A DNA stretch of 64,000 nucleotides from positions 434,001 to 498,000 of the forward strand of contig NZ_CP036250.1 in the NCBI RefSeq assembly GCF_004300825.1. Direction: 5' to 3'. The stretch comes from Egicoccus halophilus. GTDB taxonomy: Bacteria > Actinomycetota > Nitriliruptoria > Nitriliruptorales > Nitriliruptoraceae. Within the stretch, counting starts at the first letter, position 1. The number at the start of each line of letters is the position of its first letter. The notes under the pieces are model-generated. The model was not told where the DNA came from. It was given only the letters and a program-made list of their open reading frames with translations, and ran no database searches. Both the position numbers and the translations under genes were made by a program. Of this stretch, positions 1 through 64,000 are shown piece after piece.

Positions 1-999
<999 letters not shown>

Positions 1000-1003
1000 G
1001 CCT

Positions 1004-1037
1004 CCGGGACCGGCCGCCGGCCGGCGGCCGGTCCCGG
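1004..1037 (+). terminator. Perfect 34-nt palindrome between dnaK and hsp20
   Basis: A perfect inverted repeat (arms beginning CCGGGACCGG) starts 5 bases after the dnaK stop. No U-tract follows, so it may act as an attenuator or 3' stabiliser of dnaK mRNA rather than as a full terminator. Confidence 0.6.
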
Positions 1038-1073
1038 CGAACCGAACGAACCACCAACCGAGAGGAGGACGTG

Positions 1074-1511
1074 ATGACCACCCTGTCCCGCTACGAGCCC
1101 TTCCGCGACGTCGCGTCGCTCCACGACGAGGTCGAGCGCGTGTTCCGTCAGGCCTTCGGGCAGGGCGCCGCGACCGCCGGGGCGTTCAGCCCGGCGCTCG
1201 ACGTCGAGGAGACCGAGGACGGCTTCACGCTCCACGTGGAGCTGCCCGGAGTCGCCGCGGACGACGTCGAGGTGTCGCTCGAGGAGAACGTGCTGACCAT
1301 CGCCGGCGAGCGCCGGTTCTACACCGACAAGGGCGCGGACGGCTTCCGGCGCATCGAGCGGCACTTCGGCCGCTTCCACCGCGCCGTGCGGCTGCCCGAC
1401 CGGGTCGACGGCCAGCACGTGACCGCCACCTTCAAGGACGGCCTGCTCACGATCGCCGTGCCGAAGGCCGAGGAGGCCAAGCCGCGACGGATCACCGTCC
1501 AGGCCAGCTGA
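1074..1511 (+). CDS. Small heat-shock protein, Hsp20/alpha-crystallin family
   Basis: ATP-independent holdase that binds unfolding proteins. 145 residues, normal for the family. The alpha-crystallin domain runs from about residue 38 (FSPALDVEETEDGF, HVELPGVAADDVEVSLEENVLTI) to the conserved GLLTIAVPK strand near residue 130. Position 1074 (ATG) is preferred over the adjacent GTG at 1071 because the AGAGGAGG ribosome site (1061-1068) then has better spacing. It sits between dnaK and grpE, where actinobacterial operons usually have nothing, and is bounded by a hairpin on each side. Co-regulation by heat is inferred from position. Confidence 0.95.
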   Translation: MTTLSRYEPFRDVASLHDEVERVFRQAFGQGAATAGAFSPALDVEETEDGFTLHVELPGVAADDVEVSLEENVLTIAGERRFYTDKGADGFRRIERHFGRFHRAVRLPDRVDGQHVTATFKDGLLTIAVPKAEEAKPRRITVQAS

Positions 1512-1525
1512 CACGCCCGACCGCG

Positions 1526-1552
1526 ACGGGGCGGCGCGATGCGCCGCCCCGT
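1526..1552 (+). terminator. Hairpin after hsp20
   Basis: Perfect 12-bp stem (ACGGGGCGGCGC) with a 3-nt GAT loop between hsp20 and grpE, with no clear U-run. Possible partial terminator or processing site that sets hsp20 and grpE mRNA levels apart. Confidence 0.6.
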
Positions 1553-1602
1553 TCGCGCCCGTACCGATCCCGCCACCGCACCACATCGAGGAGCGTGCTT
1601 CC

Positions 1603-2301
1603 GTGACCGACGCCGACGCGCCGATCCCCATGGACGAGTCCGAGCAGGGGCCACCCACGGCCGCCGAGTCGATGGCCGACCCGGCGACCGAGGCGGCACG
1701 CGCCCAGACCACGGACGCTGCCCCGTCCGACGCCCCCGGTGACGCCTCGGCCGACGGGGCCACCGACGCCGCGCCGGACGACGGCGGCGGGGCCGACGCG
1801 CAGCAGCCGCTCCCGGAACCGGCCGAGGACCCGCGCTCGCGCGAGGAGCTGCTCGCCGAACTCACGGCCGCCGAGACCGCGCGCGACGACTACCTCGACG
1901 ACCTGCGCCGTGCACGGGCGGAGTTCGAGAACTTCCGCAAGCGGACCACCCGGGAGTCGGCGGCCCAGCGGGAGCTCGGCAAGGGCGATGTCGCCTCGGC
2001 GCTGCTGGAGGTGCTCGACGATCTCGACCGCACCCTGCAGGCCGCCGAGCAGTCGTCCGACGACAGCCTGGCCAAGGGCGTGCAACTGGTCGCCGACAAG
2101 CTGGTGCACGCGCTGCGGGGCCTGGGCCTCGAACGCCTCGAGGCCACCGGCGTCGCGTTCGACCCCAACCAGCACGAGGCCGTCAGCCAGCAGCCGGCCG
2201 CGGAGCCGGTCGACCAGCCGATCGTCGCGCAGGTGTTCCGTCCCGGCTACCGCCTCGGTGAGCGCGTGCTGCGACCCGCCATGGTGGTCGTCGAGCAGTG
2301 A
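1603..2301 (+). CDS. grpE: Nucleotide exchange factor GrpE
   Basis: Releases ADP from DnaK. 232 residues with a long, acidic, low-complexity N-terminus (about residues 1-75, rich in D, A and P). The coiled-coil region follows (RARAEFENFRKRTTRE) and then the beta-wing head with the family signatures FDPNQHEAVSQQ and VFRPGYRLGERVLRPAMV. The GTG start has a GAGGAG site (1588-1593) 9 bases upstream. Second core gene of the dnaK operon, followed 47 bases later by dnaJ. Confidence 0.97.
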   Translation: MTDADAPIPMDESEQGPPTAAESMADPATEAARAQTTDAAPSDAPGDASADGATDAAPDDGGGADAQQPLPEPAEDPRSREELLAELTAAETARDDYLDDLRRARAEFENFRKRTTRESAAQRELGKGDVASALLEVLDDLDRTLQAAEQSSDDSLAKGVQLVADKLVHALRGLGLERLEATGVAFDPNQHEAVSQQPAAEPVDQPIVAQVFRPGYRLGERVLRPAMVVVEQ

Positions 2302-2348
2302 CCGCTCCCCGTCCGACAGCGAACGAGCCCTGCAGGAGGTGACGTCGC

Positions 2349-3518
2349 GTGGCACCACAGCGTGAGTGGTTGGAGAAGGACTACTACGAGGTGCTCGGGG
2401 TGGCCCGGCATGCCTCCGCCGACGACATCAAGAAGGCCTACCGCCGCCTGGCGCGGCAGAACCACCCGGACGCCAACCCCGACGACCCGCAGGCCGAGCG
2501 ACGGTTCAAGGACGTCGGCGAGGCCTACGCGGTGCTCGGCGACGAGTCGCGACGCCGGGAGTACGACGAGATCCGCCGCCTCGGTGCGGCCGGATTCGGC
2601 GGCGGCGCCGGCGGGTTCGGCGGCGGCTTCGACGGCGGCGACCTCGGGGACCTGCTCTCCCAGATGTTCGGCGGCGCGGCGGCCGGCGGCGCGGCGCGAG
2701 GCGGCGGCCCGTTCGGGGCCGGCGCCCCGTTCAACCGTCGACGGACGCCGTCGCGCAAGGGCACCGACCTGCGCGCCGACGTCCACCTGACCTTCGAGGA
2801 CGCCCTGGCCGGCGTGCGCACGACCCTGCGCATCACCGGCGACGGTGCCTGCGACACCTGCCAGGGCTCGGGCGCCGCGCCCGGGACCTCGCCGACGGTC
2901 TGCAGCAACTGTGGGGGTCGCGGGCAGGTCGCGATCGACCAGGGGCCGTTCTCGTTCGCGCAGCCGTGTCAGGCCTGCGGCGGTCGCGGACAGCAGATCC
3001 CGCACCCGTGCGGCACCTGTGGTGGCAGCGGCCGGGTGGTCAAGCCGCGGGAGCTCAACGTCCGCGTGCCCGCCGGTGTCAAGGACGGCGCGGTGATCCG
3101 CGTGGCCGGTCGGGGCGGGCCCGGCACGGGCGGGGGCCCGTCCGGTGACGTGCTGGTCACCGTCCACGTCGCCCCCCACCCCCGGTTCGGGCGCCGCGGC
3201 GACGACGTGACGCTCGAGGTCCCGATCGGCTTCGGCGAGGCGGCCCTGGGCACCAAGCTGACGGTGCCGACGCCCAACGCCCATCAGCGCACCATCAAGG
3301 TGCCGGCGGGCACGGCCAGCGGTCGCACCTTCCGGATCCGTGGGGAGGGCGCGCCCCGCCGTGGTGGCGGGCACGGCGACCTGCTCGTGACCGTCAAGGT
3401 CCAGGTGCCCGCGAAGCTCAGCCGCGAGCAGAAGCGACTGTTGCAGGAGTTCGCGACCCAGGACCCGACCCCCGACGAGCGGGAGCGGTTGCTGTTCGGG
3501 TCCGACGTCGGCGGCTGA
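2349..3518 (+). CDS. dnaJ: Chaperone DnaJ (Hsp40, type I)
   Basis: Co-chaperone that delivers substrate to DnaK and stimulates its ATPase. 389 residues. J-domain at about 10-75 with the HPD motif ([10 protein letters not shown]), then a Gly/Phe-rich linker (about 80-130). Four CxxCxGxG zinc-binding repeats follow ([32 protein letters not shown]) at about 165-230, then the C-terminal substrate-binding domain. Start GTG with a strong AGGAGGTG site at 2334-2341. All zinc cysteines are present, so this is a complete type I DnaJ. Ends 10 bases before hspR. Confidence 0.98.
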
Positions 3519-3528
3519 GGAGACGACC

Positions 3529-4149
3529 GTGGCTGCACCTCCCACCTCGGACGAGGCGCCCGAGCGCACCGGCGCCACGTCGCCGCAGCACTTCCTGGAG
3601 CCGCACGCGTCGAGCGGTTGGTCGTGGTCGCGCCGCGACGACGACGAGCCCGAGGTCACCGACCGCTTCCGACCGCAGGACGACGACGACACGCCGGTCT
3701 ACGTGATCTCGGTGGCTGCCGAGCTCGCCGACCTGCATCCGCAGACCCTGCGTGCCTACGAACGCGAAGGGCTGCTGCACCCGGCGCGGACCGAGGGTGG
3801 CACGCGCCGCTACTCACGCCGGGACGTCGAGCGCCTGCGGCTGATCCGCACCCTGACCCAGGACGAGGGGCTCAACCTCGCCGGGGTCCGGGTCGTGCTC
3901 GAGCTCGGCGAGAAGCTCGAGGGAGCCCGCCGCCGCATCGGCGAGCTCGAGGAGATGGTGCGGGTGCTGGCCGCCCGCGTCGAGCAGCGCCCTCCCGCCG
4001 AGCGCTTCGAGATCGTCAAGGCGCCCACGCGGGACCTCGAGGTCCACCAGCTGCGGCGGCGTACCGGGCAGCGGCCGGCGGCGCGTCCGCCGGTGCAGCG
4101 CGCCACGCCGATCCCACCGCCCGAGCGCCGGATGGCCGGCGAGGGCTGA
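3529..4149 (+). CDS. hspR: MerR-family heat-shock repressor HspR
   Basis: Represses the dnaK operon, and commonly clpB, in actinobacteria by binding HAIR inverted repeats with DnaK as co-repressor (known for the family). The MerR winged helix starts near residue 60 ([27 protein letters not shown]) and is followed by a coiled coil ([21 protein letters not shown]). At 206 residues it exceeds usual HspR (about 130-150): there is a roughly 60-residue acidic N-terminal extension and a basic, proline-rich C-terminus. GTG start with a GAGGAGA site at 3516-3522. Last gene of the operon, as in Streptomyces and Mycobacterium. A candidate target site lies upstream of clpB at 7344. Confidence 0.93.
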
Positions 4150-4164
4150 GCTCGCGTCCCGGCG

Positions 4165-5343
4165 CTACGCGTCGGACACGAGAGCCAGGGCTGCGGCCAG
4201 GTCGGTCCACAGGTCCTCGACGTCCTCGAGACCGGCGGACAGGCGCAGCATCCCGGGCGTGATGCCGCCGGCGTCACGGGCGTCGTCACCGACGATGCGG
4301 TGGGTGAGCCCGGCCGGGTGCTGCAGCAGGGTGTCGGTCGAGCCGAGGCTGACCGCCGGGGTGAGCAGCTCCACGGCCTTGAGGACGCCGGCCGCCGCCT
4401 CGTACCCGCCGTGCAGGTCGAAGGCGAGCACGCCGCCGGGGCCGGCCATCTGCGTGCCGACGAGGCCGAGCGGGTCGGCACCGGGCAGGCCCGGGTAGTG
4501 CACCGTGGCGACCGCCGGATGGTCGGCGAGCCGCGGTGCGAGCACGCCCGCCGTGGCCTGCGCCGCCTCGACCCGCAACGGCAGGGTCGGCAGGCTGCGG
4601 TGCAGCAGCCAGGCCGCCTGCGGGTCGAGCAGCCCACCGGTGAGGATGCGGACCTGGCGCAGCGCGGCGGCCCGGTCGACGGACGTGGCCACGACCCCGG
4701 CCATGACGTCGCCGTGACCGGACAGGGCCTTGGTGGCGCTGTGCAGCGACCAGGTGACCCCCAGCTGCAACGGCTGTTGGAGGATCGGGGTCGCGAAGGT
4801 GTTGTCGACCAGGACCGGCACCCCGCCGGCCGCCGCGACCATCGCGCGCAGGTCCAGCAGACGCAGCGTCGGGTTCGCCGGCGTCTCCGCCACCACGAGG
4901 GCGGTGTCCGGCCGCACCGCCGCGGCGAGCCCGTCGGGGGTGGCCCAGCTCACCTCGCAGCCGAGCAGCCCGCTCTGCAGCAGGTGGTCGGTGCAGCCGT
5001 ACAGCGGGCGGACGGCGACGACGTGACGGCCGACGGCCCCGGCCGCCAGCAGCACCGCGGTCATGGCGGCCATGCCCGAGCCGTAGGCGACCGCCTCGTC
5101 GGCGGATTCGAGCCGGGCGATCGCCTGCTCCCAGCGTGCGACGGTGGGATTGTGCAGGCGGGCGTACACCGACGAGCCCTGCGGGTGCCCACCGGCCGCC
5201 ATCGCGTCGAGGCTGTCGGTGCCGACCTGCAGACTCGTCAGCGGATTGGTCGTCGAGCGGTCCAGCGGTGGTGCGTGGACACCGAGGTCCCGGAGGTCGC
5301 GACGCCCGGCATGGACAGCAGCAGTGTGCACACGGGTCTCCAC
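4165..5343 (-). CDS. Trans-sulfuration family PLP enzyme (cystathionine gamma-synthase/gamma-lyase-like)
   Basis: Fold-type I PLP enzyme of the Cys/Met metabolism family. 392 residues. Family signatures: YARLHNPTVARWEQAIARLE (PLP phosphate-binding Tyr/Arg region), AYGSGMAAMTAVLLA, VDNTFATPILQQPLQLG, and the Schiff-base lysine in SATKALSGHGDVMAG. The start is the GTG at 5343, with an AGGAGGAG-type ribosome site just upstream; the open frame further out is not supported. It is divergent from an Lrp/AsnC regulator. That arrangement is common for amino-acid catabolic enzymes such as methionine gamma-lyase, so degradation of a sulfur amino acid is as likely as biosynthesis. Sequence alone does not settle substrate. 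Confidence 0.9.
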   Translation of the reverse strand: METRVHTAAVHAGRRDLRDLGVHAPPLDRSTTNPLTSLQVGTDSLDAMAAGGHPQGSSVYARLHNPTVARWEQAIARLESADEAVAYGSGMAAMTAVLLAAGAVGRHVVAVRPLYGCTDHLLQSGLLGCEVSWATPDGLAAAVRPDTALVVAETPANPTLRLLDLRAMVAAAGGVPVLVDNTFATPILQQPLQLGVTWSLHSATKALSGHGDVMAGVVATSVDRAAALRQVRILTGGLLDPQAAWLLHRSLPTLPLRVEAAQATAGVLAPRLADHPAVATVHYPGLPGADPLGLVGTQMAGPGGVLAFDLHGGYEAAAGVLKAVELLTPAVSLGSTDTLLQHPAGLTHRIVGDDARDAGGITPGMLRLSAGLEDVEDLWTDLAAALALVSDA

Positions 5344-5405
5344 CGGAATCTCTCCTCCCGAACTTGCCGGCTGCCATCGTCGCTTGCCGTACCGTGCGCG
5401 TCCAT

Positions 5406-5418
5406 CGGATGTTTTCCG
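5406..5418. promoter_or_regulatory. Dyad in the divergent PLP enzyme/Lrp promoter region
   Basis: CGGA-TGTTT-TCCG dyad in the most AT-rich part of the 88-base divergent intergenic region. Candidate operator for the adjacent Lrp/AsnC regulator; inferred from position and symmetry only. Confidence 0.4.
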
Positions 5419-5431
5419 GATCGAGGTGCCG

Positions 5432-5908
5432 ATGTTCCCGTTGGACCGGACGGATCGCGTGTTGCTGCACGCCCTGCAGGCGGACGGGCGCGCCACGGTC
5501 AAGGAACTGGGTGCCGCGGCCGGGCTGTCACCGTCGGCGGCGCACGAACGGGTCCGCCGGCTCCAGCGGGCCGGTGTGGTCACCGGCGTCCACGCCGCGC
5601 TCGACCCGTCGGCGGTCGGCATCGGGCTGCAGGCACTGATCCAGGTCCAGCTGACCCGCCACTCCCGTGAGACGTTGGCCTCGTTCCGCGAGCACGCCCT
5701 GTCGCTGCCCGAGACGCTCGCGGTCGCCCACGTCACCGGCGCGATGGACTTCCTCGTCCGCGTCGGTGTGCGTGACAGCGACCACCTGCGTGACCTGGCG
5801 TTGGATGCGTTCACGACCCGCCCCGAGGTGGCGCGGCTCGAGACCGCGATCGTCTACGAGCACGTCCTGGCGACGCACTGGCCGGTCGTCACCCGCGACG
5901 AGCGTTGA
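5432..5908 (+). CDS. Lrp/AsnC-family transcriptional regulator
   Basis: Amino-acid-responsive DNA-binding protein, 158 residues. N-terminal winged HTH (LDRTDRVLLHALQADGRATVKELG... SPSAAHERVRRLQRAGVV) and C-terminal RAM/ActR ligand domain (LIQVQLTRHSRETLASF ... VAHVTGAMDFLVRVGV). ATG at 5432 with a GAGG site; earlier in-frame codons lie inside the neighbouring promoter region. Likely controls the divergent PLP enzyme gene and itself, sensing its substrate or a related amino acid. Confidence 0.93.
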   Translation: MFPLDRTDRVLLHALQADGRATVKELGAAAGLSPSAAHERVRRLQRAGVVTGVHAALDPSAVGIGLQALIQVQLTRHSRETLASFREHALSLPETLAVAHVTGAMDFLVRVGVRDSDHLRDLALDAFTTRPEVARLETAIVYEHVLATHWPVVTRDER

Positions 5909-6087
5909 GGGCACCGGCCGGCGGGCAGCACGACCGACCGCGCCACGCGATGGCGGTGCACGGGGCCGGACCGCTCGGGCCCGGACGTGCCCGCGCCGCA
6001 CAGGCTGTGTGCGGACCGGTCGTGGAGAGCTAGACCTGCGGGTGCGGGCCGGTAGGGAGACCGGTCGCAGTCCCCCGAGGAGATGGC

Positions 6088-7224
6088 ATGTCCCGTTCCC
6101 TGGTCCGTCGGCGCCTCACGGCGCTGGTCGGCGCCGCCTGTCTGCTGCTGGCGGTCCCGTTGTCCGCGTCCGCCCAACCGGCCGTGCAGCCGGGTGGCCC
6201 CTTCGTGCCACCGGCGCAGGGCGAGCCCAACCGTTCCGCCATCCTGTCGTTCGCCGACGTCGAACGCGAGCTGCTGAGCCTCGAGCGGCGCAGCAAGGGC
6301 GCGCTGTCGCTCGACGTCGTCGGCCACAGCGGCGAGGGGCGGCCCCTGTACCTCGCCACCATCGGCACCGGCCCGGAGCGGGTCTGGATCCAGGGTCGCA
6401 TCCACGGCAACGAGCCCTACGGCCCCGACGCGGCGCTCGACTTCCTCAAGACGCTGGTCGCCGGCGGCAAGCACGCGCGCGACGTCCTGTCCGAAGTCAC
6501 CTTCGCCGTGATCCCGATGTACAACCCGGACGGCTCCGAGGCCTACATCCGCCAGGACACGGTCAACCGGATCGACCTCAACCGGGACTGGGGCGTCGAC
6601 CAGGACATCTTCGACCGGCTGAACGAGGTGCGGGTCCAGCGGGGCCAGAACCCGCTGTCGCAGCGGACCTTCGACAACTACACGCAGCTGCGTGCGGTCG
6701 AGTCGCAGGCCTTCTGGTACGCGTTCGCCGAGTTCCGGCCGCACTACATGATCGACATCCACCACCAGGGCAGCTACCTGGTCGATGGCTCGAACGAGCA
6801 GACGACGTTCTCGGTCGGCATCTCGCTCGACGAGCTGATGCTGTCGGGTGACCAGTGGAACACCGTGCGCCGCATGGGCGTGCTGGCCGCCGACGCGGCC
6901 GACCGGCACGGCGCGGTCACCACGACCCGCTACCCGTACATCAACATCCCCGAGGGTGTGGTGTCGGCCGCGATGCTCAACGGGCCGGGTCCCGAGGGTG
7001 AGTACGCCGACTGGACCCCGCGCGGGGCGATGTTCTTCGAGTCGCGGGGTGGCATCGGGCAGAAGAGCCGCGGCTACCTGATCAAGCAGAACGTCGACGG
7101 GCTGTGGGCGATCACCGACGCCATCGCCGACGGGACGCTCGACACGGTCGACGCCGACCGCTGGAGCTCGATCCCGGCACGGGGCGCGTTCCTGCCGGCC
7201 TCCGGCCCGGACCGCAACTACTGA
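6088..7224 (+). CDS. Secreted M14-family zinc carboxypeptidase
   Basis: Extracellular metallopeptidase, 378 residues. Sec signal peptide at residues 1-30 (basic start, hydrophobic core, LSASAQP cleavage region). Zinc ligands H106 and E109 (RIHGNEPYG) and a histidine at 225/226 (IDIHHQG); Arg-containing substrate motif NRIDLNRDWG; catalytic glutamate E318 (MFFESRGG). All catalytic elements of the M14 family are present. No anchor is seen at the C-terminus, so release into the medium is likely. ATG with a CGAGGAG site. Followed by a strong terminator and transcribed alone. Confidence 0.92.
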   Translation: MSRSLVRRRLTALVGAACLLLAVPLSASAQPAVQPGGPFVPPAQGEPNRSAILSFADVERELLSLERRSKGALSLDVVGHSGEGRPLYLATIGTGPERVWIQGRIHGNEPYGPDAALDFLKTLVAGGKHARDVLSEVTFAVIPMYNPDGSEAYIRQDTVNRIDLNRDWGVDQDIFDRLNEVRVQRGQNPLSQRTFDNYTQLRAVESQAFWYAFAEFRPHYMIDIHHQGSYLVDGSNEQTTFSVGISLDELMLSGDQWNTVRRMGVLAADAADRHGAVTTTRYPYINIPEGVVSAAMLNGPGPEGEYADWTPRGAMFFESRGGIGQKSRGYLIKQNVDGLWAITDAIADGTLDTVDADRWSSIPARGAFLPASGPDRNY

Positions 7225-7302
7225 TGCCGCCACGCGGTCGACCGCATCACGGTGCGGCTGACCGCGCGGCGCCGAGCGGCTGAGCACCGCCGCACGCGCC
7301 AT

Positions 7303-7336
7303 CACGGGCGACCGTCGAACCCGACGGTCGCCCGTG
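7303..7336 (+). terminator. Terminator hairpin after the M14 peptidase
   Basis: Perfect 15-bp stem (CACGGGCGACCGTCG) with an AACC tetraloop, followed by GTGCGTCCTT. Separates the peptidase gene from the clpB promoter region. Confidence 0.75.
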
Positions 7337-7343
7337 GTGCGTC

Positions 7344-7364
7344 CTTGCGCCAGGTCGGCGCAGG
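7344..7364 (+). promoter_or_regulatory. HAIR-like inverted repeat upstream of clpB
   Basis: CTTGCGC-N7-GCGCAGG has the 7-7-7 geometry of the HspR-binding HAIR element (CTTGAGT-N7-ACTCAAG) and matches it at CTTG, the G and C of the inner arms, and CA.G. HspR is encoded in this window and clpB belongs to the HspR regulon in other actinobacteria. A possible -10 (TACCGT) lies at 7416-7421. Confidence 0.5.
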
Positions 7365-7462
7365 TTCGTTGCCCCACCCCGACGAGCGGACCGCTCCCGG
7401 CGCCCGCCCGAGTCGTACCGTTCGAGGTGCGCACCACGGTGTCGACGACGAGGAGGCGTGGC

Positions 7463-10059
<2,597 letters not shown>

Positions 10060-10063
<4 letters not shown>

Positions 10064-10326
10064 GCGATCCGGGCGGGCAGCTCGAGGCGGCGATCCTCGC
10101 GCTGCTCGCCCGCCGCGCCCCGCAGGCCACGATCTGCCCGTCCGAGGCGGCGCGGGCCGTGGCCGGTGACGACGGCGACTGGCGGGCACGGATGCCGGCT
10201 GCCCGCGACGCCGCGGCCCGGCTCGCCGACGCGGGCGAGATCCGGGTCCTGCAGGGCGGGGCGACGGTCGACGTACGCACCGCCCGCGGCCCGGTCCGGC
10301 TCGGCCGGGAACCGCGCGAGGACTGA
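10060..10326 (+). CDS. DUF3253 family protein
   Basis: 88-residue cytoplasmic protein resembling the DUF3253 family: small winged-helix-like proteins with LEAAILALLARR..ATICPSEAARAV and a basic WR/R segment followed by LADAGEIRVLQGG. Its GTG start overlaps the clpB stop (GTGA), so it is probably translationally coupled to clpB. Function unknown; a nucleic-acid-binding role would be a guess from the fold. It ends one base before the stop of the convergent DUF2269 gene. Confidence 0.8.
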
Positions 10327-10327
10327 C

Positions 10328-10927
10328 TCAGCCGGTGGCGGTGGCCGGGGTCTCCGGCTCGGTGGCGGGCAGGGCGAGTGCGCTGGTGTCGTGGTGGTGT
10401 TCGCGGACCGCGAACACCGCGCCGGCCGTGATCCCGACCGCTGCGGCCGTCAGCGCGCCGACGAACCCGGGCTTGTTGGTCATCAGGAACACGATCGTGA
10501 CGTCGATGCCGAGCAGCAGCCCCTCGGCGACCGTGCGGCGCGGCTCACGCCGCAGGCGGTCGAACGCCGCGGTGACCGGCCCGTCGGGAGCGTCCACGAG
10601 CGCGGTGCGGAGCCGCTTGATCGACGGGTCGGCGACGCCCAGCGCCAGGAACCCCGCGAGCGCGAACATCGCCAGCGACACCTCGATCCACCCCGAGCCC
10701 CACCAGTTGCCGGCGAAGCCGAGGTAGAGCCCGCTGGCGAGCACCGCCAGCGCCCCTGCGCCGGCGACGGTCCCGGCGCCCTCGACGTAGCCGGTGACCG
10801 CCCGCAGTTGCCCGACCGTCTCCGTGCGTCGCAGGGCGACGCCCATCAACGGTCCGAACAGCGAGCCGCCCACGACGGCGATCGCCGCCACCACGTGGAC
10901 GAACACCAACACCGAGTACAGCGACAT
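10328..10927 (-). CDS. DUF2269-like integral membrane protein
   Basis: 199-residue membrane protein with four to five hydrophobic helices. It starts YSVLVFVHVVAAIAVVGGSLF, the conserved His-containing first helix of the DUF2269 family. The short cytoplasmic C-terminus is His/Thr/Pro-rich (REHHHD). The conserved His in helix 1 could bind haem or metal, but this is not shown. Transcribed singly and convergent with the clpB operon with no spacer, so the two transcripts must overlap at their 3' ends. Confidence 0.75.
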   Translation of the reverse strand: MSLYSVLVFVHVVAAIAVVGGSLFGPLMGVALRRTETVGQLRAVTGYVEGAGTVAGAGALAVLASGLYLGFAGNWWGSGWIEVSLAMFALAGFLALGVADPSIKRLRTALVDAPDGPVTAAFDRLRREPRRTVAEGLLLGIDVTIVFLMTNKPGFVGALTAAAVGITAGAVFAVREHHHDTSALALPATEPETPATATG

Positions 10928-11060
10928 GCGCGTCCCCTGACGTCCTCGCGCCCGTCCCCACGGGCGCTCCCCGCAGCCATCTTCCGCGCCGGCGCCGCCA
11001 CGTCAAGGGCGAGTCGCCGAACGGCGGTCCGGGGCGCCGGGCCGAGGACGGGCCGTCGCG

Positions 11061-12419
11061 CTACTCGGCGAGCCAGAGGAAGTACGCGGCGAAGGCGACC
11101 AGCAGGACCCACATCACGGGATGGACCTCGCGGACGCGCCCCTTGAACAGCATCATCAGTGGGAACAGCAGCAGGCCCAGCGCGATGCCGGTCGCGATCG
11201 AGTAGGTCAGCGGCATCGCCACCACGGTCACGAACGCCGGGATGGCGTACTCGAGGCGGTCCCATTCGATCTGTCCGAGTCCCCGGGCCATCATCACGCC
11301 CACGAGGATCAGCGCCGCGGCGGTCACCTCGCCGCTGACGATCGACAGCAGCGGCGAGAAGAACAGCGCGAGCAGGAACAGCGCCGCGGTGGACACCGAG
11401 GTCAACCCGGTCCGCCCGCCGGTGCCGACCCCCGCGGACGACTCGATGTAGGACGTGGTGGTCGAGGTGCCGAGCATCGCCCCGCCCATGGTGGCGACCG
11501 AGTCGGACACCAGCGCACGGTTGGCGCGCGGCAGACGGCCCTGCTCGTCGAGCAGCCCGGCCTGGTTGCTGACGGCGATCAGGGTCCCGGCCGTGTCGAA
11601 GAAGTCGACGAACAGCATCGTGAACACCACGACGAGCATCTGCACGGTCAGCAGTTCGGGCAGGGCACCGAACGCGGCCCCGAGGGTGGGCGACAGGCTC
11701 GGGACCGGTGCCACCACGCCGGCCAGGTCGTTGATCCCGAACACCACCCCGGCCAGTGCCGTGGCGACGATGCCGTAGAAGATCGCGCCGCGCAGGCCGC
11801 GCATCAGGAACAGGCAGGTGACCAGGATGCCGAAGATGGCGAGCAGGGTCGTCGGGGTGCCGAGGTCACCGAGCTCGACGACGGTGGTGCCGGGGGCCGC
11901 CTCGACCACGATGCCGGCGTTCTTCAGGCCGATGAAGGCGATGAACAGTCCGATGCCGGCACCGACGGCCAGCTTGAGCTGCAGGGGGATGGCGTTGATG
12001 ACGGCCTCGCGCACGCCCGTGAGCGCCAGCACGAGGAACAGCACGCCGGACACGAACGTGCCGGCCAGCGCGGTCTCCCACGGCACCCCGAGGCCGATCA
12101 CGACCGTGTAGGCGAAGAAGGCGTTGAGGCCCATGCCGGGCGCCTGCGCGATGGGGAAGTTCGCGTACAGGCCCATGATCAGCGTGCCGAGCGCAGCCGC
12201 CAGACAGGTGGCGACGAACACGGCGCCGGTGTCCAGGCCGGCCGCGCCCAGCACGTCGGGGTTGACGAACACGATGTAGGCCATCGCCAGGAACGTCGTC
12301 AGACCGGCGACCAGCTCGGTGCGCACGTCCGTGCCGTGCTCGCGCAGCCGGAAGAACCGCTCGAGGGGCGAGCCCCCGGAAGCGGTCTCGCGGGTCCGGT
12401 TCCGGGTCTGTTCGGGCAC
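11061..12419 (-). CDS. NCS2 purine permease, AzgA/PbuG type
   Basis: Proton-coupled uptake of guanine, hypoxanthine or adenine. 452 residues with 12-14 membrane segments. Signatures of the AzgA-like branch: ELVAGLTTFLAMAYIVFVNP in TM1, GMGLNAFFAYTVV, and TMGGAMLGTSTTTSYIESSAG. The GTG start at 12419 is chosen because it leaves the usual hydrophilic 30-residue N-terminus and has a GGGAGGACC site. No purine riboswitch is recognisable in the 290-base upstream region, but a strong dyad at 12577-12597 may control it. Confidence 0.92.
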   Translation of the reverse strand: MPEQTRNRTRETASGGSPLERFFRLREHGTDVRTELVAGLTTFLAMAYIVFVNPDVLGAAGLDTGAVFVATCLAAALGTLIMGLYANFPIAQAPGMGLNAFFAYTVVIGLGVPWETALAGTFVSGVLFLVLALTGVREAVINAIPLQLKLAVGAGIGLFIAFIGLKNAGIVVEAAPGTTVVELGDLGTPTTLLAIFGILVTCLFLMRGLRGAIFYGIVATALAGVVFGINDLAGVVAPVPSLSPTLGAAFGALPELLTVQMLVVVFTMLFVDFFDTAGTLIAVSNQAGLLDEQGRLPRANRALVSDSVATMGGAMLGTSTTTSYIESSAGVGTGGRTGLTSVSTAALFLLALFFSPLLSIVSGEVTAAALILVGVMMARGLGQIEWDRLEYAIPAFVTVVAMPLTYSIATGIALGLLLFPLMMLFKGRVREVHPVMWVLLVAFAAYFLWLAE

Positions 12420-12574
12420 GAGCGGTCCTCCCGGGACACATCGAGGCGGGGATCGCCCGGCTCCGGCGCGCTGCCGGCCCCGCGCGGGCGCGGGCGGGAG
12501 TCTAGGTCCATCGGAGGACGTGTCCGTCACACCCGTCGCGACGTCTCTCGCGTCGTCGCGGGTCGACGGTCGAG

Positions 12575-12604
12575 TTGACAAGTGATCGAAACTTGTCGTA
12601 AACA
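12575..12604 (+). promoter_or_regulatory. Consensus -35 with embedded 7-7-7 operator dyad
   Basis: TTGACA (12575-12580), an exact sigma-70 -35, overlaps a perfect inverted repeat GACAAGT-GATCGAA-ACTTGTC (12577-12597); TAAACA (12599-12604) is a possible -10 at 18-base spacing. The loop motif TGATCGAAA recurs at 12615-12623. The site lies between the divergent purine permease and esterase genes, so it could serve either or both. It looks like a dimeric repressor operator. Confidence 0.55.
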
Positions 12605-12711
12605 ACCGCAGCGTTGATCGAAAGCGTCGTCCGTCGGGGGTGGCCGGCGCACGGTCAGCGGACCAACGCCGTCGGGAGACCGACGGCGCCGCCCGTGCCG
12701 TTGGGAGCGCC

Positions 12712-14991
12712 ATGACCTCGACCCCGTTGCGATCGGCGGCGCGTGCCGTCGCGCATCGACCACCGTTCGCCCTCGCCCTCGTCCTGGCGCTGCTCGCCCC
12801 GCTGCTCACCCCGGCGAACGCCCTGGCCCAGACGCCCGACGCCGCCCGTGTCGAGGTCGACCTCGAGGGGCCGGCCCGGTTCCAGCTCGGTGACGACCCC
12901 GCCTGGGCCGACCCCGATCTCGACGACGGCGACTGGGACGCCGTCGAGGTGCCCTACAACAACCATCCGGCCTTCGACGACCACGACGGGTTCGGCTGGT
13001 ACCGCGTGAGCTTCGACCTGCCGGCCGAGGCCGACGGCGCGAACCTGGTGGCGGCCCTCGGCTTCGTCGACGACGCCGACGAGGCCTACCTCAACGGTGT
13101 GCTGATCGGCCGCTCCGGCTCGTTCCCGCCGAACGCGAACAGCCAGTGGTTCGAGCAGCGGCTGTACCCGGTGCCGGCCGACGCGCCGGTCTACGGGGGA
13201 CGCAACGTGCTCGCGCTGCGGGTGTACGACCTGTCCGGCGCCGGCGGCTGGTACCAGGGGCCGCTCGGCATCTACTCCAAGGACGTCCTGCGCGAACGCG
13301 TGTACGGCATCGACGCCGAGCCGGCCGACGCCGCGACCACCACGGCCGTGGACCGGCTGCTGCGCCGCCAGCGGGCCGCGCTCGCCGCGGGCGACGTGGA
13401 GCTCTACCTCGACACGCTCCACGAGGACTACGTCCACGACGGCCATGACCGCGACCGCCAGGCCCGTCGCCTGCAGCGCTGGGTCGACGACTCGGGCGGG
13501 CGTCTCGAGCTGCGCGACACCGAGGTCGAGGTGCTCGTCGACGTCGACGGCCGTCTGCTGGTGGACACCAACCGGGCCGTCACCGGCACCCGTGACGGCG
13601 CGCCGCACGACTTCCGCGAACGCCAGCAGGAGTTCCTGGTGCTCGACCCGGACACGATGACCGAGCTCGGCAACCGTTCCCGGTTCTTCCGCGACACGGT
13701 CGAGTCCGAGCTCGAGGTGCCCGGTGAGGTCCGCGACCGCGAGTACGTGGTCTACCTCCCGCCGTCCTACTACACCGCCGACGAGCACGACTTCCCCGTC
13801 GTGTACCTGCTGCACGGCATCAACGGCGGCAGCCGCGAGTGGGAGCCGCGTGACTTCGGGGCCCGGCTCGACGCGCTGTACACCGACGACGGCCTGGCCG
13901 AGTCGATCGTGGTCATGCCCGACGGCGAGTCGCTGTGGTACTCGGACTGGGACCACACCCGCTGGCGCACGATGTTCGTCGAGGAGCTCGTCCCACAGGT
14001 CGACGCCGAGTACCGCACGCTCGACCAGCGCGAGTTCCGCGGGCTCAGCGGCGTGTCCATGGGCGGGTTCGGCGCCTTCTCGCTGGGGTGGAGCTTCCCG
14101 GAGCTGTTCTCCTCGATCGCCTCCCACATGGGCTCGCTGACCTTCGCCGGTGGCAGCGGCAACCCGACGCCGGTGAACCTGGTGCAGGACCTCGACGCGG
14201 ACCTGCTCGACTCCTCCACCTACTTCTTCGATGCCTGCGAGGACGACGACTACAACTTCGACAACGGCGTTCGCACCCTGAGCAGCCGGATGACCGAGCG
14301 CGGCATCGAGCACACCGCGGTCGTGTACGCCGAGGGGCGGCACAACGACGACTGCTGGCTGCCGCGCATCGCCGACTCGTTCGGGATGCACTCGGCCCAC
14401 GTGCGCGCCAACGGCCTGGTCGAGCCGGCACCGCCGGCGGCGCAGCGGCCGTGGGCGTGCACCGGTGCGGGCGACGTGGCGTTCGCGGACGACCCGCGGG
14501 TCGAGCTCACCTGCCTGGTCGAGCTGGGACTCGTCGCCGGCTACCCCGACGGCACCTACCGTCCGGCGCTGCCGGTGTCGCGTCAGCAGGTCGCCGCCGT
14601 GCTGACCCGGGTGCTCGACCGGCTCGAGGCGCCGCTGCCGGCGGGTCCGTCCCCGGCGGCCCGCCTGCACGACGTCGGGATCCTGCAGGGCACCACGGAC
14701 GGGGACCTCGCGCTCGCCCGCAGCATCACCCGCGGACAGCTCGCGAGCCTGGTGTCGCGCGCCCTGGCCTTCGCCGACCTGCCGCTGGAGGCCGGCGACC
14801 CGGACGCGTTCCGGGACCTGTCGGGCGGGTCGCACGACGACGCGTTGGCGGCCCTGCACGCCGCGGAGCTGCTGGCGGGCTATCCCGACGGCACGGCCCG
14901 TGCGGGCACGACGCTCAACCGTCACCAGCTGGCCACGGTGCTCGCGCGCCTGGTCGACCACCTCGACGCGCTCGACGCTCCCGACGCCTGA
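12712..14991 (+). CDS. Secreted multidomain esterase with SLH-like C-terminal repeats
   Basis: 759 residues. Signal peptide about 1-40 (ending NALAQ). A galactose-binding-like beta-sandwich follows at about 45-200 (WYRVSFDLPAEADG, AYLNGVLIGRSGSFPP), as in glycoside hydrolases. Residues about 210-335 resemble a SnoaL/DUF4440-type alpha+beta domain (LLRRQRAALAAGDVELYLDT). An alpha/beta-hydrolase of the esterase D/antigen 85 type follows (VVYLLHGINGGSREW), with nucleophile S449 in GLSGVSMGGFG. From about 590 there are S-layer-homology-like repeats (LVAGYPDGTYRPALPVSRQQ, LLAGYPDGTARAGTTLNRHQ), suggesting cell-wall attachment. ATG at 12712 with a GGGAG site; the upstream in-frame extension lacks a signal peptide start. 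Substrate unknown. Confidence 0.85.
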   Translation: MTSTPLRSAARAVAHRPPFALALVLALLAPLLTPANALAQTPDAARVEVDLEGPARFQLGDDPAWADPDLDDGDWDAVEVPYNNHPAFDDHDGFGWYRVSFDLPAEADGANLVAALGFVDDADEAYLNGVLIGRSGSFPPNANSQWFEQRLYPVPADAPVYGGRNVLALRVYDLSGAGGWYQGPLGIYSKDVLRERVYGIDAEPADAATTTAVDRLLRRQRAALAAGDVELYLDTLHEDYVHDGHDRDRQARRLQRWVDDSGGRLELRDTEVEVLVDVDGRLLVDTNRAVTGTRDGAPHDFRERQQEFLVLDPDTMTELGNRSRFFRDTVESELEVPGEVRDREYVVYLPPSYYTADEHDFPVVYLLHGINGGSREWEPRDFGARLDALYTDDGLAESIVVMPDGESLWYSDWDHTRWRTMFVEELVPQVDAEYRTLDQREFRGLSGVSMGGFGAFSLGWSFPELFSSIASHMGSLTFAGGSGNPTPVNLVQDLDADLLDSSTYFFDACEDDDYNFDNGVRTLSSRMTERGIEHTAVVYAEGRHNDDCWLPRIADSFGMHSAHVRANGLVEPAPPAAQRPWACTGAGDVAFADDPRVELTCLVELGLVAGYPDGTYRPALPVSRQQVAAVLTRVLDRLEAPLPAGPSPAARLHDVGILQGTTDGDLALARSITRGQLASLVSRALAFADLPLEAGDPDAFRDLSGGSHDDALAALHAAELLAGYPDGTARAGTTLNRHQLATVLARLVDHLDALDAPDA

Positions 14992-15038
14992 GCGCGACCG
15001 GGCCGGCGTTCCCTGGTGGGGCCGGCCCGGATCGGGGA

Positions 15039-15075
15039 CGACGGGCGGCCGGTTCCCCCGACCGGCCGCCCGTCG
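15039..15075 (+). terminator. Terminator hairpin after the esterase gene
   Basis: Perfect 15-bp stem (CGACGGGCGGCCGGT) with a 7-nt C-rich loop, 48 bases after the stop codon. Confidence 0.75.
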
Positions 15076-15155
15076 ACACCGTCCCGGGTGGCCGTCGCCG
15101 TGTCCGGGTGGTGGGCGGCGGCGGCACGGCTGCGCAGCTCCTGGCCGCCGCGCCG

Positions 15156-15161
15156 TAGGCT
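15156..15161 (+). promoter_or_regulatory. -10 box TAGGCT for a leaderless transcript
   Basis: TAGGCT ends 6 bases before the GTG start at 15168 and there is no ribosome site between them, so the mRNA probably begins at or next to the start codon. Confidence 0.55.
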
Positions 15162-15167
15162 CCCGGC

Positions 15168-17102
15168 GTGGACATCGGGGAGCGGGGCATCGCGCGCACC
15201 CGGCGACGGTTGGGCGTCGTCGGCGTGCTGCTGCTGCTCGGGATGGTGGCGGTCGCCTTCCAGGTCCCGCCGCAGGAGCGGGTCGCGGCCTTCGCCGCCG
15301 CCGACGTCAACGTGATCGCGCACTCCGGCGCCCAGGGGCACGCGCCGACCAACACGATCGCCGCGTTCGACCTCGCCCTCGAGCAGGGTGCCGACGTGCT
15401 CGAGATGGACCTGCAGGTCACCGCCGACGGCGAGGTGGTGGTGATCCACGACGGCACCGTCGACCGCACCACCGACGGCACCGGCGCGGTCGCCGAGCTG
15501 ACCCTGAGCGAGGTGCAGGCGCTCGACGCCGGCTGGTACTTCACCGACACCGACGGTGGGCAGCCCTTCCGCGGGCAGGGCATCCGTATCCCGACGCTGC
15601 GCGAGGTGCTGGAGCGCTATCCCGACCACCCGCTGATCGTCGAGCTCAAGACCGACGGCGGACTCGCGATCGTCGACCCGGTCCTCGACCTGCTGCGCGC
15701 GTACGGCCGCGACGACGGCAGCGTCACGGTGGCCAGCTTCTCGACCGAGTTCCTCACGCCCGTGCGCGAACGGCTGCCCGACGTCCCCACCAACATGCCC
15801 GAGGGCGAGACGACCGGCTTCTACGTCCGGCAGCTCGTCGGGCTGCACCCGTGGTGGTCCCCGCCCGGCGAGGTGTTCCAGGTCCCGGAGTACCACGACG
15901 GCCGTCGCGTGGTCACGTCCCGGTTCGTCCGTGCCGCCGAGCGGCTGGGCGTCGACGTGCAGGTCTGGACGGTCAACGAGCCCGAGCAGATGCACCGGCT
16001 GCTCGACGCCGGCGTGCACGGGATCATGACCGACGTGCCCGACGTGCTCGTGGAGGTGCTGCGCGAACGCGCGGCCGCCGAGGCCCGCGACCCGGGCGGG
16101 TACGGCACCCAGCTGCAGCGGGCGGTGTCCCTGCAGGCGGGCCCCGAGTGGCGCAACACGCTGCTGCACGCCGTGACGTTCCTCGGCGACGAGGAGTTCT
16201 ACCTGCTCGCGTTCCCGCTGCTGTACTGGGCGGTCAGCCGGCGGCTCGGGGTCCGCCTCGGCGTGATGCTGCTGGTCACCGCGAGCCTGAACTCGATCGG
16301 CAAGCTGGTCCCCACCACCCCCCGCCCGGCGTTCCTCGACCCCGCGCTCGAGCGGGTGCCGGAGTCGACCTTCGGGGTGCCCTCGGGCCACGCGCAGAAC
16401 GCTGCCGCCGTGTGGGGGCTGCTCGCCGTGCTGCTGCGCCACCCGATCGCCCGGGTCGCGCTCGTCGGGCTGATCGCCGCGATCGGCTGGTCGCGCATCC
16501 ACCTCGGGGCGCACTTCCTCGAGGACGTCCTGTCGGGTTGGGCGACCGGCGCCGTGCTGGTCGGGCTGTTCGTGCTGCTCGAGCCGCGGGTGCGGCGCTG
16601 GGCGGCCGCGCGCGGGCCGGTCGAATGGGTGCTGGCCGGCCTGGTCGCCTCGTGGGCGCTGATCCTGCTCGGCGTGCTGCTCTCCGCCCGGCTGCGCGGG
16701 TTCGATCCCGGCTGGCCGGGACTGCTGGACGCGTCGGTGGCGACCAGCGCCGCGGACGTGGTCACGGCGGCGGCGACGCTGGCCGGCCTGGTCGTCGGGC
16801 TGGCGCTGGTCGTGCCGCGGGGCGGGTTCGACAGCGGCGGCTCGCTGCGCCAGCGGGTGTTGCGGGTCGTGGTCGGCCTGGTCGGTGTGGTGGTGCTCTG
16901 GCAGGGGCTCGGGGCGGTGCTGCCTGGCGGTGACGACGCCCTCGCGCTGGTGCTGCGCTACGTGCGCTACCTGCTGGTCGGCGCCTGGGTCGGCGGCCTC
17001 GCGCCGCTGTTGTTCCGGCGTCTGGGCCTGGCGGACGCCGCGGCACCCGCGTCAGGTCTTGCGGAAGTCCCAGCTGTCGAGCGTGACCGGGTCGAGCCGT
17101 AG
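15168..17102 (+). CDS. Membrane glycerophosphodiester phosphodiesterase-PAP2 phosphatase fusion
   Basis: 644 residues with two enzymes in one chain. N-terminal membrane anchor (about 12-30), then an extracytoplasmic GDPD barrel (about 45-300): AHSGAQGHAPTNTIAAF (His; normally HRG), EMDLQVTADGEVVVIHD (catalytic E/D/H), and VWTVNEPEQMHRLLDAGVHG. From about 330 there is a PAP2/phosphatidic-acid phosphatase membrane domain with all three motifs, KLVPTTPRPAF, PSGH and SRIHLGAHFLED, followed by several C-terminal helices. GDPDs release glycerol-3-phosphate from lipid head groups and PAP2 enzymes dephosphorylate lipid phosphates, so the fusion suggests coupled phospholipid turnover. The first GDPD motif reads HSG instead of HRG. 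The last 51 bases overlap the convergent gene. Confidence 0.88.
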   Translation: MDIGERGIARTRRRLGVVGVLLLLGMVAVAFQVPPQERVAAFAAADVNVIAHSGAQGHAPTNTIAAFDLALEQGADVLEMDLQVTADGEVVVIHDGTVDRTTDGTGAVAELTLSEVQALDAGWYFTDTDGGQPFRGQGIRIPTLREVLERYPDHPLIVELKTDGGLAIVDPVLDLLRAYGRDDGSVTVASFSTEFLTPVRERLPDVPTNMPEGETTGFYVRQLVGLHPWWSPPGEVFQVPEYHDGRRVVTSRFVRAAERLGVDVQVWTVNEPEQMHRLLDAGVHGIMTDVPDVLVEVLRERAAAEARDPGGYGTQLQRAVSLQAGPEWRNTLLHAVTFLGDEEFYLLAFPLLYWAVSRRLGVRLGVMLLVTASLNSIGKLVPTTPRPAFLDPALERVPESTFGVPSGHAQNAAAVWGLLAVLLRHPIARVALVGLIAAIGWSRIHLGAHFLEDVLSGWATGAVLVGLFVLLEPRVRRWAAARGPVEWVLAGLVASWALILLGVLLSARLRGFDPGWPGLLDASVATSAADVVTAAATLAGLVVGLALVVPRGGFDSGGSLRQRVLRVVVGLVGVVVLWQGLGAVLPGGDDALALVLRYVRYLLVGAWVGGLAPLLFRRLGLADAAAPASGLAEVPAVERDRVEP

Positions 17103-17456
17103 CCAGGCGTGGTGGTCGGCCGGCGGCACCGGCTCCTCGACGCCGAAGTAGCGCCTGGCGAAGCCACGACGCACCGCCTCGGGGACCTCGTCGTCGGGGA
17201 CGAACGCGTGGTCGAGTCGTCCCGCGACGCCTCGGAGTTCGCCGTAGTCGCGACCGCCGTCGACCACGAAGGCGCAGCGGGTCCCGGCGCGCAGCCGCGC
17301 CGTGCGCCTGGCCCGCTCCAGGTTCCACACCCAGAACGCGCCGTCGTGCCACACGAACCACACCGGCACGACCGCCGGCCACCCCTGCGCGTCGACCGTC
17401 GCCAGCCGCAGCACCCGTTCCTCGGTGAGGAAGGCGTCGCGCTCCCCCGAGTCCAT
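17052..17456 (-). CDS. Pyridoxamine 5'-phosphate oxidase-like (split-barrel flavin/F420-binding) protein
   Basis: 134-residue flavin-binding split-barrel protein of the PPOX superfamily: FLTEERVLRLATVDAQGWPAVVPVWFVWHDGAFWVW and AGTRCAFVVDGG are typical. The short F420-binding PPOX subfamily in actinobacteria looks like this, but cofactor (FMN, F420 or haem) cannot be assigned. Start ATG 17456 (MDSGERDAF) gives the usual length; an ATG at 17501 would add 15 residues but has no proper ribosome site. Its 3' end overlaps the convergent GDPD-PAP2 gene by 51 bases. Confidence 0.8.
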   Translation of the reverse strand: MDSGERDAFLTEERVLRLATVDAQGWPAVVPVWFVWHDGAFWVWNLERARRTARLRAGTRCAFVVDGGRDYGELRGVAGRLDHAFVPDDEVPEAVRRGFARRYFGVEEPVPPADHHAWLRLDPVTLDSWDFRKT

Positions 17457-17631
17457 CGATCCCCGTCCCACGGCCGATTCCTTCGTCGGTGGAACCTGCA
17501 TCCTTCCACGTCCGAGCCGCCGGGCACCTGCTCGCGCCGGCACCGTGCCCGGCGACGTGACCGGCCGCGGCCCGCCCGGCCGCCGGTACCCTCGCGGACC
17601 GGAACATCTCGAGCACCCGAGGGCACGCGCC

Positions 17632-17898
17632 GTGGTCGACTCCGCGCCTCCGTCCACCGACCGCGACCCGTTCGCGCCGGTGCAGGCCTCACCGCGGTTC
17701 GCGACGCCCCTGGCGCTGCTCGCCCTGGTGTGCGCGGTGTTGAGCGTCGTCAGCTACGCCGAGGTGTTCCTCGGGCCGCTGGGCATGGCACTCGGGCTGA
17801 TCGCCCATGTCAAGGGCAGCCGACTGGGCATGCCCGCCGCGGTCGTGGCCGCCCTCGCCATGGTCGTCGGCATGTCGGTGACGTGGCTGCTGCGTTGA
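17632..17898 (+). CDS. Small two-helix membrane protein of unknown function
   Basis: 88 residues: a hydrophilic proline-rich N-terminus (about 1-25) and two or three hydrophobic segments (FATPLALLALVCAVLSVVSY and PAAVVAALAMVVGMSVTW) separated by a short loop with HVKGSR. I do not recognise the family; it resembles the small DUF4190-like proteins in layout. GTG at 17632 is chosen because the upstream frame reads as shadow of the divergent gene. A TACCCT -10-like box lies at 17587-17592. Confidence 0.6.
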   Translation: MVDSAPPSTDRDPFAPVQASPRFATPLALLALVCAVLSVVSYAEVFLGPLGMALGLIAHVKGSRLGMPAAVVAALAMVVGMSVTWLLR

Positions 17899-18006
17899 GG
17901 CGTCGCCGACGTCGGCGGCCCCCGTCCGGGGGTGCGGCCACCGTCACGGTCGGGCGCGGCGGGCTCACTACGCTCGGCCGCCGTCGCGACCAGGAAGCGG
18001 GTCCCC

Positions 18007-18843
18007 ATGGAGTTCGGCTACGACCGGGCGTTGTTCGCGGTGCGACTCGAGCACCGGGGCGCCGAGGCACTCGACGCGGACGCGGCTGCCGTCGTCTGGC
18101 GGGCGGTCGGCCAGCTCGCCGCCGTCGGCAGCGACGCGGAGCCGGGCGAGCTCGCCGTCCTCGTCGACGCGGACGCGTTGGGCGGCCTGGCCGAGCGGGT
18201 CGCCGGTGAGGCGGTCGAACTGGTGCTGCCGCTGAGCAGCGACGCCGAGGACTTCCGGCTCGGGCCCGGCGACGACTTCGGCGCCTACGTGGAGCGCTTC
18301 GGACCGAGCGTCGTGCAGGTCGAGGTCCGCTGGGGCCCCGACGTCGACCCGGCCGCCAAGAAGGCACAGGCGCTCGAGCTGACCCGCCTGGCGACCTGGC
18401 TGCACGAGACCGGCCGGTCCCTGCTGCTCGACCTCGACGTCCCGGGACTCGACGGGCTCGACGCCGCCGGACGCACCGACGCCATCCTCAAGGCGGTCCG
18501 CGAGGTCCGCGAGGTCGGCATCGAGGTGGACCTGTGGGCGCTGCCCGGCCCGCGCACCGCCGACGAGGCGCAGGCCGTCGCCGAGCTCGTGCGGGACGCC
18601 GGACGCGACCGGGTCGGCGTGCTCGTCCGCGACGAATCCACCCCCGAGGGCGACCCGATGCCGTCGCTGCGGGTCGCCGGTGCGGTCGACGGCTACCGCG
18701 GTTTCGTGTTGGGGCCCTCGATCTGGTCGGATGTCGTCGCGCAGCGCCGCTCGGCGGGCCTGGACGACGACGCCGCCGCCACGGCGATCGCCGAACGGCT
18801 GCGGCGGGCGGTCACGGTGGCCCGGGGACGCGCCGGGGCGTAG
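18007..18843 (+). CDS. DUF2090-like protein (IolC C-terminal aldolase-like domain)
   Basis: 278 residues resembling the DUF2090 domain found fused behind the kinase IolC in inositol degradation, where it is TIM-barrel and aldolase-like. Signatures: YDRALFAVRLEHRG at the start (compare LYILPFDHRGSF), VVQVEVRWGPDVDPAAKKAQ, LATWLHETGRSLLLDLDVPG, and VGVLVRDES. The usual D in the DHRG motif is E here. It stands alone without a kinase domain and with no inositol genes nearby, so its substrate is open. ATG start with an AGGAAG site. Followed by dodecin with a hairpin between. Confidence 0.6.
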   Translation: MEFGYDRALFAVRLEHRGAEALDADAAAVVWRAVGQLAAVGSDAEPGELAVLVDADALGGLAERVAGEAVELVLPLSSDAEDFRLGPGDDFGAYVERFGPSVVQVEVRWGPDVDPAAKKAQALELTRLATWLHETGRSLLLDLDVPGLDGLDAAGRTDAILKAVREVREVGIEVDLWALPGPRTADEAQAVAELVRDAGRDRVGVLVRDESTPEGDPMPSLRVAGAVDGYRGFVLGPSIWSDVVAQRRSAGLDDDAAATAIAERLRRAVTVARGRAGA

Positions 18844-18857
18844 CACCCGAACCGACG

Positions 18858-18879
18858 ACGGGTCGCGTCCGCGACCCGT
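18858..18879 (+). terminator. Hairpin between the DUF2090-like gene and dodecin
   Basis: ACGGGTCGCG and its exact complement separated by 2 bases, 15 bases after the stop codon. U-poor, so strength is uncertain. Confidence 0.5.
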
Positions 18880-18931
18880 GAGGCGACGTGACCCTGCAGT
18901 CGGGCACGACGGAGCGAGGAGCGTTTCCGAG

Positions 18932-19135
18932 ATGGCGGTCATCAAGACGATCGATCTGGTCGGCGTGTCCACCGAGTCCTGGCGCGACGCGGCGCACAAG
19001 GCGCTCGACGAGGCCACCAAGACCCTGCGCAACGTGGAGGGCTTCAACGTGCTCGACACGTCCGCCGTGGTCGAGGACGGCGCGATCAGCGAGTACCACA
19101 CCCACGTCCGCATCAAGTTCCGCATCAGCCGCTGA
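18932..19135 (+). CDS. Dodecin family flavin-binding protein
   Basis: 67 residues, the typical dodecin length. Signatures: IKTIDLVGVSTESWRDAAHK, LDEATKTLRNVEGFNV, AISEYHTHVRIKFRI. Dodecins form hollow dodecamers that store or sequester riboflavin/FMN and CoA in the cytosol; the tryptophan in ESW is the one that stacks on the flavin. ATG with a GCGAGGAG site about 10 bases upstream; upstream codons in the same frame belong to shadow. Divergence of function from flavin storage cannot be judged. Confidence 0.93.
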   Translation: MAVIKTIDLVGVSTESWRDAAHKALDEATKTLRNVEGFNVLDTSAVVEDGAISEYHTHVRIKFRISR

Positions 19136-19196
19136 CACCGGTCGCGCCGGCAGCGGCCGTCGATCCGCGACCGGCGAGCGGCTGTGACCGGTCGGC

Positions 19197-20102
19197 TCAG
19201 ACCACGTCGTCGCGCGCCCGCAGCGCCGTCTCGAGGCTGGCGGGCAGGTCGACGATCGAACCCCGGTGCACCACGGCGTTGGGCAGCCCCGTCACGTCGG
19301 CGGCCACGAAGCCGGTGCCCCCGAGCACGATTCCCGCACCCGGGAAGGACGGGCGGTCGGCCAGGAACGCCTCCGCCCGCTCCCGGAACACCGCCCCGAC
19401 CAGCACGACGTCGGGGACGAGTTGCTCCGCCCCCCGCTCCATCGCGGCCGTGGGCGTGCGCGCGCCGAGGTAGTGCACCTGCCAGCCGGCGTCGGCGGCG
19501 GCCGCCGCGGCGGCCAGCAACCCGAGGTCGTGCTCCTCGGCCTCCGGGGCCGCCGCCAGCAGACTGCGGCCGGCGCCCCGGGCCGACGACCGCAGCAGTC
19601 GCTGCAGCCGGGGGCGCAACGTGTTGGTCGCGAAGTGCTCCCGCGCGATGACCCGCGGGTCGTCCTGCCACCCCTCGCCCACGCGGCGCAGCACCGGCAG
19701 GAACACCTCGTCGAGGGCGCGCGGCACCTCGAAGCGCGCGAAGACGTCGTCGACCACCGCGTCGGCGGCCAGGGCGTCGAAGCGGTCGATGGCGGCCTCG
19801 AGGCGCTCCACCAGCGACAGCGCCGCCGACCCGAAGCCGGGGACCGGTCGCAGCGGGGTGACGGTGGCGGGCTCGCGCAGGACCTCACGGGCCGCGGCGG
19901 CCGCCGACCAACCCTCGACGAGCAGCCGCTGCATGGCACGCACACGGTCGACGTCGGTGTCGCGGTAGAGCCGGTGGCCGCCCTCCGTGCGCTCGGGGGC
20001 CAGCAGTCCGTACCGACGCTCCCACGCGCGCAGCGTGGGCACGGCGACGCCGGTGCGGCGGGACACCTCACCGATGCGCAGCACGGCACGAACGTCGGGC
20101 AC
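19197..20102 (-). CDS. CarH-like MerR regulator with B12-binding light-sensor domain
   Basis: 301 residues. N-terminal MerR HTH (LRIGEVSRRTGVAVPTLRAWERRYGLL). The C-terminal cobalamin-binding domain carries the photoreceptor signature W145-x9-E155-H156 (WQDDPRVIAREH), which caps adenosylcobalamin in CarH. It also carries the ExHxxG motif at E189-H191-G194, whose His becomes the lower ligand after photolysis. With these residues it should bind AdoCbl in the dark as a repressor and release DNA in light, as CarH does (known); this is inferred for the present protein. Start GTG 20102; GTG 20084 is an alternative. Divergent from a ProA-like gene with 102 bases between, which probably contains its operator. 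Confidence 0.88.
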   Translation of the reverse strand: MPDVRAVLRIGEVSRRTGVAVPTLRAWERRYGLLAPERTEGGHRLYRDTDVDRVRAMQRLLVEGWSAAAAAREVLREPATVTPLRPVPGFGSAALSLVERLEAAIDRFDALAADAVVDDVFARFEVPRALDEVFLPVLRRVGEGWQDDPRVIAREHFATNTLRPRLQRLLRSSARGAGRSLLAAAPEAEEHDLGLLAAAAAAADAGWQVHYLGARTPTAAMERGAEQLVPDVVLVGAVFRERAEAFLADRPSFPGAGIVLGGTGFVAADVTGLPNAVVHRGSIVDLPASLETALRARDDVV

Positions 20103-20191
20103 GAGACAACAGGTCCTGCGAGTCGACAACCGGTTCGGTCGAGGTTCGTCCCCGACCGGCGAGGTGGACGGGCGGAAGAGCGGGGTCAGGC

Positions 20192-20197
20192 TACGGT
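20192..20197 (+). promoter_or_regulatory. -10 box TACGGT for the ProA-like gene
   Basis: TACGGT ends 7 bases before ATG 20205 with no ribosome site, pointing to a leaderless mRNA. The region between this box and the CarH-like gene has direct repeats (GACAAC near 20105 and 20125; GGTTCG twice, 11 bases apart, near 20130-20147) that could be operator half-sites. Confidence 0.5.
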
Positions 20198-20204
20198 GCC
20201 CGCC

Positions 20205-21710
20205 ATGGACGTCCAACCACTCTCCACGCTCACGCCCGGTCAACCGCTGGTCTTCGGCGGCGACCGTGTCACCGTCGTCCCCGAAGCGCTCGCCGAGGCG
20301 TTCGTGCCCGGTGACGCCCTGGTGGTGCTGCAGGACACCGGCGAGGTGCTGCACGTACCGGCCGGGGACCGCGCGGCGGCCGCCGCCGCGGTCGACGCGG
20401 CCGCGGCGGCCTTCGGCGCCATGGGCGACGTCGACGACAGCGCGGTCGACGCCTTCTACCGGTCGTTCGCCGATCACCTGGCCGACGACGAGCGCTACGC
20501 GCCGATCGCGGCCGCCAACGCCGCCGACGTGGCCGCCGCCCGCGAGCGGGGGCGCTCCACGACCCGGCTGGTGCTGACCGACCGGATGCGGGCCGACATG
20601 ATCGCCGGTCTGCGCGCCTGGACCGACGTGCCGGGCACGCGGGGTCGCGTCCTCGAGACCTCCGAGCACGACGGGTGGACCCTCGAGCAGGTCAGCGACC
20701 GGCTCGGCGTGGTCGCGTTCGTGTTCGAGGGCCGTCCCAACGTCTTCGCCGACGCCTGCGGCGTGCTGCGGGGCGGCAACACGGTGGTGTTCCGCATCGG
20801 GTCGGACGCGCTGCGCACCGCCCGCGCCATCGTCGAGCACGCGCTGGACCCGGCGTTGACGGCCGCGGGCCTGCCGCCGGGAGCCGCCGCGCTGGTCGAT
20901 GCGCCCTCGCACGCGGCCGGGTGGGCGCTGTTCGGTGACCCACGGCTCGCGCTCGCCGTGGCGCGCGGATCGGGCGAGGCCGTGCGGCAGCTGTCGGCCG
21001 TGGCCCAGCAGGCCGGCAACGACGTCTCGGCCCACGGCACCGGTGGGGCCTGGATGGTCGCCACCGCAGCCGCCGATGCCGACCGCTTCACCGCGGCGGT
21101 ACGGGCCTCGCTGGACCGCAAGGTCTGCAACACCCTCAACGTCTGCTGCGTCGTGCGCGAGCGCGCCGACGAACTGGTGCCGGCGTTCCTCGCCGCGCTC
21201 GACGCCGCCGCCGAGGCGCGCGGGACCGCGGCCAAGCTGCACGTGCTGCCCACCGCCCGCGCGCACGTGCCGGCCGAGCGGTTCTCCACCGTCGTGCCGA
21301 TCGCCCGCGCCGGCGGGGAGGTCGACGAGCCGCAGGCCGAGCTGCTCGACGAGGACCGGCTCGGCGACGAGTGGGAGTGGGAGGACAGTCCCGAGGTGAC
21401 CCTCGCCGTCGTGGACGACCTCGACGACGCGCTGCGGCTGTTCAACGCCCACAGTCCCCGGTTCGTGCTCTCGGTGCTCTCCGAGGATCCGGCCGACCTC
21501 GAGCGGGCCTGGCAGCTCGCCGAGGCGCCCTACCTCGGCACGGGCTTCACCCGCTGGGTGGACGGGCAGTACGCGCTGGGGACCCCGGAGCTCGGCCTGT
21601 CCAACTGGGAGCGCGGCCGCCTGTTCGGTCGCAGCGGGATCCTGTCCGGGGCGGCGATCGCCACCGTGCGGACCCGGGTCGTGCAGCACGACCCGGACGT
21701 GCACCGCTAG
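20205..21710 (+). CDS. Gamma-glutamyl phosphate reductase (ProA)-like aldehyde dehydrogenase
   Basis: 501 residues of the ALDH superfamily, closest in motif to ProA: FVFEGRPNVFADACGVLRGGN (ProA has ESRPNV..DAA..GN), catalytic C308 in KVCNTLN (ProA VCNA), a DEWEWED segment matching the ProA EDWDTEY region, and RWVDGQYALGTPELGLSN near the end. It is longer than true ProA (about 415) with an extra N-terminal domain of about 85 residues. Canonical proB is absent, and its neighbours are a CarH-like regulator and an MFS exporter, so a role other than proline synthesis is plausible. The MFS gene starts directly after its stop. Confidence 0.8.
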   Translation: MDVQPLSTLTPGQPLVFGGDRVTVVPEALAEAFVPGDALVVLQDTGEVLHVPAGDRAAAAAAVDAAAAAFGAMGDVDDSAVDAFYRSFADHLADDERYAPIAAANAADVAAARERGRSTTRLVLTDRMRADMIAGLRAWTDVPGTRGRVLETSEHDGWTLEQVSDRLGVVAFVFEGRPNVFADACGVLRGGNTVVFRIGSDALRTARAIVEHALDPALTAAGLPPGAAALVDAPSHAAGWALFGDPRLALAVARGSGEAVRQLSAVAQQAGNDVSAHGTGGAWMVATAAADADRFTAAVRASLDRKVCNTLNVCCVVRERADELVPAFLAALDAAAEARGTAAKLHVLPTARAHVPAERFSTVVPIARAGGEVDEPQAELLDEDRLGDEWEWEDSPEVTLAVVDDLDDALRLFNAHSPRFVLSVLSEDPADLERAWQLAEAPYLGTGFTRWVDGQYALGTPELGLSNWERGRLFGRSGILSGAAIATVRTRVVQHDPDVHR

Positions 21711-22985
21711 GTGGACGACGACCGTCGCCGGACCCGGGCGCGCCAGCTCGGCTGGTTGGCTGGCACGGCCGTCTTCGTCACGGCCCTGAACCTGCGGCCC
21801 GCCGCCAGCAGCTTCGGCGCGTTGCTGCCGGCCCTGCGCCAGGACATCGGCATGCCCTCGGCGTTGGCCGGCGTCGTGACGAGCCTGCCACCGGTCTGCT
21901 TCGGGGTGTTCGGGCTGCTGGTCGGCCGGTGGGCGAGGCGGCGTGACACGGCCCTGGTGCTGGTCGCGGCGATGCTGGTGACCTCGGTCAGCCTGCTCGC
22001 CCGGGTGCTGGTGGACGACCCGCTGCTGGTGCTGTGGTGGACCGTCCCGGCGCTGGGCGGCATGGGCGTGGGCAACGTGCTGCTGCCGGTGGCGGTGAAG
22101 CGGTGGTTCCCGCGCCACGTCGGTCGGGCCACCGGGCTGTACTCGATGGCGCTGGCGCTGGGCACGGCGGCGGCGGCCGCCGCGTCGGTCCCGGTGGCGG
22201 AGGCGTTCGGGAGTTGGCGGGTGGGGCTGGGCGTGTGGGCGCTGCCGCCGCTGTTCGCCGTACCGGTGTGGCTGCTGGCCCGGCGTCGCAGTGCGGACGA
22301 CGCGCCGGGTGGTCGGGTCCCCTCGCGCGCGGGGTCCGCCGGCGCCGCCGCGGTCGATGCCCCGGACGATCCGGTGCGCGACGAGGGTGCCGGGGCACGG
22401 TGGTCGCCGGCCGCCGCCCGGGTCCACCGGCATCCGCGGGCCTGGGCGCTGGCCGGCTACTTCGGCCTGCAGAGCCTCGCGGCCTACGTGGTGATGGGCT
22501 GGCTGCCGTCGATCTACCAGGACGCCGGCGTCGACCCGACCACGGCAGGGCTGCTGCTCGCGTGGGTGATGGTCCTCGGCGCACCGGTGAGCGTGGTGAT
22601 GCCCGAACTCGCCGCCCGCCGCGAGGACCAGCGCGTCTTCGTCGTCGGTCTGAGCCTGTTGGCCCTTGCCGCCCTGGTCGGTCTGCTGCTGGTGCCGACG
22701 GTGCTGCCGGCGCTGTGGGCGACCCTGCTCGGCATCGGCATGGGCGCCTTCCCCCTGGCACTGGTGCTGATCGGGCTGCGGGCGCGCTCGGCGGAGGGCA
22801 CGGCGCGACTGTCGGCACTCAGCCAGGGTGTGGGCTACCTCATCGCGGCCGGCGGTCCGTTCGCGATCGGCCTGCTGCACGACGCGACCGGATCGTGGAC
22901 GCCACCGTTGCTGGTGCTGATCGGCCTGCAGCTCCCGCAGCTGCTGCTCGGCCTCGTCGTCGCCCGCCCCGGCACCGTCGACTGA
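21711..22985 (+). CDS. MFS transporter, CynX/NimT-like
   Basis: 424 residues with 12 hydrophobic segments and the cytoplasmic loop between TM6 and TM7 (about 190-235). The N-terminal signature LNLRPAASSFGALLPALRQDIG (read in two halves) is characteristic of the CynX/NimT branch (cyanate, 2-nitroimidazole and related transport). GTG start abuts the TAG stop of the ProA-like gene, so the two are one transcript. Substrate unknown; export of a small organic acid or amide related to the dehydrogenase is a guess. Its last codons form the first unit of a tandem repeat that continues past the stop. Confidence 0.85.
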   Translation: MDDDRRRTRARQLGWLAGTAVFVTALNLRPAASSFGALLPALRQDIGMPSALAGVVTSLPPVCFGVFGLLVGRWARRRDTALVLVAAMLVTSVSLLARVLVDDPLLVLWWTVPALGGMGVGNVLLPVAVKRWFPRHVGRATGLYSMALALGTAAAAAASVPVAEAFGSWRVGLGVWALPPLFAVPVWLLARRRSADDAPGGRVPSRAGSAGAAAVDAPDDPVRDEGAGARWSPAAARVHRHPRAWALAGYFGLQSLAAYVVMGWLPSIYQDAGVDPTTAGLLLAWVMVLGAPVSVVMPELAARREDQRVFVVGLSLLALAALVGLLLVPTVLPALWATLLGIGMGAFPLALVLIGLRARSAEGTARLSALSQGVGYLIAAGGPFAIGLLHDATGSWTPPLLVLIGLQLPQLLLGLVVARPGTVD

Positions 22986-23100
22986 CCCCCGCCGCCCGCC
23001 CTGGCACCGTCGGCCGACCCCCCGCCGCCAGCCCTGGCACCGTCGGCTGACCCCCCGCCGCCAGCCTCGGCACCGTCGGCTGCCCCCGCCGCCCGCCCCG
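22962..23100 (+). repeat. 31-33 bp tandem repeat, four units plus a partial
   Basis: Units at 22962-22993, 22994-23026, 23027-23059 and 23060-23090 share the core GGCACCGTCG and a CCCCCGCC end; a partial fifth unit follows. The first unit encodes the last residues and stop of the MFS gene, so the array grew out of the gene's 3' end. The 358-base stretch 22986-23343 holds this array and the palindromic repeats after it, and no gene. Confidence 0.85.
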
Positions 23101-23257
23101 GCTCGTCCACGCGTGACGTCTTCGCGCGGCCCGGATCCGCATCCGTGGAGTCGTGGAACGAATGGGATGATCCACGGCTCCACGCATGGCGTCTTCGCGC
23201 GGCCCGGATCCGCATCCGTGGAGTCGTGGAGCGAGTGAGCTCTTCCACGGCTCCACG
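23101..23257. repeat. Two tandem palindromic elements of about 73 bp
   Basis: The stretch containing GTCTTCGCGCGGCCCGGATC occurs at 23118 and again at 23191, 73 bases apart. Each unit ends in a hairpin: 14-base arms CGTGGAGTCGTGGA and TCCACGGCTCCACG at 23144-23184 (13-base loop) and 23217-23257 (13-base loop). The loops differ between copies while the stems are identical. It sits between convergent genes, so it can serve as a bidirectional terminator. It resembles REP-type intergenic repeats. Confidence 0.8.
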
Positions 23258-23343
23258 GGATGGCGCGAGGAACCGCCGACGCCGAGGCATCACGCGTTCG
23301 CACCCGTCGTGAGCAACCGCCGGGAACCCGCGGCCGAGCCGTC

Positions 23344-23994
23344 TCAGAGCAGGTCGCGACCGGCGGCCCAGGCGGTGAGCTCGTGGCGGTTGGACAGCTG
23401 GAGCTTGCGCAGCACGGCGGAGACGTGGGTCTCGACGGTCTTGACGGAGATGTAGAGCCGGCTCGCGACCTCCTTGTAGGTGTAACCGCGGGCGATGTGG
23501 CGCAGGACCTCCTTCTCGCGGGTGGTGAGCTGGTCGAGTTCGGGGTCCTCGCTGCTCACGCCGGGCGGCAGTTCACCGGCGAAGGCGTCCAGCACGAAGC
23601 CGGCCAGCCGGGGCGAGAACACCGCGTCGCCCTGGTGGATGCGCCCGATGGCGTTGACGAGGTCGTCGGGGGAGATGGTCTTGGTGACGTAGCCGCGCGC
23701 GCCGGCGCGGATCACGGCGATGACGTCCTCGGCGGCGTCGGAGACCGACAGGGCGAGGAAGCGGACGTCGGGCGTGGTCTCGTGGACGGCCTGGAGCACG
23801 GCCCGGCCGCCCCCGCCGGGCATGTGGACGTCGAGCAGCACCACGTCCGGCTTGGTCTGACGGATGCCCTGGATGGCGGTGTCGACGTCGCCGGCGTCAC
23901 CGACGATGGTGACGTGGGGGCCGAGCTCGGCGCGCACGCCGGCGCGGAACAGCCGGTGGTCGTCGACGAGGAAGACGCGGATGGCGCGGGTCAT
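23344..23994 (-). CDS. NarL/LuxR-family response regulator
   Basis: 216 residues. Receiver domain with D11/D12, phospho-acceptor D55 (VVLLDVHMPG) and the conserved K of GYVTKTIS; C-terminal LuxR HTH (LTTREKEVLRHIARGYTYKEVASRLYISVKTVETHVSAVL, given here as the family signature in parts TTREKEVL and VKTVETHVSA). Start ATG 23994 overlaps the kinase stop (ATGA), so it is translationally coupled to its partner. The PspC domain in the kinase and in the divergent gene suggests control of envelope-stress genes, probably including the divergent one. Confidence 0.93.
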   Translation of the reverse strand: MTRAIRVFLVDDHRLFRAGVRAELGPHVTIVGDAGDVDTAIQGIRQTKPDVVLLDVHMPGGGGRAVLQAVHETTPDVRFLALSVSDAAEDVIAVIRAGARGYVTKTISPDDLVNAIGRIHQGDAVFSPRLAGFVLDAFAGELPPGVSSEDPELDQLTTREKEVLRHIARGYTYKEVASRLYISVKTVETHVSAVLRKLQLSNRHELTAWAAGRDLL

Positions 23995-25565
23995 GCCTGC
24001 TGCTCCGGTGACGGGTGGTGGTGCGGGGAGGCGGGGCGGGGGCGGGGGACGCACAGCTCGATCTCGGTGCCCTCGCCGGGGCGGGACCAGACCCGTCCGT
24101 GCCCGCCGTGGCGGTCGAGCCGGCCGATGATCGAGTCGCGCACGCCACGCCGGTCGTCGGGGACGCGGCCCAGTTCGAAGCCGGCGCCCCGGTCACGGAC
24201 GAACGCGGTGACCTGGTCGCGTTCCACCTCGACGTAGACGGAGGCGGTGGGGACGCCGGCGTGCTTGGCGACGTTCACGCAGGCTTCGCGCATCGCGGCG
24301 AGCAGGGCCCGGACGCGCTCGTCGATCGGGGCGTCGCCGACGACCACGACGTCGACCTGCAGGTCGTGGACGGCCTCGACCTCCTCGACGATCTGGTCGA
24401 CGGCGGCAGCGAGGTCGGCGGGCTCGTCGAGGGCGGCACGTTGGCCGTCACGTTGGCCGTCGCGCTGGCCGTAGAGCCAGCCGCGCAGCTCGCGTTCCTG
24501 GCGGCGGGCGAGCGCGACCATGCGGCGCGGCTGGTCGGCGCTGCGTTGGATCAGGGCAAGGGTCTGCAGCACGGAGTCGTGCAGGTGCGCGGCGAGTTCG
24601 GCGCGCTCCTCCTGTCGGATCCGCTCGCGGCGCTCGAGGCCGAGCTGGTCGACCAGGCGCCACAGCCACGGGCCGAACAGCAACGCCAGGCCGCCGAGCG
24701 CGGCGAGGACGGCGAACCCGAGGTCGGAGAGGGCACCGAGGCCGTCCTGGGCGGCGAGGAAGCCGGCCACCGCACCGGCGACGAGCAGGGAACCGATCAG
24801 CAGCCGCACCGGTGAGGCCGGACCGGCGGTGACGCTGACCAGGGCGTGGCCGCCGGGGATCCGACCACCGAGGCGCGCCCAGCGGCTGCGGTCGGCGTCG
24901 TCACCGCGGGTCCACACGATCGCGGAGCCGACCGCCGCGAGCGTCACCGGGAGGACCAGCGCGTCACCGAACCACAGACCCAGCGAGCGCAGCAGGAACA
25001 GCACGCCGAGCGTGATCAGCCCGAGTGCGGTCGCCTGCTGGAGGGTGGCGGGGCGTCGGGCGTCGACCGGTCCGGTGGCGGCGACGGAGGTGAAGGCCCA
25101 CAGCACGCCGTAGAGCAGGACCCCGGTGCCGCCGGCGAGGCTCAGCACGACGAAGGCGATCCGGATCAGGACCGGGTCGACGCCCAGCCGTGCGCCGAGG
25201 CCGGCCGCGACACCGCCGATGACCCGGCCGCGGCCGATGACGCCGTCGAGCGTGGTCGCGTCCGGACGCCGGCCGGTCGGTGGGCCGTACGGCGGCGGGG
25301 GCGGCGGCCGCCGGTCACCGACGGTGCCGGCCGCCGGCGGTCGCGTGTCCGACCCGTTCGAGGGCGGTACGGCCGCGACGTCGCTCGTGCCCGTCGCCGG
25401 GTCCGTCCCCCTCGCGGGCATCGCGACGTCCGCCCCGTCCGCCGGCATCGCGACGTCCGCCCCGTCCGCGGGCGCCGCGACGTCCGCCCCACGCGGGGGC
25501 GGCGACGGGCGGTGGGCACGTTCGTCGATGGGGACACCTCGGGGACCGAGCCACCAGCGTCGCAC
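23991..25565 (-). CDS. PspC-domain sensor histidine kinase
   Basis: 524 residues. A disordered N-terminus (1-105) contains a three-unit ADGADVAMP-type repeat. A PspC domain (about 108-165: RGRVIGGVAAGLGARLGVD) and further membrane segments follow. HisKA_3 has phospho-acceptor H329 in HLHDSVLQTL, then HATPase with EACVNVAKHAG (N box) and a glycine-rich end (GEGTEIELCVP). This is the PspC-HK layout of actinobacterial envelope-stress systems related to LiaS. The start is uncertain: GTG 25565 has a GGGGTG ribosome site, while ATG 25448 would drop 39 disordered residues. Coupled to the response regulator by a 4-base overlap. Confidence 0.88.
   Translation of the reverse strand: MRRWWLGPRGVPIDERAHRPSPPPRGADVAAPADGADVAMPADGADVAMPARGTDPATGTSDVAAVPPSNGSDTRPPAAGTVGDRRPPPPPPYGPPTGRRPDATTLDGVIGRGRVIGGVAAGLGARLGVDPVLIRIAFVVLSLAGGTGVLLYGVLWAFTSVAATGPVDARRPATLQQATALGLITLGVLFLLRSLGLWFGDALVLPVTLAAVGSAIVWTRGDDADRSRWARLGGRIPGGHALVSVTAGPASPVRLLIGSLLVAGAVAGFLAAQDGLGALSDLGFAVLAALGGLALLFGPWLWRLVDQLGLERRERIRQEERAELAAHLHDSVLQTLALIQRSADQPRRMVALARRQERELRGWLYGQRDGQRDGQRAALDEPADLAAAVDQIVEEVEAVHDLQVDVVVVGDAPIDERVRALLAAMREACVNVAKHAGVPTASVYVEVERDQVTAFVRDRGAGFELGRVPDDRRGVRDSIIGRLDRHGGHGRVWSRPGEGTEIELCVPRPRPASPHHHPSPEQQA
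25414..25494 (-). repeat. 27-bp tandem repeat inside the kinase gene
   Basis: Three 27-base units (25414-25440, 25441-25467, 25468-25494) containing CGCGACGTCCGCCCC encode the in-frame ADGADVAMP-like peptide repeat in the disordered N-terminus. Confidence 0.85.
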
Positions 25566-25772
25566 ACGTGCACCCCGAGCGGCACGGTGGCCTGCCCCGG
25601 TCCGTGAGCGGGCTCTCAGGGTCGGGCCAGGGTGCTCCCCGATGGTCGGCGGCGCCGCGGAGGCGCAACGTGGGGTCGTTGGTTGCCGTCCCCGGCCGTG
25701 GGACGACCCCGGCCCCGGTGGTCTCCGCCGGCTGCCGGGGCCCACCCCGGCCCCGATCCGACGAGTGTCGCC

Positions 25773-27521
25773 GTGTCCTACGTCCCGCCTCCCTCCTCCG
25801 GCCCGCCCTGGTCGTCGCGACCGGGTCCGGGTGCAGGGTCTGCCGGCCCCGGGAGCGCCGGTCCCGCCGGTCCCGGCGGTGCGCCACCGCGTCCGGTGCT
25901 GCGCCGTCGTCGGGAGGGCAAGCTCCTCGCCGGCGTGCTCGCCGGCGTCGCGGACCACCTCCGACTCGACGTGGCGGTGGTGCGCATCCTGTTCGTCGTG
26001 CTCGTGCTGGTCACGCAGGGGCTGTTCCTGCTCGCCTACGTGCTGGCCTGGATCTTCGTGCCGGAGGAGAGCCCGGCCGAGGCGGCCGCTCCGCGTGCCC
26101 CCCGCCGGGACGATCTCGGCGGTCGGGACCCGTTGTTCTGGGTCGGCATCGGCACGCTGATCGTCGGCGCGGTGTGGCTGCTCGACGGTCCCTTCGACCG
26201 TCCTGGCCTGCTGCGCATCGGTGCGGACCGCTCGGTGATGGTCCCGCTGGTGCTGATCGCCTTCGGCATCGCCCTGTGGCGCAACGCCGACCGCCCGGCC
26301 GAGCCCCGCCCCCCGACCGCGTACGGCCCGTCCGGTCCGGCGCCGTACCCGAGCGCCCCGACGGCTCCGTCGCCGGGTGCGGGGTCCGCCGGCGGCTGGT
26401 CCGCGGCCGCCGCGCCCAACGTTCCGACCGTCCCGGGTTCACCCGTTCCGGCACCTCCGGAGGCCACCATGAGCAACGACGACCCGACGCGCACCGACAC
26501 GGTCCGCCTCGATCGCCCCGGCGGGCTCCCGCGCGGCGGCCCGGGCAGCACCCAGGTGCTGCCACCCCCACACGGTTGGCAACCGCCGCCGCCCGGGTGG
26601 GGGCCACCTCCGCAGGGTCCACCGCCGTCCGCGCCGGGGGGTGCCGGGGGCGGGGGAGCGTCCTGGACACCGCCGCCGGTGCCCCCGCGACGCAATCCGC
26701 TGACGCGGATCACCCTCGGGGCAGCCGTGCTGACCGTCGGGGTGCTGTGGTTGCTGACCGTGGCCGACGTGCTCGCGCTCGGTCCGGGGCAGATCGCCTC
26801 CGCCGCGCTGCTCGTCCTCGGTCTCGGGCTGCTGGTCGGCAGCATGATCGGCCGCTCCCGGGGCCTGATCGTCGCCGGTCTGGTCCTGCTGCCGGTCGTG
26901 CTGCTGTTGCAGTTGGTGCAGCCGTCCCTCGCCGGCATGGAGGCCGGGGGACCGTCCGTCGGTCAGCGCTTCGAGTCCCCGGCGGAGCTCGATGCGCTCC
27001 GCGACAGCTACCAGCTCGGCGCGGGGGAGCTCCGCCTCGACCTCTCGGGCATCGAGTTCACCGAGGACCGCGACGTCGCGGTGCAGGTCGGGTTCGGGAC
27101 CGTGCAGGTCCTGGTCCCGGAGGACGTGAGCGTCGAGGTGGTGGCCCGGTTGGGGGCGGGCGAGGCGCGGTTGATCGACCTGCGCTCGGACGGCGTCGGC
27201 ATCGACCGCGAGGTCGTCGACGAGGTCGACGGCAGCGAGCATCTCCTGCGCGTCGAGGTCGAGGTGGGGCTCGGCCAGGTGTTCGTCGACCGGCTGCCGG
27301 TCGACGGACAGGCTCCCCCAGACGGCTTCGACGACGAGTCCGCCACGGGGGAGCGCCGGTCCGAGGACGCCTCCTCCGACGGCGCCTGGTCGGAGGAGTA
27401 CCGGTCCGACGAGTCCTGGCCCGAGCAGCTCCCGACCGAGGAGCTCCCGACCGACGAGTTCCCGACCGACGACCTCGACGACCTCGACGGCACGACCTTC
27501 GACGCGGGAACGGAGTCCTGA
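25773..27521 (+). CDS. PspC and LiaF-like membrane protein
   Basis: 582 residues. A Pro/Gly/Ser-rich start is followed by a PspC domain (about 45-105: RRREGKLLAGVLAGVADHLRLDVAVVR) and membrane helices (FWVGIGTLIVGAVWLL). After a long proline-rich linker come two or three more helices (about 310-385). The C-terminal beta-rich LiaF/DUF4097-type domain (GAGELRLDLSG, VQVGFGTVQVLVPEDV, VEVGLGQVFVDRLP) is followed by a Glu/Asp/Ser/Pro repeat tail. LiaF-like proteins regulate their cognate kinase, so this is the likely third component of the divergent two-component system. GTG at 25773; no clear ribosome site. Confidence 0.85.
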   Translation: MSYVPPPSSGPPWSSRPGPGAGSAGPGSAGPAGPGGAPPRPVLRRRREGKLLAGVLAGVADHLRLDVAVVRILFVVLVLVTQGLFLLAYVLAWIFVPEESPAEAAAPRAPRRDDLGGRDPLFWVGIGTLIVGAVWLLDGPFDRPGLLRIGADRSVMVPLVLIAFGIALWRNADRPAEPRPPTAYGPSGPAPYPSAPTAPSPGAGSAGGWSAAAAPNVPTVPGSPVPAPPEATMSNDDPTRTDTVRLDRPGGLPRGGPGSTQVLPPPHGWQPPPPGWGPPPQGPPPSAPGGAGGGGASWTPPPVPPRRNPLTRITLGAAVLTVGVLWLLTVADVLALGPGQIASAALLVLGLGLLVGSMIGRSRGLIVAGLVLLPVVLLLQLVQPSLAGMEAGGPSVGQRFESPAELDALRDSYQLGAGELRLDLSGIEFTEDRDVAVQVGFGTVQVLVPEDVSVEVVARLGAGEARLIDLRSDGVGIDREVVDEVDGSEHLLRVEVEVGLGQVFVDRLPVDGQAPPDGFDDESATGERRSEDASSDGAWSEEYRSDESWPEQLPTEELPTDEFPTDDLDDLDGTTFDAGTES

Positions 27522-27892
27522 TGCGTACCCACCGTTTCGACCTGCTCGCCTTCGTCTTCGGCGCGATGTTCGCCGCCGTCGGGGTGCTCGGCGTGACCGG
27601 CCTCGCGCTGCTCACGCTCGCGGACCTGCGGTGGCTGGCGCCCGGGGTGCTCGTCCTGCTCGGACTCGTGCTGGTCGTGTCCGCCGCCCGGCGCGACGAG
27701 CGTGGCGGTGCGCACGCGGCGGTCACGGACACCGAGCCGGGCGACGGTCCCGCGGCGCCCGACCGCGCCGACCCGGACGCCGACCCGGACGCCGACCCGG
27801 ACGCGGCACGGACGGGCACAACCGCCACGGCGTTGCGCGAGCGCCGTCCCGATCGGCGCGAGGACGGCGCCGACGAGCGCGACCCACGTTGA
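27521..27892 (+). CDS. Small membrane protein downstream of the PspC/LiaF gene
   Basis: 123 residues: two hydrophobic helices (about 8-31 and 38-57), a basic RRDER stretch and a charged, disordered C-terminus containing a three-fold DPDA repeat. Its ATG overlaps the stop of the preceding gene (TGATG), so it is co-translated with the PspC/LiaF-like protein and probably works with it. I do not recognise a family. Confidence 0.7.
   Translation: MRTHRFDLLAFVFGAMFAAVGVLGVTGLALLTLADLRWLAPGVLVLLGLVLVVSAARRDERGGAHAAVTDTEPGDGPAAPDRADPDADPDADPDAARTGTTATALRERRPDRREDGADERDPR
27770..27805 (+). repeat. 12-bp tandem repeat inside the small membrane protein gene
   Basis: Three units of GACCCGGACGCC encode DPDA repeats in the disordered C-terminus. 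Confidence 0.85.
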
Positions 27893-27992
27893 CGCGGCCC
27901 GGGGCCGGTCCGAGTACCGGGCCGGCCAGCGCCGTCCGGCCCCGCGACCCCCAGCGGGTGCCCGGGCTGAGCACGGCCGCCGATCCGGCCGG

Positions 27993-27998
27993 TAGGAT
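27993..27998 (+). promoter_or_regulatory. -10 box TAGGAT for purA
   Basis: TAGGAT precedes an in-frame GTG at 28008 by 9 bases and the conserved purA start (28107) by about 110. It therefore gives either a 100-base leader or a leaderless longer PurA. The region 27893-27980 has GC-rich dyads (GGGGCCGG...CCGGCCCC) that may end the upstream transcript. Confidence 0.5.
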
Positions 27999-28106
27999 CC
28001 CGACACGGTGGTCCGCCAGTTCCTGGCATCCCCGGTGTGGGGTCCGGCCGCCGGAGTCGTGCCGGAAGGCAGCGCGCTCCGCCACTTTCGTGTGAAGGAC
28101 GACAGC

Positions 28107-29417
<1,311 letters not shown>

Positions 29418-29546
29418 CCTGCGGTGGCGAGCCGCCTCCCTGGCGTGCACCGTGCCGCTCCGGGAGACACGCATCCGGACGGGCGGCTCCGATCCCGACG
29501 CTGCGGAGGGCCGCGGCCTGTGGACGGGCGGCCGACGCGGCGCGCG

Positions 29547-29552
29547 TAGGCT
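29547..29552 (+). promoter_or_regulatory. -10 box TAGGCT for purD
   Basis: TAGGCT 32 bases before the TTG start at 29585. It predicts a short leader of about 25 bases that includes the GAGGCGAGG ribosome site. Confidence 0.5.
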
Positions 29553-29584
29553 CTCCCCGGTCGTGGACGTCGAGGCGAGGCACG

Positions 29585-30859
29585 TTGTTGGGCAGGCGGG
29601 TGCTGGTGGTCGGTGGCGGCGGGCGTGAGCACGCGCTCGGGTGGCGGCTGGCCACCTCGCCGTCGGTCGACGTCGTCGAGTCCGCGCCGGGCAACCCCGG
29701 CCTGGCCGAGCTCGGCCCGGTGCACGACATCGACCCGGCCGACCCCGTCGCTGTCGCCACGCTCGCCGAGGAACGGCGGATCGACCTGGTCGTCGTCGGT
29801 CCGGAGGCACCGCTGGTCGCGGGCGTGGTCGACCACCTGCAGCAGCGCGACGTCCCCGCGTTCGGACCGGTCGCCGCCGGCGCCCGGATCGAGGGCTCCA
29901 AGGCGTTCGCCAAGGAGATCATGGTCGCCGCCGGCGCTCCGACCGCCGGCTACGTCGCGACCGCCGACCGCGACCAGGCCCAGGCCGCGCTCGAACGCTT
30001 CGCCCCGCCCTACGTGATCAAGGCCGACGGGCTGGCCGCCGGCAAGGGCGTGCGCATCTGCACCGACCTCGACGAGGCCCGCGAGGCGGTCGACGACGCG
30101 CTGGTGCGCCGCATCTTCGGTGAGGCCGGCGCGAACCTCGTGGTCGAGGAGTTCCTCGACGGCCCGGAACGGTCGCTGTTCGGTGTCTGTGACGGCGCCG
30201 ACGTGGTGCTGCTCTCCCCGGCGCAGGACTACAAGCGTGCCCTCGACGGAGACGAGGGGCGCAACACCGGTGGCATGGGCGCCTTCACGCCCGTCCCGGG
30301 CTTCGCGCTCGAGGACGTCGAGCGGCTGCGCGAGCTGGTGTTCCTGCCGGTGCTGCGCGAGTTGGCCGACCGCGGCACCCCCTACCGCGGGCTGCTGTAC
30401 GCGGGCCTGGTCGACACGGCGACCGGCCCACGGCTGCTCGAGTTCAACGCCCGGTTCGGCGACCCGGAGACGCAGGTGATCCTGCCGCGGCTCGCGAGCG
30501 ATCTCGGCGACCTGCTCGCCGCGTCGGCCACCGGGTCGGTCCGCGAGCTCGACGTCGGCTGGCACGACGCGGCCGTGGTCACGGTGGTCCTGGCCAGCGG
30601 CGGCTATCCGGGCACGTACCCGACCGGCGTGCCGATCACCGGGGTCGAGGAGGCCGACGCGCTCGACGGTGTCCAGGTCTTCCACGCGGGCACCCGACGC
30701 GACGCGGACGGTCGGCTGGTGACCGCCGGGGGGCGCGTGCTGAACGTGACCGCCCGCGGCACGTCGGTCGCCGACGCCCGTGCCCGCGCGTACGACGCGG
30801 TCGGCCGGATCACCTTCGACGGCATGCACCACCGCGCCGACATCGCCGCCGGCGGCTGA
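29585..30859 (+). CDS. purD: Phosphoribosylamine-glycine ligase (GAR synthetase)
   Basis: ATP-grasp ligase, second step of purine synthesis. 424 residues. Starts GRRVLVVGGGGREHALGW; contains VVGPEAPLVAGV, the ATP-grasp lysine region YVIKADGLAAGKGV, RNTGGMGAFTPVP, and LEFNARFGDPETQ near residue 290. TTG start at 29585 (or the next TTG) is chosen from the GAGGCGAGG site and the family N-terminus; GTG 29600 would cut the first five residues. Unlinked to other pur genes except purA upstream. Confidence 0.96.
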   Translation: MLGRRVLVVGGGGREHALGWRLATSPSVDVVESAPGNPGLAELGPVHDIDPADPVAVATLAEERRIDLVVVGPEAPLVAGVVDHLQQRDVPAFGPVAAGARIEGSKAFAKEIMVAAGAPTAGYVATADRDQAQAALERFAPPYVIKADGLAAGKGVRICTDLDEAREAVDDALVRRIFGEAGANLVVEEFLDGPERSLFGVCDGADVVLLSPAQDYKRALDGDEGRNTGGMGAFTPVPGFALEDVERLRELVFLPVLRELADRGTPYRGLLYAGLVDTATGPRLLEFNARFGDPETQVILPRLASDLGDLLAASATGSVRELDVGWHDAAVVTVVLASGGYPGTYPTGVPITGVEEADALDGVQVFHAGTRRDADGRLVTAGGRVLNVTARGTSVADARARAYDAVGRITFDGMHHRADIAAGG

Positions 30860-30883
30860 CCGCGCTGACGGGGAGCCAGGACT

Positions 30884-30900
30884 CTGGCATCCTGTGCCAG
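30884..30900 (+). promoter_or_regulatory. Perfect operator dyad before the modABC regulator
   Basis: CTGGCA-TCCTG-TGCCAG, exact 6-bp arms, 9 bases upstream of the regulator's ATG at 30910. Its place at the likely transcription start suggests autorepression of the regulator-modABC transcript. Confidence 0.6.
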
Positions 30901-30909
30901 GCAACCGGC

Positions 30910-31959
30910 ATGTCCGCGCAGTCGGCGTGGGACGGCAGCGAGGACGTCGTGGACGCGGAGGGGTTGGGACGGCGGGTACGCCGGCGGCGTCGTGGTCTGG
31001 CACTGAGCCAGGCGGAGCTCGCCGATCGAGCCGGCATCAGCCGGCAGTCGCTCGGAGCGCTGGAGGCCGGCCACCATCTGCCGCGGGTCGACGCGGCGGC
31101 GAAGCTGGCGGCGGCGCTCGGCACCACGGTCGAGGACCTGCTGTCGGTGGGGCCACCACGTGCGCTGCACGTGCTCGGCGGTGAGCTGCCCGACGGCCAG
31201 GCGGTGCGGGTCGCCCAGGTCGGTGACCATCACGTGTGCGTGCCCCTGCCCGGGCTCAACGACGGGGAGGTCTGGCCGAGCCCCGACGCGGTGGTGCGCG
31301 ACGGGCGGGTGGAGCTGCTCCCGGGCGCCGAGCCCGACGGCTTCCTGGTCGCCGGTTGTGACCCCGCGCTCGGGGTCGTCGCCGGGCTCGGGCCCGGGCG
31401 CGGCGGTGGCCGACTGGTGCCCGTCCTGGCCTCCTCGTCCGCCGCCCGACTGGCCCTGGTCACCGGCCGCGCGCACGCGGCCGTCGTCCACGACGTCGAC
31501 CCGGCGCAGCCCGTGCACCCCGACCGGGTGCACCGCCTGACGCTGGCGAGCTGGCGGACCGGGTTGGCCGCCCCCGAGGGCGCGGCCGCCGGACTCGACG
31601 CGGCCCTGGCCGGCCGAGGCCCGGTCGTCCAACGCGATGCCGGCGCGGGCGCGCAGCTCGCCTTCGAACGGGCGTTGCGGGACGAGGGACACGCGACGCC
31701 GTCCGGCCCGCTCGCGACGGGACACCTCGACGCGGCACGGCAGGCGTCCACCACCGGTGTCCCGGCCGTCACGATCGAGCCGGTCGCCCTGGCCCTCGGC
31801 CTGGTGTTCCGCCCGCTCGAGACCCACCGCGTCGAGGTGTGGATCGACGCCGGCGCCGCCGACCACCCGGGTGCGCGTGTCCTCGGTGAGGTGCTCGCCT
31901 CCGCACGCCTCCGTCGGCGCCTGGCCGTCCTGCCCGGCTACGACCTGGCGGTCGCCTAG
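30910..31959 (+). CDS. XRE-HTH regulator with PBP-like ligand domain (molybdate-responsive type)
   Basis: 349 residues. An XRE helix-turn-helix at about 17-75 (RVRRRRRGLALSQAELADRAG, ISRQSLGALEAGHHLPRVD) is fused to a C-terminal periplasmic-binding-protein-like domain (PF12727 type; GCDPALGVVAGLG, LASWRTGLAAPEG, LALGLVFRPLETHRVEV). This family sits next to molybdate transporters and is thought to sense molybdate or the cofactor. modA starts on the base after its stop, making a four-gene operon. A perfect dyad lies directly before the ATG. Confidence 0.85.
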   Translation: MSAQSAWDGSEDVVDAEGLGRRVRRRRRGLALSQAELADRAGISRQSLGALEAGHHLPRVDAAAKLAAALGTTVEDLLSVGPPRALHVLGGELPDGQAVRVAQVGDHHVCVPLPGLNDGEVWPSPDAVVRDGRVELLPGAEPDGFLVAGCDPALGVVAGLGPGRGGGRLVPVLASSSAARLALVTGRAHAAVVHDVDPAQPVHPDRVHRLTLASWRTGLAAPEGAAAGLDAALAGRGPVVQRDAGAGAQLAFERALRDEGHATPSGPLATGHLDAARQASTTGVPAVTIEPVALALGLVFRPLETHRVEVWIDAGAADHPGARVLGEVLASARLRRRLAVLPGYDLAVA

Positions 31960-32760
31960 ATGCGCGTCCTGGTCGCCTGGCTGGCCGCTCTGGCGCTGCT
32001 GAGCGCCTGCAACGCCGGCGTCACGTCGCCCACGGCCGGGGAGCCCGACACCACCGACACGGACGGCGCCGTGGGCAGCGAGCCGCTGACCGGGGAGCTG
32101 GTGGTCTTCGTCGCGGCCTCGCTCACCGACGCCTTCGAGGAGCTGGCCGGTCGGCTCGAGGCCCGCCATCCCGACCTGACCGTCACGACCAACCTCGCCG
32201 GCTCGCAGACGTTGGCGGCGCAGCTGGTCGAGGGCGCACCGGCCGACGTCTTCGCCTCCGCCAGCGGCGCTGCGCTCGACCTCGTCGAGGACACGGGTCG
32301 CGTCGCCGCCCGCGAGCCGTTCGCCGCCAACCGCCTCGCGATCGTCGTCGAGCCGGGCAACCCACACGGGATCACCGGACTCGCCGACCTCGCGCACGAC
32401 GACCTCGTGCTCGTGCTGCCCGGGCCACAGGTGCCGGCCGGGCAGTACGCGGCACAGGCGCTGGAGCGGGCCGGGGTCGAGGTGACCCCCGCCAGCCTCG
32501 AGCTCGACGTGCGCGCCGCGCTGGGCAAGGTGCGGCTGGGCGAGGCCGACGCCGCCATCGTCTACGCGAGCGACGTGGTCGCCGCCGGGGACGGCGTCGA
32601 ACGGGTCGTGATCCCCGACGGGGCCAACGTCGTCGCCACCTACCCGGTCGCCCGACTGCTCGACGCGCCCAACCCGGCCGCCGCCGACGCCTTCGTCTCC
32701 CTGCTGCGCTCGCAGGACGGCCAGGCGGTCCTGCGTCGTCACGGGTTCGAGGCGCCGTGA
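31960..32760 (+). CDS. modA: Molybdate ABC transporter substrate-binding lipoprotein
   Basis: 266 residues. Lipoprotein signal with lipobox LSAC (C17), a Thr/Asp-rich linker (about 20-45), then the ModA fold: VVFVAASLTDAFEELAGRLE, NLAGSQTLAAQLVEGAPADVFASAS (oxyanion Ser residues), AIVYASDVVAAG. Captures molybdate or tungstate outside the membrane and delivers it to ModB. ATG directly follows the regulator's stop; its own stop overlaps modB by 4 bases. Confidence 0.94.
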   Translation: MRVLVAWLAALALLSACNAGVTSPTAGEPDTTDTDGAVGSEPLTGELVVFVAASLTDAFEELAGRLEARHPDLTVTTNLAGSQTLAAQLVEGAPADVFASASGAALDLVEDTGRVAAREPFAANRLAIVVEPGNPHGITGLADLAHDDLVLVLPGPQVPAGQYAAQALERAGVEVTPASLELDVRAALGKVRLGEADAAIVYASDVVAAGDGVERVVIPDGANVVATYPVARLLDAPNPAAADAFVSLLRSQDGQAVLRRHGFEAP

Positions 32761-33626
32761 GCCACGTCGAACGCCCTGCCGATGCGGACACCGACACCGA
32801 GCGGCCGGTCGTCGAACCGTTCCACGGTCGACGCGCGGACCGGGTCCTGGCGGTCCTCGTGGCCCTGGCCCTGGTCGCCGGCCTGGCGCTGTTCCTGCTG
32901 CCGCTGCTCGGCCTGCTGCTGCGCACGCCGTGGTCCGGCCTCGGTCCGTTGCTGAGCGAGCCGCGAGTGCTCCAGGCGCTGCGGCTGTCGGTGGTCACGA
33001 GCCTGGCGTCGCTCGCGCTGTCGGTCGTGCTCGGGGTCCCGCTCGCCTGGCTGCTCGCACGCACGGACTTCCCCGGCAAGCGGCTGCTGCGGGCGCTGTG
33101 CGTGCTGCCGATGGTGCTGCCGCCGGTCGTCGGCGGCGTCGCGCTGCTGACCGCCTTCGGTCGCCGTGGCGTCGTCGGCGCACCGTTGGAGCGGTGGACC
33201 GGCGTGAGCCTGCCGTTCACCACGCTCGGCGTCGTCCTGGCGGTCACGTTCGTCGCCATGCCGTTCCTGGTCGTCACCGTCGAGGCCGGCTTCCGGGCCG
33301 TCGACGGTCGCCTCGAGGACGCCGCCGCCACCCTGGGGGCCTCACGCCTGACCGTCTTCCGGCGGGTGACCCTGCCGCTGCTCGCGCCCTCGCTCCTGGC
33401 CGGCATGGCGCTGGCCTGGGCACGGGCGCTGGGCGAGTTCGGCGCCTCGATCACCTTCGCCGGCAACCTCCCCGGACGCACCCAGACGGTGCCGCTGGCG
33501 GTCTACCTCGAGCTCGAACGGGACGCCGACACCGCGATCGCGCTGTCGATGGTGCTGCTCGGCGTCTCCGTGGCGGTGCTGGTGCTCCTGCGCGACCGCT
33601 ACCTCGGCGGCGGGGGGCGGGCATGA
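32757..33626 (+). CDS. modB: Molybdate ABC transporter permease
   Basis: 289 residues with six transmembrane segments. It has an N-terminal hydrophilic stretch of about 25 residues and the EAA loop for ModC contact (EDAAATLGASRLTVFRRVTLP), followed by the ModB-typical ARALGEFGASITFAGN. GTG start overlaps the modA stop (GTGA), so translation is coupled. Forms the membrane channel of the uptake system. Confidence 0.94.
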   Translation: MSHVERPADADTDTERPVVEPFHGRRADRVLAVLVALALVAGLALFLLPLLGLLLRTPWSGLGPLLSEPRVLQALRLSVVTSLASLALSVVLGVPLAWLLARTDFPGKRLLRALCVLPMVLPPVVGGVALLTAFGRRGVVGAPLERWTGVSLPFTTLGVVLAVTFVAMPFLVVTVEAGFRAVDGRLEDAAATLGASRLTVFRRVTLPLLAPSLLAGMALAWARALGEFGASITFAGNLPGRTQTVPLAVYLELERDADTAIALSMVLLGVSVAVLVLLRDRYLGGGGRA

Positions 33627-33645
33627 GACCGCGGTGGGGACCGAC

Positions 33646-34695
33646 GTGAGCGTCGAGGCCGAGATCCGGGTCCGGCGTGGCGGCTTCGTGCTCGACACGA
33701 CGCTCGAGGTGGCCGACGGCGAGGTGGTGGCGCTGCTCGGTCCCAACGGGGCCGGGAAGTCGACCCTGCTGCGCTGCCTCGCCGGGCTGCTCCCGATCGA
33801 CGCCGGTCGGGTCGCCCTCGCCGGCCGGGTCGTCGATGCCCCCCGGCAGGGGGTACGTGTGCCCGCCGCCGGCCGCGACGTCGGCGTGGTGTTCCAGGAC
33901 TACCTGCTGTTCCCGCACCTGTCGGTGCTGGAGAACGTCGCCTTCGGGCCGCGCGCGCGGGGGGTGCCCAAGGCCGAGGCACGCCAGCGGGCCCGGCGCC
34001 TGCTGGAGCGGGTCGGCTTGGCCGAGCGGGCCGCGGACCGGCCGCGTGAGCTGTCCGGCGGACAGGCCCAGCGCGTGGCGCTGGCCCGGGCGCTGGCAGG
34101 GGACCCGTCGATGCTGCTGCTCGACGAGCCACTGGCCGCGCTCGACGTGGACACCCGCAAGGACGTGCGCCGCGAGCTGCGGGGCCATCTGCAGTCCTTC
34201 GACGGGCCGGTGGTGGTGGTCACCCACGACCCGGTCGAGGCGCTGACGCTGGCCGACCGCCTGGTGGTGCTCGAACAGGGCCGGACCCGCCAGTCCGGCA
34301 CGCCGGCCGAGGTGGCACGCCGTCCGCGTTCGCCCTGGGTGGCCCGACTGGTGGGGCTCAACCTGCTATCCGGCGAGGCCGCCGACACGACCGTCGCCGT
34401 CGGTGCGGCGCAGCTCACCGTTCCCGAGCCCGCCCACGGTCCGGTCGACGTGCTGTTCCCGCCGCAGGCGATCGCCCTGCACCGCGAACGGCCGCACGGC
34501 AGTCCGCGCAACACCTGGCGGGCGGTCGTCGAGGGCATGGACGTCGAGGGCGCCCGCGTCCGCATCCACCTCGACGGTCCGTTCCCGGTGGTCGCCGAGG
34601 TGACGCACGCCGCGGTCGCCGAGCTCGGCCTGGCCGAGGGCGTCGGGGTCTGGGCGGCGGTCAAGGCGGTCGAGCTGACCGTCCACCCGCGTTGA
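33646..34695 (+). CDS. modC: Molybdate ABC transporter ATPase
   Basis: 349 residues. ABC ATPase: Walker A LLGPNGAGKSTLL, Q-loop VVFQDYLLFPHLSV, signature LSGGQAQRVALARAL, Walker B MLLLDEPLAALD, and switch His VVTHD. A C-terminal MOP/TOBE-type molybdate-binding region follows (about 260-349), as in ModC. GTG 33646 has a GGTGGGGA ribosome site; GTG 33634, 7 bases after the modB stop, would add four residues. Ends convergent with the NmrA-like gene, 22 bases apart. Confidence 0.93.
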   Translation: MSVEAEIRVRRGGFVLDTTLEVADGEVVALLGPNGAGKSTLLRCLAGLLPIDAGRVALAGRVVDAPRQGVRVPAAGRDVGVVFQDYLLFPHLSVLENVAFGPRARGVPKAEARQRARRLLERVGLAERAADRPRELSGGQAQRVALARALAGDPSMLLLDEPLAALDVDTRKDVRRELRGHLQSFDGPVVVVTHDPVEALTLADRLVVLEQGRTRQSGTPAEVARRPRSPWVARLVGLNLLSGEAADTTVAVGAAQLTVPEPAHGPVDVLFPPQAIALHRERPHGSPRNTWRAVVEGMDVEGARVRIHLDGPFPVVAEVTHAAVAELGLAEGVGVWAAVKAVELTVHPR

Positions 34696-34717
34696 GCCAG
34701 CGGTCGTGGTCGGCGGG

Positions 34718-35566
34718 TCAGAGGGCGGCGCGGACGACCTCGGCGAAGGGGATGAGCGGCCGGCCGACCAGCCGCTCCAGATCGGACTCCTCGACCTCGA
34801 GGTCGCCGCGCGCGATGCCCTCGTCGGCGTCGACCAGCATCGCCGCGACGGGCGCGGGCAGGCCGGCGGCCAGCAGCGCCTCGCGGTAGGCCGGGGCGGG
34901 CAGCTCGACCACGGTGACCGGCGTCCCGCTCGTCTCCGCGATGGTGGCGGCGAGCTTGGCGAGGGTCACGGACGGTCCCGCCAGCTCGTAGATCCGTCCC
35001 TCGTGACCCTCGCCGGTGAGCACGCCGGCCGCCGCGGCGGCCAGGTCGGGTCGCGCGGCCGGGTTGAAGCTCGCCCCGTCGGTGGCGCTGAGCAGCTGTC
35101 CCTGCGACAGGGTGGACTCGAGCCCGGCGGTGTAGTTCTCGTAGTACCAGTTGTTGCGCAGGACCGTGGTGGCCAGCGGGGCGTCGGCCAGCAGGTCCTC
35201 CGTGGCGAGGTGGTCCGGGGCGAGCGCGATCCCGGACGTCTCGGCCTTCGTGATGCTGGTGTAGGCCAGCGAGCGCACGCCGGCCTCGACCGCGGCGTCG
35301 ATCACGTTGCCGTGCTGTCCGACGCGACGGCCGGGTTCGCTGCCCGACACGAGCAGCAGCCGCTCCACGCCGGTGAACGCCGACACCAGCGCGACCGGGT
35401 CGTCGTAGTCGGCGACCCGCACCTGCACGCCGGCGGCGGCGAGGTGCGCGGCCCGGTCGCGGGAGCGGACCACGGCCACGATCCCGGCCGGGGCAACCCC
35501 CCGTTCGAGCAGGTCGGCGACGACGAGGCCGCCGAGGTTTCCGGTGGCGCCGGTGACCGCGATCAT
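34718..35566 (-). CDS. NmrA/QorB-like NAD(P)-binding oxidoreductase
   Basis: 282 residues of the atypical SDR family. Rossmann start MIAVTGATGNLGGLVVADLL, VRSRDRAAHLAAAGVQVRVADYDD (NADPH choice), RSLAYTSITKAETS, and VLRNNWYYENY, the QorB/quinone-oxidoreductase-2 signature. Likely reduces quinones with NADPH, as QorB does; not proven. ATG 35566 with a GAGAGG site. Lies between modC and the moaD-moaE fusion on the opposite strand to modC, and shows no functional tie to them. Confidence 0.85.
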   Translation of the reverse strand: MIAVTGATGNLGGLVVADLLERGVAPAGIVAVVRSRDRAAHLAAAGVQVRVADYDDPVALVSAFTGVERLLLVSGSEPGRRVGQHGNVIDAAVEAGVRSLAYTSITKAETSGIALAPDHLATEDLLADAPLATTVLRNNWYYENYTAGLESTLSQGQLLSATDGASFNPAARPDLAAAAAGVLTGEGHEGRIYELAGPSVTLAKLAATIAETSGTPVTVVELPAPAYREALLAAGLPAPVAAMLVDADEGIARGDLEVEESDLERLVGRPLIPFAEVVRAAL

Positions 35567-35664
35567 GGAGGACCTCTCTGCACAGGACGTCGACCCGCGA
35601 GCGAGCCGGCTGGTGTGGTGGCTGTAGGACGACAACGGCGGACGACGACCGGGCCATTCCCGCG

Positions 35665-36360
35665 TCAGGCGTCGGGCAGACCGACCCAGCGGTGGGCACC
35701 GTCACCGGTCACCTCGCGCTTGAACACCGGTACGCGGTCCTTGACGCGCTCGAGGGCGTCCTCGCACGCGGCGAAGGCGGCGGTCCGGTGCGGTGACGTG
35801 CACGCCACCAGGATGGTGTGGGCGCCCACCGGCAACGCGCCGACGCTGTGCAGCAGCGCGATGCCGCGCACGCTCGGATGATCGCGGACCACCTCGGCGG
35901 CGAGGTCGGCGAGCACCTTCTCGGCCATCGCCTCGTAGGCCGAGTAGTCGAGGCGCACGACGTCGTCGAGGTCGCCGGCGTGGTCGCGGACGGTGCCGAG
36001 GAACACCGCCGTGGCACCGACGTCGGGTGTGGCGATCGTGGCGAGCGCGTCCTCGACCGCCAGGGGCGGGCGGCGCAGTCCGGTCAGGACCCGCGGGGCG
36101 TCGTGGTCGTCGGCGGCACCGCCGGCCACCGGAGGCAACGCGGCCACCTCACGCGCGCCGGCCAGCGGATGGCGCTCGTCGACGACCTCGAGGTCGACGG
36201 CCACGTTGACCCGCGCCAGCAGCGGCGCCAACGGCGGGTGCTTCGCCGCCAACGCCGAGCGCAGGTCGGCAACGGTGGCGTCGTCGGCGACCTCGACCCG
36301 GGTGCGTTGGCCGCCGGCGCGCTCGGCCAGGCCGCCGAACAGGCGCACCTCGATCTCCAT
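35665..36360 (-). CDS. Fused molybdopterin synthase MoaD-MoaE
   Basis: 231 residues joining both subunits of molybdopterin synthase. Residues 1-81 are MoaD (EVRLFGGLAERAGGQRT, ending PPVAGG with Gly80-Gly81), followed by a 20-residue acidic linker and MoaE (about 100-231: GATAVFLGTVRD, YEAMAEKVLADLA, SVGALPVG, and the active-site lysine motif VFKREVTGDGAHRWVG). MoaD must expose its C-terminal Gly for thiocarboxylation, yet here it is internal, so cleavage after GG is expected, as reported for MoaX of M. tuberculosis. Near moaA and modABC. Confidence 0.92.
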   Translation of the reverse strand: MEIEVRLFGGLAERAGGQRTRVEVADDATVADLRSALAAKHPPLAPLLARVNVAVDLEVVDERHPLAGAREVAALPPVAGGAADDHDAPRVLTGLRRPPLAVEDALATIATPDVGATAVFLGTVRDHAGDLDDVVRLDYSAYEAMAEKVLADLAAEVVRDHPSVRGIALLHSVGALPVGAHTILVACTSPHRTAAFAACEDALERVKDRVPVFKREVTGDGAHRWVGLPDA

Positions 36361-36385
36361 TGTCCGCTCCGCTCACCGCTGCTCA

Positions 36386-36421
36386 CGCCTGCGCCTGCGT
36401 CTGCGCCCGCGCCCGCGCCCG
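36386..36421. repeat. 6-bp GC-rich tandem repeat
   Basis: Six units of CGCCTG/CGCCCG in the divergent region between the moaD-moaE fusion and the GerW-like gene. A CCGGCGCC dyad follows at 36473-36496. Confidence 0.7.
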
Positions 36422-36529
36422 CCCCGGCAGGCTACTGCGGGCACGTTCGCGCCGAACTCGTGACCTCTGGCACCGGCGCCGGCCGGCTGGCGCCGGCAGA
36501 CTCGGGCCGAGCCACGAAGGAGACGCACC

Positions 36530-36847
36530 GTGCCACTGCAACGCATCACCGACCTCGTCCGCGACACGCTGCACGTCCAGCGCGTCTTCGGCGAACCCGT
36601 CGAGCGGGACGGCACGACGGTGATCCCGGTCGCCCTGGTCGGCGGCGGTGGCGGCGCCGGCAGCGGGCAGGACAGCGCCGGCGACGCCGGTGAGGGTGGT
36701 GGTTTCGGCCTCGGGGCACGGCCGGCCGGTGCCTACGTGATCCGGGACGGCGCCGTGCGCTGGGTGCCGGCCGTCGACGTCAACCGGCTCGTCGCGACGG
36801 TCGCGGCGGTGGTGGTCGCCGGGCTGCTGCGCCGGCGTCGCCGCTGA
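36530..36847 (+). CDS. GerW/YtfJ-like protein
   Basis: 105 residues. The start LQRITDLVRDTLHVQRVFGEPVERDGTTVIPVALV (cited in part: VQRVFGEPVERDGTTVIPVA) matches the GerW/YtfJ family, then a Gly-rich loop (GGGGGAGSG, GGGFGLGARPAGAYVI), WVPAVDVNRLV, and a C-terminal helix ending in RRRRR. In Bacillus the family is tied to spore germination; in non-sporing actinobacteria its role is unknown. GTG start with a GAAGGAG site. Confidence 0.75.
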   Translation: MPLQRITDLVRDTLHVQRVFGEPVERDGTTVIPVALVGGGGGAGSGQDSAGDAGEGGGFGLGARPAGAYVIRDGAVRWVPAVDVNRLVATVAAVVVAGLLRRRRR

Positions 36848-36875
36848 CCGGCGTCACGGCACGCCGGCGCCCGGG

Positions 36876-36881
36876 TACGGT
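36876..36881 (+). promoter_or_regulatory. -10 box TACGGT for moaA
   Basis: TACGGT ends 7 bases before ATG 36889 and no ribosome site lies between them, so a leaderless transcript is likely. Confidence 0.55.
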
Positions 36882-36888
36882 GCCGACG

Positions 36889-37914
36889 ATGGGGACGGAC
36901 GTGACCACACCGCTGCTCGACCGGCTGGGCCGGCCGGTCGAGGACCTGCGCGTGTCGGTGACCGACCGGTGCAACCTGCGCTGCCGCTACTGCATGCCGC
37001 GCGAGGTGTTCGGCCCCGACCACGCCTTCCTCGAGCGCGAGGAGCTGCTGAGCTTCGAGGAGTTGACCCGCCTCGCCCGCGTGTTCGTGAGGCTCGGGGT
37101 GCGCAAGCTGCGGTTGACGGGCGGGGAGCCGCTGCTGCGCCGCGACCTGCCCGAGCTGGTGTCGCGCCTGGCGTCGATCGACGGGCTCGAGGACCTCGCC
37201 CTGACCACCAACGGGGTCCTGCTGCGCCGCTTCGCCCCGGCCCTGGCCGCGGCCGGTCTGCGCCGCATCACCGTCAGCCTCGACGCGCTCGACGACGCGA
37301 CCTTCCGACAGCTGGCCGACACCAACGCGCCGGTCGGCACGGTGCTCGACGGCATCGCCGCGGCCCGGGAGGCCGGCCTCGACCCGGTGAAGGTCAACTG
37401 CGTGCTCCAACGCGGGGTGAACGACGACCAGGTCGAGGACCTCGCGGCCTGGGCCCGCGACACCGGCGTGACCCTGCGGTTCATCGAGTTCATGGACGTC
37501 GGCACCACCAACGGCTGGCTGCGCGACCGGATGGTGCCGGCCGCCGAGGTCGCCGAGCGCATCGCGGCCCGCTGGCCGATCGAGCCGGTCGACCCCTCCC
37601 ACCCGGGCGAGGTCGCCGAACGGTTCCGCTACCGCGACGGCGCCGGCGAGGTCGGGATCATCGCCTCCGTGAGCCGGCCGTTCTGCGGCACCTGCACCCG
37701 GGCCCGGCTGTCCGCGGTCGGTGAGCTCTACACCTGCCTGTTCGCGGCGTCGGGGACCGACCTGCGGGCGCTCGTCCGCGCAGGTGCCGACGACGACGCG
37801 CTGGCCGACGCGGTCCGCGCCGTGTGGTCCGCCCGCACCGACCGTGCCTCCGAGCTGCGCGCCGAGGCGGGACTCACCGGCCCGCGCGTCGAGATGTCCT
37901 ACATCGGCGGCTGA
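36889..37914 (+). CDS. moaA: GTP 3',8-cyclase MoaA
   Basis: Radical-SAM enzyme that starts molybdenum cofactor synthesis from GTP. 341 residues. SAM-cluster motif CNLRCRYC at about 24-31, LRLTGGEPLLRRDL, and TTNGVLL. The C-terminal second 4Fe-4S cluster is CGTC ... LYTCLF, and the chain ends in the essential Gly-Gly (YIGG). Complete. It begins directly behind its -10 box. Works with MoaC, which is not in this window. Confidence 0.97.
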   Translation: MGTDVTTPLLDRLGRPVEDLRVSVTDRCNLRCRYCMPREVFGPDHAFLEREELLSFEELTRLARVFVRLGVRKLRLTGGEPLLRRDLPELVSRLASIDGLEDLALTTNGVLLRRFAPALAAAGLRRITVSLDALDDATFRQLADTNAPVGTVLDGIAAAREAGLDPVKVNCVLQRGVNDDQVEDLAAWARDTGVTLRFIEFMDVGTTNGWLRDRMVPAAEVAERIAARWPIEPVDPSHPGEVAERFRYRDGAGEVGIIASVSRPFCGTCTRARLSAVGELYTCLFAASGTDLRALVRAGADDDALADAVRAVWSARTDRASELRAEAGLTGPRVEMSYIGG

Positions 37915-38008
37915 CGGGGCGTCGGCGCATCGGTGAGCACCGGTGCAACTCCGCCGCCCGGCGCGACGTCCTACCGTCGACACCGGACGCGAGCGAGAGG
38001 GAGCGGCG

Positions 38009-39190
38009 ATGCACCGCGTGCACGCAGGATGCGACCGCCTCGGACGTGGCGCCGTCGGCCTGGCGGCCGTCGCCCTGCTGCTGGCCGCCTGTGGCGAGGC
38101 GCCGGGGGAGGGCACGGCGGGCGACGCGCCGGGGGGCGCGACCGGGGACCAGCCCGGCGCCGCCGGCTCCGCGGACGACGGTGCGCTCGCGCCGCGCTGC
38201 GAGGAGGTCGACGACCTCGTCGCCGAGCCGCCACCGGACGGGGAGCCGACCGGGACGACCGCGGCCCCGCTCGACGGCGGGGAACTGCCCGGCGAGGGAA
38301 CCGCGGGAGGCGTCACCCGACCCGACCCCGGCGGCCTCGCCCAGGAGGTCGAGGCCTGGGCCCGTCAGCACGCCGCCGACGCGTTCGCCGGCGTGTGGAT
38401 CGACCACGGGCTCGGCGGCGTCGCGGTCGCGTTCACCGACGACGTCGACGCGCACGCCGAGGCGATCCGCGCCGAGGTCCACCCGGGTGTCGCCGTGGCC
38501 GAGGCCGCCCACACCGAGGACGAGCTGCGCGGGCTCCAGGACCGGCTGATGGCGAACGAGGCCGGCGGTCAGCAGGAGGGGGCGGTCACCTCGTCCGGCG
38601 TCCAGGTCATGATCAACCGCACGACCGTCGGCGTGTACGCGCCGTCCGACGAGCGGCTCGCCGAGTTGTCGGCGGCCTACGGCGCGGACGCGATCTGCTT
38701 CGAGATCCAGGACCCCCCGCCCGCTCCCGCCGATGGCGTGATCACCCTCGCGAAGGTCGATGGGTGGCGCGACGGTCTCGACGGCACGGCGTTCGCCGTC
38801 CTCGAGGTCGCCGCCGACCCCGAGACCGCGGCGCGGGCCTGGGCCGAGAACGTCCCCGACGACCTGACGCCGGTCGACGACGAGCCGCCGGTGACGCCCG
38901 GCCGCTACGGCGAGCTCGACGACGTCGACCTCGACCGGCAGGTGCTGGTCGTGTGGTCCTCGGGGGAGTCGGGCAGCTGCCCCGACTACCTCGCGGACCT
39001 GTCCACCGTCGACGGCGACGTCGTGACCGTCGAGCGCGCGTCGGCCGGCGCCGGCGCCTGCACCGACGACTACAACCCCTACCGCCTCGTGCTGGCCGTC
39101 GACCGCGACCGGCTCCCGCCGGTCGACGAGCTCCCGGCGAGCCTGGTCGGCGTCCCCGACGGCCAGGCGGTCGCCTACCCCGCGGACTGA
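38009..39190 (+). CDS. Lipoprotein of unknown function
   Basis: 393 residues. Lipoprotein signal with lipobox LLAAC (C28), a long Gly/Asp/Pro-rich linker (about 30-115), then two halves of mixed secondary structure. These start [22 protein letters not shown] and, near residue 250, [23 protein letters not shown]; the second half has Cys pairs (SGSCPDYL ... GACTDDYN). I recognise no family. ATG with a GAGAGGGAG site. It lies between moaA and the cox operon on the same strand but is separated from coxS by about 280 bases with a tandem repeat, so a functional link is unproven. Confidence 0.7.
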
Positions 39191-39210
39191 CCCGTACGCA
39201 GGCACCGACG

Positions 39211-39258
39211 CGGCCAGGTACGCGGCCAGGTACGCGGCCACGTACGCGGCCACGTGCG
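39211..39258 (+). repeat. 12-bp tandem repeat upstream of the cox operon
   Basis: Four units of CGGCCAGGTACG (the last two with C for G and one T-to-G change) start 20 bases after the lipoprotein stop. The remaining 39259-39467 has no recognisable gene; a likely coxS promoter is not evident. Confidence 0.85.
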
Positions 39259-39467
39259 CGGGCGCACGGACGGTGCGCGCGGAACAGACGACCCACCGGT
39301 CTCCGCCGCGCGGCTCGGCGTCCGGATTTACGGTTCGGCCCGCGCTCACCAGGCAGGCGGGTCGGGAGCCCCGCAGCACGGAGCGCACGCTCGTGGACGA
39401 CGTCGCGCCGGAGGGCGACCTGCGCCGGCGGGCCCGCGCACGGGCTCGGCGACGACGGGAGGCCAGC

Positions 39468-40055
39468 GTGACCAGGGTCCAGATGACGGTCGACGGCGCC
39501 CGGTACGACGACGACGTCGAACCGCGGCAGCTGCTCGTGCACTACCTGCGTGACGTGCTCGGCAGGACGGGCACCAACATCGGCTGTGACACGTCCAACT
39601 GCGGCGCGTGCACGGTCCACCTCGACGGGGAGTCGGTCAAGAGCTGCACGATGCTGGCGGTCCAGGCCGACGGCAGCGACGTGCGCACGATCGAGGGGCT
39701 GGCACAACCGCCGACGAACGGCGACGCCACCAGCGGCTGGCACCCGCTGCAGAAGGCCTTCCACGCCGAGCACGGCCTGCAGTGCGGTTACTGCACGCCC
39801 GGCATGATCATGTCCTCGCTCGACCTGCTCGAGCGCAACCCCGATCCGACCGAGCAGGAGGTCCGCCTCGGTCTCGAGGGCAACCTGTGCCGCTGCACCG
39901 GCTACGTCAACATCGTGCGCTCGGTTCTGCGGGCGGCGGCCGAACTGCGGGGCGAGGACGTCGGTGACCCGGCCGAGGGCACCGTCGGGGAGGCGGACGT
40001 GGTCGACGACCCGCAGCACGTCGACGACCTGCGCAACGTCGAGGTGACGCCGTGA
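39468..40055 (+). CDS. coxS: Aerobic CO dehydrogenase-type hydroxylase, small 2Fe-2S subunit
   Basis: 195 residues. N-terminal plant-type ferredoxin cluster ([15 protein letters not shown], then C of VKSC) and C-terminal all-helical cluster domain ([11 protein letters not shown] ... CRCTGY); all eight ligands are present. Passes electrons from the Mo centre to the FAD subunit. GTG 39468 has a GGGAGG site 5 bases upstream; ATG 39483 is an alternative. The tail after about residue 165 is acidic and unusual in length. Stop overlaps coxL by 4 bases. Confidence 0.93.
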
Positions 40056-42472
40056 CGACACTCGACGCCCCCGCCACCCCCGACGCCGTCGTCGGCGTGA
40101 CCAAGCTGCGCAAGGAGGACGCCCACCTCGTCACCGGCCGCACCCGCTGGACCGACAACCTCGCCCTGCCCGGCATGCTGCACCTGGCGGTGGTCCGCTC
40201 GCCGATGGCGCACGCCAAGGTCACCCGGGTCGACGTGTCCGCCGCGCTCGATCAACCCGGCGTCGTGGCGGCCTACACCGGCGCGGACCTGCAGGAGCAC
40301 TGGGCTGCCGGCCTGCCGTGCGCCTGGCCGGTCACCGAGGACATGCGTGCCCCGGTCCACCTGCCGATCGCGACCGACGAGGTGCGCTACGTCGGCGACG
40401 CCGTCGCCGTGGTGGTCGCCCGCAGCCGCTACCAGGCCGCCGACGCCATCGAGTTCGTCGACGTCGAGTACGACCCGCTGCCGGTCGTGACCGACATGGA
40501 GGCGGCACTGGCGGACGGGGCCGACCTCGCCGACACGACGCTGGGTTCCAACGAATGCTTCACCTGGCCGCTGGTCAACGGCGACATCGACGCCGCGTTC
40601 GACGGCGCCGCGCACGTGGTCAGCCGCCGGTTCGTCAACCAGCGCCTGATCCCGACCGCGATCGAGCCGCGCGCGGTCGTCTGTGCGCCGCCCCGCGACC
40701 AGCGCGAGTACACCCTGTGGTCGGCGACCCAGGTGCCGCACATCCTGCGGCTGATGCTGGCGCTGACCTGCGGCGTCCCCGAGCACGAGCTGCGGGTGGT
40801 GGCGCCCGACGTCGGCGGCGGGTTCGGCAGCAAGCTCAACGTCTACGCCGAGGAGGCGATCTGCCTCGTGCTGGCGAAGCTGCTCGACCAGCCGGTGAAG
40901 TGGACCGAGACCCGCTCCGAGGGGTACCAGGCCACCGTCCACGGCCGTGACCAGGTGCAGGACCTGTCGATGGCGCTCGACGCCGACGGCCGCATCCGCG
41001 GGTTGAGGGTGGAGCTGCTGGCGGACATGGGCGCCTACCTCCAGTTGGTCACCCCGGGCGTACCGCTGCTGGGCGCGTTCATGTTCAACGCGATCTACAA
41101 GATGGACGCGCTGTCGTTCACCTGCACCGGGGTGTTCACCAACAAGACCCCGACGGACGCCTACCGCGGCGCCGGACGGCCCGAGGCGACCTTCGCCATC
41201 GAGCGGCTCGTCGACGAGGCCGCGCACGAGCTCGGCATGGAGCCGTTCGAGCTGCGCGAGCGCAACTGGATCCGTCACGAGGAGTTCCCCTACGAGACCA
41301 TCGCCGGGATCACCTACGACTCGGGCAACTACGAGGCCGCGACCGCGAGGGCCAAGGAGCTGTTCGACTACGACGGGCTGCGCGAGGAACAGCGGCGTCG
41401 GCGCGAGGCCGGCGACCCGGTGCAGCTCGGCCTGGGGATCTCCACCTTCACCGAGATGTGCGGGCTGGCCCCCTCGCGGGTGCTCGGCTCGCTCGCCTAC
41501 GGCGCGGGCGGCTGGGAGTACGCCGGGGTGCGGATGCTGCCCAGCGGCAAGGTCGAGGTGGTGACCGGGACCTCGCCGCACGGGCAGGGGCACGTCACCG
41601 CCTGGTCGCAGATCGCGGCCGAGGCGCTCGGTGTGCCCTACGAGGACGTCGAGGTCCGCCACGGCGACACGGCGGTCGCGCACAAGGGCATGGACACGTA
41701 CGGCTCGCGGTCGCTGGTCGTGGGTGGGTACGCGGTCCAGGTCGCCTGTGACAAGGTGGTCGCCAAGGCGCGAAGGGTCGCCGCGCACCTGCTCGAGGCC
41801 AGCGAGGACGACCTCGAGTTCGCCGACGGCCGGTTCAGCGTGCGGGGCTCCCCGGACGCGGCCAAGACCATCCAGGAGGTCGCGCTGGCGGTGTTCGCGG
41901 CGCACGACTACCCGGAGGACATGGAACCGTCGCTGGACTCCGACGCGACCGTCGACCCGGAGAACTTCTCCTATCCGCACGGCACCCACCTCGCCGCGGT
42001 CGAGGTCGACACCGAGACCGGCCGCGTGCACCTGCGCAGCTACGTCTGCGTCGACGACGTCGGCAAGGTGATCAACCCGCAGATCGTCGAGGGCCAGATC
42101 CACGGTGGTCTGGCGCAGGGCATCGCCCAGGCGTTGTTCGAGGAGGCCGTGCACGACGACGAGGGCAACCTGCTGACCGGTTCGCTGGTGGACTACTACG
42201 TCCCCTCGGCGGCCGACCTGCCGACGTTCGTGACCGACCGCACCGAGACCCCGGCGACCACCAACCCGCTCGGCGTCAAGGGCGTCGGCGAGGCCGGCAC
42301 GATCGCGTCCACGCCGGCCGTGATCAACGCGGTGGTCGACGCGCTGCGGCCGCTCGGCGTGCACGACGTGCCGATGCCCGCGTCACCACGCAACGTCTGG
42401 GAGGCGATCCGTTCCGCGTCAGCGGGCGCCGAGAGCAGCGCGCCGGCGGGTACCCAGGGAGGTCCGGCATGA
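40052..42472 (+). CDS. coxL: Molybdenum hydroxylase large subunit, form II CoxL type
   Basis: 806 residues. Binds molybdopterin cytosine dinucleotide: [29 protein letters not shown], catalytic glutamate in [12 protein letters not shown]. The active-site loop is AYRGAGR at 370-376, the form II signature, not the AYxCSFR loop of proven CO dehydrogenase (form I). The true substrate is thus uncertain: CO at low rate, or an aldehyde, purine or aromatic compound. Part of an SLM operon with 4-base overlaps and full cox accessory genes downstream. Confidence 0.94.
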
Positions 42473-43320
42473 TCCCGGCACCGTTCGACTACGTCCGCGC
42501 CGAGTCGGTCGACCACGCCGTGGCGACCCTGGTCGAGCACGGCGACGAGGCCAAGGTCCTCGCCGGCGGGCACAGCCTGCTGCCGCTGATGAAGCTCCGG
42601 CTGGCGGTGCCCGAGGTGCTGGTCGACCTCGGGCGCGTCGACGCGATGAAGGGCGTGTGCGAGACCGACGACGGCCGGCTCGCCATCGGGGCGATGACCC
42701 GTCACCAGGACGTGCTCGACGCCGCGCTGGTGCGCGAACACTGTGGTGTGCTCGCGGCCGTCACCGAGATGGTCGGTGACGCGCAGGTCCGCCATCGCGG
42801 CACCATCGGTGGGGCGCTGGCCCACGGCGACGCGGCCGGGGACCTGCCCGCGCTGGCCGTGGCGCTCGACGCGACGCTGGTCGCGGCCGGTCCCGAGGGG
42901 CGCCGGGAGATCCCGGCCGCCGACTTCTTCGTCGACTACCTCGACACCGCGCTGGCCGAGGACGAGATCCTCACCGAGGTCCGGGTGCCCAAGCTCGGCG
43001 ACGACTGGGGTTGGCGCTACGAGAAGTTCACCCGGGTCTCGCAGGCCTGGGCGATCGTCGGGGCGCTCGCGCTGGTGCGCCGTTCGAACGGCAGCATCGC
43101 CGAGGCCCGGGTCGGTCTGACCAACATGGCGACCGTGCCGGTGCGTGCCCACGCCGTCGAACAGGCGCTCGCCGGTGCGCCCCCGGACGCGATCCCCGAC
43201 GCGGCCGCCGCTGCGGCGGAGGGCACCACCCCCTCGGGTGACCTCAACGCGAGCCCGGAGTACCGCGAGCACCTGGCACGTGTCCTGACCCGCCGGGCGT
43301 TGCAGGCCGCGGCCTCTTGA
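42469..43320 (+). CDS. coxM: Molybdenum hydroxylase medium FAD subunit
   Basis: 283 residues. FAD-binding motifs of CoxM: VLAGGHSLLPLMKLRLA (residues about 30-46) and TIGGALAHGDAAGDLPA (about 110-126). The CO-dehydrogenase flavoprotein C-terminal domain follows. Accepts electrons from CoxS. The ATG overlaps the coxL stop (ATGA) and its stop overlaps the coxD start (TTGA), so the whole operon is translationally chained. Confidence 0.95.
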   Translation: MIPAPFDYVRAESVDHAVATLVEHGDEAKVLAGGHSLLPLMKLRLAVPEVLVDLGRVDAMKGVCETDDGRLAIGAMTRHQDVLDAALVREHCGVLAAVTEMVGDAQVRHRGTIGGALAHGDAAGDLPALAVALDATLVAAGPEGRREIPAADFFVDYLDTALAEDEILTEVRVPKLGDDWGWRYEKFTRVSQAWAIVGALALVRRSNGSIAEARVGLTNMATVPVRAHAVEQALAGAPPDAIPDAAAAAAEGTTPSGDLNASPEYREHLARVLTRRALQAAAS

Positions 43321-44327
43321 GCGACGCCGCAGCCGGGACGGAGGAGGGGCGGGGACGTCCGCCGCGCGTTCCCGCGCCATCCCCGGCACCTGCGGCGTCC
43401 GCGGGTCGGCTGCCGCTCGGCGTCGACGGCCCGGCGGCGCTGGCGGCGCGGTTGGCGGAGGCCGGCTACCTCGCCGACGAGGGACTGGCGACGGCGGCAT
43501 TCCTCACGCTCGCCCTGCGTCGTCCGCTGCTGCTCGAGGGTGACGCCGGCGTGGGCAAGACCGCCACGGCGGCGGCACTCGCCGAGGTCCTCGACGCGCC
43601 GCTGCTGCGCCTGCAGTGCTACGAGGGCATCGACGCCACCCAGGCGCTCTACGACTGGAACTTCCCGGCCCAGGTCCTGCACCTGCGGACCGCCGAGGCG
43701 GCCGCCCGGCGCAGCGGCCGGGACGCGGACCCCCGCGACGAACGGGCACTCGAGGCGGAGTTGTACGACCGACGCTTCCTGGTGGCCCGGCCGCTGCTGC
43801 AGGCGCTCGAGACCGACCCGGTCGTGCTGCTCGTCGACGAGGTCGACCGCGCCGACGACGAGTTCGAGGCGTTGCTGCTCGAGGTCCTCGGCGACTTCAC
43901 GGTCAGCGTCCCCGAGCTCGGGACGATCCGGGCGGCGGTCCCACCGGTCGTCGTGCTGACGTCCAACCGCACCCGCGAGGTCTCCGACGCGCTGAAGCGG
44001 CGCTGCTACTACCACTGGCTCGACCATCCGAGCTATCCGCGGGAGGTCGCGATCGTCCGCACACGCCTGCCGGGGGTGACCGAGCGGCTCGCCCGCGAGG
44101 TCGTCTCGGCGGTGCAGACCCTGCGCGGACAGGACCTGCTCAAACCACCCGGCGTCGCCGAGACGCTGGACTGGACCGCGGCGCTGGTCGCGCTCGGCGC
44201 CGACGCCCTCGACGCCGACCGGGTCGTCGCGACCCTCGGGGCGGTGTGCAAGTTCCGTGAGGACCAGGACCGTGCCCGGGCGATCGACGTCGCCACGCTG
44301 GTCGGTCGGGCGGTCACCGATGGCTGA
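43317..44327 (+). CDS. coxD: CoxD-like MoxR-family AAA+ ATPase
   Basis: 336 residues. Walker A LLLEGDAGVGKTA, Walker B VVLLVDEVDRADDEFEA, sensor VVVLTSNRTREVSDALKRRC. In Oligotropha CoxD inserts sulfur/copper into the CoxL active site together with CoxE and CoxF (known); here it would mature the form II enzyme. A Pro/Ala-rich N-terminus of about 40 residues precedes the AAA core. Start is TTG 43317, overlapping coxM; no better-placed start exists before the Walker A. Confidence 0.93.
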   Translation: MSDAAAGTEEGRGRPPRVPAPSPAPAASAGRLPLGVDGPAALAARLAEAGYLADEGLATAAFLTLALRRPLLLEGDAGVGKTATAAALAEVLDAPLLRLQCYEGIDATQALYDWNFPAQVLHLRTAEAAARRSGRDADPRDERALEAELYDRRFLVARPLLQALETDPVVLLVDEVDRADDEFEALLLEVLGDFTVSVPELGTIRAAVPPVVVLTSNRTREVSDALKRRCYYHWLDHPSYPREVAIVRTRLPGVTERLAREVVSAVQTLRGQDLLKPPGVAETLDWTAALVALGADALDADRVVATLGAVCKFREDQDRARAIDVATLVGRAVTDG

Positions 44328-45612
44328 CGCCGCGCCACCCGACGGGGCCGGGAAGCAACCCGACGGTGCCGGGTCGTCCGGCGGTGTCGCGTCGCCCGGC
44401 GGGGGCGCGACGCCCGGCGGGGGCGCAGCGACGAGCCTGGCGCCGGTCGCGGTCGGCTTCGCCCGCGCGCTGCGGGCCGCCGGGGTGGACGCCGACCCGA
44501 CCCGGGTGCACGCCTTCGTGGCGGCCCTCGACGTCCTGGCACCCGAGCGCACCCGTGACGTCTACTGGGCCGGCCGCCTGACGCTGTGTTCGGGGCCGGA
44601 CGACCTCGCCCGCTACGACCGGGTGTTCGCCGCGTTCTTCGCCGGCGTGGCCGTGCCCGGCCGGGCCCGCACGGCCCGCCGGGTGCAGGTCACCGCGGCG
44701 GCGCTGGCCACGCCCGGCTCCGGCACGGCCGACGACGAGGCACCGACGGTGACGGCCGTCACCCGTCACGCCAGCGCGTACGAGACCCTGCGCCACCGCG
44801 ACGTCGCGCGCCTCGACGACCACGAACGCGCCGAGCTGCACCGGCTGCTGCGGGCGTTCTCCCTGCCCGGCGAGCTGCGGCGCACCCGCCGTCGCCAGCC
44901 CGCCCGCCGCGGCCCGGTCGACCGGCGCCGCACGGTGCGGGCGCTGCTCGCGGCCGGCGGTGAACCCGGTCGGCTGCACCGCACCAGCCCACGTCCACGG
45001 CCACGACGGGTGGTGCTGCTGGTCGACGTCAGCGGCTCCATGGCCGGCTACGCCGATGCGCTGCTGCGCTTCGCCCACGCCGCCGTCCGCGCGCGCCGCG
45101 CCCCGACCGAGGTGTTCACGCTCGGCACCCGGCTGACCCGGGTCACGTCCGAGCTCGCCCACCGCGACGCCGAGACCGCCATGCGCGCCGTGTCGGCGGC
45201 GATCCCGGACTGGTCCGGAGGCACCCGCCTCGGGGCGACGCTGCGCGAGTTCCTCGACCGGTGGGGCCAGCGTGGCGTCGCCCGCGGCGCGGTCGTGGTG
45301 GTGCTCTCCGACGGCTGGGAGACCGGTGACCCCGACGAGCTCGCGACCCAGGTCCGGCGCCTGTCGCGGCTGGCGCACCGGCTGGTGTGGGCCAACCCGC
45401 GCGCCGGACGTCCCGGCTTCGCGCCGACCGCCGGTGGGATGGCCGCCGCGCTGCCGTACTGCGACGCCTTCCAGGCCGGACACTCCCTCGCGTCGCTCGA
45501 GGCGCTCGCCGCCGTGGTCGCCGGCGCCGCGACCGATCCGCCCGCACGGCAGCACGACGTGGCCACCGGTCCTACGTTGTCCGCTCAGGAGCGAGGGGGT
45601 CGCGATGCGTGA
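44320..45612 (+). CDS. coxE: CoxE-like VWA-domain protein
   Basis: 430 residues. A Gly/Pro-rich N-terminus (PDGAGKQPDGAGSSGG) is followed by a CoxE/VWA_CoxE domain. The MIDAS motif VDVSGSMAGYADALL starts near residue 236, followed by WSGGTRLGATLREFL and VVVLSDGWETGDP. Pairs with the MoxR ATPase CoxD in metal-centre maturation. ATG 44320 overlaps coxD by 8 bases and it overlaps coxF by 8 bases. Confidence 0.93.
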   Translation: MADAAPPDGAGKQPDGAGSSGGVASPGGGATPGGGAATSLAPVAVGFARALRAAGVDADPTRVHAFVAALDVLAPERTRDVYWAGRLTLCSGPDDLARYDRVFAAFFAGVAVPGRARTARRVQVTAAALATPGSGTADDEAPTVTAVTRHASAYETLRHRDVARLDDHERAELHRLLRAFSLPGELRRTRRRQPARRGPVDRRRTVRALLAAGGEPGRLHRTSPRPRPRRVVLLVDVSGSMAGYADALLRFAHAAVRARRAPTEVFTLGTRLTRVTSELAHRDAETAMRAVSAAIPDWSGGTRLGATLREFLDRWGQRGVARGAVVVVLSDGWETGDPDELATQVRRLSRLAHRLVWANPRAGRPGFAPTAGGMAAALPYCDAFQAGHSLASLEALAAVVAGAATDPPARQHDVATGPTLSAQERGGRDA

Positions 45613-46744
45613 CGAACTGTCCGTCCTGCGCCGGTGGCAGGCCGACGGGGTGACGTTCGCGCTGGCCAGCGTCGTCGCGACCAGCGCCAGCGCGCCCCGC
45701 CGTCCCGGAGCGGCCCTGGCCCTGCACCCCGACGGGACCGTGCTCGGCAGCGTCTCGGGCGGTTGTGTGGAGGGGGCGGTCGTCGAGGTCGCCACCGAGG
45801 TGCTCGCCACCGGGCGGCCCCGACAGGTGCGCTACGGCATCGCCGACGACGAGGCCTTCGCCGTCGGGCTCACCTGCGGCGGCACCATCGAGGTGTTCGT
45901 CCGCCCGGTCACCCCGGCCGACCTCGACCTCGCCGCGGTCGCCGCACAGGTCGAGGCGGACCATCCGGTCGCGCTCGCCACCGTCGTCGAGCACGCCGAG
46001 GACGACCGGCTCGTCGGCCGCACGCTGGTGGTCGACGACCTCGGGGTGACCGGCGCCACCGGGGAGGCCTTCCTCGACCGGGCCATCGCCGAACACGCCC
46101 GCGGCATGCTCGCCCAGGGCGGGACCGGCCTCCGTCACGTCGGCCCGCGCGGTGAGCGCCGTCGTGACGAGGTGGCCGTCTTCGTCGAGTCCTTCGCGCC
46201 GCGCCCGCGCATGCTCGTCTTCGGCGCCATCGACTTCGCCGCCGCGGTCGCCTCGATCGGCCGCTACCTCGGCTTCGCCGTCACCGTCTGCGACGCGCGC
46301 GCCCGGTTCGCGACCGACCTGCGCTTCCCCGACGCCGACGAGGTCGTGGTCGCGTGGCCCCACCGCTATCTCGCCGAGACCCGCGTCGACGCCCGCACGG
46401 TGATCTGCGTGCTGACCCACGACCCGAAGTTCGACGTGCCCGTGCTGCAGGTCGCGCTGCGGAGCCCGGCCGCGTACGTCGGCGTGATGGGCAGCCGTCG
46501 CACGCACGAGGACCGGCTGCGGCGCCTGCGCGAGGTCGGCGTCGACGAGGCGGCGCTGCGGCGGTTGCGCTCACCGATCGGGCTGGACCTCGGCGCGCGC
46601 ACCCCGCAGGAGACCGCCGTGTCCATCGCCGCCGAGATCGTCGCGCTGCGCCATGGCGGCAGCGGTCGCCCGCTGACCGACACCGACGGCGACATCCACC
46701 GCGGTGACCCGCGGCCGGCACCTGAGCCCCCGCTGCACGTCTGA
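45605..46744 (+). CDS. coxF: XdhC/CoxF-family maturation factor
   Basis: 379 residues. XdhC N-domain (SGGCVEGAVVEVATEVL, and the conserved Cys in GLTCGGTIEVFV) and a C-terminal NAD-binding-like Rossmann domain (LVFGAIDFAAAVASIGRYLG, VGVMGSRRTHEDRL, PIGLDLGARTPQETAVSIAAEI). The family binds the Mo cofactor and promotes insertion of the sulfurated form into molybdenum hydroxylases. ATG with a GAGCGAGGGGG site inside coxE. Confidence 0.94.
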   Translation: MRDELSVLRRWQADGVTFALASVVATSASAPRRPGAALALHPDGTVLGSVSGGCVEGAVVEVATEVLATGRPRQVRYGIADDEAFAVGLTCGGTIEVFVRPVTPADLDLAAVAAQVEADHPVALATVVEHAEDDRLVGRTLVVDDLGVTGATGEAFLDRAIAEHARGMLAQGGTGLRHVGPRGERRRDEVAVFVESFAPRPRMLVFGAIDFAAAVASIGRYLGFAVTVCDARARFATDLRFPDADEVVVAWPHRYLAETRVDARTVICVLTHDPKFDVPVLQVALRSPAAYVGVMGSRRTHEDRLRRLREVGVDEAALRRLRSPIGLDLGARTPQETAVSIAAEIVALRHGGSGRPLTDTDGDIHRGDPRPAPEPPLHV

Positions 46745-46774
46745 CCTCCGTCCGAGCCGACCAGGAGCGACCCC

Positions 46775-47545
46775 GTGGAGTTCACCAACGAGTTCACCGT
46801 CCCGACCGACGTGGACACCGCCTTCGCGACGCTCACCGACCTCGAACGCGTGGCGCCCTGCCTGCCCGGCGCGCAGCTCGAGGAGGTCGACGGCGACGTC
46901 CACACCGGGCGGGTGAAGGTCAAGGTCGGCCCGATCTCGATGACCTACCGGGGGCAGGCCCGCCTCGTCGAGGCCGACGCCGACGCCAGGCACGCCCGCA
47001 TCGAGGCCAGCGGCAAGGAGACCCGGGGGACGGGAACGGCCAGGGCCGACGTGACCGCCGACCTGCGCCAGCAGGGCGATCACACGCTCGTCACGGTCGT
47101 GACCGACCTGGCCGTCACCGGCAAGCCGGCCCAGTTCGGCCGTGGGGTGATGGCCGAGGTCGGCACCAAGATCATCGACGCGTTCGCCGAACGCCTGCGC
47201 GAACTGCTCGGGGAGGACGAGGCGCCCGACACCGCCGAGCCGGCCACGTCCCCGGCCGCACCCCCCGACGCGGCGGCGGCAGGACCGGCGGCGGACGACG
47301 CGCCGACCGTCCCGGGCCGCGGCGAGGCCGCGCTGACCGGGGCGGCGGCCGTCGGGGCGGCGGCGCCGGCCACGCCGGTGGTCGGTGGACCGCGCCGGAT
47401 CGCGCCCGACCCGTTCCGGGCCGACGACGCGCTCGACCTGGTCGACGTCGCCGGCAGCGCGACCCTCAAGCGTCTGCTGCCGGTCCTCGCCGCCGCACTC
47501 GTCGCGATCCTGACGGTCGTGCTCTGGCGCCGGCGAGCGGGCTGA
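46775..47545 (+). CDS. coxG: CoxG-like SRPBCC-fold membrane-anchored protein
   Basis: 256 residues. CoxG/SRPBCC domain (about 1-150: FTVPTDVDTAFATLTDLERVAPCLPGAQ, cited in part as LERVAPCLPGAQ; GKPAQFGRGVMAEVG), a long Pro/Ala/Asp-rich linker and a C-terminal transmembrane helix ending WRRRAG. In known CODH systems CoxG recruits the enzyme to the membrane so electrons reach quinone; the anchor seen here fits that. GTG start with a CAGGAGCGA site. Last gene of the cox operon. Confidence 0.92.
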   Translation: MEFTNEFTVPTDVDTAFATLTDLERVAPCLPGAQLEEVDGDVHTGRVKVKVGPISMTYRGQARLVEADADARHARIEASGKETRGTGTARADVTADLRQQGDHTLVTVVTDLAVTGKPAQFGRGVMAEVGTKIIDAFAERLRELLGEDEAPDTAEPATSPAAPPDAAAAGPAADDAPTVPGRGEAALTGAAAVGAAAPATPVVGGPRRIAPDPFRADDALDLVDVAGSATLKRLLPVLAAALVAILTVVLWRRRAG

Positions 47546-47580
47546 TCCACTGCCGCCACCGCAAGCACGCGCCGGCCACC

Positions 47581-47632
47581 GCCGCGCACGCCGGCCGCGC
47601 ACGCCGGCCGCGCACGCCGGCCGCGCACGCCG
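47581..47632. repeat. 13-bp tandem repeat downstream of the cox operon
   Basis: Four exact units of GCCGCGCACGCCG lie between the coxG and moaB stops (convergent genes). A short GC tandem repeat also lies upstream of the operon. Confidence 0.9.
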
Positions 47633-47663
47633 GTCGGCCTCGGCGCCGCCGGCCCTGCGGCGG

Positions 47664-48161
47664 TCAGCGGTGCTGCGTGTCACCCGCCAACAGGTCCAGC
47701 GCGTGCGGGAGCAGCCCGAGCACCGCGTCGAGCGACTCGGTCGCTCCCGTCGGACTGCCCGGCAGGTTCACGACCAGCGTCGTCCCCCGGGCCCCGCACA
47801 CCCCGCGCGAGAGGTCGGCCAGCGGGGTGACCGCCCGGCCGGCGGCCCGCATCGCCTCGGCCAGGCCGGGCGCCTCCCGGTCCAGCACGTCGCGGGTCGC
47901 CTCCGGGGTCACGTCGCGGGGCCCGAACCCCGTGCCGCCGGTGACCACGACCAGCGCGACGTCGTCCTCGTCGCACAGGCGCCGCAGCAGTTCGGCGATC
48001 CGCTCGCGCTCGTCGGGGACCACCTCCCGGACGCGCACGACGAACCCGGCGGCGGTCAGGGTCTCGGTGACCGCCGTACCCGAGCGGTCCTCGCGGTGGC
48101 CGGTCGTGACCCCGTCCGAGGCGGTCACCACGGCGGCACGGCGGCGGGCATCCTGGTCCAT
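47664..48161 (-). CDS. MoaB/MogA-family molybdopterin adenylyltransferase-like protein
   Basis: 165 residues. MoCF_biosynth fold: AAVVTASDGVTTGHREDRSG, LVVVTGGTGFGPRDVTPEAT, APGLAEAMRA, and LVVNLPGSPTGATESL. Binds molybdopterin and either activates it with AMP (MogA type) or is the MoaB variant; actinobacterial members of this length are usually annotated MoaB/Mog. ATG 48161 with a GAAGGAG site; the much longer open frame upstream is a shadow of purC and mocA. Convergent with the cox operon. Confidence 0.9.
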   Translation of the reverse strand: MDQDARRRAAVVTASDGVTTGHREDRSGTAVTETLTAAGFVVRVREVVPDERERIAELLRRLCDEDDVALVVVTGGTGFGPRDVTPEATRDVLDREAPGLAEAMRAAGRAVTPLADLSRGVCGARGTTLVVNLPGSPTGATESLDAVLGLLPHALDLLAGDTQHR

Positions 48162-48203
48162 GTCGGCACACTCCTTCGCACGCACCGAGCCTAGAGGTCG
48201 CCC

Positions 48204-48824
48204 GTGACCGTCCCCGTCGTCCCGTCCGTGGCCGTGGGCCTCGTGCTCGCGGCCGGCCGTGCCACCCGGTTCGGTGCCACCAAGCAGCTCGTGGAGGTGG
48301 ACGGGTTGCCGTTGGTCGCGCACGCGGTCGCGGCCGCGCACGCGGCCGGACTCGCCCGCGTGGTGGTCGTCGTCGGCCACGACGCCGACGCGGTCGCGAC
48401 GGCCGCCGCCCGGGGCGGTGCGGTCGAGGTCGTCCACAACCCCGATCACGGCAGCGGTCAGGCCAGCTCCCTGCGCGCCGGCCTCGCCGCCGTCGAGGCC
48501 GCCGACGACGTCGACGTGGTCGTGGTGCTGCTCGCCGACCAGCCCGGGCTGCGGCCCGCCGCCGTCGCCGCCGTGGCCGACGCGGCCGAGGCCGCCCCCG
48601 ACGGCATCGCGCGCGTCCGCTACGCCGACGGCACGGGCCACCCGGTCGGGCTCGCACGCCGGCTGTGGCCGCGCCTCGCCGATCTCGACGGTGACGCCGG
48701 TGCCCGGCAGCTGTTCGACGGCCACGACGTCGCCCTGGTGCGGGTCGACGACCGGCTCCCCCCCGACGTCGACACCGTCGAGGACCTCGTCCGGCGGGAT
48801 CGCGGCGATGGCCCCCGCCAGTAG
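48204..48824 (+). CDS. MocA-like molybdenum cofactor cytidylyltransferase
   Basis: 206 residues of the NTP-transferase family: GLVLAAGRATRFGATKQLVEVDG (cited as LAAGRATRFGATKQL), VVVVVGHDADAV, NPDHGSGQASSLRAGL, and LLADQPGLRP. In MocA the LAAGxSxRxGxxK loop binds CTP, giving the cytosine dinucleotide cofactor that CoxL-type enzymes need; the downstream position of the cox operon supports this over MobA (GTP). GTG start, divergent from the MoaB-like gene. CTAGAGGT just upstream could be a -10 or a ribosome site. Confidence 0.87.
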   Translation: MTVPVVPSVAVGLVLAAGRATRFGATKQLVEVDGLPLVAHAVAAAHAAGLARVVVVVGHDADAVATAAARGGAVEVVHNPDHGSGQASSLRAGLAAVEAADDVDVVVVLLADQPGLRPAAVAAVADAAEAAPDGIARVRYADGTGHPVGLARRLWPRLADLDGDAGARQLFDGHDVALVRVDDRLPPDVDTVEDLVRRDRGDGPRQ

Positions 48825-48827
48825 GCT
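48822..48827 (+). promoter_or_regulatory. -10 box TAGGCT for purC
   Basis: TAGGCT begins at the TAG stop of the mocA-like gene. It predicts a purC leader of about 100 bases. Confidence 0.4.
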
Positions 48828-48935
48828 GGCGTCGGCGTCGCCCCTCGCCTGCCGGCGGCTGTCCTGCCGGCGCAGGCGCACGGCCGACGCGGCCCTCCGC
48901 ACGCCAGCGTGCCGCCACCGCCAAACGAGTCCGCC

Positions 48936-49829
48936 GTGCCCCTCGACGCCCTGCCCCACCTGCGTTCCGGCAAGGTCCGCGACCTCTACGACGTCGACGA
49001 GGACCACCTGCTGCTGGTCGCCTCCGACCGCGTGTCGACCTACGACGTGGTGCATCCGACGCCGGTGCCGGACAAGGGTCGGGTGCTGACCGGGCTGTCG
49101 GCGTTCTGGTTCGCGCGGCTGGCCGAACTGACGCCCAACCACCTCGTGTCGACCGCGGTCGCGGACCTGCCCGACGTCGTCGCCGACGCCGCCGAGCACC
49201 TGCGTGGCCGCTCGATGCTGGTGCGCAAGGTCGAGATCGTGCCGTTCGAGTGCGTCGTGCGGGGTCACCTCGCCGGGTCCGGTTGGCAGGAGTACCGCAC
49301 CGACGGCACCGTCTGCGGTGTCGCGCTGCCCGACGGGCTGGTCGAGGCCGACCGCCTGCCCGAGCCGATCTTCACCCCGGCCACGAAGGCGGAACCGGGG
49401 GAGCACGACCTCAACGTCGCCCTCGACGTGGTCGCCGACCGGGTCGGCACGGAGCTGGCCGAGCTGCTGCGGGCCCGCTCGATCGCCATCTACGTGGCCG
49501 CGGCCGCGCACGCGGCGGCGCAGGGCATCATCCTGGCGGACACCAAGTTCGAGTTCGGGTTGCTCGACGGAGAGCTCGTGCTGGCCGACGAGGTGCTCAC
49601 GCCCGACTCGTCGCGGTACTGGCCGGCAGACGCCTGGCGGCCGGGGACGACGCCACCGAGCTTCGACAAGCAGTACGTGCGCGACTTCGCGACCTCGACC
49701 GGTTGGGACAAGTCCCCGCCGGCGCCGGCGCTGCCCGAGGAGGTCGTCGAGGCCACGCGGGCGAAGTACGTCGAGGCCTACGAGCGGCTGACGGGCGACC
49801 CCTTCGCGCAGTGGCTGGCGCGCGCCTGA
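48936..49829 (+). CDS. purC: Phosphoribosylaminoimidazole-succinocarboxamide synthase (SAICAR synthetase)
   Basis: Adds Asp to CAIR in purine synthesis. 297 residues. GKVRDLYDVDEDHLLLVASDR near the start, FECVVRGHLAGSGWQEY, and LADTKFEFGLLDGELVLADEVLTPDSSRYW (cited in part: DTKFEFGLLDGELVLADE) are diagnostic. GTG 48936 gives the usual 12 residues before GKVRD; GTG 48909 is an alternative with 9 more. Neither has a strong ribosome site. Confidence 0.96.
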   Translation: MPLDALPHLRSGKVRDLYDVDEDHLLLVASDRVSTYDVVHPTPVPDKGRVLTGLSAFWFARLAELTPNHLVSTAVADLPDVVADAAEHLRGRSMLVRKVEIVPFECVVRGHLAGSGWQEYRTDGTVCGVALPDGLVEADRLPEPIFTPATKAEPGEHDLNVALDVVADRVGTELAELLRARSIAIYVAAAAHAAAQGIILADTKFEFGLLDGELVLADEVLTPDSSRYWPADAWRPGTTPPSFDKQYVRDFATSTGWDKSPPAPALPEEVVEATRAKYVEAYERLTGDPFAQWLARA

Positions 49830-50050
49830 CCCGAGCGGGCGCACGCACGTCCGGCTCGATCCGTCGGCGGCCAGGCACCTGGCGGTGCCGGGCGAGGGCG
49901 CCCGCAGCACACCCGAGCGTTCCCCGACGGCGTCCCGACGCTCGGCGGGGGTCGGACGGGGTCTGGCCGTCCGACCGTGGGACAGCTCCCCCGCAGATGC
50001 GAATCCCGGTTGTCTGATCTCCACGGAAACGCAACCAGAGGATCCCGCGC

Positions 50051-50665
50051 ATGGCCCGCATCGGCATCGTCTACCACTCCATGTACGGCTCGACGCACGA
50101 CCTCGCCACCATCCTGGCCGAGGGCGTGGAGAAGGCCGGCGGTGAGGCACACCTGCGCCGGGTCCCCGATCCGCTGCTGCCCGACGAGGTCAAGCAGATG
50201 GACGGCGTCGCCGCCGCCATCGACAAGCAGCAGGACGTGACCGAGGCGACCGTCGAGGAACTGCCCGAGTTCGATGCGATCCTGTTCGGCTCACCGACGC
50301 GCTACGGGTCCAACACCGCGCAGCTGCAGAACTTCTGGGACCAGACCGGTGCGCTGTGGTCGGAGGGCGGGCTGGTCGGCAAGCCGGCCGGGTTCTTCAC
50401 CGGCGCCGCCACCATCCACGGCGGGCACGAGACCACGATCCTGTCGATGTCGACCTTCGCCTACCACCACGGCATGGTGATCGTGCCGGTCGGCTACGGC
50501 CTGGCCGAGGAGGTCGGCTCGACCCGCACCGGCGGCAGCCCGTACGGCCCGACGCACTGGAGCCCCATGGGGGGCGACAAGCAGGGCATCGACGACGACG
50601 AGCGCGAGATCGCGCTGAAGTACGCCGCCCACTTCAACCAGGTGGCCGACAAGCTCGCCGCCTGA
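50051..50665 (+). CDS. wrbA: NAD(P)H:quinone oxidoreductase WrbA type
   Basis: 204 residues. Flavodoxin-fold FMN protein: GIVYHSMYGSTHDLATILAEG (phosphate loop SMYGSTH), FGSPTRYGSNTAQLQNFWDQT, KPAGFFTGAATIHGGHETT, and GGSPYGPTHWSPMGG, the WrbA signature. Two-electron quinone reduction avoids semiquinone radicals. ATG with an AGAGGA site. Single gene, with two strong hairpins between it and the convergent DsrE-like gene. Confidence 0.94.
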   Translation: MARIGIVYHSMYGSTHDLATILAEGVEKAGGEAHLRRVPDPLLPDEVKQMDGVAAAIDKQQDVTEATVEELPEFDAILFGSPTRYGSNTAQLQNFWDQTGALWSEGGLVGKPAGFFTGAATIHGGHETTILSMSTFAYHHGMVIVPVGYGLAEEVGSTRTGGSPYGPTHWSPMGGDKQGIDDDEREIALKYAAHFNQVADKLAA

Positions 50666-50681
50666 CTTCGTTCTCCAGACC

Positions 50682-50713
50682 CGCGGTTCGGTGCGCTCCC
50701 ACACCGAACCGCG
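50682..50713 (+). terminator. Terminator hairpin after wrbA
   Basis: Perfect 12-bp stem CGCGGTTCGGTG with an 8-nt loop ending CTCCCA, 16 bases after the stop codon. Confidence 0.7.
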
Positions 50714-50781
50714 CGCCGCGGCCGGTGCTCTCCCACACCGACGCCGCGCTCCCGCGCCGGCATCTCCCGCCGAGCGCCTTC

Positions 50782-50813
50782 GCCGCCCCCGGCCCCTCCC
50801 AGCCGGGGGCGGC
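50782..50813 (-). terminator. Terminator hairpin after the DsrE-like gene
   Basis: Perfect 12-bp stem GCCGCCCCCGGC with an 8-nt loop CCCTCCCA, 22 bases past the stop of the minus-strand gene. Loop similar to that of the neighbouring hairpin. Confidence 0.7.
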
Positions 50814-50835
50814 ACTCTGTCCGCTGCGGACGTGC

Positions 50836-51201
50836 TCAGGCGAGGGTGATGGCGCGTCCCTCGGTGAGCGCCTCGACGATGCGGGCGGCGCCCACGATCG
50901 TGGCACCGGGTACGAGCTCCATGTCGCCGGTGATGTCGCGCTTGAGCGCGCAGGCACTGCACAGCCAGATCTCGCCGCCCGCGTCGGTGAACTGTCGCAC
51001 CAGGTCGCCCAGCGGGGGCATCCCCTGCTCCTCGATGCCGTCGGCCACCCCGGGCACCCCGAGGTTGACCGCCTCGACGGTGCAGACCACGACCGCGGTC
51101 CTGCCGCTGACGGCGGCCGTCGCCGCGGCGATGAACGGCACGGTCGCGCGCTCGGGGTCGTCGGCTCCGTGGGAGTTGCAGAACAGCAGCGTCTCGGACA
51201 T
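50836..51201 (-). CDS. DsrE/DsrF-like protein
   Basis: 121 residues with the DsrE fold: ETLLFCNSHGADDPERATVPF, the hydrophobic strand TAVVVCTVEAV, and a conserved-type cysteine pair in IWLCSACALKRDI. DsrE-type proteins carry sulfur on such a cysteine, but many actinobacterial members have no known role. ATG 51201 with a GGAGCC site. The longer upstream frame overlaps the livJ promoter and is not used. Confidence 0.82.
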   Translation of the reverse strand: MSETLLFCNSHGADDPERATVPFIAAATAAVSGRTAVVVCTVEAVNLGVPGVADGIEEQGMPPLGDLVRQFTDAGGEIWLCSACALKRDITGDMELVPGATIVGAARIVEALTEGRAITLA

Positions 51202-51307
51202 GGGGGCTCCTCGGATGCGAACGGGTCGCCCGAACCGTAGGCGAGCCGGTCGGCAACCGGCGGACGCAGTGCGCGCGTTTGCGCTTCCCAGTCTCCTACC
51301 TGCGTAG

Positions 51308-51344
51308 TAGCGTCCCGCACGGTTGTGTGCGACCGCACGCAACC
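51308..51344 (+). promoter_or_regulatory. livJ promoter -10 and leader dyad
   Basis: TAGCGT (51308-51313, within TAGTAGCGT) is the likely -10. Directly after it lies an 11-bp dyad with one mismatch, GGTTGTGTGCG/CGCACGCAACC (51321-51344), which would form at the 5' end of the mRNA or serve as an operator. Confidence 0.45.
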
Positions 51345-51415
51345 CACTGATCGTCGCACCACGGTGGGGATCCAACGGTGCGGCGGCGAGACCACCCAAT
51401 TGGGGAGGGAGTTAC

Positions 51416-52777
51416 ATGAAGCGTTCGTTGTGGCTGCGCCGTATGGCGGCTGTCACCGCGCTCGCGCTCGCCACCGCCGCCTGTGGCGGCGATGGCGACA
51501 CGACCGGAGACGAGCCCGAGCCCACGGATACCACCGAGGAGACCACCGACGAGCCGGCCGACGAGGAGACCGAGCCCACGGACGAGCCGGAAGGTGAGGA
51601 GCCGGCCGACGAGGAGCAGGCCGTCGAAGGTGACGGCACGCTGAACCTCGGCTACATCCTGCCGGAGTCGGGGCCGCTGGCCTTCCTCGGCCCCCCGCAG
51701 ATCCAGGCCGTGCAGATGGCCGTGGACGAGATCAACGCCGCGGGCGGCGTGCTGGGCAACGACGTCACCCTGGAGTCGGGCGACGAGGCCGGTGACACCA
51801 CCATCGCCTCCGAGTCCGCGCAGCGTCTGATCGGTGCCGGCGTCAACGCCGTCGTCGGTGCGGCCGCCTCGGGCATGTCGCTGTCGTTCGTCGACGCCCT
51901 CACCGGCGCCGGCGTCGTGCAGTGCTCGGCGTCCAACACCTCGCCGACCTTCACCGGCGGTGACTACGGCGGTCTGTACTTCCGCACCGCGCCGACCGAC
52001 GCCCTGCAGGGCCCGGTCCTCGCCGAGACGATCGTTGCCGACGGCAACACCAACCCGGCGATCCTCGCCCGCGCCGACGACTACGGCCAGGGCCTGCTCG
52101 ACGCCACCGTCGAGGAGCTCGAGGCGCAGGGCGCGACCGTCGCCGCCTCCATCACCTACGACCCCGAGGCCGCGAACTTCGAGGCCGAGGTGAACCAGGT
52201 CGCGCAGTCCGGTGCCGACTCGGTGGCCCTGATCGCCTTCGACGAGGGCGCGCAGATCCTGGCCAGCATGATCGAGGCGGGCCTCGGCCCCCAGAACATC
52301 ATGGTGTACGGCGCTGACGGCGTCGCCTCCGACACCCTGTGGGAGGACGTCGACCCGAACGACCCGTCGGTCCTCGACGGCATGAAGGGCACCCGTCCGG
52401 CGGCTGACGCCGACGAGGGCTTCATCCAGCGCTTCACCGACGAGACCGGTCTGAGCGACACGACGTACGCCGCCCAGGCGTTCGACTGCGCGATGATCAT
52501 CGCGCTGGCCGCCGAGGCTGCCGGCAGCGACGAGGGCTCCGCCATCGCCGCCGAGATGGTCGGCGTCACCACCGGTGACACCGCCTGCACCTCCTTCGAG
52601 GAGTGCCGGGACGCCCTCGAGGCCGGTGACACCATCGCCTACGACACCGCCTCCGGTGTCGTGCTGACCGAGACGGAGACCGGCAACGGTGAACCCGAGT
52701 CGGGCATGTACGACGTCTGGGAGCTCGACGGCGAGGGTGCCCTCTCCGTGATCGACACCGTCGAATCGAACTTCTGA
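51416..52777 (+). CDS. livJ: Branched-chain amino-acid-type ABC transporter substrate-binding lipoprotein
   Basis: 453 residues. Lipoprotein signal with lipobox ATAAC (C23), a very acidic Thr/Glu/Asp-Pro linker (about 25-70), then a type I periplasmic-binding fold: LNLGYILPESGPLAFLGPPQ, MAVDEINAAGGVLGNDV, GVNAVVGAAASGMSLSF. Binds Leu/Ile/Val or another amino acid or amide; the ligand cannot be fixed from sequence. ATG with a GGGAGGGA site. Convergent with, not part of, the livHMGF transcript on the other strand. Confidence 0.92.
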   Translation: MKRSLWLRRMAAVTALALATAACGGDGDTTGDEPEPTDTTEETTDEPADEETEPTDEPEGEEPADEEQAVEGDGTLNLGYILPESGPLAFLGPPQIQAVQMAVDEINAAGGVLGNDVTLESGDEAGDTTIASESAQRLIGAGVNAVVGAAASGMSLSFVDALTGAGVVQCSASNTSPTFTGGDYGGLYFRTAPTDALQGPVLAETIVADGNTNPAILARADDYGQGLLDATVEELEAQGATVAASITYDPEAANFEAEVNQVAQSGADSVALIAFDEGAQILASMIEAGLGPQNIMVYGADGVASDTLWEDVDPNDPSVLDGMKGTRPAADADEGFIQRFTDETGLSDTTYAAQAFDCAMIIALAAEAAGSDEGSAIAAEMVGVTTGDTACTSFEECRDALEAGDTIAYDTASGVVLTETETGNGEPESGMYDVWELDGEGALSVIDTVESNF

Positions 52778-52801
52778 TCCGACGCTCCAGGCACCATCAG
52801 C

Positions 52802-52831
52802 AAGGGCTCCGCCGGCAACGGCGGGGCCCTT
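52802..52831 (+). terminator. Terminator hairpin after livJ
   Basis: 13-bp stem AAGGGCTCCGCCG (one G-U pair) with a GCAA tetraloop, followed by CTGCTTCC; 24 bases after the stop. Confidence 0.8.
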
Positions 52832-52857
52832 CTGCTTCCGGCGGCCGAACGTCGTAC

Positions 52858-53598
52858 TCAGGCCGGCTCGGCCACGACGACCACGTTGTCCTCGTAGTGG
52901 CGGGCCACGGGGTCGTAGGCGCCACCGCAGGTGATCAGCACGAGACGCGGCTCGCCCTCGCCCCGGAACAGCTCCTCGATCGGCAGCTCGTCCTTGGCGT
53001 AGCTCGTGCGCCCGACGACCCGCCAGGCCTGCTCGGTGCCGTCCTCGCCGACGAGGCGGACGAGATCGTCGGGCTCGAGCCGATCCAGCCCGAACAGCGC
53101 GCCGGCGCCCTGCGAGGCGGCGTCGACGTGGCCGGCCAGGACCGCCGACCCGCTGGCCCCGGGACGGGCGCCGGGAGCGAACCAGCCGACACGCGAGACG
53201 TCGTCCGGCAACTCCATGGCGCCGTCGGGCTCGAGGCCGACCGGTGTCACCGGCGCGTCCACCCCGAGGGCCGGCACCGCGACCCGGGTCGGGACGACGC
53301 CCGCGCGCGCCGCGGCCGGCGCGTCGCCGCGTGACGCGTGCCGTTCGGCGGACGAGCCGGTACCGGCGTCGGGAACGCCGTCGGCGACGGCTGCCGTGTC
53401 CGGCAGGGGGGCCGCTGCCCGGGTGCGGGGTGGCGCCGACGCGTCGTCGGTCGGGGCGGCGAAGGCGCGTGGCGCGTCCGCGACCACGCGCGAGGACGTC
53501 GGCCCGGCCGGGTCGGGGACCTCGCCGACGGTGTCGTCGGCCGGGACGCCGGGCAGGGCACCGCCGACGAGCGCCAGCCCCGCCAGCGTGGACAGCAC
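52858..53598 (-). CDS. Class F sortase
   Basis: 246 residues. One N-terminal hydrophobic helix, a Thr/Ala/Pro-rich stalk (about 20-100) and a sortase barrel. Catalytic H157 (VLAGHVDAA), C224 (LITCGGAYD) and R233 (VARHYEDN) are all present. Joins surface proteins to peptidoglycan at a sorting motif; the adjacent DUF4397 protein is its likely substrate. The only canonical start is GTG 53598, with GGGAGG too close to it. The codons before it read PRRSRRRPRRWE, the usual basic head of these enzymes, but contain no start codon, so the true N-terminus is unsettled. Confidence 0.88.
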   Translation of the reverse strand: MLSTLAGLALVGGALPGVPADDTVGEVPDPAGPTSSRVVADAPRAFAAPTDDASAPPRTRAAAPLPDTAAVADGVPDAGTGSSAERHASRGDAPAAARAGVVPTRVAVPALGVDAPVTPVGLEPDGAMELPDDVSRVGWFAPGARPGASGSAVLAGHVDAASQGAGALFGLDRLEPDDLVRLVGEDGTEQAWRVVGRTSYAKDELPIEELFRGEGEPRLVLITCGGAYDPVARHYEDNVVVVAEPA

Positions 53599-53631
53599 CT
53601 CCCAGCGGCGCGGACGGCGCCGGGAACGCCG

Positions 53632-53665
53632 CGGGGGAGACGCGGCCGCGGCCGCGTCTCCCCCG
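53632..53665 (-). terminator. Hairpin between the DUF4397 and sortase genes
   Basis: Perfect arms CGGGGGAGACGCGGCC and complement around a GC centre, 16 bases past the DUF4397 stop. Probably limits read-through into the sortase gene so that the substrate is made in excess. Confidence 0.65.
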
Positions 53666-53680
53666 TTCGGAGCGGAAGGC

Positions 53681-54535
53681 TCAGCGACGGCGACGGACCA
53701 CCGACGCGGTGACCGGAGCGGTCAGCAGCGCGACCCCGGCGAGCAGCAGGACGGCGACGCCCAGACCGATGCCCTGGTTGGCGGCCAGTCCGGCCGATCC
53801 GGCGTCGACGCGGGTCGGCATCTCGCCGTCCTCACCACCGGCGACGCTGGTGGTGGCGGTCACGACCTGCAGCGTCTCGTCGTCGGCCGAGCCGATCGCG
53901 TAGGCGAGGACGAGCGTGTCCTCGGGGACCTCGACCGCACCGAGGTCGATCGCGACGTCCCCACCGGCGGGAGCGACGCCGACGCCGTCGACGGTGGTGC
54001 CGCCGGGTACGTCGATGCGGGCGGTGTCACCGTTGGCGGCACCGGCCAGGGCGACCTCGCCGCCGGCGACGATGTCGACCGCACCGAAGGCGGCCGTGTG
54101 GAAGACCTGGATGCCGGTGGCGTCGTTCTCGTTGATGTAGGCCGCGAGCGACGGGGTCTCACCGGCCTCGTCGAGCTGGGCGACGACCGAGGCGCTGACG
54201 CCGGCGGCCAGCTCGGGCGTGCTCAGCGTGAGGACCGGGTCGCCGGAGGTGTCGCCACCGGCCGGGAAGACCTCGAGGTCGTAGGCGCCGGGCGGGACCT
54301 CGAGCGTGCCGACGTCCCCGAACTCGAAGGTGGTCAGCGCGTCGTCGTAGCTCCCGGCGACGTACACGTCGACGGCGGTGGAGTCGGCGCCGAGCGTGTC
54401 GAACACGCTCTGCGGCAGACCGTGGACGGCGACGACCTCGGCCGTGTCGTGGTCGTCGTGGTTGTCGGCGATCGCCGCGGCTGGTGCGGCGACCAGCATC
54501 GCCGCGGCAGCGGCGGCAGACACCCGGAATCTCAT
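53681..54535 (-). CDS. DUF4397-domain surface protein, probable sortase substrate
   Basis: 284 residues. Signal peptide 1-24 (AAAIADN), then DUF4397-type beta domains (VVAVHGLPQSVFDTLG, TAVDVYVAGSYDDALTTFEFG, IQVFHTAAFGAVDIVAGG). At the end there is a sorting-signal layout: MPTRVDAGSAG at about 239-249, a hydrophobic helix (VAVLLLAGVALLTAPV) and RRRR. The motif is not LPxTG, but it sits where one belongs. ATG 54535 with a GAAGGACC site. Directly upstream of the class F sortase on the same strand. Confidence 0.82.
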   Translation of the reverse strand: MRFRVSAAAAAAMLVAAPAAAIADNHDDHDTAEVVAVHGLPQSVFDTLGADSTAVDVYVAGSYDDALTTFEFGDVGTLEVPPGAYDLEVFPAGGDTSGDPVLTLSTPELAAGVSASVVAQLDEAGETPSLAAYINENDATGIQVFHTAAFGAVDIVAGGEVALAGAANGDTARIDVPGGTTVDGVGVAPAGGDVAIDLGAVEVPEDTLVLAYAIGSADDETLQVVTATTSVAGGEDGEMPTRVDAGSAGLAANQGIGLGVAVLLLAGVALLTAPVTASVVRRRR

Positions 54536-54675
54536 GGCAGGTCCTTCGATTGGTGCAGAGCGGACGTGTGCCCGGGCTTCGAACGCGCGCCGACGGGCGG
54601 ACGGGAGCGTCCGGCGCACCAAACCCCGGATCCGAGGCCTCCGAACGGCCGAATTCGGCGGCGCACGGACGACAA

Positions 54676-54713
54676 CGACCCCCGCGCCGGCCGGAACCGG
54701 ATCGCGGGGGTCG
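54676..54713 (-). terminator. Terminator hairpin after livF
   Basis: 11-bp stem CGACCCCCGCG/CGCGGGGGTCG with an inner CCGG/CCGG stem; on the minus strand it is followed by GTTGTCGTCC. Ends the livHMGF transcript. Confidence 0.7.
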
Positions 54714-54767
54714 GAGACGTCGCGTCGTGGTGCGCGCTGGTCGCGACGGGCGGTGCGCCGCCGTTCG

Positions 54768-55496
54768 TCAGGTGTGCTGCGCGAGGGTGCCGAGGTAGAG
54801 CTCGATGACCTTGGGATCGTTGAGCAGCTGCTGACCCGTGCCGGTGTAGGCGTTGCGTCCCTGGTCGAGCACGTACCCGCGGTGGCAGATCTGCAGGCAG
54901 CGGCGGGCGTTCTGCTCGACCATGACGATCGACACGCCGGTGGCGTTGATCTCGCGCGAGCGCAGGAACGCCTCGTCCTGCAGCGCCGGGGACAGGCCGG
55001 CGGAGGGCTCGTCGAGCAGGAGCACCGACGGCTTCATCATCAGCGCCCGGCCCATGGCGACCATCTGCCGCTCGCCGCCCGACAGACCACCCGCCCGCTG
55101 CTTGCGGCGATCGGCGAGCAGCGGGAACAGGTCGGCGACGTAGGCGAACCGGTCCTTGAAGTCCTTCGGCTTCAGGTACAGCCCCATCTCGAGGTTCTCC
55201 TCGATGGTGAGGCTGGGGAAGACGTTGCGGGTCTGCGGGACGTAGCCGACGCCCTGGGCGACCAGCTTGTTCGCCGGGGCGTTGCCGATGTCCTGCCCCC
55301 GCAACCGGACCGAGCCGGAGCGGACGTCGACCAGGCCGAACAGCGACTTGAGCAGCGTCGACTTGCCGGCACCGTTGGGGCCGATGATGCCGACGAACTC
55401 GCCCTCGGCGAGCGTCAGGTTGCAGCCGGTCAGGATGTCGATGCCGGGCAGGTAGCCGGCGGTGACGTCCTCGGCGATCAGCAGCGGCTCGCTCAC
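54768..55496 (-). CDS. livF: Branched-chain amino-acid-type ABC transporter ATPase LivF
   Basis: 242 residues. Walker A GIIGPNGAGKSTLLKSLFGL, Q-loop GYVPQTRNVFPSLTIEENLE, signature LSGGERQMVAMGRALM, Walker B VLLLDEPSAGLSP, switch region VSIVMVEQNARRCL (the MVEQN motif of LivF). Energises uptake with LivG. GTG start overlaps livG by 4 bases. Last gene of the four-gene minus-strand operon. Confidence 0.95.
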   Translation of the reverse strand: MSEPLLIAEDVTAGYLPGIDILTGCNLTLAEGEFVGIIGPNGAGKSTLLKSLFGLVDVRSGSVRLRGQDIGNAPANKLVAQGVGYVPQTRNVFPSLTIEENLEMGLYLKPKDFKDRFAYVADLFPLLADRRKQRAGGLSGGERQMVAMGRALMMKPSVLLLDEPSAGLSPALQDEAFLRSREINATGVSIVMVEQNARRCLQICHRGYVLDQGRNAYTGTGQQLLNDPKVIELYLGTLAQHT

Positions 55497-56491
55497 GCCT
55501 GCTCCTCCGCGTCGTGGCTCCCGGTGGTCGGACCGGTCGGCCCGTTGCCGTGTGCCAGGTCCTGCTCGCCCTCGTGCGTGTCGACGGGGGCCTCGGGGAC
55601 CGCCCCGGACGCGGCCGTGGCCGCGGGTGCGCCGTCGAAGGGCACCGGCGTGAACCGGCTCTCGTCACCGTGGTCGGCGCCGAGGTAGGCGTCGATGACG
55701 TTGGGGTCCTTGGCGACCGCTTCGGGCGTGCCCTCGGCGATGATCTGCCCCTGGGCCATGACCACGACCCAGTCGCTGATGTCCATGACCACGTCCATGT
55801 CGTGCTCGACGAACAGCACCGACATGCCGAACTTCGGCAGGTCCTTGACGTGCTCGAGCAGCGACTGGGTCAGCGCCGGGTTCACGCCGGCCATGGGTTC
55901 GTCGAGCATCACCATCGACGGTTGGACCATCAGCGAGCGGGCCATCTCGAGCAGCTTGCGCTGACCGCCGGAGAGCGTGCCGGCCATCTCGTCGCGCATG
56001 TGGTCCATGCGGAAGCGCACCAGCAGCTCGTCGGCGCGCTGCTCGATGTCGCGCTCCTGGGACTTCCAGGCCCCCGGCCACATCGACGCGAGGAACTTCT
56101 CGCCGCGCTGTCCGGTCGCACCCAGCTTCATGTTCTCCATCACCGTCAGGCGGGTGAGCGCCTTGGTGAGCTGGAAGGTGCGCACCATGCCGTAGTTGGC
56201 GACCTTGTGGGCCGGCACCTTCGACAGGTCGTGACCGTCGAAGTTCCACGTGCCCTGGTCGGGCCGGTCGAAGCCGGTCATCAGGTTGAAGAAGGTGGTC
56301 TTGCCGGCACCGTTGGGGCCGATGAGCGAGGTGATCGCACCACGCTGCAACTCGAGGTGCCCGACGTCGACGGCCTTGAGGCCGCCGAAGGCGCGCACGA
56401 CCCCGTCGGCGACCAGGATCGGATCCGGCTTGGGTACCCCGGGTCGCGGCTCGACGCCGGCGAGTGCCCGGGACGCGGGGGTGTCACGCAT
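55493..56491 (-). CDS. livG: Branched-chain amino-acid-type ABC transporter ATPase LivG
   Basis: 332 residues. Walker A SLIGPNGAGKTTFFNLMTGF, RTFQLTKALTRLTVMENM, signature LSGGQRKLLEMARSLM, Walker B MVMLDEPMAGVNP, switch VLFVEHDMDVVM, and the LivG-specific end EGTPEAVAKDPNVIDAYLG. The ATPase core ends near 265; the remaining 65 residues are an acidic, Gly/Pro-rich tail absent from typical LivG (about 255). Overlaps livM by 8 bases. Confidence 0.94.
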   Translation of the reverse strand: MRDTPASRALAGVEPRPGVPKPDPILVADGVVRAFGGLKAVDVGHLELQRGAITSLIGPNGAGKTTFFNLMTGFDRPDQGTWNFDGHDLSKVPAHKVANYGMVRTFQLTKALTRLTVMENMKLGATGQRGEKFLASMWPGAWKSQERDIEQRADELLVRFRMDHMRDEMAGTLSGGQRKLLEMARSLMVQPSMVMLDEPMAGVNPALTQSLLEHVKDLPKFGMSVLFVEHDMDVVMDISDWVVVMAQGQIIAEGTPEAVAKDPNVIDAYLGADHGDESRFTPVPFDGAPAATAASGAVPEAPVDTHEGEQDLAHGNGPTGPTTGSHDAEEQA

Positions 56492-57470
56492 CGAGCATCA
56501 TCTCCTGCTTGTTGCCCATGATCCCCTGCGGGCGGAACGCCATCAGCAGGATCAGGATGAGGCCGACGATGGCGAGCCGCACCGCACCGATGGCCGCGTT
56601 CCCGGCCCCGGTCTGGCGCAGCAGGCTGTCCATCGCCTGCAGGACGAACCAGAACAGCACGCTGCCCAGGATCGGTCCGGTCACCGTCGCCGCGCCACCG
56701 AGCAGCAGCACGGTGTAGGCGAAGAAGGTGATCTGCGGCAGGAACTGGTCCGGCGTCATGGCGCCCTGGTTGAGCACCAGCAGGATGCCGGCCACGCCGC
56801 CGAGGACACCACCGAGCACCAGCGACTGCATCTTGTAGGCGAAGACGTTCTTGCCCAGCGAGCGGGCCGCGTCCTCGTCCTCGCGGATGGACTTGATGAC
56901 CCGGCCCCACGGCGAGCGCATCAGCGCCCACACCATGAGCGCGGACAGGGCGACGACGGCCCAGCAGACGACCATGACCCACAGGCGGGTGTGCGAGAAG
57001 GTCAGGGGGCCGACGCCGTAGGTGCCCTCGGGGATCGGGTTGGCGCGGACGAACGAGCCGGTGAAGCCCGACCCGCCGACCTGGCTCGGGATGCCGAAGG
57101 CCCCACCGGTGACCTCGGCCATCGGGCTGGAGCGGAAGATGAACCGCAGGATCTCGGCGGCCGCGATGGTGCAGATCGCGAGGTAGTCGGCCCGCAACCG
57201 CAGGGTCGGGAACCCGAGCAGGAGCGCGAGGGCCACCGCGGCGAGGATGCCGAGCAGGATGCCCAGGGTGAGCGGCAGGGTGTGGATGGACACCGCGATG
57301 CCCATGCCGTAGGCGCCCACCAGCATGAAGCCGACCTGACCGAAGTTCAGCAGGCCGGTGTAGCCGTAGTGGACGTTGAGACCGATGGCGGCCAGGGCGT
57401 AGACGGCGGCCACCGGACCGATGGCGGTCCGCAGGCCGTCGACGACGACGCGCAGCAGATCGACGTCCAT
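56484..57470 (-). CDS. livM: Branched-chain amino-acid-type ABC transporter permease LivM
   Basis: 328 residues, about nine membrane segments. Family signatures: YALAAIGLNVHYGYTGLLNFGQVGFMLVGAYG (cited as GYTGLLNFGQVGFMLVGAY), FPTLRLRADYLAICTIAAAE, SPWGRVIKSIREDEDAARSLG (ATPase-contact loop) and LLGGAATVTGPILGS. ATG 57470 overlaps the livH stop by one base (TGATG). Forms the membrane channel with LivH. Confidence 0.95.
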   Translation of the reverse strand: MDVDLLRVVVDGLRTAIGPVAAVYALAAIGLNVHYGYTGLLNFGQVGFMLVGAYGMGIAVSIHTLPLTLGILLGILAAVALALLLGFPTLRLRADYLAICTIAAAEILRFIFRSSPMAEVTGGAFGIPSQVGGSGFTGSFVRANPIPEGTYGVGPLTFSHTRLWVMVVCWAVVALSALMVWALMRSPWGRVIKSIREDEDAARSLGKNVFAYKMQSLVLGGVLGGVAGILLVLNQGAMTPDQFLPQITFFAYTVLLLGGAATVTGPILGSVLFWFVLQAMDSLLRQTGAGNAAIGAVRLAIVGLILILLMAFRPQGIMGNKQEMMLDA

Positions 57471-58816
57471 CAACCGAGCCTCTCTGCACGACCGAGCAGA
57501 CCCTGCGGCTTGACCAGCAGGATCAGGATGAGCACCCCGAGCGCCCAGACGTACTTGAGCTCGGTGGAGAACCACAGCGTCGACAGCTCGGTGATCAGAC
57601 CGACGACGATCGAGCCGAACATCGCGCCGTAGGCGGTGCCGATGCCACCCAGAATCATCCCGGCGAACATCAGCAGCAACAGGCGGAAGCCCATCAGGTA
57701 GCTGACGTTCTCGACCACGCCGTAGAGCACGCCGCCGAAGCCGGCCAGCCCGGCACCGAGCACCCAGACCACCAGGATGACCCGCTGGACGTCGATCCCG
57801 GAGGACTCCGCGAGGTCACGGTTGTCGGCGACGGCGCGCATGGCCTTGCCGATGCGGGTCCGCTGCAGCATCGTCGCGACCCCGACCAGTGCCAGGGTCG
57901 CCAGTGCCATCACCGTCACGTCACGAGGCGTGACGCGGATCGGGCCCAGGGTCCAGGCCTGCTGGATCGTGTAGTCGAAGTACGGCCGGCTCGAGCCGCC
58001 GAACCACACCTGCAGGCCGTTGCGCAGCAGCAGGGCCAGACCGATCGAGATGACCAGCATCTGGATCAGGCCGGTGCGACGGCGACGCAGCGGACGCCAC
58101 AGGCCGGCCTCGATGGCGCCACCGGCCGCGGCGGACACGAGCGTGGCCGCGAGACCGGCCAGGATCAGCGTGACCCCCAGGCCACCGGAGGCGCTCGGCG
58201 CGTTGAAGAAGTAGGCGACGATCGCGCCGATGGCGACCAGTTCCCCGTGCGCGAAGTTCACCAGGCCGGTGGTGCCGAAGATCAGCGACAGGCCGATGGT
58301 GGTGATCGCGATGATCAGCCCGAAACGCAGCCCGGACACGGTCTGCTGGATCAACGCGGTGGTGAACTGGCCGGTCGCGGCCCCCTCACCGAGCGCGAAG
58401 ATCAGCGTGCGGGCCTGACCGGACCGGACGTTGACCTCGAGCGGGTTGCGGTCGGCGTCGCGCAGGTCGACGCCGTCGGGCAAGGTCCCCTCGTCGAGCG
58501 TGACCAGGTAGTCACCGGCAGCGGGCAGCTCCACCTCCCAGTTGCCCTCCGGGTCGGTGAGCGACTCGCCGACGACAGCGCCGTCGGTGGTCGCGACCTC
58601 GATCGCCACGTCGGCCACCGGCTCGCCCTCGCCGTCGCGGAGCGTGCCGCGCACGGACTCGCCACCCTGGGCGAGCACGAGCGCGTCACCCGCGGCGACG
58701 GCGGGATCGTTGATCGGTGTGGCCACGGCAGCGTGGGCCAGCGCCGGGCCGGCCATCGTGCTGATGGCGGACACGGCGCACAGTGCGAGCACGAACGCTC
58801 GCAGGCGGGCAGACAC
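57470..58816 (-). CDS. livH: LivH-type permease with secreted Ig-like N-terminal domain
   Basis: 448 residues, against about 290-310 for LivH. Residues 1-28 form a signal peptide (ending ALAHAA). Residues about 55-135 are a carboxypeptidase-regulatory/Cna-B-like beta domain (VRGTLRDGEGEPVADVAIEVAT, LTDPEGNWEVELPAAGDYLV). The permease follows (about 150-448: GLSLIFGTTGLVNFAHGELVA, GKAMRAVADNRDLAESSGI, GAGLAGFGGVLYG). The extra domain would face outside, near the docking site for LivJ. GTG start with a GGGAGGGAG site. First gene of livHMGF. Confidence 0.92.
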   Translation of the reverse strand: MSARLRAFVLALCAVSAISTMAGPALAHAAVATPINDPAVAAGDALVLAQGGESVRGTLRDGEGEPVADVAIEVATTDGAVVGESLTDPEGNWEVELPAAGDYLVTLDEGTLPDGVDLRDADRNPLEVNVRSGQARTLIFALGEGAATGQFTTALIQQTVSGLRFGLIIAITTIGLSLIFGTTGLVNFAHGELVAIGAIVAYFFNAPSASGGLGVTLILAGLAATLVSAAAGGAIEAGLWRPLRRRRTGLIQMLVISIGLALLLRNGLQVWFGGSSRPYFDYTIQQAWTLGPIRVTPRDVTVMALATLALVGVATMLQRTRIGKAMRAVADNRDLAESSGIDVQRVILVVWVLGAGLAGFGGVLYGVVENVSYLMGFRLLLLMFAGMILGGIGTAYGAMFGSIVVGLITELSTLWFSTELKYVWALGVLILILLVKPQGLLGRAERLG

Positions 58817-58947
58817 CCTGCTCCCTCCCCTGGAGTCCCGGACAAACGTCGGCGGAGTCTAGGTGTCCAGCCGACCGGTGTACGCAGGCGGTGCCCTGGT
58901 TCGCGCGCGCACCGTGCGCTGTTGGCCACGAAGCATGATCGAAATAC

Positions 58948-58959
58948 TTGGATGTCCAA
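58948..58959. promoter_or_regulatory. Palindrome between livH and the DUF4446 gene
   Basis: TTGGATGTCCAA, a perfect 12-base palindrome in an unusually AT-rich patch (58934-58964) of the 294-base divergent region. On the minus strand TTGGAC could also be a -35 for livHMGF. Candidate operator; the rest of 58817-59110 holds no recognisable gene. Confidence 0.4.
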
Positions 58960-59110
58960 TCGTTGGGGTCCGTGTCACGCCGCCATCGATCGGCGTGGGT
59001 GCACCGCTACGCTGCGGCGCCGGTCGGGGGACGCCCTCCGACGGGCGACGGCGCCGGGGCACCGCCGCCGTCCGATGGCCGCCGGCCGTCCGGCGCTCGA
59101 CCGGGGCTCG

Positions 59111-59653
59111 ATGATGCCGTTCGATCCGCAGCTGCAGACCTGGCTCGTGCTCCTCGGCGCGGGTCTGAGCCTGGTGCTGGCCGTCGTGGTCGTCGTCCTG
59201 GCCGTGCAGGTGCGTGCGCTGCGCAGGGACCAGCGGCGCGCCTTCGACGTCGGTTCGGGTGAGGACGTCGTCAGCGCGCTCGGACGTGTCGACGCCGAGG
59301 TCGCCGGGCTGCGTCGCGACCTGACGACCGTGCACGCCAACACCGAACACCTGCGCGAGCTGGTGCGCGGCACGGTGTCGCGGGTGGGGGTGCTGCGCTA
59401 CGACGCCTTCGACGACATGGGCGGTGCGCTCTCGTTCTCCACGGCCCTGCTCGACGAGCGCGGTTGCGGCGTGGTCGTCACGGCGATCAACGGCCGCTCC
59501 GAGGCCCGCTGCTACGCCAAGCCGGTCGTCGACGGCGAGAGCGAGCACCACCTGTCCAGCGAGGAGGAGGCGGCCATCGCCGCAGCGATCGAGGGACGTG
59601 GCCCCGCGCTGGTGGCGCCGGTGCGCGCCCGGCGCCGCCGTCGCGTCTCCTGA
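59111..59653 (+). CDS. DUF4446-family membrane protein
   Basis: 180 residues. One N-terminal transmembrane helix (about 9-35: WLVLLGAGLSLVLAVVVVVLA), a coiled-coil-like segment (VDAEVAGLRRDLTTVHANTEHLRELV), then the conserved DUF4446 core (VSRVGVLRYDAFDDMGGALSFSTALLDERGCGVVVTAINGR, cited in part as VGVLRYDAFDDMGG and LSFSTALLDERG). Function unknown; the family often sits near parB or serS. ATG 59111 or 59114. Confidence 0.85.
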   Translation: MMPFDPQLQTWLVLLGAGLSLVLAVVVVVLAVQVRALRRDQRRAFDVGSGEDVVSALGRVDAEVAGLRRDLTTVHANTEHLRELVRGTVSRVGVLRYDAFDDMGGALSFSTALLDERGCGVVVTAINGRSEARCYAKPVVDGESEHHLSSEEEAAIAAAIEGRGPALVAPVRARRRRRVS

Positions 59654-59742
59654 CCCCACCTCTTCCCGCCATCACCATCGGCACGGCACCCCGGACGAGC
59701 CCGGGAGCCGTCTGCCGCCGTACCCGTCGTGGAAGGGCCGTC

Positions 59743-60741
59743 GTGACCACCGCCATCGCCTACCTCGGACCGCAGGGCACGTTCACCGAGAGCGCCGCCC
59801 GGCTGGTGACCGCGTCGTCGGACGCCGACGAGCTGCTGCCGTGCGGGGACGTGATCGAGGTCCTGCGCGCGGTCGAGGTCGGGGACGCCGAACGCGGGGT
59901 GGTACCGATCGAGAACACGCTCGAGGGATCGGTGACGGCCACGCTGGACGCGTTGGCCTTCGACACCGACCTGCTGATCTCCGGCGAGCTCGAGCTACCG
60001 GTCGCCCTGGTCGCCGCCGCACGCGAGGCGGTGTCGCTCGACGAGGTCGCCGAGGTCCACTCGCACCCGGTCGCGTTGTCGGCCTGCCGGCGCTGGCTGT
60101 CGAAGTCGCTGGGTGGCGCCGAGCGCCTCGAGGCCGCCTCGACCGCCCGAGCCGCCGCCACCGTCGCGGAGGTCGGGGGGCCGCGGCTCGCGATCGTCAA
60201 CCCACTCGCCGCCGAGCGCTACGGCCTCGAGGTGGTGGCGCGGGACATCGCCGACCGCAGCGGCAACTCGACCCGGTTCGTCGTGGTCGGACGCACCCTG
60301 CCGGCACCGACCGGATGGGACAAGACGTCCGTGGTGGTGTTCATCGAGGAGAACCGGCCCGGTGCGCTGCTGCAGCTGCTCGAGATCTTCGCCGAGCGCG
60401 AACTGAACCTCACCAAGATCGAGAGCCGCCCGACCAAGCACGAGCTCGGGGAGTACTGCTTCTTCCTCGACGTGGAGGGCCACCTCGCCGACGAACGGGT
60501 CGGTGACGCCCTCGCCGCGGTCAAGCGCACCCACCGTGACGTCAAGCTGCTCGGTTCCTACCGGCGCTCGGGCGCCCGCCGGACCACCGAGGCCGAACGC
60601 ATCGCGGCCGACGACGCCGCCTACCGCGACGCGGCCGGCTGGCTCGCCGACTGGCGGGGACGCATCGACCGCTCGGCGACCCCGCCGGTGGATCCGACCG
60701 AGGTGGCGACAGCGGTGAGGAACGCGCGCACGGGCGGCTGA
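59743..60741 (+). CDS. pheA: Prephenate dehydratase
   Basis: Prephenate to phenylpyruvate in phenylalanine synthesis. 332 residues. Catalytic domain: AYLGPQGTFTESAA, VPIENTLEGSVTATLD, HSHPVALSAC, GNSTRFVVVGR (the TRF motif). Regulatory ACT domain from about 195: SVVVFIEENRPGALLQLLEIF and the Phe-binding KIESRPTK, so feedback inhibition by Phe is expected. An acidic/basic tail of about 60 residues extends past the ACT domain. GTG with a GGAAGG site; the upstream frame is shadow. Confidence 0.95.
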   Translation: MTTAIAYLGPQGTFTESAARLVTASSDADELLPCGDVIEVLRAVEVGDAERGVVPIENTLEGSVTATLDALAFDTDLLISGELELPVALVAAAREAVSLDEVAEVHSHPVALSACRRWLSKSLGGAERLEAASTARAAATVAEVGGPRLAIVNPLAAERYGLEVVARDIADRSGNSTRFVVVGRTLPAPTGWDKTSVVVFIEENRPGALLQLLEIFAERELNLTKIESRPTKHELGEYCFFLDVEGHLADERVGDALAAVKRTHRDVKLLGSYRRSGARRTTEAERIAADDAAYRDAAGWLADWRGRIDRSATPPVDPTEVATAVRNARTGG

Positions 60742-60768
60742 CCGGCCCCGGTCCACGCACCGACCGGC

Positions 60769-60784
60769 CGAGGCGTTAGCCTCG
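60769..60784 (+). promoter_or_regulatory. serS promoter: -10 TAGCCT inside a palindrome
   Basis: CGAGGC-GTTA-GCCTCG (perfect 6-bp arms) contains the -10-like TAGCCT (60777-60782), which ends 6 bases before ATG 60789. No ribosome site, so serS mRNA is probably leaderless; the palindrome could be an operator. Confidence 0.5.
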
Positions 60785-60788
60785 CGCC

Positions 60789-62051
60789 ATGATCGATCTG
60801 CGCCTGCTCCGCGACGACTTCGCGTCCGTCGCCACCGCCCTCGCCCGCCGCGGCTACGACCGTGACGAGCTCGCCGCGCTCCGCCACCTCGACGAGCGCC
60901 GGCGCGCGCTGGTCGCCGAGGTCGACCGCGCCCGCGCCGACCAGCGCAGCGCGTCCAAGGGGATCGGCCGGGCGTCGCCCGACCAGCGCCCGGCGCTGAT
61001 CGAGGCCGCGGCCGAACGCAAGGCCGAGGTCGCGCGGCTCGAGCAGCAGCTCACCGAGGTCGAGGCCGAGCACACCCGCCGGTTCGCTGCCGTGCCGAAC
61101 CTGCCCCATCCCGACGCGCCCGACGGCGACGAGGGCGACGGGGTCGTGCGCCACACCTTCGGCGAGCGTCCCCACTTCGACTTCCCGGTGCGCGACCACG
61201 TCGAACTGCTCGAGTCGGCCGACGCGCTCGACCTCGCCCGCGCCGCCAAGGTCTCGGGCGCCCGCTTCGCCTACCTCAAGGGCGAGGGGGCGCTGCTCGA
61301 GTTCGCGCTGGTCCGCTACGCGATCGACATCGCCATGCGTCACGGGCACACGCCGGTGATCCCGCCGGTGCTCGTGCGCGAGGACGCGATGTACGGCACC
61401 GGCTTCCTGCCGACCGACGAGCAGCAGATCTTCCTCACCCGCGACGACGACTACTACCTCGTGGGCACGTCCGAGGTGCCGCTCGCCGCGTTGCACATGG
61501 ACGAACTGCTCGACGAGGACGAGCTGCCGATCCGCTACGTCGGCTATTCGCCGTGCTTCCGCCGCGAGGCCGGCACCCACGGCAAGGACACCCGCGGGAT
61601 CCTGCGCGTGCACCAGTTCGAGAAGGTCGAGCTGTTCAGCTTCGTGCACCCCGAACTCGCCGACGACGAGCACGAGCGCATCCTGTCGATCGAGCAGGAG
61701 GTGTTCACCGGGCTGGAGGTCCACGCCCAGGTGGTGGACATCCCCGTCGGTGACCTCGGCGCCTCGGCGGCCCGCAAGTTCGACATCGAGGCCTGGCTGC
61801 CCGGGCAGGACGCCTACCGTGAGGTGACCTCCTGCTCGAACACGACCGACTACCAGGCCCGCCGGCTCAAGGCCCGCATCCGGCGTCAGGACGGCGACAA
61901 CCTGCTGGTGCACACGCTCAACGGCACCGCGCTGGCGGTGCAGCGGGCGATCATCGCGCTGGTCGAGACCCATCAGCGCGCCGACGGCACCGTCGTCGTC
62001 CCCGCCGCCCTGCAGCCCTACCTCGGTCGCGAGGTGCTGTTCGCCCGCTGA
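60789..62051 (+). CDS. serS: Seryl-tRNA synthetase
   Basis: 420 residues, class II synthetase. N-terminal tRNA-binding coiled coil (about 30-105: LDERRRALVAEVDRARADQRSASKGIGR, cited as RALVAEVDRARADQ), then the catalytic core. Motif 2 is YSPCFRREAGTHGKDTRGIL, motif 3 GTALAVQRAIIALVE, with TSEVPLAALH upstream. All residues for Ser-AMP formation appear present. Followed by a strong terminator. Confidence 0.98.
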   Translation: MIDLRLLRDDFASVATALARRGYDRDELAALRHLDERRRALVAEVDRARADQRSASKGIGRASPDQRPALIEAAAERKAEVARLEQQLTEVEAEHTRRFAAVPNLPHPDAPDGDEGDGVVRHTFGERPHFDFPVRDHVELLESADALDLARAAKVSGARFAYLKGEGALLEFALVRYAIDIAMRHGHTPVIPPVLVREDAMYGTGFLPTDEQQIFLTRDDDYYLVGTSEVPLAALHMDELLDEDELPIRYVGYSPCFRREAGTHGKDTRGILRVHQFEKVELFSFVHPELADDEHERILSIEQEVFTGLEVHAQVVDIPVGDLGASAARKFDIEAWLPGQDAYREVTSCSNTTDYQARRLKARIRRQDGDNLLVHTLNGTALAVQRAIIALVETHQRADGTVVVPAALQPYLGREVLFAR

Positions 62052-62074
62052 CGGTCGGTGGACGCGGTGAATGG

Positions 62075-62109
62075 CACGAGGCCTCCCCGGCGAGCGGGGA
62101 GGCCTCGTG
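62075..62109 (+). terminator. Terminator hairpin after serS
   Basis: Perfect 15-bp stem CACGAGGCCTCCCCG with a GCGAG loop, followed by TCGTTCG; 23 bases past the stop. Confidence 0.8.
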
Positions 62110-62128
62110 TCGTTCGAGCGGTCCGGGG

Positions 62129-62240
62129 TCAGTCGAGGGCGAGGCTGCGCGCGATGATCGAGGCGGCCTGGTCACGCTGCAGCGATGCGGCGGGCGCGAA
62201 GGTGGTCGGCGGATGACCGTCGTCCGCAGCGTTCGTGCGT
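62129..62240 (-). pseudogene. Remnant of an SLH-type C-terminus
   Basis: On the minus strand the frame ending at 62129-62131 reads TTFAPAASLQRDQ followed by AASIIARSLALD and a stop. This is the last half of an S-layer-homology-like repeat (compare the repeats at the end of the esterase at 12712). No start codon, signal or further repeat lies upstream before the terminator at 62301, so only a tail survives. It probably derives from the C-terminus of the neighbouring secreted protein or of a lost gene. The 302-base stretch 62052-62353 holds only this and two terminators. Confidence 0.5.
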
Positions 62241-62300
62241 GGTGCCCGTGTTGGACGGGCGGCCGCCCGGATCCGTGGCTTCGAACGGGCCCCGACGGCT

Positions 62301-62335
62301 GACGCCCACCCGGTGGAGGGAACCGGGTGGGCGTC
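62301..62335 (-). terminator. Terminator hairpin after the sugar-dehydrogenase-like gene
   Basis: Perfect 14-bp stem GACGCCCACCCGGT with a 7-nt loop, 19 bases past the stop of the minus-strand gene. Confidence 0.75.
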
Positions 62336-62353
62336 GGGTCGGGGCGTCGGGAG

Positions 62354-64000
62354 CTACGGACGGTGCGACTGGGCGGCCATGCGGATGATCGCCTGGCGCT
62401 CCGGTCGCGTCAGCACCCCGTCCCGGACCAGCTGCTGCGTGACCTGGCTGACGTGCGACACGAGCGCGCCGTGGCTGGGCCACGAGCGACCGTCGTCGAT
62501 CCGCTCACCCGCGCAGTCCAGACCGCCCGCGGGGCGGTCCTGCACGCCGGTCGGCCTGCCGCCGACCGTGATGGTCCCGTCGCAGACCGGCGCGGTCGGT
62601 TCCCCGGCCACACCCTCGCCCTGCGCCTCGAAGTAGTTCAGGACGAACAGGTCGTCGTCCTGGCCCGCTTCGTCGTTGGTGAAGACGAGGAAGAGCTCGA
62701 AGGTCCGGCCCGGATCGGTGACGTCGACGGTGACGTCGGTCCAGCTGGTGTTCGCGCCGGTCGTCTCGACCGTCGCCGCCCCCAGCAGCTCGCCGTCGAC
62801 CGCGTCCCTGCGGACCTCGATCGTCCCGCCGGGCCCGGCGGCCGCGACCCGGAAGGTCAGGGCGTCGATGTTGGCGAGGTGGACCGGGTCGAACGCGATC
62901 CAGTCCCCGTCGTTGATGCTGGCGACCCGCTGGCCGCCGCCCTGCTGGCTGTCCTGGGCGTTCTGCGTCGTGATGCCCGAGCTGGCGGTGAAGTGCTGGG
63001 CCTGACGACGCATCGGGTTGAGCGTCGACTGGTCCTCACCGGTCAGACTCGGCAGGTTCGCCGCACCGAGGTCGGTGTAGCGCGCCGAGAGCAGCCACCA
63101 CAGGTTCATGTCCGCGCCGTGACCGCTCTCGAGCGGGGTGACGAAGCTGCCCTCGCAGCCGGACATGACCTCCATCGGGTGCGCGTGCGCGTCGTGCCCG
63201 AGCGCGCTCGAGATCCCGACCCGGTCGCAGTCGATCCGACCGTCCTCGCGGTCGGTCACCCGCACCACGTAGTCGATCTCGTCACCCCAGTCGAAGAAGC
63301 CGCCGTCGACCGGCCAGCGGACGTCGACCTCCGGAGCGGTGTTGCCGACCACCACGGTCACGCCGGCGCGGGCCGTGCGGCCCTGCTCGTCGGTCACCCG
63401 CAGGGTCGCGACGTAGCGGCCCGGCTCGGTGTAGGTGTGGGTCGGGTCCGCCTGGTCGGAGCCCGCGCCGTCGCCGAACTCCCAGTGGTAGCTGACGATG
63501 GAGGAGCCCTCCTCCGGGTGCATGCTGCCCTGGCTGGTGAAGGACACCTCCAGCGGCTGCTGCCCGGAGATCGGCTGCGCCGAGGCCCGGGCCACCGGGG
63601 GACGGCCGTCCGGGGCCCAGATCACCTGCGAGAGCTGGGCGTTGGGGTGCTCGACGAAGAACCCACCGCCGTACTCGAGGACGTAGAGCGACCCGTCGGG
63701 ACCGAACTCCATGTCCATCGGTGCCCGGAAGTCCCCGCGGGCGAGGAAGTCGCGGATGTCGGTGAGCTCGCCGTCCTGCGTGTGGAACTGCTTGAGGTAG
63801 TTGCGGGTCCACTCGTAGAAGAACGACACCCCGTCGTAGTACTCGGGGAAGGCGTAGGACGAGTCGACGTCCGGGTCGTAGCGGTAGACCGGGCCGCCCA
63901 TCGGGCCGCCACCGCCGCTCTCGAGCTCCGGGAACTCCTCCATGACCGTGTTGTTGTGGTACCAGACGTCGGCCGGGGTCACCGGCGGCAGCTGCTCCAG
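62354..64000 (-). CDS. Secreted sugar/sorbosone dehydrogenase-like protein with PKD and carbohydrate-binding domains, 3' part
   Basis: The frame is open to the window end, so the start is missing; about 548 residues are visible. It begins in the last blades of a glucose/sorbosone-dehydrogenase-type beta-propeller (GGPVYRYDPDVDSSYAFPEYYDG, cited as VYRYDPDVDSSYAFPEY; APMDMEFGPDGSLYVLEYG). A PKD domain (IVSYHWEFGDGAGSDQADPTHTYTEPG, cited as YHWEFGDGAGS) and a second beta domain follow. A CBM6-like module (VASINDGDWIAFDPVHLANI, TDPGRTFELFLVFTNDE) is next, then a short helical end. Probably an extracellular carbohydrate-oxidising or -binding enzyme; the active-site half is outside the window. Confidence 0.8.
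   Translation of the reverse strand: MEQLPPVTPADVWYHNNTVMEEFPELESGGGGPMGGPVYRYDPDVDSSYAFPEYYDGVSFFYEWTRNYLKQFHTQDGELTDIRDFLARGDFRAPMDMEFGPDGSLYVLEYGGGFFVEHPNAQLSQVIWAPDGRPPVARASAQPISGQQPLEVSFTSQGSMHPEEGSSIVSYHWEFGDGAGSDQADPTHTYTEPGRYVATLRVTDEQGRTARAGVTVVVGNTAPEVDVRWPVDGGFFDWGDEIDYVVRVTDREDGRIDCDRVGISSALGHDAHAHPMEVMSGCEGSFVTPLESGHGADMNLWWLLSARYTDLGAANLPSLTGEDQSTLNPMRRQAQHFTASSGITTQNAQDSQQGGGQRVASINDGDWIAFDPVHLANIDALTFRVAAAGPGGTIEVRRDAVDGELLGAATVETTGANTSWTDVTVDVTDPGRTFELFLVFTNDEAGQDDDLFVLNYFEAQGEGVAGEPTAPVCDGTITVGGRPTGVQDRPAGGLDCAGERIDDGRSWPSHGALVSHVSQVTQQLVRDGVLTRPERQAIIRMAAQSHRP

Follow-up and report, generated by a model that had tools for sequence, protein, structure and literature searches.

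A CarH-type regulator beside the only ProA-like gene of Egicoccus halophilus: a divergent ProA clade and its possible control by light and B12

We analysed a stretch of 64 000 nucleotides (the window; positions 434001-498000) of the single-contig, 3.98 Mb genome of Egicoccus halophilus. At 19197..20102, on the reverse strand, lies a carH-like gene whose 301-residue product has a MerR helix-turn-helix, a B12-binding four-helix bundle and a Rossmann B12-binding domain; its start was placed at the GTG at 20102 because almost every orthologue either begins there or has a start codon at that position. Facing it on the forward strand (20205..21710) is a gene for a 501-residue enzyme, the sole ProA-like gene of the genome, with Cys308 in the sequence RKVCNTLN. 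ProA is glutamate-5-semialdehyde dehydrogenase, which carries out the second step of proline synthesis, and we call this gene for a predicted divergent form of that enzyme proA2. A gene for an MFS transporter of the CynX/NimT family (21711..22985, forward strand) begins immediately after the stop codon of proA2; in the locus comparison it adjoined proA2 in many, not all, family members. On the other side, a gene for the flavin-binding protein dodecin (18878..19135, forward strand) is convergent with carH and is a neighbour kept in most of the family. Two features occupy the region between carH and proA2: a conserved motif, GTTCG-N17-GGACGG (20144..20171), which we take as a candidate CarH operator, and the -10 box TACGGT (20192..20197, forward strand) of a predicted leaderless proA2 promoter, which is kept also in relatives without carH. 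An earlier note had described the divergent partner as a 501-residue ProA-like enzyme with an extra N-terminal domain, followed by an MFS gene. The coordinates, the length, the kinship and the MFS gene all stand; the extra "domain" is a small beta module in which no domain is recognised. Beyond the MFS gene, at 22985-23200 of the window, there is a GC-rich repeated stretch (CCGTCGGCTGACCCCCCGCCGCCAGCC...) and then a repeated-looking element, tccgcatccgtggagtcgtggaacgaatgggatgatcc.

The pairing of the two genes recurs across the family. In 23 of the 29 Nitriliruptoraceae genomes bearing proA2, carH lay next to it and in divergent orientation; of the other six, contig ends interrupt the locus in two (G038 and G050), and no carH stands at that place in four (G052, G057, G059 and G060). 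The five genomes of another family in the class (f4) have proA2 but neither a carH beside it nor a carH orthologue. These natural losses provide ready controls. Of the loci drawn from the named collection, a direct tblastn located carH in those of Nitriliruptoraceae and in no others. An apparent carH beside proA2 in Acidimicrobiia was a clustering artefact, in which antisense ORFs had been joined to an over-long ORF of the window, and was contradicted by tblastn. In the f4 genomes (L125-L128), proA2 lies near riboflavin-synthesis genes, with a ribBA-type gene in L127 by Pfam. The carotenoid genes of E. halophilus lie away from the locus: phytoene synthase is at 2087815-2088561 (2.088 Mb) with adjacent carotenoid genes, and neither a CarH gene nor a strict match to the intergenic motif was found near it. 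The family-wide pairing, the operator-like motif and the position of phytoene synthase together bear out the earlier proposal that a CarH-type regulator here faces a non-carotenoid operon.

To compare the carH-proA2 intergenic regions, we used an unbiased gapped-word scan of 19 discovery regions against 40 dinucleotide shuffles. The top word pair was GTTCG-N17-GGACGG, present in 11 of the 19 regions, where the shuffles gave a maximum of 3-4 for any pair. A relaxed form of the motif occurred in all 19 regions, 16 with the exact spacing and three with a spacing of 16 (block-shuffle expectation, a mean of 0.09 regions), and in 5/5 held-out carH upstream regions with the exact spacing, although these counts are inflated by the shared ancestry of the genomes. 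In one of the held-out cases, G050, carH and proA2 are on different contigs. The motif was absent from the 300 bp upstream of 9/9 proA2 genes without carH. Because the surrounding intergenic DNA varies widely in length (about 100-460 bp) and otherwise aligns poorly, retention of the motif points to constraint. Its half-sites, nGnnCG, are 22 bp apart, equivalent to two 11-bp units. Known CarH operators are tandem 11-bp TnnACA repeats (PMC9304148); no middle 11-bp repeat was seen in the motif and its half-sites do not match the published repeat. A reading of the motif as an ECF-type promoter was rejected, the boxes being in the wrong order. Genome-wide, the strict motif gave 10-18 matches per genome, roughly as many as base composition predicts, with no clear further regulon. 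The safest reading of these comparisons is that the motif is a candidate CarH operator which serves carH autoregulation in general.

Whether CarH would also act on proA2 turns on where the motif lies relative to the proA2 promoter. Only a few bases separate the proA2 -10 box from the ATG, an arrangement seen in leaderless genes. Almost all the regions compared retain the box, most of the carH-less ones among them. In the window's genus (g1) the motif stands 46-47 bp from this box, as it does at two of the three loci measured in genus g2; the third g2 locus has 37 bp. At 46-47 bp it covers part of the predicted promoter's -35 region. In other genera the distance is 57-239 bp, at which a classical block of proA2 by CarH would hardly be expected. 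As most other genera have this longer spacing, autoregulation of carH is the firmer proposal. Direct control of proA2 is likely in the window's genus and perhaps absent elsewhere.

These observations bear on the strongest alternative, that CarH regulates only itself, perhaps with distant genes, while proA2 is constitutive from its leaderless promoter and its adjacency is inherited synteny. We hold this somewhat less likely than not. It would account for a motif whose position is tied to carH and not to the proA2 promoter, at distances to the -10 box from 37 to 239 bp, and for a -10 box kept in most carH-less regions. Moreover, synteny with carH-proA2 extends to dodecin, a PNPOx-family gene and further neighbours, so that the adjacency alone is weak evidence of a regulatory link. 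Against it, the motif lies over the -35 region in g1 and in most of the g2 loci. The g2 genomes also keep the carH-proA2 pair despite having no dodecin neighbour and having purA and purD downstream.

The regulator itself has the composition expected of a CarH protein. MerR_1 (PF13411), B12-binding_2 (PF02607) and B12-binding (PF02310) were all above their Pfam cut-offs, and the best PDB matches were Thermus CarH crystal structures (residues 2-259, E 6e-28). The W-x9-EH and ExHxxG residues to which the earlier note had pointed are indeed present, as W145...E155-H156 and E189-E-H191-D-L-G, and the former, together with the cobalt-ligand histidine, is invariant in 15/15 aligned regulator sequences. 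W-x9-EH is the feature that separates CarH from CarA, its B12-independent relative (PMC9304148). From these residues and the domain architecture, the protein is probably an AdoCbl-binding photoreceptor repressor of the CarH type. It scores 143 bits on the NCBIfam TransRegCarH equivalog model, below the cut-off of 400, and we therefore call it CarH-type without assigning it as a CarH equivalog. By sequence, the genome encodes AdoCbl users (proteins of the methylmalonyl-CoA-mutase and IcmF types) as well as MetH, so AdoCbl should be available to the cell.

It is unlikely, though with some points in its favour, that the regulator has no AdoCbl photochemistry and senses something else, or B12 without light in a CarA-like manner. 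In the pattern D/ExHxxG/P-x41-SxT/V-x22-27-GG, the regulator fits at E189xH191xxG, x41, x22 and GG, and the serine is glycine (GxV), a change found in all orthologues examined. It also has three of the four elements of the SignatureFinder light signature GxxW, EH, GxxH and GxxxP (PMC11796333). The fourth, GxxH, is AxxH in the window's regulator and in one aligned orthologue, with glycine in most others. CarA is a precedent for a relative that does without B12 (PMC9304148). Conversely, W-x9-EH is intact and the histidine ligand, GxxW and GxxxP are kept.

Two further observations concern B12 elsewhere in the genomes. The region at G000:C1:1909115 (L006; L279:5822-6841) encodes a B12-binding-domain protein of 339-354 residues with GxxW, W-x9-EH, GxxH and GxxxP; it has a C-terminal helical domain and no DNA-binding part, and looks like a photocobilin (PMC10979010). 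Its gene comes directly after what, by eye, is a suf-like cluster. There may be two B12 photoreceptors in the genome, one CarH-type and one photocobilin-like. In L003 (G000 near 162000), an in-frame tandem repeat of five copies of AIVAGGAEAKPSTHG lies upstream of or at the metH start, and could be an intergenic repeat that has been read through.

The enzyme scored below both curated ProA models (121 bits against a cut-off of 289, and 96 against 317). With the first of these, NF001221, proA2 itself was nonetheless the best match in the genome and the next reached only 31 bits. The low score is general: ProA2 proteins reach only about 108-164 bits on this canonical family model. They have an N-terminal extension of ~50 residues and an insert of ~30-40 residues, giving ~500 residues against ~418 for canonical ProA. 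An AlphaFold model built from a 36-sequence alignment had a mean pLDDT of 88, and its top 15 PDB fold matches were all gamma-glutamyl phosphate reductases or P5C synthases, with 4jbe first. Cys308 aligns with the catalytic cysteine of ProA and was invariant in 36/36 sequences. In a quick tree, in which the root is unsure and the 4jbe row partial, a very long branch separated the ProA2 clade from canonical ProA. ProA2, a name given in this analysis, is most likely a deeply divergent ProA clade.

The distribution of the two forms within the class is complementary. Among 66 genomes, ProA2 was present in 34, canonical ProA above cut-off in 25, and both in none; all 33 near-complete genomes (≥90% complete, ≤5% contaminated) had some ProA-type gene and all 33 had proB. 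Relatives with canonical ProA carry the block rplU-rpmA-obgE-proB-proA, which in E. halophilus and its ProA2 relatives ends at proB. The genome of E. halophilus has proB, and proC at 3975402-3976187. Neither a canonical proA nor ornithine cyclodeaminase was found in it, and a check for another proA accompanying proB, as the earlier note had advised, returned proB and no other proA. With this complementary distribution, its genomic position and its structure, ProA2 is very probably the cell's glutamate-5-semialdehyde dehydrogenase, in place of canonical ProA. The enzyme thus fills the missing proA step and, most likely, belongs to core metabolism; the undescribed metabolite pathway suggested in the earlier note is not supported by the same comparative evidence.

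ProA2 was also found in Acidimicrobiia, Armatimonadota, Phenylobacterium and the Pseudomonas fluorescens group. In Phenylobacterium the enzyme (X) sits exactly between proB and nadD in the block rplU-rpmA-x-obgE-proB-X-nadD, the named genes of which carry the Pfam domains L21, L27, GTP1_OBG, AA_kinase+PUA and CTP_transf_like. In Phenylobacterium sp. Root1290 (L181, 2132-8175), for example, ProA2 replaces canonical proA in place, whereas the control genome, Caulobacter vibrioides, has canonical ProA. The Phenylobacterium and Acidimicrobiia genomes tested yielded no second ProA, while the four Pseudomonas genomes and the single armatimonad in the test had canonical ProA as well as ProA2. When 216 genomes were drawn from across the phylum, a further candidate set emerged, such as families f11 and f27, whose only ProA-type match falls in the same low score band. 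In several Pseudomonas fluorescens-group loci (e.g. L209), the extra ProA2 gene adjoins a glutaminase gene. No plasmid copy was found in PLSDB. In the same quick tree, with its unsure root, the Phenylobacterium and Pseudomonas sequences nest among actinobacterial and armatimonadotal ones, a pattern that fits lateral spread. ProA2 may have replaced canonical ProA repeatedly. The clade accounts for a proA step that seems to be missing from many actinobacterial, armatimonadotal and Phenylobacterium genomes.

That the enzyme is instead a semialdehyde dehydrogenase of another pathway, with proline made without ProA, might be argued from scores far under the ProA cut-offs, the very long branch and the canonical ProA carried beside it in the Pseudomonas genomes checked, yet is highly improbable given the mutual exclusion with canonical ProA in the class, the retention of proB and proC where ornithine cyclodeaminase was not found, the in-place substitution in Phenylobacterium, the conserved catalytic residues and the adjoining glutaminase gene in several Pseudomonas loci.

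We return to the reading that we prefer, in which a CarH repressor at the intergenic site controls both its own gene and the proA2-MFS operon, with ProA2 as the enzyme; taken whole, we consider it evenly poised. In the dark and with AdoCbl, CarH would bind GTTCG-N17-GGACGG between the genes and repress its own gene. Since this site and the -35 region of the predicted leaderless promoter of proA2 overlap in the window's genus, bound CarH would there also lower transcription of proA2-MFS. Light, or a shortage of B12, would release CarH and proline synthesis would rise. Here we infer the binding, the repression and the light response, while the identity of the enzyme and the association of the motif with carH emerge from genome comparison. 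Proline synthesis controlled by light or B12 is plausible. The fullest version, that a B12 photoreceptor repressor directly sets transcription of the cell's only ProA, so that light and AdoCbl gate proline synthesis across the family, perhaps for proline as a compatible solute or photoprotectant, and that ProA2 is a second clade, not separated until now, repeatedly replacing canonical ProA, is one we think somewhat less likely than not. Many of the relatives are soda-lake sediment assemblies ("CSSed" isolate names; PMC6146748), which makes proline as a compatible solute, tied to light, a reasonable guess, albeit an unsupported one.

The interest of the locus now lies in a divergent clade of ProA taking the place of the canonical enzyme, and in a probable B12 light switch beside the cell's only ProA. 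Should CarH control proA2, core amino acid synthesis would have one of its steps under a B12 photoreceptor. In the literature searched we found no description of CarH-type control of proline synthesis, and no joint mention of CarH with Nitriliruptor or with glutamate-5-semialdehyde dehydrogenase.

Compared with canonical ProA (NF001221, TIGR00407), ProA2 shares the fold, the aligned catalytic VCN cysteine and the E-x-RPNV motif; it fills the proA slot after proB in Phenylobacterium and has a complementary distribution in the class. It differs in its greater length, from the N-terminal extension and the insert, and in forming a separate clade on a long branch. The closest solved structure is the gamma-glutamyl phosphate reductase of Saccharomonospora viridis (PDB 4jbe; E 6.9e-48 by profile and 3.6e-30 by fold), which has SLDR-x-VCN-LN in common with ProA2. 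At 445 residues and 28% identity, however, it still lies well away from ProA2 in the tree, and it is without the N-terminal extension, its alignment to the ProA2 profile starting only at about residue 53.

With CarH and the class I LitR proteins of Thermus thermophilus, Bacillus megaterium and Myxococcus xanthus, the regulator shares the MerR helix-turn-helix, four-helix-bundle and Rossmann B12 domains, the W-x9-EH, cobalt-ligand histidine, GxxW and GxxxP residues, and a putative binding site conserved upstream of its own gene. Unlike those systems, whose targets are carotenoids or photolyase, the candidate target here is proline synthesis; the half-sites are nGnnCG, 22 bp apart, in place of tandem TnnACA 11-bp repeats; and SxV and GxxH have become GxV and AxxH. 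The class II LitR proteins of Pseudomonas (PmlR/PplR) are CarH relatives with non-carotenoid targets, photolyase and folE among them (PMC9758184), so that such targets are not new as a general idea. They differ in that they are thought not to bind B12, work with a LOV protein, and act on targets other than amino acid synthesis.
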